36,092 nt of DNA from Aquificota bacterium (GTDB lineage: Bacteria; Aquificota; Aquificia; Aquificales; QOAS01): contig JAADCT010000032.1 of assembly GCA_013154305.1 (NCBI GenBank), positions 1-36,092 of the forward strand, given 5' to 3'. This document shows, piece after piece, positions 1-36,092 of the stretch (positions are counted from its first letter, which is position 1; every line of letters starts with the position of its first letter). The notes below the pieces were generated by a model. The model was given only the letters and a program-made list of their open reading frames with translations. It was not told where the DNA came from and searched no databases. The position numbers were made by a program, and so were the translations under genes.

Positions 1-2
1 AA

Positions 3-290
3 CGAAAGGTGGAGGTTAAGGTAGAGAGGAAACTCCAAAGGAAGAAGGGAATGCTCGAAATAGACCTCAGGGGTAAAACCGCCGAGGAGGCCAAGGAGGA
101 GCTGGAAAAGTTCCTCGACAAAGCCCACCTTTCGGGTGCGCATTTGGTGAGGATAATCCATGGCATAGGAACGGGCGTTTTGAAGAGGGTTACCGAGGAG
201 GTTCTCGAAAGCACGCCTTACGTTGCGTTTTTCAGGGAGGGAAATCCCAACGAGGGAGGGGCGGGCGTAACGATAGCCCAATTGGAGTAG
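3..290 (+). CDS. mutS2: C-terminal Smr domain, probably MutS2 (partial, runs off left edge)
   Basis: Frame open to window edge; Smr motifs LDLRGKTAEEAKEELEKFLD...RIIHGIGTGVLK...EGGAGVTIAQL. Confidence 0.8.
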   Translation, partial: RKVEVKVERKLQRKKGMLEIDLRGKTAEEAKEELEKFLDKAHLSGAHLVRIIHGIGTGVLKRVTEEVLESTPYVAFFREGNPNEGGAGVTIAQLE

Positions 291-293
291 GTT

Positions 294-905
294 TTAAAGG
301 GGCGGGCGGCGTCCGCTTTGGCGGGCCGCCATCTCCTCCAGGAGCTCTTTAAAGTATTCGGGATTTATCAGCTTAACGCCGAGCTCCTTGGCCCAGTTTC
401 TTATGCCCTCGTCGGCGCTGACCAAAACGGCGTCGAGTTCGTAGGCCAGCAGTATGACGTCGACGTCCTCCTTGCTGTCCAAGATGCCCTGCCTCAGGGC
501 CTCGCGGTACTTTTCCCGCAGGCTTCGGATAACCTCGCCGACCGACTCCTTCTCCCTTCCCTGGGCGCTGCGAACGTGCTCCTCGGCCACCCGCAAACCC
601 TTGTTAATTCTGTTCCTCAGGTCGGATATGAACTTGTAGAGAAACTCCGCCGGGACCGTAAGCAAAAACTTTTTGGGGTTTCGCAGTTTTACGACCAGCT
701 CAAACTTCGGCGTCAAGGGGCCGAGCTTCAGCATCTTTTGAAGTTCGTCGTAGGTGGAAAGGGGCATGTAAAACTCTCCGCCGCTGTGCTCCATCAGGTA
801 AAGCAGGTCTTCCGCCGCGTCTATTACGTCTTGGCTGAACTTTTTGTAAAGCTGGGGATTGGTAAAGACGCTGGTGTCCAAAACGAAGGTCAACTTTGAG
901 GACAT
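294..905 (-). CDS. PIN-domain protein of the 'RNA ligase partner'/UPF0278 family = HARP-type minimal protein-only RNase P
   Basis: N-terminal [19 protein letters not shown] and C-terminal [39 protein letters not shown], as recalled for the Aquifex Aq_880 family; 203 aa. Confidence 0.85.
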
Positions 906-1087
906 AGGTTTAAAATTATCGCTCCGCCCCGCGAACCCCGCCGACCGCCCCGAAAGGGAGAACCTCGAAGTTTTCCTTCGTCGGACTTTTGAAAAGGTTT
1001 CCCTCCGAAGGTAAAATCCGTCCCCAAAAGGGGTTTAAAGGTCGGCCGACGCCCGGAGGGTCCAAAAGCTTTCGGCCCGCGGTTCGG

Positions 1088-1111
1088 AAAAAAGGGCGGA
1101 AAAAAACCGCC
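1088..1111 (-). terminator. Candidate intrinsic terminator downstream of argG
   Basis: Minus strand GGCGG-TTTTTTT-CCGCC followed by CTTTTTT. Confidence 0.6.
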
Positions 1112-1138
1112 GAAGGGAAAAAGGAGGACCTTCGACCC

Positions 1139-2359
1139 TCAGCGGTTCTTCTTCTCCCTTTCCTCCCTCACCCGGCCGGCGACCTTGAGGGGCAGACCCC
1201 AGACTTTGGTAAAGAACTTTCCGGCCTCGTGGTCGAAGGCGTCTTTAGGCGAATAGGTGGCCAGGTCCTCGACGTAGAGGGAGTTGGGCGAGCGGCGGCC
1301 CACGACCCAAATGCCGCCCTTGTAAAGTTTAAGCCTCACGTCGCCCGTAACGTCCTTGGCCAAGGTGTCGTTAAACGCGTCGAGGGCCTCCCGCTGTTTG
1401 GAAAACCAGAGGCCGTTGTAAACGAGCGTCGCGTATTGGTGCCTAACGTGCTCTATGTGGTAGTGGTAGGTAAACCTTTCGGTGGTCAGCGAGAGCAGTT
1501 CGTCGTAGGCCTTGTAGAGGATGAAGGCGGCCGGGGCCTCGTAGAGTTCGCGGCTCTTTATGCCCACCAAACGGTTTTCGACCATGTCGACCCTTCCCAC
1601 CCCGTGGCGACCGCCGATTTTGTTCAACTCCTCTATGAGTTCGTAAAGCTTTTCAAACCGCCTTCCGTTGACGGCTACCGGCGTTCCCTCCTCGAAGGTC
1701 ACCGTTACGTATTCGGGCTCGTCGGGGGCCTCCTCCGGGTCGACGGTAATCTGCCACGCGTCCTTAGGGGGCTCTTGCCAAATGTCCTCCAAAACGCCCG
1801 CCTCTATGGACACGCCCCAAAGGTTTCGGTCTATCGAATAGGGCTTTTCCTTCGTAACGGGGACGGGAATTCCGTGCCTCTTGGCGTATTCGATTTCCTC
1901 CTCGCGGGACTTAAACTCCCACTCCCTCACCGGGGCCAAAACCTCAACGTCGGGCGCCAGGGCCCAGGCCGAAACCTCGAACCGAACCTGGTCGTTTCCC
2001 TTTCCCGTGGAACCGTGGGCCACGAAGTCGGCCCCCACCTTCTTGGCTATCTCAATGAGCTTTTTGGAAATCAGGGGCCTCGAAAGGGAGGCCGTCAGCG
2101 GATACTTGCACTCGTAAAGGGCCAAAGCCCTCAGGGTCGGCAGGCAATACTCGCGGGCAAACTCCTCCCTCACGTCCTCCACTATCGCCTCGACCGCACC
2201 GGCGAGTTTCGCCTTCTCGGGAATGTAGTCGAGCTCCTCGCCCTGCCCCACGTCGGCCGTGTAGGTTATCACCTCAAAGCCTCGGTCGGTAAGCCAGCGG
2301 ACGATAACCGAGGTGTCGAGCCCGCCCGAATAAGCCAAGACGACGCGCTTTTTGGCCAT
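1139..2359 (-). CDS. argG: Argininosuccinate synthase
   Basis: KRVVLAYSGGLDTSVIVRWL, GSTGKGNDQVRFE, SIEAGVLEDIWQEPP; 406 aa. Confidence 0.97.
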   Translation of the reverse strand: MAKKRVVLAYSGGLDTSVIVRWLTDRGFEVITYTADVGQGEELDYIPEKAKLAGAVEAIVEDVREEFAREYCLPTLRALALYECKYPLTASLSRPLISKKLIEIAKKVGADFVAHGSTGKGNDQVRFEVSAWALAPDVEVLAPVREWEFKSREEEIEYAKRHGIPVPVTKEKPYSIDRNLWGVSIEAGVLEDIWQEPPKDAWQITVDPEEAPDEPEYVTVTFEEGTPVAVNGRRFEKLYELIEELNKIGGRHGVGRVDMVENRLVGIKSRELYEAPAAFILYKAYDELLSLTTERFTYHYHIEHVRHQYATLVYNGLWFSKQREALDAFNDTLAKDVTGDVRLKLYKGGIWVVGRRSPNSLYVEDLATYSPKDAFDHEAGKFFTKVWGLPLKVAGRVREEREKKNR

Positions 2360-2443
2360 CGCAAGGTTGTTATTTTAAGTTTTCGTTAATTTTGGTCCGG
2401 GCCCGCCCCTTCGGGGCGGGGAAGGTGTTAAAACAACAACCTT
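2360..2443. promoter_or_regulatory. Divergent argG/htrA control region with long inverted repeat and central GC hairpin
   Basis: AAGGTTGTTATTTTAA (2363-2378) versus TTAAAACAACAACCTT (2428-2443), 15/16 complementary; CCCGCCCC-TTC-GGGGCGGG at 2402-2420. Confidence 0.6.
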
Positions 2444-3895
2444 ATGGGAAGGCTGAAACTCGCCCTGGCGGCGGCCCTTTTTGCAACCGGCGCCCTCTGG
2501 GCCTCGGAAAATCAAACGGCGGCATCGGCCGTCAAAGTGGAGGCTTCTAAGCCCCTGGCGCCGCTTTTGACGCAGGCCCAACGCGAACTTCGGGCCATCA
2601 TCGAAAAGGTCTCCCCGTCGGTGGTGACGATTTTTTCCGAAAAGGAGACCAAAGTTTCGCTGTTTCCGCCCGGGTTTGAGGACTTTTGGAAACTCATCCC
2701 TCCGGAGATAAGACCCTACTTTCCGCCCTTCGGCGGTCAAAGGAGCCGAAAGGAGACCGCCATCGGGTCGGGATTTATGTTTAAGGTCGACGACGAGTGG
2801 GTCTACGTCCTGACCAACCACCACGTGGTGGCCGAGGCCGAAAGGGTAACCGTTAAGGTCGGAAGGCTCAAAAAGGTCCGCGCCGAGGTCGTCGGAACCG
2901 ACCCCCAAACCGACCTGGCGGTCTTGAGGATACCCCGCAAGGAGGTAAAGGACGCAGAAAGGCGGCTGGCCGAGCTGGGCGACTCGTCCAAGGTTAAAGT
3001 CGGCGACTTCGTCGTCGCCATAGGAAACCCCTACGGGCTGGAGAACACGGCCACCTTCGGCATAGTGTCGGCCCTGCACCGCCGCATAGGCCTCGACCAA
3101 TACGAAAACTTCATCCAAACGCAGGCACCCATAAATCCCGGAAACAGCGGCGGTCCGCTGGTCAACGTCGAGGGCGAGGTTATCGGCATCAACACCGCGA
3201 TAATCTCCCAGGCCCAGGGTTTGGGCTTCGCCATACCGATAAACCTGGCCAAGTGGGTGGCCGAGCAGCTGATAGAGCACGGTAGGGTGGTCCGCGGTTG
3301 GCTCGGCGTCGTCGTTCAGGAGCTTACTCCGGCGGTGGCCGAGGCCCTCGGGCTCGACCACGGCGTCATCGTTTTGAAGGTCGTTCCCGGCAGCCCCGCC
3401 GACCGCGCCGGCCTAAAGCCCGGCGACATCATCCTCGAGGTAAACGGCAAACCGGTCCGGGACGCCACCCAGCTCCAGTTTGAGGTTATGAAAACCCCGC
3501 CGGGAACCGAGTTGAAACTGACCGTCCTGAGGGGTGAGAAGAAGCTCGAACTGACGGCCGTCGTCGGGGAAATGCCCTCCCCGAGGGAACTCAAAAGGAT
3601 GGAGGAAATTTACTACAACCTCGGATTGGTCTTGAGGAACGCCACCGAGGAGGACCTCAAACAGTTTGACGCCCCTTACGGCGTGGTCGTCGAAACGGTA
3701 TACCCCGGCAGTCCGGCCTACGAGGCGGGCCTGCGGCCGGGCGTTTTGATAGAGCGCGTCAACAACAGACCGGTGCGCTCGGTCGAGGAGTTTCGGAAGG
3801 TCGTCTCCGAGCTGGCGGCCCAAAAGAAACCGATAGTCCTTTGGGTTAAAAACTTCCGCGGGGAACTTCAAATAGTGACGATAGAAAACTACTGA
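2444..3895 (+). CDS. HtrA/DegP-family periplasmic serine protease with two PDZ domains
   Basis: Signal peptide; VYVLTNHHVVAEA, TDLAVLRI, INPGNSGGPLVN triad motifs; two PDZ GSPADRAGLKPGDIIL / GSPAYEAGLRPGVLI. Confidence 0.95.
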   Translation: MGRLKLALAAALFATGALWASENQTAASAVKVEASKPLAPLLTQAQRELRAIIEKVSPSVVTIFSEKETKVSLFPPGFEDFWKLIPPEIRPYFPPFGGQRSRKETAIGSGFMFKVDDEWVYVLTNHHVVAEAERVTVKVGRLKKVRAEVVGTDPQTDLAVLRIPRKEVKDAERRLAELGDSSKVKVGDFVVAIGNPYGLENTATFGIVSALHRRIGLDQYENFIQTQAPINPGNSGGPLVNVEGEVIGINTAIISQAQGLGFAIPINLAKWVAEQLIEHGRVVRGWLGVVVQELTPAVAEALGLDHGVIVLKVVPGSPADRAGLKPGDIILEVNGKPVRDATQLQFEVMKTPPGTELKLTVLRGEKKLELTAVVGEMPSPRELKRMEEIYYNLGLVLRNATEEDLKQFDAPYGVVVETVYPGSPAYEAGLRPGVLIERVNNRPVRSVEEFRKVVSELAAQKKPIVLWVKNFRGELQIVTIENY

Positions 3896-3987
3896 TTGAC
3901 AATTTTAGTCCTTGCTTTCTTTTTTCGTTCACTTAAATAGTTAACGGTTTGCGCCGACCCCCTTGAGCCCGTTAAACTTAAAAAGGT

Positions 3988-4929
3988 ATGTATTCCCAGA
4001 CCGAACAAGAATTTCTAAAAAAGTACCTTAAGAAGATTTCCAAAATTCCCCTGCTCACGCCCGAGGAGGAAAAGGAGCTGGCCAAGCGGGCCAAGGCCGG
4101 CGACAAGGAGGCCTTAAAAAAGTTGGTCGAGTCGAACCTCCGCTTCGTCGTTTCGGTGGCCCGCCAATACATGGGTTACGGCGTTCCCCTTTCGGAGCTG
4201 ATAGCGGCGGGGAACCTGGGGCTCCTGGAGGCGGCCAAGCGCTTTGACCCCGACAAGGGCGTCCGCTTTATCTCCTACGCCGTTTGGTGGATAAGGCAGG
4301 CGATAATGCAGGCCATAGCCCAGCACACGGGGGCGGTCAAGCTTCCGGTCAAGCACCTCAACATGGTCAACCGCATTTCCCACGTTTACGCCGAACTTTT
4401 GAAGGAATTGGGCGAGGAACCCCCGCCGGAGCTCATAGCCGAAAGGCTGAACCGCGAGTTGGTCGAAAGGGACCTCGAAAAGAAGTTGGGCCGAAAGCCG
4501 ACCGAGGAGGAGGTAAAGAAGGAGCTCGAAAGGAGGAAGAAAAAGGGCGAATACATCACCCCCGACGAAATAGCCGAAATTATGGCCCTCACGCGGGAGG
4601 CCCTCTCGCTCGACATGCCCGTCGGGGACGAGGAGGACACCCACTTTATCGACTTCCTCTCCTTCCACGGAACCGAGGACGTTGAGAGAAAAATCATCGA
4701 AGAGAGCCTCAAAAAGGAAATCCGGGAGCTTTTAAACCAGCTTCCGGAAAAGGAGAGAAAGGTTATAGAGCTGCGCTTCGGCCTGGGCGGGGAGGAGCCC
4801 AAAACCCTGCGGGAAATCGGCGAGATTTTGGGAATTTCCCGCGAGCGCACCCGCCAGCTCGAAAACCGGGCTCTGCGCCGCCTGCGCCAGCTGGCTATGA
4901 AGCGCCACCTCAAAGACTACCTGACTTGA
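3988..4929 (+). CDS. RNA polymerase sigma-70 family factor without region 1.1
   Basis: LVESNLRFVVSVARQYMGYGVPLSELIAAGNLGLLEAAKRFDPDKGVRFISYAVWWIRQAI; region 4 LREIGEILGISRERTRQLENRALRRLR. Confidence 0.95.
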   Translation: MYSQTEQEFLKKYLKKISKIPLLTPEEEKELAKRAKAGDKEALKKLVESNLRFVVSVARQYMGYGVPLSELIAAGNLGLLEAAKRFDPDKGVRFISYAVWWIRQAIMQAIAQHTGAVKLPVKHLNMVNRISHVYAELLKELGEEPPPELIAERLNRELVERDLEKKLGRKPTEEEVKKELERRKKKGEYITPDEIAEIMALTREALSLDMPVGDEEDTHFIDFLSFHGTEDVERKIIEESLKKEIRELLNQLPEKERKVIELRFGLGGEEPKTLREIGEILGISRERTRQLENRALRRLRQLAMKRHLKDYLT

Positions 4930-5281
4930 GGATTTGAACGACCGCCACCGAAACGCTCCGCTCGTGAGCCAGCGAGAGCACGACCTTGTAGCCTTCAAGC
5001 ATTTTACCCTCCTTTCCCAATATCCTTATCCGGGCCGGCAGGCCCTTCCTCCCCTCCACCTCTATCTGCTTGAACTTGAGGACGACGCCAAAGAGCTGAA
5101 AAAAGGCCTTAACGGCGGCCTCCTTGGCAGCCCAGCGGGCGGCCAGACAGGGAACGGGGTCCTTAAACGAGAAGCAGTATTCGACCTCCTTGGGGGTGTA
5201 GACGCGCCTCAAAAACCGCTCGCCGAAGCGCTCGAGACTTTTGGCTATGCGGTCGTTTTCGACCACGTCTATTCCCAACAT
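4910..5281 (-). CDS. acpS: Holo-[acyl-carrier-protein] synthase
   Basis: MLGIDVVENDRIAKSLERFGERFLRRVYTPKEVEYC...LAARWAAKEAAVKAF. Confidence 0.92.
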   Translation of the reverse strand: MLGIDVVENDRIAKSLERFGERFLRRVYTPKEVEYCFSFKDPVPCLAARWAAKEAAVKAFFQLFGVVLKFKQIEVEGRKGLPARIRILGKEGKMLEGYKVVLSLAHERSVSVAVVQILKSGSL

Positions 5282-5309
5282 CGGCCTATCGGTGTTAGAT
5301 TTTCCACCA

Positions 5310-5726
5310 ATGGGGGTCTTAAAGGTTGCCGCGGTCCTTTTAGCGGTCGCTGCGCTGACTTTCGCCGCCGAGAGGTGTCAAACGAGGTACTACCTCCTCG
5401 AGCCGGTCAAACTCCTTCCCGCCCTTTTGAAGCACAAGGACGAGCTGAACCTGACGGCGGAACAGAAAGAGAGGATTAAGAAACTGATAAGGGAGCTCAA
5501 AAGGAGGGCGGTTTTACTCGACGAAAGGATTGAGGAGGTTTCGAGGCGCCTCCGGGGGGACTTTTTGGCGGTGGAGGACCCCGCCCTGATAAGGGCCCAG
5601 CTCGAATTCTTGGCCCGACTGAAGGAGGAAAAGAGTTACTACAACTACCTTTGCATCCGCGAGCTCAGGAAAATCCTCACCGAGGAGCAGTTTGAGAAGC
5701 TCCTACGCCTGGCGGGCCTAAAATAA
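5310..5726 (+). CDS. Small exported Spy/CpxP-like (LTXXQ-type) protein
   Basis: Signal peptide MGVLKVAAVLLAVAALTFAA; LNLTAEQKERIKKLIRELK; helical. Start moved from 5241 to the ATG at 5310 preceding the signal peptide. Confidence 0.6.
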   Translation: MGVLKVAAVLLAVAALTFAAERCQTRYYLLEPVKLLPALLKHKDELNLTAEQKERIKKLIRELKRRAVLLDERIEEVSRRLRGDFLAVEDPALIRAQLEFLARLKEEKSYYNYLCIRELRKILTEEQFEKLLRLAGLK

Positions 5727-5733
5727 ACCAACC

Positions 5734-7080
5734 ATGTTCGGTTGGATTTACAAAAGCGGTTGGCTCACCAAGGCCTTTTTGGCCTTTTTGGCCTTCTCCT
5801 TCGTCGTCGGAACGGCCGTAATGTGGGGCCCCGGCAGTTGGAACTTCGGTGGGGGAAACTACCTCGTTAAGGTAGGGGAGGTAACCGTAACCCCCAAGGA
5901 GTTTTTGGTCGAGCTCCAACTGGAGGGAAGGAGAAACCCCGACCTTCCGAAGGAGGAGCTGAAAAACCGCGTTTACGGAAAGCTGCTCTTTAGGGCCACG
6001 CTGGCCTACTTGGCGCTGCGCGACGGTTTTTTCGTCTCCGAGGAGGAGATAGAGGACTTCGTAAAAAGGAACTTCGTCGACGAGAGCGGAAACTTTTCGG
6101 TCGAACTCTTTGAGGGATACCTGAGGGCGCTGGGGCTAACGCCCAAGGAGTTTGAGGCGATAGCGGAAAAGATTTTGCTGGCCGACCGCTACAAGCGGGC
6201 CGTTTTTGCAACCAGCTACGCCAACGAGGCAACGGTCGAGGCCCTCGTTTTGCCCTTTAAAGTGCAGGTGGAGGGGAAGGTCTACGCCCTGCCCCTGGAA
6301 AGGTTTTTGAACCGAACGGGGGAGGTTTCGGAGGAGGAACTCCGCCGTTTTTACGAAAGAACGCTGGACCTTTGGAGGGAGGAGGTAAAAAACGCCACCG
6401 AAAGGGTGGTCGTTTACTCGACTCCCGACTCGAGGGAGGCCCGCCGCCTCTACTCGCTCCTCAAGGAGGGTAAAAAGCCCCCAATCGAACCCCTCGGAGT
6501 CTTTACGGAGGAAAGTCCGCCCGAGGGGGGAAGGCTTAGGGAGGCCGTCGAGGAGGCCTTCGCCAAAAGGGGCGTGGTGGTTAAAAAGCTCGAAAGCGGC
6601 AACTACGCGGTGGCGGTTTACGAAAGGTCCGCCGAAGGCGGCGTCCTTCCTTTCGAGGAGGTTAAGGAAAAACTCGAAAAGCTCTACCGGCTCCAAAAGG
6701 CGAGGGAGTGGGTCGAGGCCAACCGCGAGCGCATCGTAAAGGAGGTTTTGGAGGGCCGCCTGCCGGCGGAGGTTCAAAACGCCACGGTTGAGGGCTTCAG
6801 GCTTTTGGACCCCGAAACTTGGGCCCTCGGCTACGACGGGCTTTTGGAACTGCTGAAGGGGAGGAAGGTCTTTTCCGCCCTCGTCGGGGACGAACTTTGG
6901 ATTTTGACCGTCGAACGGGTTTCGACCGGGGGCCAACTGAAGGAGGAACTGGTGGAAAACTACCGCCTCATGGCCCGAAATCGGGACTACCTCATTAAGC
7001 TCCAGAGGGTGGTCGAGGACTTTCTCCGAAATCACCCCGACGAGGTGAAGGTGAACCAAAAACTCCTTCAGCAGATTTAA
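5734..7080 (+). CDS. SurA/PpiD-like periplasmic chaperone or peptidyl-prolyl isomerase
   Basis: One N-terminal TM helix then VKVGEVTVTPKEFLVELQLEGRRNP (SurA_N-like) and C-terminal LPFEEVKEKLEKLYRLQKAREW. Confidence 0.7.
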   Translation: MFGWIYKSGWLTKAFLAFLAFSFVVGTAVMWGPGSWNFGGGNYLVKVGEVTVTPKEFLVELQLEGRRNPDLPKEELKNRVYGKLLFRATLAYLALRDGFFVSEEEIEDFVKRNFVDESGNFSVELFEGYLRALGLTPKEFEAIAEKILLADRYKRAVFATSYANEATVEALVLPFKVQVEGKVYALPLERFLNRTGEVSEEELRRFYERTLDLWREEVKNATERVVVYSTPDSREARRLYSLLKEGKKPPIEPLGVFTEESPPEGGRLREAVEEAFAKRGVVVKKLESGNYAVAVYERSAEGGVLPFEEVKEKLEKLYRLQKAREWVEANRERIVKEVLEGRLPAEVQNATVEGFRLLDPETWALGYDGLLELLKGRKVFSALVGDELWILTVERVSTGGQLKEELVENYRLMARNRDYLIKLQRVVEDFLRNHPDEVKVNQKLLQQI

Positions 7081-7508
7081 ATGTCGAAGACGACCTTTGC
7101 CTCGTACTCCCCGTTTTTTTTCTTCACTTCCAGTCGGTGGTAGGTGGCCGCCTTCAGCAGGAGCTTCTTCCCGTGTCTTTCGGGGTCGTAGGTTTCCCCC
7201 TTCAGGAGGAGGACGGCCTTGGTCCCGTCGGGGGAGAGTTCCAAAACTTTGCACTCTTTGGGGACGAACTTTTTGGAGTCAAACAGGTAAAGGACTTCGT
7301 TTACGGCGTCGGCCAGAAGGTAGGGAAAGCCGGCGCTTTCGACCCCGAGGAGGACCTCCTCGCGGGCCTTTACCTTCGGAAGGTCGACCATTTCGTTGAC
7401 GGCGGCCAAAACGGCGTTGCAAAGGAGCTCTTCGGGCGAGCGGCCCCGGACCAAAACGCCGGCGTCGGCGGTAATTTCGTAAAGGGGTTCGTAAAAGGAG
7501 AGGTCCAT
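7077..7508 (-). CDS. Archease family protein (RtcB co-factor type)
   Basis: YEITADAGVLVRGRSPEELLCNA, LADAVNEVLYLFDSKKFVP, GETYDPERHGKKLLLKAATYHRLEV..VVFDI. Confidence 0.85.
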   Translation of the reverse strand: MDLSFYEPLYEITADAGVLVRGRSPEELLCNAVLAAVNEMVDLPKVKAREEVLLGVESAGFPYLLADAVNEVLYLFDSKKFVPKECKVLELSPDGTKAVLLLKGETYDPERHGKKLLLKAATYHRLEVKKKNGEYEAKVVFDI

Positions 7509-7539
7509 AAGAAGGTAAAGGGTAAAAAAGGGAGGGGCC

Positions 7540-7995
7540 TCAGGCGGCCTCCTCCATGAGCTTTTTGAGCGGTTCGGGCAGTTCGGCCTCGACGTCCTTG
7601 ATTTCGCCCTCGGACACGTACTCCTTAATGGCGCCGAAGACCGCCTTAATGGCCTTCAGGGCGTCCTCCTTGGTGGGAAAGTCGTGGTGGGCCAGCCTTT
7701 GGTCCTCCTTCATGACCTCCTCGATAAACTCGTCGAGGTGGCGGATTTTCTCCGGCTTTTCCCTGAAGTGCCAACCGTCGACGGCCACCGCCTTTATGCA
7801 CATGGGAAGTTGGGCCAGCATTTGAACGAATTCGGCCGGGTAAAGACGGTTTCTGAGCGCGTGCAAAACGGCCTTGGTAACGCGGAAGGCCTTGTCCTTG
7901 TTTTCGGGTTCGCCGAGGCGCTTGGCCACCTTTTTGAGAAACTCGTAGCCGTGGGCGGCGTACTTTTCAAAGTGGTGGTGCTTTACGGTTCCCAT
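7540..7995 (-). CDS. DUF2267 family protein
   Basis: FLKKVAKRLGEPENKDKAFRVTKAVLHALRNRLYPAEFVQMLAQLPMCIKAVAVDGW; start set to ATG 7995 behind GAAGGAGGTGAAA. Confidence 0.75.
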   Translation of the reverse strand: MGTVKHHHFEKYAAHGYEFLKKVAKRLGEPENKDKAFRVTKAVLHALRNRLYPAEFVQMLAQLPMCIKAVAVDGWHFREKPEKIRHLDEFIEEVMKEDQRLAHHDFPTKEDALKAIKAVFGAIKEYVSEGEIKDVEAELPEPLKKLMEEAA

Positions 7996-8082
7996 TTTCA
8001 CCTCCTTCGGTTAGTAAAATTGGGACTTTCGACCGAAAGGGGTATGGCCTCCTCAGGGGTCCCCCGGTAGGGTCGGGCTTGG

Positions 8083-8088
8083 TATAAT
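8083..8088 (+). promoter_or_regulatory. Perfect -10 (TATAAT) upstream of rplM-rpsI
   Basis: GGTATAATAA; no clear -35 seen. Confidence 0.5.
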
Positions 8089-8144
8089 AACTCCCTTCGG
8101 TTTTAAGGACCGAAGTTTGAAAACCGCTTTTGGGGTGTGAGGCA

Positions 8145-8579
8145 ATGAAGACCTACAGGATTAAACCTTACGAGGTCAAACGGGAATGGTACGTCGTTGA
8201 CGCCACCGGCAAAACGCTCGGAAGGCTCGCCAGCGAGATAGCCAAAATCCTGATGGGTAAGCACAAGGTCTACTGGTCCCCCGACCAGGACGTCGGCGAC
8301 TTCGTCATAGTCGTGAACGCCGACAAGGTGGCGGTTACCGGTAAAAAGCTCAAACAGAAGCTCTACCGCTGGCACACCGGCTATCCGGGCGGCTTCCGCG
8401 AGAGGACCCTCGAGTGGATGCTCCAGCACCACCCCGAGAGGGTTATAAAGCTCGCCGTCAAAAGGATGTTGCCCAAAAACAAGCTGGGCCACCGCATGAT
8501 GAAGCGGCTCAAAGTTTACGCCGGACCCGAACACCCCCACCAGGCCCAGCAGCCCAAACCCTTGGACCTGAAGGCATAA
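8145..8579 (+). CDS. rplM: 50S ribosomal protein L13
   Basis: [56 protein letters not shown]; internal ATG chosen. Confidence 0.97.
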
Positions 8580-8604
8580 TTAAGTTTGGAAAGGAGGCCA
8601 AAAG

Positions 8605-9042
8605 ATGCAAAGGCTGAAGGACTTTAAGATAACGCCCGACAACTCCTTCTACGCCACCGGAAAGAGGAAGGAGGCCATAGCGAAGGTTTGGATTTTGCCC
8701 GGCATGCCCGACAAACAAATCGTCCGCACCCAAAGCGGTAAGGAATACCACCTCAAAGACTACGTAATGAGGGAAACGATTTACAACAAGATTTTTACGC
8801 CCTTTAGGATTACCGGGACCGAGGGTAAGTTCGGCATTTTTGCCGAGGTCATCGGCGGCGGCGTCAGCGCCCAGGCCGACGCCATAATGTACGGCATAGC
8901 CAAGGCCCTTTTGGCCTACAATCCCGACCTCCGGCCCAAGCTCAAGAAGGCGGGGCTTTTGACCAGGGACGCCCGCGAGAAGGAGAGGAAAAAGTACGAC
9001 CAAATGGGCGCCCGCGCCAAGTACCGCTGGTCGAAGCGTTAA
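8605..9042 (+). CDS. rpsI: 30S ribosomal protein S9
   Basis: YATGKRKEAIAKVWILPG...GGGVSAQADAIMYGIAKALL...RDAREKERKKYDQMGARAKYRWSKR. Confidence 0.97.
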   Translation: MQRLKDFKITPDNSFYATGKRKEAIAKVWILPGMPDKQIVRTQSGKEYHLKDYVMRETIYNKIFTPFRITGTEGKFGIFAEVIGGGVSAQADAIMYGIAKALLAYNPDLRPKLKKAGLLTRDAREKERKKYDQMGARAKYRWSKR

Positions 9043-9118
9043 GTTCCTTCTTTTTTTCTTCCTTCAAAAGGAGAGCTCTTCGGTTCAGAGACTTTTTTCG
9101 GAAAAAGTTTCGACCCTT

Positions 9119-9144
9119 CCGCCCTTTGGAAAGCGGGGTTTTTT
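9119..9144 (+). terminator. Candidate terminator after rpsI
   Basis: CCG(CC)CTTTGGAAAGCGG(GG)TTTTTT: bulged hairpin followed by T6. Confidence 0.4.
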
Positions 9145-9201
9145 CCTCGGAGCGGAAAGGGACCGTGCTTTTCCCCGGAGTGGTTTATCGGTTTGCCTCC
9201 G

Positions 9202-9207
9202 TATAAT
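9202..9207 (+). promoter_or_regulatory. Candidate -10 (TATAAT) upstream of metK
   Basis: CCGTATAATGTG. Confidence 0.45.
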
Positions 9208-9247
9208 GTGAAAAACTCAAAAAATACTTCCGTCGGAGGTGGAAAAG

Positions 9248-10450
9248 TTGGCCAACGTGGTAGTTTCCCTAATGGACTTTAAACCGGTTTACGAAAATCC
9301 GGTTGAAATCGTTGAGCGTAAGGGAACCGGCCATCCCGACACCATTTGCGACAACCTGGCCGAGGAACTTTCGGTGGCCCTCTGCAAGCTCTACCTCAAG
9401 GAGTTCGGGTTCGTTCAGCACCACAACGTGGACAAGGCCCTCTTGGTGGGAGGGGTGGCCGACCCGCGTTTTGGCGGCGGCGAAATTATAACCCCGATAG
9501 AAATTTACCTCGTCGGCCGGGCGGTAAAGGAGAAGGACGGGAAACTCCTGCCGGTCGACGAACTGGCGATTGAGGTGGCCAAAGAGTGGCTGCGGAAAAA
9601 CATAAGAAACCTCGACGCGGATAAGCACGTCATAATTACTCCCCGAATTCGTCCCGGAAGTAAGGACCTGGTCGAGCTCTTTGAAAGGTTTGCCAAAAAG
9701 GGTGAGGTTCCCCTGGCGAACGACACCTCCTTCGCGGTCGGATACGCACCCTTTGACGACCTCGAAAGGGTCGTCTACAACACCGAAAGGTTCCTCAACT
9801 CGGAGGAATTTAAAAGGGAACACCCCTACCTGGGAGAGGACATCAAGGTGATGGGCGTCCGTTTGGGGGACAAAATCCGCATTACGATTGCGGCCGCCTT
9901 CGTCGACCGTTTCGTCTCCGGCGTTGAGGACTACCTGGAAAAAAAAGAAGTCGTTCGCCAAAAGGCTTTGGAAAACGCGCACAAGTACACCGACAAAGAG
10001 GTTGAGGTTTTCGTAAACACCGCCGACAACCCGGAGGGCGGTTCGGTTTACATAACGGTAACCGGAACCTCGGCCGAGGCGGGCGACGACGGGCAGGTGG
10101 GCCGCGGAAACCGCCCCAACGGATTAATAACCCCTTACCGTCCCATGACGCTCGAGGCGGCGGCCGGTAAAAACCCGGTTTCCCACGTCGGAAAGATTTA
10201 CTCGGCGGTGGCCAACCTCATAGCCGAGAGGGTGGTAAAGGAACTCGAGGAGGTTGAGGAGGCTTACGTTTACCTCGTTTCCCAAATAGGAAAGCCCATC
10301 ACCGAACCGCAGGTGTGCGACGTCAAAATCCGGACCAAGAAGGACGTAAAAAGCCTCGAACCGGCAATCAAAAAAATTGCGGAAGAGGAAATAGCCAAAA
10401 TTCCCGAAATTTGGAAGGGTTACGTCGAGAAAAAGTTTAGGGTAGTTTGA
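9248..10450 (+). CDS. metK: Archaeal-type S-adenosylmethionine synthetase (PF01941 family)
   Basis: PVEIVERKGTGHPDTICDNLAEE, GGEIITPIEIYLVGRA, GSVYITVTGTSAEAGDDGQVGRGNRPNGLITPYRPMTLEAAAGKNPVSHVGKIYS. Start moved to TTG 9248; the track's GTG at 9239 lies inside the SD GGAGGTGG (9235-9242). Confidence 0.93.
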   Translation: MANVVVSLMDFKPVYENPVEIVERKGTGHPDTICDNLAEELSVALCKLYLKEFGFVQHHNVDKALLVGGVADPRFGGGEIITPIEIYLVGRAVKEKDGKLLPVDELAIEVAKEWLRKNIRNLDADKHVIITPRIRPGSKDLVELFERFAKKGEVPLANDTSFAVGYAPFDDLERVVYNTERFLNSEEFKREHPYLGEDIKVMGVRLGDKIRITIAAAFVDRFVSGVEDYLEKKEVVRQKALENAHKYTDKEVEVFVNTADNPEGGSVYITVTGTSAEAGDDGQVGRGNRPNGLITPYRPMTLEAAAGKNPVSHVGKIYSAVANLIAERVVKELEEVEEAYVYLVSQIGKPITEPQVCDVKIRTKKDVKSLEPAIKKIAEEEIAKIPEIWKGYVEKKFRVV

Positions 10451-11510
10451 TGTTTTGCAGAAGGTTGTTCAGGTTTTGTTGCAGTTCTTTTAAGGGTTTT
10501 TGAAGTTGCTCTACCTGTTCCTTTACCTTTTCCTTTAGGTCCTCAACCGTTTTGTTGAGGTTTTGTTCCAACTGTTGTTTGACCTCTTCGGTTTTCTCCT
10601 GAAGGAGTTTTTGGTCGGGAAGGTTTAGCTTCAGCTCGGGCAGGCCGCCGACGTCGACCTTGGGATTGTCCGCCGTTCCGGTAACGTGAAATTCGACCTT
10701 TGCGGGCAGGTAAACGACGCCCCTAATGTCGAGTTCTTTGGTAACGCGGTTGTACTTGGAACCTTTGTAAACTTCCGCAAAGAGGACGTTTCCTACGGTG
10801 TAGGCCTTGGTGTTTCTTTTTACGAAAACGAGCCAAGGTCCGTCGGTTTGCAGGGTTCCCTCTATGCGGGTCAGCTTTATTTCGGGTTTTCCGGTCAGGG
10901 TGGTCAGAAGTTTGTTGCGAATAATCCAGTTGTAGACGACGAAGTCGTTAACCGTTTGCGGGTTGGCGGGGTCGGCGATGTTTCCGGCGCCGTTTACGGT
11001 AAACTCGGCGTCGTTTCCGAAACCTTCAAAAAAGCCGACGACTTGATAGCTCACCTTCTCAAGCCCGTCAAAGGTGGCGTTTATCTGGGTTTGCTTTACC
11101 TTAAATTCGGCTTCGCCCTTTTCCCCCGAAGGTTTCTTTCCCGTTTTGAAGGCCGCGTCGAAGTTGCTAATTCCGTTTTTCTCCTTGTAATGGAGAAAGA
11201 AGTTTTCAACTTCAAGGGTTCCGACCGGTTTGAGTTTAAAGTAGGAAGCTGGTTTTAAGTTCAGCTCCCCGCGGTCAAAAGAGAGCATCGGACCCTTACC
11301 GAAGCCCTCCGGGTGGTCTATTCTTAGGTTTTCAACCACCACGCGGGTTAAAAACCAGTCGGTTTCGACCCTTTCGACCTTCGCCGGTGCGTCGACGAAC
11401 TTCGACAAAAGCAGGTTGGTAAGGGGAGTTGCCGCCAGTTTAACGACGACGGCGAGCAAAACGGCGGGAAAAACTACCAGTAGCAGGACAAAAACGACCA
11501 GTTTTTTCAT
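10437..11510 (-). CDS. AsmA-like envelope protein with C-terminal coiled coil
   Basis: N-terminal TM helix; FLTRVVVENLRIDHPEGFGKGPMLSFDRGELNLKP; C-terminal QQLEQNLNKTVEDLKEKVKEQVEQLQ. Confidence 0.5.
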   Translation of the reverse strand: MKKLVVFVLLLVVFPAVLLAVVVKLAATPLTNLLLSKFVDAPAKVERVETDWFLTRVVVENLRIDHPEGFGKGPMLSFDRGELNLKPASYFKLKPVGTLEVENFFLHYKEKNGISNFDAAFKTGKKPSGEKGEAEFKVKQTQINATFDGLEKVSYQVVGFFEGFGNDAEFTVNGAGNIADPANPQTVNDFVVYNWIIRNKLLTTLTGKPEIKLTRIEGTLQTDGPWLVFVKRNTKAYTVGNVLFAEVYKGSKYNRVTKELDIRGVVYLPAKVEFHVTGTADNPKVDVGGLPELKLNLPDQKLLQEKTEEVKQQLEQNLNKTVEDLKEKVKEQVEQLQKPLKELQQNLNNLLQNIKLP

Positions 11511-11547
11511 AAGGAGAGAGATTTTAAAAGAGAAAGGGAAACGGAAG

Positions 11548-14500
11548 TTAGTCGGCCATCAGGTCGCGTTTGACCTCCTCGGGAGAGGGAACCACGAACT
11601 CGGGTTTCTTCTTGAGGACCTTGAGTCTCGAGTAGTAATACATAACCGGAATAAGAACCAGCGTCAGGGTGGTCGAACCTATCGTTCCGAATATCAGCGA
11701 AACGGCCAGTCCGTTGAAAATCGGGTCGAAGATGATAACGAAGGCTCCCACTATCAGCGCGGCCGCCGTCAGCAAAACGGGACGGGTCCTGATAACGCCC
11801 GACTCCACCACCGCCACGTGAAGGGGAACGCCCTCCTTGAGGCGTTGTTCGGCAAAGTCGACGAGCAGTATCGAGTTCCTGATGATGATACCCGCCAGGG
11901 CGATGAAACCTATCATCGAGGTGGCGGTGAAGAAGACGTTACCCATCAACTTGTCCATGAGCCAGTGGCCGGGAATGATACCGACCAGCGTCAGGGGAAT
12001 GGGTGCCATGATAATGCCGGGAATGCGGAAGTCCTTAAACCACGCCAGGATGAGGACCCAAATCAGGAATATCGCACCGATGAAGGCGATACCGAGGTCC
12101 TTGAACACCCGGATGGTGATGTGCATTTCACCGTCCCACTTGACGGCAACCTGTTTGCTGCCCGGCGGCGGCAGGTGGTACCAGTATTCCTCGATTTTTC
12201 CGTAAGGGTTGGGAATGGAGAGAACCTCGTCCCTCACGTCGAGTATCGAGTAGAAGGGAGCCTCGTACTTTCCGGCAACGTCACCGCAAACGTAGACGAC
12301 GCGGCGCATGTTCTTGCGGTAGATGGTGTGTTCGACAAATGCCTCCTCGACCTTAACGATTTCCTTAAGGGGAACGGGCCTTCCCGTTTTGGACATTATC
12401 TTGGTGTTGAGAAGGCGTTCTATGCCGCTCCGTTTGTCCTCGGGAAACTTAACGATGAGGGGAACCTTTTCGGTGTCGGGCGTGTGGAGGTTGGTAACCT
12501 CGTAACCGTAAAGGGCCAGCGCAACGATTGCCCAAATTTCCTGCTTGGTAAAGCCGGCGGCCTTGGCCTTTTGCTCGTCTATGAGGATTTTGTACTTTTT
12601 GCGGTCGACGTCGGCGTAGATGGCCACGTCGGTTACCGAAGGCGACTTTTTAAAGATTTCCCGAACCTTCCAGGCTACCTCCTCGGCCACCTTGTAGTCG
12701 TTGTGGTAGACCTCCGCAACTATAGGCGACAGAACGGGCGGACCGGGCGGAATTTCCACCACCTGCAGGTTCTTAACGCCGAGCTGTTCGGCCAGCGGGT
12801 GAACGAGTTTTCTCAGGTGCTTGGCAAAGTCGTGCGAGCTTATCGCCCTCTCTTCCTTGTTTATCAGGTTGATGTGGATTTCGGCCTGCCAAGGGTATTG
12901 ACGCAGGTAGTAGTGGCGGACCAAACCGTTAAAGTCGAAGGGGGCGGCAGTTCCTACGTAAATCTGGTAGTCGGTAACGATGTTTTGCTTTTTGATAACT
13001 TCGTCGGCGATGGTTTTGGCAACCTCGAGCGTCCTCTCGAGGGAGGTGCCCTCGGGCATGTCTATGACGATGTTGAGCTCCGACTTGTTGTCGTAGGGCA
13101 GCATCTTAACGACGACGAGCTTGGCAAAGAGCATCCATATCGAAAAGCCCATCAGCAGCAGGACCACCAGGTAGAAGGCCCACTTTTTCACCTTCGAGGT
13201 TATCAGCGGTACCACGATGCGGGTGTAGAGCTTCCAGAAGAAGGTTTCCCTGACGTTGTACTCCTCGTGGGGTTTCACGTTTTTAAGGAGCAGATAAGCC
13301 GCCCACGGCGTAATCGTAAAGGCGACCACCGCCGAAAGGGCTATGGCGGTCGAAGCGTTAATGGGAATGGGTCTCATGTAGGGACCCATCAGGCCGCCGA
13401 CGAAGGCCATCGGAATGAGGGCGGCGACGATGGTCGCGGTGGCGAGTATGTTGGGGTTTCCGACCTCGTCGGTGGCCAAAATAATGGCCTCTTTCGGCGT
13501 GACCTTACCCATGGAGAGCCAACGGTGGATGTTTTCGATGACGACTATCGCCGCGTCGACCAGGATACCTATTGAGAATATCAGCGCAAAGAGCGTTACC
13601 CTGTTTAGGGTAAAGCCGTAGAGTTTGCTGAAAAAGAGAGTCAGCGCCAGGATAACGGGAACGGTAATACCGACGACTATAGCCTCCCTCCAGCCGAGGG
13701 CGACCGCTATGAGAAGCACGACCGAAAAGGTCGCGATAAAGAGGTGTTTGATGAGCTCGTTGAACTTCTCCTTGGCGGTTTCACCGTAGTTTCGGGTTAC
13801 GGTTACGTTGAGGTCGCTGGGAATGATGTTCCCTTTGAGGTGTTCGACGGTGCGGATTACCTCCTCGGCAACGTCAACGGCGTTGGTTCCCTTTTTCTTG
13901 GCCACCGCTATGGTGACGGCGGGAAGTTCCCCCTCTAGCTTTTTCTCAATACCCTTTTCCTCGTGGGCCGGTCCGGTTCCGAAAAGGACGTAGTGCTTGT
14001 TTTCGGGTGAGGGACCGTCGATGACGGTGGCCACGTCCTTCAGAAATACGGGCTTTCCGTTGTAGAAAGCTATCACGAGGTTTTCAATGTCGCGCTTGTC
14101 GCGGATAAATTCGCCCGTTTGAACGGTGATGACCCTGTTGTCCTTTACGAAAAAGCCGTTGTCACCGCCGTAGTTGGCCGCCTTGAGGATTTGAACCACC
14201 TGCAGGGGGTGAACGTGGTAGGCCTCAAGCTTTTGGGGGTCCAGGTACACCGTTACCGTCCGGGGTTTACCGCCCACTATGAAAACGGTCGAAACGTCGT
14301 TGAGTTTGTAAAGTTCCTCCTCGATGGCGGCCGCTATTCTGTAAAGCTCGTAGCTGTCGTAGTTTTCACCCCACAGCGTCAGCGTAACTATGGGAACGTC
14401 GTCTATCGACTTGGACATAATGAGGGGGGGGAGCTTTACCCCGTCGGGGATTTTGTCGATACCCTCCATCAGTTTGGAGTTGAGGTTTACGAGGGCCTTG

Positions 14501-14829
14501 ACCGGGTCGGTTCCGACGTAAAACCTGGCGGTGACTATTCCCCAACCGTCACCGGCGGCCGAATAGAGGTACTCGACGTCCTTAAGCTGCCAAAGCTGGT
14601 GTTCGATGGGTTGGACCACCCTCTTTTCGACCGTTTCGGGGGAGGCACCCGGATACTGGACGATAACGTCTATCATCGGAACGACGATGTCCGGGTCCTC
14701 CTGTTTGGGGGTGGTAACCAACGCAACGAAACCGAGGAAAAAGGAAACGATGACCAAGATACCGGTCAGTTTGTTATCTATAAAAGCCGCCGCCAAACGA
14801 CCGGCCAGACCTTTCCCCACCGTACTCAT
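11548..14829 (-). CDS. RND-family efflux transporter inner membrane protein (AcrB/CusA-like)
   Basis: 1093 aa; YPGASPETVEKRVVQPIEHQL, IGILVDAAIVVIENIHR, ALAGIIIRNSILLVDFAEQRL; tandem TM blocks. Confidence 0.95.
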   Translation of the reverse strand: MSTVGKGLAGRLAAAFIDNKLTGILVIVSFFLGFVALVTTPKQEDPDIVVPMIDVIVQYPGASPETVEKRVVQPIEHQLWQLKDVEYLYSAAGDGWGIVTARFYVGTDPVKALVNLNSKLMEGIDKIPDGVKLPPLIMSKSIDDVPIVTLTLWGENYDSYELYRIAAAIEEELYKLNDVSTVFIVGGKPRTVTVYLDPQKLEAYHVHPLQVVQILKAANYGGDNGFFVKDNRVITVQTGEFIRDKRDIENLVIAFYNGKPVFLKDVATVIDGPSPENKHYVLFGTGPAHEEKGIEKKLEGELPAVTIAVAKKKGTNAVDVAEEVIRTVEHLKGNIIPSDLNVTVTRNYGETAKEKFNELIKHLFIATFSVVLLIAVALGWREAIVVGITVPVILALTLFFSKLYGFTLNRVTLFALIFSIGILVDAAIVVIENIHRWLSMGKVTPKEAIILATDEVGNPNILATATIVAALIPMAFVGGLMGPYMRPIPINASTAIALSAVVAFTITPWAAYLLLKNVKPHEEYNVRETFFWKLYTRIVVPLITSKVKKWAFYLVVLLLMGFSIWMLFAKLVVVKMLPYDNKSELNIVIDMPEGTSLERTLEVAKTIADEVIKKQNIVTDYQIYVGTAAPFDFNGLVRHYYLRQYPWQAEIHINLINKEERAISSHDFAKHLRKLVHPLAEQLGVKNLQVVEIPPGPPVLSPIVAEVYHNDYKVAEEVAWKVREIFKKSPSVTDVAIYADVDRKKYKILIDEQKAKAAGFTKQEIWAIVALALYGYEVTNLHTPDTEKVPLIVKFPEDKRSGIERLLNTKIMSKTGRPVPLKEIVKVEEAFVEHTIYRKNMRRVVYVCGDVAGKYEAPFYSILDVRDEVLSIPNPYGKIEEYWYHLPPPGSKQVAVKWDGEMHITIRVFKDLGIAFIGAIFLIWVLILAWFKDFRIPGIIMAPIPLTLVGIIPGHWLMDKLMGNVFFTATSMIGFIALAGIIIRNSILLVDFAEQRLKEGVPLHVAVVESGVIRTRPVLLTAAALIVGAFVIIFDPIFNGLAVSLIFGTIGSTTLTLVLIPVMYYYSRLKVLKKKPEFVVPSPEEVKRDLMAD

Positions 14830-14841
14830 TTATCCACCTCC

Positions 14842-15930
14842 TTACTTGGCAGAGGCTACTTTACAGCCGTCGCAGGCGCGTTCAACGCCCTCGACAACTA
14901 TAACCTCGCCCGGCTTAAGACCGGCCAAAATCTCCACCTTGTCGCCGTAGGTGGCCCCCACGCGCACGAAGCGGAGGCGAATGATGCCGTTTTCGTCGAC
15001 GACGAAAACGCCGGTAAAGTCGCCCCACTTAAATATCGCCGACTTGGGTATCAAAATCACCTTTTCCTTTTTGGTTTCGGGAACGGCCACGTAAACCGAC
15101 TTACCGGAAACCACCTTTTTGCACCCCTCGGGCAGGGAAACCTTAACCATAAACGAGCGGCTCATGGGGTCCACCTGAGGGGCTACCGTTTTCACGGTTC
15201 CGGTGACGAGTTTTCCGTCCACGTCGACCTCGACGGCCTGACCCACCTTAACCTTTCCGAAAAGGCGTTCGGGAAGGTAAACGACGACCTCGTAAGGGGG
15301 TTTGTCCACTATCAACAGCAAACTGCCGGGGCCGACGAAGTCCCCCTCGTTGACCGGTTTCATCGAAACGACGCCGTCAAAGGGAGCCTTAATTTCGGCG
15401 TATTTGAGGTTGTTTTCGACCGCCTTTAGGGCCTCCTCGAGGGCCCTGACGGCGTTGGCGAGGGCCTCGTATTGGGCGCGGGCCATGTCCAGTTGCTGCT
15501 CGGTAACCCCTCCCACCTCCTTAAGGGCCAAGAGCCGTTCGTAGGTCCTTTTGGCGGCCCAAAGCTGCGCCCTTTGGGCCTCTATTTGATGGCGGAGGCT
15601 TTCGCGCTGCGCCTGCAGGTCTTTGGGGTCTATGACCATCAGGAGTTGACCCATTTTTACGGCGTCACCTTCCTTTACGAGGATTTTCTCGACGAAACCG
15701 GCCACTCGCGTCGACAGTCGGGCGCTGTCTTGGGCTACGACCGTTCCGGCGAAGTTGGCCTTAACGGTGAGGTCAACGGGTTCGACCTTCATGAGTTTGA
15801 GACCTTCGACCTCTTTGGGTTCCTCGTGGACCTCGGCCAGGGAAACTTTCGGGTGAAAAGCACCGCCGAGCCAGGCGACGGTAACCGCCATAACGCCGAC
15901 AAATCCGCCCCACTTAAGCAAACCTTTCAT
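14842..15930 (-). CDS. RND efflux periplasmic adaptor (membrane fusion protein)
   Basis: GFVEKILVKEGDAVKMGQLLMVIDPKDLQAQ...KAPFDGVVSMKPVNEGDFVGPGSLLLIV. Confidence 0.92.
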   Translation of the reverse strand: MKGLLKWGGFVGVMAVTVAWLGGAFHPKVSLAEVHEEPKEVEGLKLMKVEPVDLTVKANFAGTVVAQDSARLSTRVAGFVEKILVKEGDAVKMGQLLMVIDPKDLQAQRESLRHQIEAQRAQLWAAKRTYERLLALKEVGGVTEQQLDMARAQYEALANAVRALEEALKAVENNLKYAEIKAPFDGVVSMKPVNEGDFVGPGSLLLIVDKPPYEVVVYLPERLFGKVKVGQAVEVDVDGKLVTGTVKTVAPQVDPMSRSFMVKVSLPEGCKKVVSGKSVYVAVPETKKEKVILIPKSAIFKWGDFTGVFVVDENGIIRLRFVRVGATYGDKVEILAGLKPGEVIVVEGVERACDGCKVASAK

Positions 15931-17345
15931 TACTTAAGCACCTCCCAAATTTTTCCCGCGGCGTTGTAAAGCTCCAGGTAGGCCCGATTACAGTAGTAGA
16001 GGGCCTCAACGTTTTCAAAGCGGGCCATGTCCAGCTGGGTTTGCACGTCCAAAAGGTCAACTATGCGCGCCAACCCCTGCCTGTAGCGCGCCTCGACTAT
16101 TTTCAAGGTTTCCTTCGCCTGTTCGATTTTGGTCAGGGTTTTTTGGTACTTGGCGTAGGCCGTTTCGTAGTCCTTGTAGGCCTTGGTCAGTTGAAAGCGG
16201 ATACCCTTTTGGGCGTATTCAAGGGTGGTCCTTAGCTCCCGCTCCTTTTCCGACAACATGCGAACCTTGTTGAAGGCGCTGAGACCGTCAAAGAGCTTCC
16301 ACTGGAGCCCCAAACCCACCATGTAGGAGTTGGCGACGAAGTTTCCCACCCGACGGTTGTCGAAAAGGTCGTACTCGCCGAAGGCCACAAAGTCGGGCAG
16401 GTAAGTTCCGTAGGTGGCCCTTTTGTAGTAGCGGACCGCGTCGATGCCCCTTCGAAGGGCCTGAAGGTCCTTTCGGGCCTCAACGGCCCACTCGTAGAGT
16501 CGGGTCAGTTCCTTTTGGACCTCCGAAGGGGTGGGGCAGTAGAGCTCCCCTTGGAGGGTCAGTTCCTCCGGATTCCAATCCTTGTTGAGGAGGAGGGCCA
16601 AGGCCTTCTTTGCCACGAAGAAGTTGTTTTTGGCCTCGACGTTTTTCTCCTTTACGCTTTCGAGGTAGACCTTTACCCTCAAAACGTCCGAGTAGAGGGC
16701 CATTCCGACCTCGTACATCTTTTGGACCACCTTGAGGTGATGCTCGACGTCCTTGAGGGCCGTTTCGGTCGCCTTCACGGCCGCCTCGGCGTAGAGGGCC
16801 TTAAGGTAGGTGTCGGCCACTTGGAAGGCGACCTCCTCGCTTTTTCGCTCCGCCATTAGCCCCTCGGCCCTCCACTCGAAGTACTTTCCCTTAATCATGT
16901 TGCGGACCTTTCCGCCCATCCACAGCGGCACCTGCAGCGTCAGCTTCAGGTTGTAGAGCTGTTCGTGGCCGGGGTTGTTGAAAAAGTCCTGCATGCCCTT
17001 AAAGGATTGGGCGGTCCACTGAAAAACCTCCGCGGCGGTGGGATTGTTGGGGTCCTGGAACTGGGGCATTACCTGCGGGAAACTGAGACTGTGGGTGTTC
17101 ATGCGGAACATAATCGAGTAGGGCGGCTGATTGGTGCGGCTGAAGAAGTAGGAAACCCCCAGTTGGGGAAAGAGGTAACCTTTGGCCGACTTGTACTCGT
17201 AGTACTTTTGTTGGACCTTGTGCTTTTGGGCCTTCAGTTCGAGGTTTTCCCTGACGGCTATGTCAACGGCCTCCTTCAGCGTCAGCGTTTTTCCGAACGC
17301 CGCCCCTATCGCGAGTAAACCGCCTACGAGCAGGAGCTTTTTCAT
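15930..17345 (-). CDS. TolC-family outer membrane efflux protein
   Basis: Signal peptide; LKEAVDIAVRENLELKAQKHKVQQ; C-terminal ARYRQGLARIVDLLDVQTQLDMAR; 1-bp TAATG overlap with the adaptor. Confidence 0.92.
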   Translation of the reverse strand: MKKLLLVGGLLAIGAAFGKTLTLKEAVDIAVRENLELKAQKHKVQQKYYEYKSAKGYLFPQLGVSYFFSRTNQPPYSIMFRMNTHSLSFPQVMPQFQDPNNPTAAEVFQWTAQSFKGMQDFFNNPGHEQLYNLKLTLQVPLWMGGKVRNMIKGKYFEWRAEGLMAERKSEEVAFQVADTYLKALYAEAAVKATETALKDVEHHLKVVQKMYEVGMALYSDVLRVKVYLESVKEKNVEAKNNFFVAKKALALLLNKDWNPEELTLQGELYCPTPSEVQKELTRLYEWAVEARKDLQALRRGIDAVRYYKRATYGTYLPDFVAFGEYDLFDNRRVGNFVANSYMVGLGLQWKLFDGLSAFNKVRMLSEKERELRTTLEYAQKGIRFQLTKAYKDYETAYAKYQKTLTKIEQAKETLKIVEARYRQGLARIVDLLDVQTQLDMARFENVEALYYCNRAYLELYNAAGKIWEVLK

Positions 17346-17477
17346 CGGTGTAAGCCTCCTATTGCCAAGTTAGTTGGATTGTAATGCTCATAAACTATAA
17401 AGGGAATGCCCTCCGTCAGCGCCTCTTAACCCGATAAGTATATTCGAATAAGGGCATTCGCCCCGAAGGGGGGGAAG
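17346..17477. promoter_or_regulatory. Upstream region of the RND efflux operon with operator-like palindromes
   Basis: TATTCGAATA palindrome 17441-17450; GAATGCCCT (17404-17412) / AGGGCATTC (17451-17459). Confidence 0.45.
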
Positions 17478-20093
17478 TCAGCGGCAGCTTCCCTTCACCG
17501 ACTCAAACCTTTTTCGGTCCTCCGGCGGGAGGTTTCGGGGATTTACCTCCGAAAGGAGGGAGCAGGCGTCCTTCGAATAACCCTTTCGGTGGAGCTCGAG
17601 GGCCGCCTCAAAGAGGGCCCTCGAGTAAACGGGTTCGACCTTAATGCGGTTTACCTTCAAAAAGAGGGCGTACTTCAGGGCGCTGCGGAGGTCCCCCTTG
17701 GAAAGGTAAAACTTTTCGAGGCGGTAGGCCGCCTCGGCCCTGACGGTCGGTTTCGGCGACTGGAGCGCCAATTTGTAAAACTCGACGCGTCCGTAGCGCT
17801 TTGCCACCTCCAGCGCCTCGTCGGCGTAGCGGGGGTCAACCGCAATCATTTGGGCCATCAGCCCGTAGAGGCGGTCGAAGGCCCCCAGCCGCAGGTAGAG
17901 CTCCTTCAGGGCCTCGAGGTCGTCGACCTCCCGCTCGTGGGTTTTCAAAACCCGAAGGGCCCTTTCCCTCTGACCGCGGGAAAGGTAAAGGCGCGCCAAT
18001 TCCAAAACCGCCTCGGAGCGAACCGCCGGGTCCTCGACTTTTAACGCCTTCAGCAGGTATTCCTCGGCCCTCGTCGGCTCCAACCTTGCCAGGAGCAAAA
18101 GGGCGCGGCCGCGGACAAAACCGTCTTTTGACCCGACGAGGTCCCTCAAAACCCGTATTGCCTCCCGCGTCCTGCCGGCCTTTGCCAGTCCTTGGGCCAG
18201 TTTGAGTTTAAACTCCGGACCTCCGACGGCGTCGCTTTTAGAAACCTCCGAGTGGAGGAGGGACGCAAGTTCGGGGTCCCCCGTTCGGAGGTAAACGTTG
18301 GCCAATCCCGTCAGGGCGTACTTTCTCAGGGGCGAACCGCCGAAGCGGTTTAAAAACTCCAAATAGTAGCGTTTGGCCTCACCGTAAAGACCGAGGTTGT
18401 AATAGGCGTCGGCCAGCTTTAAGAGGGCGTCGGGGTGGCGGTCGCCCCCCCTTTCAACGACCCTTTTAAAGTAAAGGGCCGCTTCGCGGTACTTTTCCTT
18501 CGCAAAAAGGGCCAAACCCTTCAGGTAGTCGGCCTCGAGGCCGGAGGTGCCTTCGAGTTCGCTCAAAGCGTCGTCGAAGCGCCCCAGCGCCAGGTAAACG
18601 CGGGCGCGCAAAATTTTCGCCTCGGGCGAGTCAAGCCCCCGAAGCTGGGCCAAAGCCCGGGAGTAAAGGCCGGCGTTGTAGTAGGCGGCGGCCCGGTGGA
18701 GCGGACTCCTCAAAAGGGAAGCCGCCTTTTTCCACTCTCCCCTCCGGTAGTAATACCAACCGAGGTATTCCCCGTAAAGGTCGGGATAAAGGCTTTTTAC
18801 CTCGGCGAGGACCTTTTCAAAAGTTTCCGAACTTCCGGCCCGAAGGAGGGAGTCCAAAAGGAGGCGGTAGTCGGTTTCGCCCTTGCCCTTTACCCGGAGC
18901 AGATAACGGGCCGCCTCGGCGTAGCGACCCAACCGGTAGGCCGCGTAACCCGCCTCCCGGTAGAGGCCGGCCCTCGGCGCGTAATTGAGAACCTCCTCAA
19001 ACCGGTCCGAATTGTAAAGCGCCCGAACGAAGGTTTCCCAAACCTCCCGGTCGGAAAAGAGGGCGAGAACCCTCGGCCCGTAGGAGGGGGCGCGGGCCAC
19101 GAGCAGGCGGGCGAGCTCGGCGGCCCCTTCGGGGTCCTTTTTCCTCAGGTCGGCCAGGTAGGCCAAGGCCCTTTCGTAGTCGCCCGATTCAATCAACCGG
19201 TAGGTGTAAAGGTATTCGAATTGGGTTCCGTAACGGGGGTCGGAAAGAAGTTGGGAAACGGCGTAGGCGGAAGGCTCCCCCCCGCCGGTCAGTTTAAGAA
19301 TTGCGCGGCGAAGCTCGACGCTCCGGCGGTAGCGGGGCGCCAGCGCAACCTTTCCGCTTGGATTCAAAAACTCCTTTAAGTACAGGCAGTAGTTGCGGTA
19401 GGGCTTTTCCAGCGTATCGCAGTTTAAAGAGGCGGCAAAGGTGCGGTCGTCGACGCGGCCGGCCAGCCAATCGAGGTAGAGGCTCCAAAAGGGATGAACC
19501 GAAGCGGCCTCGCGGTCGAAAACGCCGACCCGCAGTCCCGCCACCACGGCGTTGTAGCAGGCAAAGCGCTTGAGGTCAAAGTCGTAAGACAAAGAGCAAA
19601 GCTCCTTAAAAAGCTCGTAGGCCCGCCGGTAGTCGCCCTCTTTAAAGGCTATCAGTCCCAGGTAGTAGCGGGCCTTGGGAGCAAAGGGGCTTTGGGGGTG
19701 CTTGGCCAAAAGGCTCAAAAAGTAGGTTTTGGCCCTTTCGAGGTCGCCCTGCCGGTAGGCCTCGACCCCCTTGGCGTAGAGGGCCGAGTCGGAGGACCTT
19801 CCGCAGGAAAAGGTTCCCCTTTTGGCGGAGACCTCCTCCGTCGGTTCGTAAAGTTCCTCCGGATAGAGGAGGGCCGCCTTTTGGGGGGCGGCGACGGAAG
19901 CGACCGAAACCCTCAGCGGTAAAACCACCGGGACTTTTTCCGTCCCCTTCGGAGGGGCGTAAAAGGAGCGGACCTTCACCGGAAGGGTTATTACCTTCTT
20001 CTCCCCCTGAGGGGAGGTTTCGGCAAACGCACCCGTCGTAGTAAGGAGGAACGCCAAACCCAAAAGGGGAAAAAAGGGCCGAAGGGCGTCCAT
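17478..20093 (-). CDS. Exported tetratricopeptide-repeat protein
   Basis: Signal peptide; many TPR-like repeats, e.g. EAYRQGDLERAKTYFLSLLAKHPQSPFAPKARYYLGLIAFKEGDYRRAYELF. Confidence 0.8.
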   Translation of the reverse strand: MDALRPFFPLLGLAFLLTTTGAFAETSPQGEKKVITLPVKVRSFYAPPKGTEKVPVVLPLRVSVASVAAPQKAALLYPEELYEPTEEVSAKRGTFSCGRSSDSALYAKGVEAYRQGDLERAKTYFLSLLAKHPQSPFAPKARYYLGLIAFKEGDYRRAYELFKELCSLSYDFDLKRFACYNAVVAGLRVGVFDREAASVHPFWSLYLDWLAGRVDDRTFAASLNCDTLEKPYRNYCLYLKEFLNPSGKVALAPRYRRSVELRRAILKLTGGGEPSAYAVSQLLSDPRYGTQFEYLYTYRLIESGDYERALAYLADLRKKDPEGAAELARLLVARAPSYGPRVLALFSDREVWETFVRALYNSDRFEEVLNYAPRAGLYREAGYAAYRLGRYAEAARYLLRVKGKGETDYRLLLDSLLRAGSSETFEKVLAEVKSLYPDLYGEYLGWYYYRRGEWKKAASLLRSPLHRAAAYYNAGLYSRALAQLRGLDSPEAKILRARVYLALGRFDDALSELEGTSGLEADYLKGLALFAKEKYREAALYFKRVVERGGDRHPDALLKLADAYYNLGLYGEAKRYYLEFLNRFGGSPLRKYALTGLANVYLRTGDPELASLLHSEVSKSDAVGGPEFKLKLAQGLAKAGRTREAIRVLRDLVGSKDGFVRGRALLLLARLEPTRAEEYLLKALKVEDPAVRSEAVLELARLYLSRGQRERALRVLKTHEREVDDLEALKELYLRLGAFDRLYGLMAQMIAVDPRYADEALEVAKRYGRVEFYKLALQSPKPTVRAEAAYRLEKFYLSKGDLRSALKYALFLKVNRIKVEPVYSRALFEAALELHRKGYSKDACSLLSEVNPRNLPPEDRKRFESVKGSCR

Positions 20094-20109
20094 CACGGGA
20101 AGGGAAATT

Positions 20110-22515
20110 TTAACTTACGGAGCCGAGCTCCAGCCGGTCGCCGTAGCGGTAAAAGAGAAGCTTCTTCAGGTCGGGAAGTTTTTCCAAGTCGGGGGTAACC
20201 TTCAAAATCCTTTCCGCGTCCTCGCGCGCCTTTTCCAAAATTCGGCGGTCGGCCTCGCGCCCCAGGTCGGCCATGGGAAAGAAGAAGTTTCCGCTTTGCT
20301 CCGTTCCGAGGAGGTTTCCGCTCCCGCGCATTTGAAGGTCGGCCTCGGCGATTTTAAACCCGTCGGTGTTTTTAACGAAAACGTCCAACCTTTGACGGGT
20401 TTCCTTGTGGGTCTCCTCCCTCAGCTCCGTCGGGACCACCAAAAAGCAATAGGATTGGCGGTCGCTTCGCCCCACGCGACCGCGAAGCTGGTGGAGTTGG
20501 GCCAGTCCGAATCGGTGGGCGTCCTCTATGACCATAACCGTGGCCTCCGGAACGTCGACGCCCACCTCCACCACGGTGGTGGAGACCAAAATGTCGCCGT
20601 CCCTTTTAAACTCCTCCATCACCTTCTGCTTTTCCGAGTCCTTCATCCGCCCGTGGAGGAGCAGGACCTTCCTGTCGGGAAAGAGCTCCTTCCAGCGGTT
20701 GACCTCCTCGGTCGCCGCCTTGAGGTTCAGCTTTTCGCTCTCCTCTATCAGCGGATATATCACGTAGACCTTGTTGCCCTTTTCCAGCTCCCTCCGCAGG
20801 AGGAGCTTTAGCCTTTCCTTTTCGTCCTCGTACAGGAGTTTCGTGTGGACCGGTTTGCGGCCGGCCGGCATTTCGTCGATTACCGAAACGTCGAGGTCGC
20901 CGTAAACGGCGAGCGCCAAAGTTCGGGGAATGGGCGTCGCCGTCATTACCAAAGTGTGGGGATGCTTTCCCTTGCCCTTCTCAAGGAGGGCCTTTCTCTG
21001 AAGGACCCCGAAGCGGTGTTGCTCGTCTATTACGACCAAACCGAGGTTTTTAAACTCAACGTCATCCTGAAGGAGGGCGTGGGTTCCTATAACCACGTCG
21101 ACCGCCCCGGCCCTTATAAGCTGCTTTACCTTGCGCTTTACCGACTGGGGCAAACTGCCGGTAAGCAGAACTATCCGGTCGGGTCTCAAAAAGCCGCCCT
21201 CCACCAAAATCTTTTGAAAGTTTTTAAAGTGTTGCTGGGCCAGAATTTCCGTCGGTGCCATAACGGCAACCTGGTAGCCCGCCTTCACCGCCGCCAGCGT
21301 CGCACCCACCGCCACCACCGTTTTACCGCTTCCCACGTCCCCCTGCAAAAGCCGGTTCATCGGCCTTTCGCTTCCCATGTCGTCCAAAATCTCCTTCAAA
21401 ACCCGCCGCTGGGCGCCCGTCAGCCGGAAGGGAAGCCTTTCCTCGAATCGGTCGACGAAGTCCGGCGGCACCTCCACCTTCGGCGCCTTCAGTCCCTTTA
21501 CCCTCCCCTTTTGAAGTAAGAGGGCCAAGTTGAGAAGGAGCAGGTCCTCGTAGATAAACCTCCGCTGATAGGGCGTTCGCCGTTCCTCCAACTCCTTTAG
21601 GTCCTCCGTCGACGGCGGAAAGTGGACCGACAAAAAGGCCTCGTCGGCCGTCGGAAAGCCCTCCCTCTCCAAAATCTTTGCGGGTAAAACCTCGGGAAAG
21701 TAAGGCGCAAATCGCTTTACCAAGTTTGCAACCGCCCGCGTTACCACCTTTCGCTTTTGGGCCGAGGCAATCTCCTCCGCCTGACCCGCCCGCCGCGCGT
21801 AGTAGACGGGGACGATGCGGCCCACCTCCTCCGAGGAGGGCGAATAGAGCTCCGGGTGAACCAGATACTTTTCCCCCGCAAACTGCTTCAGCTTTCCGCA
21901 AACAATCCACTCGCTTCCCCTTTTGAACCTCAAAAGGGCGCGGAAGTTCTTGTAGCGAAACTTCAGCTTTAAAGTGTCGGTTCCGTCGGTGGTAACGACC
22001 TCGTAGTTGTAGAGGTCACCTTCCGGAAGCTTTTTGGTTTCCAAAACCTTTACCTTTACGCAGATAAAGGAGCCCGGTTTGGCGTAGCGCACGCTCTTGT
22101 TAAGCCTCCGGTCCTTGTACTTGTAGGGAAAGTAGTAAAGGGCGTCCAAAACGGTTCTAATTCCCAGGCTCTTTAAAACCCTTACCTCCTTAGGGGACAA
22201 GAAGTCGACCTTCTCCAAAGGCGTCAAAAAGGTTTCGAAAGGTTTTACCTTTCGATTTTTGTTCACCTTCGGCTTTCGGAGTTTCCTCTCCAAAAGCTCC
22301 CTCAAAAAGTTTAAAATCGCAACCTTCTTTTCGAACCCGTACTTGTCGAAGACCTTCAGGTCCTCCTTAAGCGGGTCGTTCAAAAAGTCGGCCACCAATC
22401 GGTACAGATAACTGCCCACCCCGACCAGTTTTCGAAGCTTCTCGTAGTCGTTTTCCGAAAGCTTTTCAACGGCCAAAAGGGCCTTTTTCAGCCTTTCCTC
22501 CTTGGAGGCCTCCAT
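20110..22515 (-). CDS. recG: ATP-dependent DNA helicase RecG
   Basis: RLLQGDVGSGKTVVAV, VVIDEQHRFGVLQRKALL, VMTATPIPRTLALAVYGDLDVSVIDEMPAGRKPV, QLRGRVGRSDRQSYC; start set to ATG 22515 (MEASKEER). Confidence 0.95.
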   Translation of the reverse strand: MEASKEERLKKALLAVEKLSENDYEKLRKLVGVGSYLYRLVADFLNDPLKEDLKVFDKYGFEKKVAILNFLRELLERKLRKPKVNKNRKVKPFETFLTPLEKVDFLSPKEVRVLKSLGIRTVLDALYYFPYKYKDRRLNKSVRYAKPGSFICVKVKVLETKKLPEGDLYNYEVVTTDGTDTLKLKFRYKNFRALLRFKRGSEWIVCGKLKQFAGEKYLVHPELYSPSSEEVGRIVPVYYARRAGQAEEIASAQKRKVVTRAVANLVKRFAPYFPEVLPAKILEREGFPTADEAFLSVHFPPSTEDLKELEERRTPYQRRFIYEDLLLLNLALLLQKGRVKGLKAPKVEVPPDFVDRFEERLPFRLTGAQRRVLKEILDDMGSERPMNRLLQGDVGSGKTVVAVGATLAAVKAGYQVAVMAPTEILAQQHFKNFQKILVEGGFLRPDRIVLLTGSLPQSVKRKVKQLIRAGAVDVVIGTHALLQDDVEFKNLGLVVIDEQHRFGVLQRKALLEKGKGKHPHTLVMTATPIPRTLALAVYGDLDVSVIDEMPAGRKPVHTKLLYEDEKERLKLLLRRELEKGNKVYVIYPLIEESEKLNLKAATEEVNRWKELFPDRKVLLLHGRMKDSEKQKVMEEFKRDGDILVSTTVVEVGVDVPEATVMVIEDAHRFGLAQLHQLRGRVGRSDRQSYCFLVVPTELREETHKETRQRLDVFVKNTDGFKIAEADLQMRGSGNLLGTEQSGNFFFPMADLGREADRRILEKAREDAERILKVTPDLEKLPDLKKLLFYRYGDRLELGSVS

Positions 22516-22537
22516 AACCGTATTTAAAAAATTGTTG

Positions 22538-22558
22538 CCCGCCGCCGAAGGCGGCGGG
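22538..22558. repeat. GC-rich perfect hairpin in the recG/membrane-protein divergent intergenic region
   Basis: CCCGCCGCC-GAA-GGCGGCGGG. Confidence 0.7.
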
Positions 22559-22593
22559 TAGGAGTCAAACTGTGAAATAATTTTTGTCTTCGC

Positions 22594-23229
22594 ATGTGGA
22601 AGCAAACCCTCAAAGAGGTGTTTAAGTTTCTGTTTGAAAACCCCGTCGTCTTTTTGATAATCCTGGCCAACTACGCCCTCTTGTTTCTCCTGGCCCCGCT
22701 GATAGGGGTCGTTGCGGTCTGGTTTATATCCACCTTTTACCTGGTCGGAATTCACGGAAGTCTCCAAAACCTGTGGGAGGACCTAAAGAGGTTTGCCAAG
22801 TGGGGTTTCGTGGTCGCCGTCGTCCTCTACGCCCTCTACTTTTTGACCGGTCTGGTCTCTTACTTCGTTTATACCTACCTCGTTAGTAAATTCCAGCTTT
22901 CCTTCGGCGCCCTTATGGCCTTTACGGTCGTCTACAGCCTCCTGCTGGCGGCCCTAATTCACGCCGTGTACCTTCCCCTCTTTGCCTCTACCGACTTTAA
23001 AAGCTTTAAGGAAAACCTCAAAAGGGTGAAACTCCTCTTTTCCACCCGCGGGGGAATCGCGGCGCTCGTCCTCCTTTGGGGCTTTATGTTTTTGACCCTT
23101 TTGGCGGGATTGATAAAGTTTTTCCGAGCGACGGTCGGTCTCTACGCGGTGATAGCCACCTTCTGGCTTACATACTATACATTTTTAGGTGTGAAAGTCC
23201 TTAAAAATCGAGGCTCCGAGGAGGGTTGA
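22594..23229 (+). CDS. Integral membrane protein, unknown function
   Basis: 211 aa with several hydrophobic helices; translationally coupled to frr. Confidence 0.75.
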   Translation: MWKQTLKEVFKFLFENPVVFLIILANYALLFLLAPLIGVVAVWFISTFYLVGIHGSLQNLWEDLKRFAKWGFVVAVVLYALYFLTGLVSYFVYTYLVSKFQLSFGALMAFTVVYSLLLAALIHAVYLPLFASTDFKSFKENLKRVKLLFSTRGGIAALVLLWGFMFLTLLAGLIKFFRATVGLYAVIATFWLTYYTFLGVKVLKNRGSEEG

Positions 23230-23231
23230 AA

Positions 23232-23789
23232 ATGGCCGCACCCGAAGTCGAGGCTATCTTCAAAGAGGCCGAGGAAACCATGAAAAAGGCCGTCGACTAC
23301 TTTAAAAACGAAATCGCCGGCTTTCGGACCGGAAGGGCCTCGACCAAACTCGTCGAGGACATTAAGGTCGAGTACTACGGTTCAAAAATGCCCCTGAAGC
23401 AGATAGCGAGCATAATGGTCCCCGAACCCAACCAAATAGTGGTCCAACCCTGGGACCAAAACGCCGTTTCCGAAATCGAAAAAGCCATCCGCGAATACCT
23501 CAACCTAAACCCCACCGTTCAGGGTAACGTCATCCGCATAACCCTGCCGCCCCCCACCGAGGAGCGCCGCAGGGAGATGGTTCGCCTGCTCCACAAACTG
23601 GCCGAGGAGGCGCGCGTTGCCGTCCGAAACGTCCGCCGCGAGGCCAAGGAAAAAATTGAGGACCTCGAAGGCGTCAGCGAGGACGAAATCCGCCGCCTCC
23701 TGGAACGCCTTCAAAAGTTGACCGACAAGTACGTCGAAACCATCAACAAACTGGCCGCCGCCAAGGAAGAGGAAATAATGAGCCTCTGA
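23232..23789 (+). CDS. frr: Ribosome recycling factor
   Basis: AEETMKKAVDYFKNEIAGFRTGRASTKLVEDIKVEYYGSKMPLKQIASI; ATG 23232 chosen over TTG 23226. Confidence 0.96.
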   Translation: MAAPEVEAIFKEAEETMKKAVDYFKNEIAGFRTGRASTKLVEDIKVEYYGSKMPLKQIASIMVPEPNQIVVQPWDQNAVSEIEKAIREYLNLNPTVQGNVIRITLPPPTEERRREMVRLLHKLAEEARVAVRNVRREAKEKIEDLEGVSEDEIRRLLERLQKLTDKYVETINKLAAAKEEEIMSL

Positions 23790-23924
23790 CCCCTCGGCGG
23801 CTCCCAACCTCCCGTTCCCTCAAAGGGAACGAAAAACCAAAATCCTTCCGCCCGAAAAAAGAATTCTCCGAAAGGAAGGGTCTTCGACGAACTTTTTAAA
23901 ACTAAGTAGAGAAAAAAAAGACCT

Positions 23925-24143
23925 TTAAAGGGAAGGTTCTATCATCTTGACGAGCTTTTCGTAGCGGGGGTGTTTTTTGTCCATGATTACGGCCTTGCGG
24001 GCCTGACGCTTGTACTTTTTGTCCTTCCTCAGGGCGTAGTGGGAGTAGCCGCCCTTCCACCTCTTAATCTTTCCCTTTTTGGTCAACTTAATCCTTTTGG
24101 CCAAACTGCGGTTGGTTTTTACCTTTCCGCCTACCCTGGGCAT
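23925..24143 (-). CDS. rpmI: 50S ribosomal protein L35
   Basis: KVKTNRSLAKRIKLTKKGKIKRWKGGYSHYALRKDKKYKRQARKAVIM; directly downstream of infC. Confidence 0.9.
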   Translation of the reverse strand: MPRVGGKVKTNRSLAKRIKLTKKGKIKRWKGGYSHYALRKDKKYKRQARKAVIMDKKHPRYEKLVKMIEPSL

Positions 24144-24176
24144 AACCTTACCTCCGAAGCCTTAGCATTTTAACAC

Positions 24177-24701
24177 CTACTTCTTCTTTTTGGGCGCGAA
24201 AACCGCTATCATAAAGCGTCCCTCTTTGGAGGGCTTTTTTTCGAGCTCGCCGTATTCGGCCGCGTCCTCGGCAAAGCGCTGAACGAGCCTTTCCCCGAGC
24301 TCCGGCCTGATGTTTTCCCGACCGCGGAATATTATCCGAAGTTTGACCTTGTTCCCCTCCTCGAGGAACTCTTTGAGCTGTTTGAGCTTTACCTGATAGT
24401 CGTGCTCCTCGATGCCGACGCGCATTTTGAGCTCTTTGACCTCTATGGTTTTTTGCTTTTTCTTGGCCTCCTTGGCCTTTTTCTTCATTTCGTACTTGAA
24501 CTTTCCGTAGTCGGCTATCTTGCAGACCGGAGGCTTGGCGTTGGGTGCTATTTCGATTAAGTCGAGACCCTTTTCTTCGGCCAAGGCCAGGGCCTCCCGG
24601 ATGGGCATAATGCCGAGGTTTTGACCGTTTTCGTCGATGACCCTTACCTCTCTGGCGCGAATTTGCCGATTAACCCTGTACCTCTTTTCCAGCGAACTCA
24701 G
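24177..24701 (-). CDS. infC: Translation initiation factor IF-3, apparently starting at CTG (24701-24699)
   Basis: Reading upstream of the track's ATG gives LSSLEKRYRVNRQIRAREVRVIDENGQNLGI-MPIREAL (IF-3 N-terminus); no ATG/GTG/TTG between it and the in-frame TGA (24719-24717); SD GGAGGGG 6 nt before CTG. Confidence 0.9.
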   Translation of the reverse strand: MSSLEKRYRVNRQIRAREVRVIDENGQNLGIMPIREALALAEEKGLDLIEIAPNAKPPVCKIADYGKFKYEMKKKAKEAKKKQKTIEVKELKMRVGIEEHDYQVKLKQLKEFLEEGNKVKLRIIFRGRENIRPELGERLVQRFAEDAAEYGELEKKPSKEGRFMIAVFAPKKKK

Positions 24702-24735
24702 CTTTAACCCCTCCCTTCAAAGTTTTTTGGAAATA

Positions 24736-25233
24736 TTATCTCCAAAGGGTGCGGTTGAATTCTCCCAACTTGTCCAAAAAGTTGACGTAGACCTCGGCGG
24801 GAAACTTCTTCCTCAGGTCGTAACGGTCGAGCTCCTCCTCCAAAAGGGAGCACTGGAGGTTAATGTACTCCTTTAAAAGTTCCAACCTTTGGGAAAACTC
24901 CTCTATCGGGGAGAGGTCCACCATTCCGCCGGGGGGAACCGACTTTTGAACGACCAGTTTGAGGATGGTAAACTCCAACTCCTCCCAGAGGTTTTCCAGC
25001 CGGTCGCGCATAAAACGGATGTGCTTTAAAATGGTCGCAACGCTGGCGCGGAGCTTTTCGGCCGCCGGCCTTTTTTCCTCGTCGAGGAGGGGCATGTAAC
25101 CGTCGAGCTCCTCCAGATTGTCGTTGAGGAGTTCCTCCAACTCCCTCAAAACGGCGAGGTTGAGTTCCAAACTCTTTTCGAGGCTCTTGAGGCGGGTGTA
25201 CTCCTCCAAAAGTGCCCTGTTTCCGTCAAACAT
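24736..25233 (-). CDS. Hypothetical helical protein directly upstream of infC
   Basis: 165 aa intact ORF, helical/coiled-coil, no family recognised. Confidence 0.6.
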   Translation of the reverse strand: MFDGNRALLEEYTRLKSLEKSLELNLAVLRELEELLNDNLEELDGYMPLLDEEKRPAAEKLRASVATILKHIRFMRDRLENLWEELEFTILKLVVQKSVPPGGMVDLSPIEEFSQRLELLKEYINLQCSLLEEELDRYDLRKKFPAEVYVNFLDKLGEFNRTLWR

Positions 25234-25372
25234 TTCTAGTAGAAGAAATTATTAAAACTCCTTTTCCGCTGGCAAAGGAGCGTCATTAAACAACAAGGGT
25301 CGGACCTTTATGGCCGGCGCCATTGGCAGGAAGGGAGCCGGCGCCAAAATTAATCACTTTGAAAGTTTCAAA

Positions 25373-26197
25373 ATGGAAGCTCTATCACCGCTGAAAGGAG
25401 GGGCGGGCATCGCAATCCTGGGAAGGTTTAAACCGATTAAAAAACTGGGAGAGGGCCGCTTCGGCAAGGTTTACCTCGTCGAGGACCTGAAAACGGGAGA
25501 GGTTTACGCCCTCAAGGAGTCAAAGGACCCCCTCTTTGCCCGCCAACTCCTCGACGAGGCCCAAAACGTTTTACTCCTCCACCACCCCAACCTGGTGCGC
25601 CTGCACCACTACTTCCTTTCCAAGGACCGAAAGAGGATTTACCTCCTTTACGAGTACTGCGACGGCGGCGACCTCAAGGCGTTCGTCGAAAAACTGGGAA
25701 GACCCCTGAAGTTCGGGGAGGCCCTCGACGTCCTCTACCAGGTCGCGTCGGGTTTGGCCTACCTCCACGACCACGGTTACGTCCACCTCGACGTAAAGCC
25801 GGAAAACGTTTTGCTGAAACGCGAGGGAGAAAAGGAAGTTTGGAAGCTGGGCGACTTCGGTCTGCTCAAAACGCGGGGCTTCAGCGGCATTCTCGACGTC
25901 AAGGGTACGGTCGGCTACATAGCCCCCGAGGTCTTTAAGGGGGAAATTCACCGCAGCAGCGACGTTTTTTCCCTCGGTTGCCTGCTTTACTACATGCTCG
26001 AGGGACATCACCCCTTTAAGGCGGAGGACCCGAGGAAGGAACTGGCGCTGAACCGTAGGGGAATTATCCGCTTTCCGAAAGGGCTCGAGCCGGCCTTTCG
26101 GCCGGTCTTTGCGAAGATGGTTAAAATTAACCCCTTCCTGCGATACCGGACCGCGGGAGAACTTCTGCGCGACCTCGAAAAATTTCGCGCGGGGTAA
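25373..26197 (+). CDS. Hanks-type serine/threonine protein kinase, soluble
   Basis: LGEGRFGKVYLVED, YALKES, YVHLDVKPENVLL, KLGDFGLLK, GTVGYIAPEVF, DVFSLGCLLYYMLEGHHPF; start uncertain (25373 or 25409). Confidence 0.92.
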   Translation: MEALSPLKGGAGIAILGRFKPIKKLGEGRFGKVYLVEDLKTGEVYALKESKDPLFARQLLDEAQNVLLLHHPNLVRLHHYFLSKDRKRIYLLYEYCDGGDLKAFVEKLGRPLKFGEALDVLYQVASGLAYLHDHGYVHLDVKPENVLLKREGEKEVWKLGDFGLLKTRGFSGILDVKGTVGYIAPEVFKGEIHRSSDVFSLGCLLYYMLEGHHPFKAEDPRKELALNRRGIIRFPKGLEPAFRPVFAKMVKINPFLRYRTAGELLRDLEKFRAG

Positions 26198-26203
26198 AGG
26201 GCG

Positions 26204-26881
26204 ATGCTGAACGTCGAATTGGCCACCAACATGAACATCGGCGACAAGGAAAACTTTGAGGACCGCATCCTCTTTTTGGAGGAAAAGGACCAAAAGCTAT
26301 TCGCCATTGCCGACGGAATGGGCGACAGCGGTTTCGGCGCCGTGGCCGCCGAAAAGGCCCTCGAGGTTTTGGAGCGCCACTTTCCCCTCAAGGAGTTTGA
26401 CAAGGAGGAAATTGAGGAAATCTTTAAAAAGGCCAACAAGGAGGTAATGAACGCCGTCTACGAAATGGGCGGCATAAGCGGAACGACGCTCTCGGCCATG
26501 TACCTGAAGGGGGACTTCTTCATCATCGGTCACACCGGCGACAGCAAAATCTACCGCTTCCGCAAAGGGGAGCTGAAACAATTGACCGAGGACACAGTCG
26601 AGGAGAGAAAGGGCAGAAAAAAGGTCCGCGCCCTGGGAACCGACTGGAACCCGCCGGTGGTGATAAAGAAGGGTAAGGTCCTTCCGGGGGACCTCTACCT
26701 CCTCGTCTCCGACGGGATTGAAAAACTCCTCACCTTCGAGGAGCTGAAGGAATTTTTTAACGAGTACGGGGACCTCCCCGTGGGGGAAATCAGCGACCGC
26801 CTCAGCTTCCTCTTTAAGACCTCAAAGAGGAAAAAGAGCATCGACCGCGACAACATAGCCTACATCGTCTTCCGCGTTTGA
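26204..26881 (+). CDS. PP2C-family serine/threonine phosphatase
   Basis: NIGDKENFEDR, LFAIADGMGDSGFGAVAAEKAL, GHTGDSKIYRFRKGELKQLTED, DRDNIAYIVF; 6 bp after the kinase. Confidence 0.9.
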   Translation: MLNVELATNMNIGDKENFEDRILFLEEKDQKLFAIADGMGDSGFGAVAAEKALEVLERHFPLKEFDKEEIEEIFKKANKEVMNAVYEMGGISGTTLSAMYLKGDFFIIGHTGDSKIYRFRKGELKQLTEDTVEERKGRKKVRALGTDWNPPVVIKKGKVLPGDLYLLVSDGIEKLLTFEELKEFFNEYGDLPVGEISDRLSFLFKTSKRKKSIDRDNIAYIVFRV

Positions 26882-26885
26882 GGCC

Positions 26886-29800
26886 TCAGCCGGCCGCCTC
26901 CAGCAACGAGGGGTCCAGCAGGTAAACCTCCGATATTCCGCCTTTTGAAGTAACGCCGACGAGGCGGTCGGCCAGGTAGGCGACGCTCTCTCTTAGGGTG
27001 ACCACTATAAACTGCGCCTCTTTGGAGTACTTTTTGATGAGTTCGCCGACGCGGACGGCGTTGGCCTCGTCGAGGTGGGCGTCGACCTCGTCGAAGTAGT
27101 AAAAGGGGGCCGGCCGATAGCGTTGGAGGGCGAATATCAGCGAAAGGGCCGCCAGCGTCTTCTCGCCGCCCGACATCGCCTCCAGGTACTTCACCTCTTT
27201 GCCCCTCGGTTTTACGAACATGTTTATGCCCCCCGAAAGGGGGTCGTGGGGCTTTTCCAGCTCCATGTGGGCCCTTCCGCCCGGCGACAGGAAGGAAAAG
27301 ATTTCCTTAAAGTTTCGGTTTATTGCCTCAAAGGTTTCCAGGAAGATTTTGGTCTTTTTGCTCTCTATTTCGGAAATGAACTCGGTCAGGGCCCGCTTTT
27401 CGCGAAGGAGCGTTTTGTACTTTTCGTCGATTTCCGAGTAGCGTTTCCGAACCTCCTCCAGCTCCTCCTCGGCGCGGAAGTTGACGCTCCCCAGCCGCTT
27501 CAGCTCCTCCCCCACCTTCTTCAGCTCCCTTCGGAGTTCGGAAAGACCCTTTTGGGGAGGGGGCTCGGCAATCCCTTCCCCGAGCCGCTCTTTAAGCGTC
27601 TTTTCCTCCTGCTCGAGCCTCGCCAGCTCGGCCACCAACTTTTCCCTTTCGGACTTCACCTTGTCAATCTTAGCCTCGAGGAGCGCCAGTTCCCGACGGA
27701 GGTTTTCGAGTTCCCCGCGCAGTTTTTCCCGCTCGGCCAAAAGGGCCGAAATTCTCTCTCCCAAACGGTGAAACTCCGCCTTTAGCTCCTCCAACTTCCG
27801 AAGGAGTTCTTTCTCTTCCTCCTCCTTTTTAAGGAGTTCGGCCTCGAGCCTTTGTCCGAGGCGGGTGAGTTCCTCCTCCTCCCTCCCGAGGTCCTCCAAT
27901 TCCCTTTCGACCGCGGTCAGGAGCCTTTCCAGCTCCGAAAGTTGCGACCGGAGCTTTTCGAAGTCCGCTAAAACCCTCTCCCTCTCCCTTCGGAGGTCTT
28001 CGAGTCCGCTTTGGGAAATGAGCTCCAAAAGGTTTTCCTTTTGCCGCGCCAGTTCGGTTTCCCTCTCCTCCAAAAGGGTCAGTTCCTCCTGAAGGCGGTC
28101 GACCTCGGCCTCCTTTTCCTTAACCTGTTGCTTCAGGTATTCGAGGTATTCGAGTCCTTTTTGGATTTTTTCCTCAATCCTTTTGAGGCGCTGGGCGGCC
28201 GAGGCGTGGCCTTCTTCCAACTCCTTCAGCTTCCTTTTGGCGTAGTTGAGGGCACCCTCCTCGGACCAAAGTTTTTCTTTGGTCCTTTCGTAGTCCTTTT
28301 TGAGTTTTTGTTCCTTCCTTTGGAGCTCCTCCAGTTCCGACCGGAGTTCGGCCAGTTTTTGGCGGACCATCGAACCCTTGAGCAGGTCGGAGGGCTTAAA
28401 CCTTCCGCCCGTAATGGTTCCGCCCTTTTCAAAGAGCTCGCCCTCGAGGGTGACCATTCGGTAAACGCCTATTCCCAGCCGTCGGGCCGCCTCGTAGTCC
28501 TCGACCAAAACGGTGTCGCCGAAGACGAAGAGAACGGCCTTTTCCACCGCCGGGTCGTAGTCGAGCAGGCGGTAAACGAAGTCGATTACGCCCCGGGTCC
28601 GCGGCAAAAAGTCGACGCGGGGAACGCGAACGCGGTTCAGCGGTATGAAGGTCAGGCGGCCAAGGTCGTGCTTTTTTAAAAGGTCGATGCACTCCTTGGC
28701 CACCGTTTCGTCCTCGACCACTACGTAGCGCAGGCGGTTGCCGCCGGCGACCTCCACCGCGGTCAGAAATTCCTCGTCGCGGACGCGGATGAGCTCGGCC
28801 ACCGTTCCGTAAACGCCGGAAACGGCCCGCTTCAAAAAGGCGACCACCTCGTTTTCCCGGGCGGCGCTTTCGGCCTCGAGGCGGGCCACCTCGCGAAGAA
28901 GCTCCTCCCGCCGGCGGCGAACCTCCTCCAACCTTTCGTCGAGTTTTTGAAGTTTTTCCCGCAGGGCGTTAACCTCTTTAGTCTTTTCCTCGACCAGCTT
29001 TTCGAGCTTTTCCCTCTCGTAGGCCGCCTTCCCGACGAAGGAGGCCAGAAGTTCCCTCTTTTGCTCCTCGAGTTCCTTCAGGTTCTCCTCGGTCTTTTCG
29101 ACCTTGGCGTCAAGGGAGTCGAGCTCCCGCAAAAGGGCGCGTAGGCGCTCCTCCTTCTCCTTCCGCTCCTTTCGGAGTTTTTTAAGCTCCTGCTCCACTC
29201 GTCCCAGGCGGGCGGCCGCGTCGCCGAGTTTCCCCTCGAGGGACGAGATTTTTCCGTCGACCTCCGCCAGTTTTCGCCTTTCCTCCTCCAGCCTCCTTTC
29301 CAGTTCCTCCTTTTGGTTTAAAAGCTCTTCCCTTCGGGCCTCGGCCCGTTTGACTTTCTCCTCCAGGCGGAGCCTCAAGGCCGGAAGTTCCTCCAAACGG
29401 GAGCGGAGTTTTTCCACCTCCTTCGCGAGTTCCGAAAGTCTCCTTTCGAGAAACTCCCTTTGGGCCTCCAGCTTACCGGTCCGCTCGCGGTGGGGGGCCA
29501 GGAGCTCCTCCACCTCGAGGAGCTTCCCCTCGACCTCCGCGAGGAGGTTCGACAGTCGTCTCTTTTGGGTTTCGAGGCGGTTGAGCTCCCCGTCCAGGAG
29601 GGCCAGCCTCTCCCCGACGGCGGTCTTCTTCCTTTCCACCTCCTCGAGGAGTTTGAGCGTCAGCCACGCCTCGAGGAGTTTCTCCCTTTCTTTCAGCTCC
29701 CTGTAGAGGCGGAGTTTTCGGGCGTCCTCCTCGAGGGTCGAAAGCTGTTTTTTCAGCTCCTCGAGGACCAGCTTGAGCTCCTTGAGCTTTAGCTCGACCT

Positions 29801-30353
29801 CCCCCAACTCGAGGAGGGCCTTTTCCTTCTTTTCGTCAAACTCGCCGATGCCGGCGATTTCCTCGATGAGTTTACGCCGCTGGAGCGGCGTCATTTTTAA
29901 AAAGTGGATGATGTCGCCCTGCAAAACGACGTTGTAGGCGTTTTCGGTTATGCCGGCGCGGGTGAGGAGGTCCCTGACGTCCCTTTCCTTTACCGTCTTT
30001 CCGTTGATTTTGAAAACCGTCCGACCGTTGGGAAAGACCTTTCTCGAAAAGACGATTACCTCCTCGTCGACCGGAAAGGCCCCCTCGTTTCGGAAGTGGA
30101 CCTCCACCAGCGCATGGTCGGCCCTTTTGTTTCCTTTACTCCAAATGAGGTAAGAGAGGTTTTTGGCCCTCAAAACCTTCGAGGAGGCCAGTCCGAGGGC
30201 GAAACTTATGGCGTCGCCTATGTTGGACTTTCCGCTTCCGTTGGGACCGACGACGGCGACGAAACCCTCCCCGAGGGGAATTTCCCTCCTTTTGGGACCG
30301 TAGGACTTGAAACCTTCGACGACGACCTTTTCGATGTAGGCTTTGGGCGACAT
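26886..30353 (-). CDS. smc: Chromosome segregation protein SMC
   Basis: VVGPNGSGKSNIGDAISFALG; long coiled coils with hinge; MSGGEKTLAALSLIFALQRYRPAPFYYFDEVDAHLDEAN; start set to ATG 30353. Confidence 0.96.
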   Translation of the reverse strand: MSPKAYIEKVVVEGFKSYGPKRREIPLGEGFVAVVGPNGSGKSNIGDAISFALGLASSKVLRAKNLSYLIWSKGNKRADHALVEVHFRNEGAFPVDEEVIVFSRKVFPNGRTVFKINGKTVKERDVRDLLTRAGITENAYNVVLQGDIIHFLKMTPLQRRKLIEEIAGIGEFDEKKEKALLELGEVELKLKELKLVLEELKKQLSTLEEDARKLRLYRELKEREKLLEAWLTLKLLEEVERKKTAVGERLALLDGELNRLETQKRRLSNLLAEVEGKLLEVEELLAPHRERTGKLEAQREFLERRLSELAKEVEKLRSRLEELPALRLRLEEKVKRAEARREELLNQKEELERRLEEERRKLAEVDGKISSLEGKLGDAAARLGRVEQELKKLRKERKEKEERLRALLRELDSLDAKVEKTEENLKELEEQKRELLASFVGKAAYEREKLEKLVEEKTKEVNALREKLQKLDERLEEVRRRREELLREVARLEAESAARENEVVAFLKRAVSGVYGTVAELIRVRDEEFLTAVEVAGGNRLRYVVVEDETVAKECIDLLKKHDLGRLTFIPLNRVRVPRVDFLPRTRGVIDFVYRLLDYDPAVEKAVLFVFGDTVLVEDYEAARRLGIGVYRMVTLEGELFEKGGTITGGRFKPSDLLKGSMVRQKLAELRSELEELQRKEQKLKKDYERTKEKLWSEEGALNYAKRKLKELEEGHASAAQRLKRIEEKIQKGLEYLEYLKQQVKEKEAEVDRLQEELTLLEERETELARQKENLLELISQSGLEDLRRERERVLADFEKLRSQLSELERLLTAVERELEDLGREEEELTRLGQRLEAELLKKEEEEKELLRKLEELKAEFHRLGERISALLAEREKLRGELENLRRELALLEAKIDKVKSEREKLVAELARLEQEEKTLKERLGEGIAEPPPQKGLSELRRELKKVGEELKRLGSVNFRAEEELEEVRKRYSEIDEKYKTLLREKRALTEFISEIESKKTKIFLETFEAINRNFKEIFSFLSPGGRAHMELEKPHDPLSGGINMFVKPRGKEVKYLEAMSGGEKTLAALSLIFALQRYRPAPFYYFDEVDAHLDEANAVRVGELIKKYSKEAQFIVVTLRESVAYLADRLVGVTSKGGISEVYLLDPSLLEAAG

Positions 30354-30467
30354 CCTCCTAAAGGGAAAAGGATAAAACCCGTCGGGGAGCGCCTGCGAGC
30401 TTTCCAAAGGTCGGAGCTTGTAATAAGATTTCTAACTCCTTTCGGGAAAAACTCGGAGGTACCGAAG

Positions 30468-31112
30468 ATGACGAAGGTGGCGTGGGACTACACCCACCAG
30501 GAGTTTACGATTACCGACTACTACTACTTTTCCATCCTTCAAAGGGCCTGTAAGGAAAACGGCATTCTCGTCGACGAGGTTACCGACTGGTCCAAGCTGG
30601 CCGAATACGACGTAATCGTTTTCAACTATCCGGAAAAGCCCTTTACGCCGGAGGAGGTCGGCGACGTTAAAAAGCTGGTCGAGGCGGGTAAGCGCGTGGT
30701 CATTTTGGGCTACTACAAAAACGAGGACTTTATAGCCGACACCGTAAACTCCCTGGCGACCGCCTTCGGCCTTCGGATGAACCCCGACGAGGTTACCGAC
30801 CCCGAAAGCAACCACGGCGGCGACCCCTACTTCGTCGTAACGGGTAAGGTTTACGGCTTTAACGATGGCGTCGAGAAGCTGATGCTGGCCTGCACCCCCT
30901 CGATTTCCCTCGAAGGGGAAAACACCGAGGTCCTCATTGAGGGCGAACCTTCGGCCGTTTCCAACAAAGGTTTCAAACCCGTTTTGGGAGCCCTTTACCG
31001 CCACCCCTCCGGCGGGGAGTTTATCGTCGTCGGAACCTGCGTCTTTTGGGACAACTATTCGATTGAACGCTACTCCAACCAAAGGTTTGCCCTGAACCTC
31101 CTAAAAAGGTAA
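30468..31112 (+). CDS. Conserved protein resembling DUF4350/GATase-like fold (uncertain)
   Basis: MTKVAWDYTHQEFTITDYYYFSILQRACKENGILVDEV...YDVIVFNYPEKPFTPEEVGDVKKLVEAGKRVVILG; SD CGGAGGT upstream. Confidence 0.5.
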   Translation: MTKVAWDYTHQEFTITDYYYFSILQRACKENGILVDEVTDWSKLAEYDVIVFNYPEKPFTPEEVGDVKKLVEAGKRVVILGYYKNEDFIADTVNSLATAFGLRMNPDEVTDPESNHGGDPYFVVTGKVYGFNDGVEKLMLACTPSISLEGENTEVLIEGEPSAVSNKGFKPVLGALYRHPSGGEFIVVGTCVFWDNYSIERYSNQRFALNLLKR

Positions 31113-31126
31113 GGCTTTTTCCCCTT

Positions 31127-32362
31127 TTATTCCCTTCCGTGGGTGAGGAAAAAGGCCGTTTCGACCAACAGAAGACCGAAGGTCCACCAAAACTTATTCC
31201 GAAGCGGCAGGGCCAGCAGCAGAAGGGCGGCCGAAACGAATACCAAAACGAACAAAAAGGGGAAGGGGGAAACTTCGAAGTAGACGCTTTCGGGTAAAAC
31301 CTTTAAAAGGTAGCCGAAGGCCTCGGCGAGGGCGTTTTGAAGCCACACCAGCGGCGGCAGCGTCCAAAAGGTCAAGAGGTTAAAGGTTCCCACCACCACG
31401 AAAAACTGGACCAAAACCGTAAACAAAAATCCGAACAGAAAGACGCCGAAGGACAGGTACTTGAAAAAGTAGGCTATCAGCGGATTGATGACGGCCGAAA
31501 CGACGACCGAGGCTTCCAAACCGAAGGTTTTACCGAAAACGGACCGAACGAAGTCCTCCTCCGGCGTCTTTCGGCCGCCGTAGTAGAGAATTAGGGCCAA
31601 GGAGGCCAAGTAGCTGAGCCAAAATCCGACGTTGGTTCCCCAGTGGGGAAAGAGGGCCAGCCAGAGGGCGGCGCTCAAAAAGAGGGCCTTGAGGGGGTCG
31701 TAGTTTCTCAGGAGCAGGCGGGCGACCATAAAGAGGGCCACCGAAACGAAGGCCCTGTAGGCGGGGGCCTTCGGAAAGAGGATGAAAAAGGTGAAGAAGG
31801 TGAAAAAGGCCAGGGCCACCCAGTAGCGCAGACCCCAACGCACGGGCAGGAAGAAAAAGGCCGTCAAAAAAAGCGCGTAGTGCATTCCCGAAATCACTAT
31901 CAGGTGGTATATCCCCAGGTGGGCTATCTTTTCCCTCTCCCTGCGGGAAAACCAGTTTTCGCCAAAGAGCAGGGCCGAACCGACCTTTTTCTGAATTTTG
32001 GTTTCGGCCGTTTGCAAAAAACGCTCCTTTAGGACCGAGCGAACCTTCAATCTCCACCTTTGGAGGAGGGAGCGTTCGACCTTCCAACGCTCGGCGTAAA
32101 CCCGGCCTCCGTAGGCCCTCCCCTCGACGGTCAGGCGGTCGCCGGGATAGACCTTTGCGTTTTTAAGGAAGCGAACCGACCACAGTCGGTTTTCACCGTC
32201 GAGGAGGACCACCCGATTGTAGTTCTTGGCAATCACCTCCCCCGTGAGGGTCACCTTTCCCTCGGCCTTTCCCCACCGGGGGGCGTTCAAGAGCGAGTTA
32301 ACCGCAAAGAGGGAAGAAAGGAGGATTAAAAAGACGAGACTTTTGGAAAGGCGGCGGACCAT
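31127..32362 (-). CDS. ComEC/Rec2-family protein lacking the metallo-beta-lactamase domain
   Basis: OB-like N-terminus, GSALLFGENWFSRREREKIAHLGIYHLIVISGMHYALFL, PKAPAYRAFVSVALFMVARLLLR; 411 aa. Confidence 0.85.
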   Translation of the reverse strand: MVRRLSKSLVFLILLSSLFAVNSLLNAPRWGKAEGKVTLTGEVIAKNYNRVVLLDGENRLWSVRFLKNAKVYPGDRLTVEGRAYGGRVYAERWKVERSLLQRWRLKVRSVLKERFLQTAETKIQKKVGSALLFGENWFSRREREKIAHLGIYHLIVISGMHYALFLTAFFFLPVRWGLRYWVALAFFTFFTFFILFPKAPAYRAFVSVALFMVARLLLRNYDPLKALFLSAALWLALFPHWGTNVGFWLSYLASLALILYYGGRKTPEEDFVRSVFGKTFGLEASVVVSAVINPLIAYFFKYLSFGVFLFGFLFTVLVQFFVVVGTFNLLTFWTLPPLVWLQNALAEAFGYLLKVLPESVYFEVSPFPFLFVLVFVSAALLLLALPLRNKFWWTFGLLLVETAFFLTHGRE

Positions 32363-32365
32363 CGG

Positions 32366-33925
32366 TTAAACGACGCCGGCCGCCCTCAGGGCCCCGTAGC
32401 AGCGCCGGCAAACCTTTTGCCCGTCGGGCAACTCCTCAAACTCCTCTTCGGGAAAGTACAGCCAACAGCGGGGACACTTTTGCCCCTCGGCCGGCGAAAC
32501 GGCCACCTTGAGACCTTTAACCTCCTCCCCTTCCAGCTCCACCGCCCCCTTCGGTTCGGCGGAAAGCTCGACGCGGCTGACGCTCAAGAAGAAGGGAAGG
32601 TAGTCTAGGCGCTCCTCCACCAGGTCCTTAAGCCCGGGCGGCAACCCCAAGACCACCTTAGCCTCGTAGGGATGGCGGACGAGCTTTTGCCGGCGGGCCT
32701 GCTCGAGGGCCCGGTTTACCTCCTCCCTCAACTTGAGGAGTTTCGAGTAGACCTCTTCCAGTTTTTCGTCTATCAGCTCCTCCTTGGGAAGGTACATCGA
32801 CGCCAGAAAGACGCTTTCGGGAAGGTCGGACTTTATACTCCTCCGAACGGTTTGCCAAACCTCCTCGGCCGTAAAGCTCAAAACGGGCGCCAAAACGGTG
32901 GTCAGGGCCAAGAGGAGCTCCCACAAAACGGTTTGGGCACTGCGGCGTTCGCGGGAGTCGGGCGCGTAAACGTAGAGGCGGTCCTTTAAAACGTCGAGGT
33001 AGACGGCCGAAAGCTCGCGGTTTACGAAGGCCTTGAGGGCGCTAAAGGCGCGGTAAAACTGGTATTGGGAAAAGAAGCGGTGAACCTCCTTTAATACCAC
33101 CTGCAGGTGCGAAAGCATCCACCGGTCAAACTCGAGGAGGTCTTCGGGTTTCAGGGCGTCGCGGTCGGGATTAAAGTCGTAGAGGTTTCCGAGCAAAAAG
33201 CGAATGGTATTCCGGATTTTCCGATAGTCCTCGGCGACGGCCTTGAGAACCTGCTCGCCGATTTTAACGTCCTCGGTGTAGTCCTCGCTGACGGTCCAAA
33301 GTCTCAAAATGTCGGCCCCGTAACGCTCGACCACCTCCTGCGGTGACACGACATTTCCCAACGACTTGGACATCTTTCGTCCCTTCTCGTCGAGGATAAA
33401 ACCGTGGGTCAGAACCGACCGGTAAGGGGCCTCGTCGTAAGACGCCACCCCCTCCAGGAGGGACGACTGGAACCATCCCCTGTGCTGGTCGCTTCCCTCC
33501 AGGTACATGTCCGCCTTGGGGATTCCCCTCCTTTTCAGGACCGCCGCGTGGGAGGAACCGCTGTCGAACCAAACGTCGAGGATGTCCTCCTCCTTCTCAA
33601 ATTCGGTCGAACCGCACTTGGGACACCTGTAGCCCTCCGGGAGCAGTTCTTTAGCCTCCTTTTCGAACCAAATGTCGGCGCCGTACTCGTAACTTTCCAC
33701 CAGACGGGCTATGCGCTCGAAAATTTCGGCGTCGGCCAAAACCTCACCGCACCTTTTACAGTAGAAAACGGTTATCGGAACGCCCCAAACGCGCTGGCGG
33801 GAGATGCACCAGTCGGGTCTGTTTTCAACCATCGAACGGATGCGCCTGTATCCGCTTTCGGGTATCCATCGGACCTTGTCTATTTCCTCGAGCGCCTTTT
33901 GGCGGAGGGTCTTTTTCCCTTCCAT
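32366..33925 (-). CDS. ileS: Isoleucyl-tRNA synthetase, C-terminal half only (KMSKS, anticodon-binding and Zn domains)
   Basis: IRSMVENRPDWCISRQRVWGVPI, DILDVWFDSGSSHAAVL, YLEGSDQHRGWFQSSLL, GRKMSKSLGNVVSPQEV, CPRCW..CRRCY; no Rossmann first half, HIGH motif or CP1 editing domain. Confidence 0.92.
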   Translation of the reverse strand: MEGKKTLRQKALEEIDKVRWIPESGYRRIRSMVENRPDWCISRQRVWGVPITVFYCKRCGEVLADAEIFERIARLVESYEYGADIWFEKEAKELLPEGYRCPKCGSTEFEKEEDILDVWFDSGSSHAAVLKRRGIPKADMYLEGSDQHRGWFQSSLLEGVASYDEAPYRSVLTHGFILDEKGRKMSKSLGNVVSPQEVVERYGADILRLWTVSEDYTEDVKIGEQVLKAVAEDYRKIRNTIRFLLGNLYDFNPDRDALKPEDLLEFDRWMLSHLQVVLKEVHRFFSQYQFYRAFSALKAFVNRELSAVYLDVLKDRLYVYAPDSRERRSAQTVLWELLLALTTVLAPVLSFTAEEVWQTVRRSIKSDLPESVFLASMYLPKEELIDEKLEEVYSKLLKLREEVNRALEQARRQKLVRHPYEAKVVLGLPPGLKDLVEERLDYLPFFLSVSRVELSAEPKGAVELEGEEVKGLKVAVSPAEGQKCPRCWLYFPEEEFEELPDGQKVCRRCYGALRAAGVV

Positions 33926-33958
33926 GTCAAAGAGATTAAGTTTAAAGTTCGATAATGG

Positions 33959-34834
33959 ATGGGCTTTTTAAAGCGTCTCTTTTGCTGGGTGGCCTCGGCC
34001 TTCTTTTTAATCTTTCTGGCTTTGATGGGATTGGGCCTTTGGATAAAGAGTAAGCTCCCCACCACCGACAAGGTGGCCCTCGTGCGCATCGAAGGCGTCA
34101 TAAACCGCGCCGACGAGATTCTCTCCAGTCTCAAAAAGGTCGAGGAGGACAGGTCTATAAAGGCCCTCGTTTTGCGCGTCAATTCCCCCGGCGGGGCCGT
34201 CGGCGCCGCCCAGGAAATTTACACCGAACTGCTGAGGATAAAAAACGAGTACAAAAAACCGATAGTGGTGTCTATGGGTAACGTTGCCGCCTCCGGCGGT
34301 CTTTACGTTTCTCTTCCCGCAACGGTAATTTACGCCGAAGGGGGAACCATAACCGGTTCCATCGGCGTCATCGTCCAAAAACTGGACGTTAAGGAGCTGG
34401 CCGCCAAGTTGGGCGTGAAGGTGGAGGTCGTCAAAACCGGAAAGTACAAGGACATCCTAAACCCCTTCAGGGAAATGACGCCGGAGGAAAGGGAGTACCT
34501 TTTGAGGCTCGAAAGGGACGTCCTCGAACAGTTTAAGGAGGCGGTGGTCAAAAACCGCGGGGACAAGCTCAAAGTTTCGATAGAGGAAATAGCCGACGGT
34601 CGGATTTTCAGCGGTCGCCAGGCGCTCGAGATAGGGCTTGTAGACAAACTCGGTAACCTGCAGGACGCCGTTGCCGAGGCGGCCAAACTCGCCGGCATTA
34701 AGGGAAAGCCCACCGTCGTCGAGCTAAAACCCGAAAGACCGCTCTTTAAGAAACTCGTCGGGGCCGAATTCAAAAGTCCCCTGCCCTTTGACGCCGCGAC
34801 GACGGTGGGGGTTTACTACCTACTGCTCTGGTGA
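33959..34834 (+). CDS. sppA: Signal peptide peptidase SppA (short, 36K type)
   Basis: N-terminal TM; LVLRVNSPGGAVGAAQEIY, VSMGNVAASGGLYVSLPA, GTITGSIGVI. Confidence 0.93.
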   Translation: MGFLKRLFCWVASAFFLIFLALMGLGLWIKSKLPTTDKVALVRIEGVINRADEILSSLKKVEEDRSIKALVLRVNSPGGAVGAAQEIYTELLRIKNEYKKPIVVSMGNVAASGGLYVSLPATVIYAEGGTITGSIGVIVQKLDVKELAAKLGVKVEVVKTGKYKDILNPFREMTPEEREYLLRLERDVLEQFKEAVVKNRGDKLKVSIEEIADGRIFSGRQALEIGLVDKLGNLQDAVAEAAKLAGIKGKPTVVELKPERPLFKKLVGAEFKSPLPFDAATTVGVYYLLLW

Positions 34835-34879
34835 AGGAGTTTTTGCAAAGCCGGCCCCAAGCGGGCGATACTAAAGGCG

Positions 34880-35482
34880 ATGATTAAGGTCAAAAGCAAA
34901 CCCTTGACCGTCCTCGTGGTGGAGGTCGAGGGTTCCGACCCGGAGGAGGTAAAGCAAAAACTGGAGGAGACCTTCGGCCGGAAGTTCTTTTCCATCGGCA
35001 ACGGAATGCCCTTTCTAATTCAGGCCAAAAACGGCGTTCCCGAAAGCACTATAGCCGAGATTGAAAATTACCTCCGCCAAAAGGGGCTAAAGCCCCTCCT
35101 TCAAACCGTCGGAGGGGACAAAACCGTCAAACAGGTCGACCTGGAAAAGGTCAAAGGGAGCGAAGTCCTCATAGTGAACAAAAACCTCCGGGCCGGACAG
35201 AGCATAGAGCACGCCGGCGACGTTCTCATCATCGGCGACGTCAATCCCGGCGCCCAGGTAAAGGCGACGGGCAACATCATAGTAATGGGAGCCCTCAAGG
35301 GGGTGGCGTGGGCCGGCTACCTCGGCAATCAAGACGCCGTCATAGTGGCCCTTAGGATGGAGCCCCAGCAACTTCGCATAGGAAACATCATCGCCGTTCC
35401 CGACGAGGGAGAACCCAAACCCAAGGCCCCCGAGGTGGCCCGCGTCAAGGGCGACGAAATAGTGATAGAGCCCCTCGTTTGA
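34880..35482 (+). CDS. minC: Septum site-determining protein MinC
   Basis: C-terminal beta-helix NKNLRAGQSIEHAGDVLIIGDVNPGAQVKATGNIIVMGALKGVAWAGYLGNQDAVIVAL. Confidence 0.93.
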   Translation: MIKVKSKPLTVLVVEVEGSDPEEVKQKLEETFGRKFFSIGNGMPFLIQAKNGVPESTIAEIENYLRQKGLKPLLQTVGGDKTVKQVDLEKVKGSEVLIVNKNLRAGQSIEHAGDVLIIGDVNPGAQVKATGNIIVMGALKGVAWAGYLGNQDAVIVALRMEPQQLRIGNIIAVPDEGEPKPKAPEVARVKGDEIVIEPLV

Positions 35483-36092
35483 CGTGAACTACCCCTCTAA
35501 TCTTGTGAGGGGCTTCCTGCTTCAACGAGGGCGAAAGCGTTAACCCCCGCGTTAGCGGGGTGCTATTGTTAGCCCTCTCCACAGGCGTAAGTTCGGGCTG
35601 TCCCAGCCCTACCGCCCGTAAGGTGGGCGACCCCTTCCTTTTAAGTTGTTTTAATCCCTCTTTCAACAGATTTATAGCGGCGTTTATATCCCTGTCGTGC
35701 AGTGTTCCGCACTTAGGACACTTCCACTTCCTGTCGCTCAGCTTTAAATTCTCTTTCTTGTAGTCACATACACTACAAAGTTTTAAACTCGGGAAATAGC
35801 GGTTTACCTTTATCAACACCCTTCCATACCACTTGGCTTTATACTCCAGAAAGCTTATAAACCTCCTCCAAGAGGCATCCGCTATTTGCCTTGATAAATT
35901 GCCTTTTTCAAGCAATTCCTTAACGCTCAAATCTTCAACAATAACGGCTTGGTTATCGCCTATCAGCTTCTTACTTAACTTGTGCAGAAAATCATCCCTT
36001 TGATTTTTAACCTTCTCATAGAGCTTTGCCAACCTTTTTGCAAGTTTTTGGTAATTTTTGCTTCCCTTAACTTTCCTTGATAGTTTCCTTTG
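35445..36092 (-). mobile_element. tnpB: TnpB (IS200/IS605-type OrfB), C-terminal part, partial at window edge
   Basis: QRKLSRKVKGSKNYQKLAKRLAKLYEKVKNQRDDFLHKLS (open to edge), VIVEDLSVKELL, CSVCDYKKENLKLSDRKWKCPKCGTLHDRDINAAINLL. Confidence 0.92.
35483..35640 (-). ncRNA. Probable TnpB right-end element / omegaRNA (reRNA) region
   Basis: Hairpins CCCCTC..GAGGGG (~35492-35511) and CCCCGC-GTTA-GCGGGG (35545-35560), the latter enclosed by GAGGGC (35527-35532)/GCCCTC (35572-35577); minus-strand TTGAAGCAGGAAGCCCC...GGGGTAGTTCAC is typical of TnpB right ends. Confidence 0.6.

What the first reader, a model, noticed from the sequence alone, without database searches (positions are those of the whole stretch)
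32366..33958. Standalone C-terminal half of isoleucyl-tRNA synthetase: split IleRS or rearrangement
Sequence: the ORF is clear IleRS from just after the CP1 editing domain (GKKTLRQKALEEIDKVRWIP...NRPDWCISRQRVWG) through KMSKS and the C-terminal Zn ribbon. The HIGH-containing first half and editing domain are absent. Upstream in frame the codons give KAHPLSNFKLNLFD back to a stop, with no IleRS similarity, and sppA starts divergently 33 bp away. The ORF is intact, has its own ATG, and has a CTTAAT hexamer 9 nt before it. Knowledge: Aquifex LeuRS is a natural alpha/beta split enzyme divided around CP1. A similarly split IleRS would be notable; I know of no described case but have not searched. 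Alternatives: genome rearrangement or assembly misjoin at about 33930.
Basis: partly seen in the sequence, partly recalled or inferred. Interest (0 to 1): 0.72.

Follow-up and report, generated by a model that had tools for sequence, protein, structure and literature searches.

The report
Isoleucyl-tRNA synthetase split in two
In an uncultured family of heat-loving Aquificales bacteria, isoleucyl-tRNA synthetase (an enzyme every cell needs to read the genetic code) is made from two separate, unlinked genes, and several other large genes in the same bacteria, among them those for the leucine, valine and phenylalanine enzymes, are broken up in the same way.

Summary
The window ORF (32366-33925, minus strand, 519 aa) is the C-terminal half of IleRS. 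Its partner, a 472-aa N-terminal half with HIGH and the complete CP1 editing domain, lies inside another contig of the same genome (C40, 49 kb). Together they cover the ileS model without a gap (2-430 and 429-856 of 861); no full-length ileS is present. The same split at the same site occurs in the other assessable genomes of this family (both halves in five of seven, one half in two fragmented genomes). Among 30 genera of the phylum only this one lacks an intact ileS. The cut falls in a variable loop just after CP1; no residue is lost. Both halves keep their motifs, are under purifying selection and give matching trees. Best reading: an obligate two-subunit IleRS assembled after translation. 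The finding is larger than first seen: in this family ValRS is in two pieces, LeuRS in three, PheRS-beta in two and UvrA in two (in one species still adjacent), while AlaRS, ThrRS, MetRS, RpoC and SMC are intact. I found no published split IleRS or ValRS, nor a three-piece LeuRS, in an open-access library. Function is inferred, not shown.

The parts
32366..33925 (-). C-terminal half of isoleucyl-tRNA synthetase (IleRS beta), 519 aa
   Evidence: TIGR00392 positions 429-856; same ORF in five related genomes
33362..33376 (-). KMSKS signature, residues 184-188
   Evidence: invariant columns
32399..32476 (-). C-terminal zinc ribbon CPRC...CRRC, residues 484-509
33935..33944 (-). putative -10 element TAAACTTAAT (overlapping TAAACT and CTTAAT hexamers), 9-13 nt before the ATG, no Shine-Dalgarno; likely the C half's own short-leader or leaderless start
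   Evidence: inference, not measured
31127..32362 (-). ComEC-like protein, starts 3 bp after the IleRS C-half stop codon on the same strand; likely co-transcribed in this species, neighbour not conserved in relatives
33959..34834 (+). signal peptide peptidase SppA, divergent neighbour; not conserved as neighbour in relatives

Best explanation
The window gene encodes the beta subunit of a two-subunit isoleucyl-tRNA synthetase. The alpha subunit (HIGH half of the Rossmann fold plus the whole CP1 editing domain) is encoded elsewhere in the genome. An ancestral single ileS was cut once, in the stem of this Aquificales family, in a loop of variable length directly behind CP1; the two pieces gained their own stop and start and were then moved apart. 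The two proteins must associate after translation, because the catalytic Rossmann fold is shared between them: alpha brings HIGH and editing, beta brings KMSKS, the anticodon-binding domain and the zinc ribbon. Shown here: the split, its conservation, complete coverage, motif retention, purifying selection. Inferred: physical association, aminoacylation and editing by the assembled pair.
For: Two ORFs in the genome cover the ileS model 2-430 and 429-856, and no hit covers the whole. Both are far from contig ends. Both halves, with the same end points, occur in G000, G001, G003, G004 and G005; G002 has the C half only (88% complete) and G006 an N half cut by a contig end. 115 of 136 phylum genomes hold an ileS match above cut-off, with at least one in each of the 29 genera other than g1. 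The G134 'split' is contig ends. Against a solved IleRS the halves cover 2-418 and 416-913 of 921. The junction lies where intact orthologues vary in length. HIGH, TTTPWT, the GTG..H.AP.HG..D editing motif, HCWRC, KMSKS and CPRC..CRRC are retained. dN/dS is 0.04-0.10 in both halves among the closest pairs. The N-half and C-half trees both place the family as one clade beside the same sister group. AF2 models each half with confident CP1 or anticodon/C-terminal domains, but with the half Rossmann fold at pLDDT mostly 30-60, as expected if the half-folds need each other.
Against: No protein-level evidence: association and activity are not shown. The low pLDDT of the half Rossmann folds may also come from shallow alignments (20-21 sequences). 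All genomes of the family are draft assemblies, and no reads were available. In two of the seven only one half was found.
Confidence: 0.88

Rival explanations
1. Assembly or binning artefact: one intact ileS was broken and its ends misjoined to other DNA.
For: All family members are fragmented draft assemblies; the flanks of the halves differ between species.
Against: The same break, with a stop codon and a new start, in five assemblies holding both halves and two more holding one, mostly on contigs interior to their ends. True contig-end breaks (G134 ileS; dnaE of G000) look different and were recognised as such. At least one genome of every other genus has ileS above cut-off.
Confidence: 0.02
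2. One or both halves are decaying remnants or have taken up another role (for example the N half as a free-standing editing hydrolase), and a normal IleRS exists in the missing part of the genomes.
For: The genomes are only about 88-95% complete; free-standing editing proteins are known for other synthetases (own knowledge).
Against: No full-length ileS in any of seven genomes; each half is single-copy; the synthetic-site motifs HIGH and KMSKS are kept as well as the editing ones; dN/dS is low.
Confidence: 0.04
3. The two parts are joined again before use, by mRNA trans-splicing or by protein trans-splicing.
For: dnaE in the same family carries in-frame insertions that read as inteins (ORFs of 1576-2213 aa), so protein splicing probably exists in the lineage.
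Against: The N half ends about 6-10 residues after QWFIAMD with a stop codon and the C half begins with its own ATG a few residues before the first conserved position; there is no room for split-intein halves, and a frame with a stop and a new start is not what trans-splicing needs.
Confidence: 0.04

Closest known systems
Two-subunit (alpha/beta) leucyl-tRNA synthetase of Aquifex aeolicus (Ma et al. 2006, cited in PMC4975002)
   Same: Class I synthetase with the HIGH half plus CP1 in one protein and KMSKS plus anticodon-binding domain in the other, from separate genes, in the same order of bacteria; this older LeuRS break is also present here.
   Different: Different enzyme and different cut site: IleRS is cut directly behind CP1, LeuRS further on, before KMSKS. 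In this family LeuRS alpha is cut once more inside CP1, giving three pieces.
Split alanyl-tRNA synthetase and other split proteins of Nanoarchaeum equitans (10 split protein genes; PMC3655853)
   Same: Many large genes split into separate halves in one lineage, with functional reassembly after translation assumed.
   Different: An archaeal parasite with a much reduced genome and other genes; here a bacterial family, where AlaRS is intact and Ile, Val, Leu, Phe-beta and UvrA are split.
Split pheT of Altiarchaeales (PMC4975002)
   Same: pheT encoded as two non-adjacent genes, the split shared by a whole clade; PheRS-beta is split here too.
   Different: Independent event in another domain of life; in Altiarchaeales the cut is just before B5, here at about position 443 of the 798-position bacterial pheT model; the sites were not compared residue by residue.
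Laboratory-split synthetases (M. pneumoniae PheT, PMC12494982; E. coli IleRS fragments, Shiba and Schimmel 1992, from memory)
   Same: They show that synthetases can work when cut in loops.
   Different: Made in the laboratory; here the split is natural and conserved.

Membership tests
Isoleucyl-tRNA synthetase (class Ia, bacterial type) | HIGH signature in the first half of the Rossmann fold | tested here: met
   HIGH in the N-half protein on C40, not in the window ORF
Isoleucyl-tRNA synthetase (class Ia, bacterial type) | CP1 editing domain with TTTPWT and the conserved GTG..H.AP.HG..D motif | tested here: met
   complete in the N half; the model matches solved IleRS editing domains 1wk8 and 1ue0
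Isoleucyl-tRNA synthetase (class Ia, bacterial type) | KMSKS, anticodon-binding domain, C-terminal zinc ribbon | tested here: met
   window ORF
Isoleucyl-tRNA synthetase (class Ia, bacterial type) | single polypeptide scoring above the TIGR00392 cut-off (621.4 bits) | tested here: not met
   504.7 and 458.2 bits on two contigs; this is the novelty. It works as IleRS only if the two associate.
Isoleucyl-tRNA synthetase (class Ia, bacterial type) | charges tRNA-Ile with isoleucine and edits valine | not testable with these tools
   needs biochemistry
Aquifex-type two-subunit LeuRS | leucine specificity / match to the leuS family | tested here: not met
   the window ORF's nearest solved relatives are all IleRS; LeuRS of this genome is separate

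The most novel reading that the evidence does not exclude
This Aquificales family is a bacterial counterpart of Nanoarchaeota: a lineage in which large essential genes keep being cut in loops and scattered, so that IleRS, ValRS, PheRS-beta and UvrA have become obligate multi-chain enzymes and LeuRS a three-chain one. Short-leader or leaderless gene starts (a TANNNT hexamer just before ATG, no ribosome-binding site needed) may make new gene starts cheap, and adjacent halves (uvrA in G001) may show fission caught before separation.
Probability: 0.55. Interest if true: 0.82.

Novelty: new variant of a known kind. Interest (0 to 1): 0.74.

Why it matters
Aminoacyl-tRNA synthetases are among the most conserved proteins, and IleRS and ValRS are taken to be single chains. 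A natural two-chain IleRS and ValRS and a three-chain LeuRS would show which places in the class I fold tolerate a cut, give thermostable split enzymes for genetic-code engineering, and offer a bacterial system, with intact sister families and one possible half-way stage, for studying how and why essential genes split. It also warns that completeness checks and annotation pipelines may call these genes partial or missing.

Tried and rejected
Misassembly: rejected by recurrence in independent assemblies. dnaE first looked split in G000 and G005: in G000 both parts end at contig ends and three other members have one frame with intein-like insertions, so it was not counted. G134 ileS 'split': contig ends. 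A general shattering of all genes: rejected, since about 18 shorter neighbouring proteins with good family matches were complete. A conserved neighbourhood that might explain the split: none, neighbours of both halves differ between species. Split-intein or trans-splicing traces at the junction: none seen. A first N-half tree used a wrong junction column and was redone. A Fisher test printed used 24 short genes; my recount is about 18 (by hand, hypergeometric about 0.006), and since the large families were not chosen at random the number is only descriptive. Literature: ten searches found no split IleRS or ValRS; the library is open-access only.

Full report
What is in the window. The minus-strand ORF 32366-33925 (ATG, 519 aa) is intact and is the C-terminal part of isoleucyl-tRNA synthetase. 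phmmer against PDB chains aligns it to residues 416-913 of the 921-residue Priestia megaterium IleRS. It holds KMSKS (33362-33376), the anticodon-binding domain and the C-terminal zinc ribbon, and no HIGH. Upstream there are only 14 in-frame codons before a stop, and sppA begins divergently 33 bp away.

The other half. A search of the window's own genome (1.15 Mb, 78 contigs, about 94% complete) with the ileS model gave two leading hits: C40:11671-13005 (model 2-430, 504.7 bits) and the window ORF (model 429-856, 458.2 bits), and no full-length gene. C40 is 49 kb and the gene lies 11 kb in; the window ORF is about 2 kb from its contig end with a complete neighbour between. Neither half is a contig-end fragment. 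The N half reads MEEKKKIDLKETLNLPKTDFPMK...HIGH...TTTPWTLPAN...GTGLVHMAPGHGAED...HSYPHCWRC...QWFIAMDEPMGDLPED-stop and aligns to residues 2-418 of the same solved IleRS. The two halves therefore make one complete enzyme with no missing part.

Conservation. The same arrangement, N half about 464-494 aa and C half about 519 aa on different contigs, was found in all members of the family with enough sequence: G000, G001, G003, G004, G005 with both; G002 with C only; G006 with an N half cut by a contig end. Among 136 genomes of the phylum, 115 have a match above the family cut-off and all 30 genera have at least a match; in 29 of them at least one genome has it above the cut-off, and g1, the only genus of this family, is the exception. 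The only other candidate, G134, ends at contig ends. From contigs of identical length, G004 and G001 correspond to public 'Aquificales bacterium' assemblies (M1_metabat1_scaf2bin.021 and UWMA-0207). From the loci that cluster with them, f2 is probably Aquificaceae and f3 Hydrogenothermaceae (inference).

Where the cut is. Aligned with intact orthologues, the N half stops a few residues after QWF[IV]AMD and the C half starts a few residues before TLRxxALKEIDRV. This is the stretch where intact Aquificota enzymes themselves differ in length, directly behind the CP1 editing domain. No conserved residue is lost. N-half and C-half trees agree: one clade for the family, beside the same sister group, clade support 1.00 in both; a joint tree gives the family 100/100. 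dN/dS among the closest pairs is 0.04-0.10 for both halves. The N half carries family-specific inserts of 14 and 16 residues, which might help hold the pair together (speculation).

How it most likely works. The Rossmann catalytic fold is shared: HIGH in one protein, KMSKS in the other, so neither can be a complete synthetase. AlphaFold2 models of each half alone are confident for the CP1 domain (N half) and for the anticodon-binding and C-terminal domains (C half), and poor for much of the half Rossmann folds (residues 1-187 and 1-222). This is what a fold waiting for its partner would give, though shallow alignments could contribute. I conclude that the two associate after translation into a two-subunit IleRS. 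Association and activity are inferred, not shown.

It is not only IleRS. In the same family ValRS is in two pieces (about 690 + 420 aa, cut between ALWPFGVFGWPEITKED and LYPTDLLVTGFD). LeuRS is in three: the Aquifex-type alpha/beta break plus a new cut inside the C-terminal part of CP1. PheRS-beta is in two (about 500 + 370 aa), and UvrA in two (about 250 + 690 aa). In G001 the two uvrA halves are adjacent, about 110 bp apart, while in G004 and G006 they are on different contigs: either a fission before separation or a later reunion. The sister-family genomes compared have single genes, apart from the shared LeuRS break. Intact in the family where sequence allows: AlaRS, RpoC, ThrRS, MetRS (643 aa), SMC, RecG and an RND permease, PNPase; dnaE is one frame with intein-like insertions in three members. 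About 18 shorter neighbouring proteins were complete. So fission concerns large genes, with several synthetases among them; the families were picked, so this is not a rate.

A possible enabling condition. Most pieces begin with ATG a few nucleotides after an A/T-rich, -10-like element and mostly lack a Shine-Dalgarno. Across sampled genes of the family, TANNNT ends 6-14 nt before the first ATG at about 0.57 hits per gene, against 0.01-0.06 at internal ATGs; Shine-Dalgarno-like motifs are found in 13-17%. The control lies in coding DNA of other composition, so the contrast is an upper estimate. If genes start leaderless, a new start needs little sequence, which could make fission cheap. f2 shows a similar pattern without the new splits, so this cannot be sufficient.

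Literature. Known natural splits: LeuRS of Aquifex, AlaRS and the Glu-tRNAGln amidotransferase of Nanoarchaeota, pheT of Altiarchaeales (PMC4975002, PMC3655853). N. equitans has 10 split protein genes. PheT was split in M. pneumoniae in the laboratory and the cells stayed viable (PMC12494982). E. coli IleRS fragments reassemble (Shiba and Schimmel 1992, from memory). I found no report of a natural split IleRS, split ValRS or three-piece LeuRS; the library is open-access only.

Verdict.

Noticed in passing
G000 C29 and C26 (L126, L130) and relatives: ValRS split in two in every family member assessable (N about 690 aa, C about 420 aa), cut after ALWPFGVFGWPEITKED.
   Followed up: yes
G000 C49, C57, C54 (L128, L127, L129) and relatives: LeuRS in three pieces: the known alpha/beta break plus a new break inside CP1.
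   Followed up: yes
G000 C63 and C31 (L219, L220) and relatives: PheRS-beta (pheT) split in two; the N part has a tail of about 60 aa beyond the clear alignment, and the C part a leading stretch of about 25-40 aa.
   Followed up: partly
L232 (G001 C72:1-5000), about 2050-2165 (-); also L233-L239: UvrA split in two; in G001 the halves are adjacent with a spacer of about 110 bp, in G004 and G006 they lie on different contigs.
   Followed up: partly
G001 C63, G003 C94, G004 C73: dnaE frames of 1576-2213 aa with interruptions of the family match, probably inteins.
   Followed up: no
family f1 and f2 stretches: TANNNT hexamer 6-14 nt before the first ATG is common and Shine-Dalgarno rare: possible leaderless transcription.
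   Followed up: partly
window 35445-36092 (-): IS605 OrfB/TnpB (Cas12f1-like TNB domain), cut by the end of the contig.
   Followed up: no
window 31127-32362 (-): ComEC-like protein of 411 aa matching only the N-terminal part of ComEC; starts 3 bp after the IleRS C half.
   Followed up: no
L142-L144 versus L145, L146: In f3, two genera (three genomes) have a fused LeuRS of about 900 aa while two others have alpha/beta: the Aquificales LeuRS split was either undone or is not ancestral there.
   Followed up: no
L128:3930-5225 (+): MutL of 432 aa matching only positions 1-315 of the 555-position family; a naturally short form or another split, not resolved.
   Followed up: no
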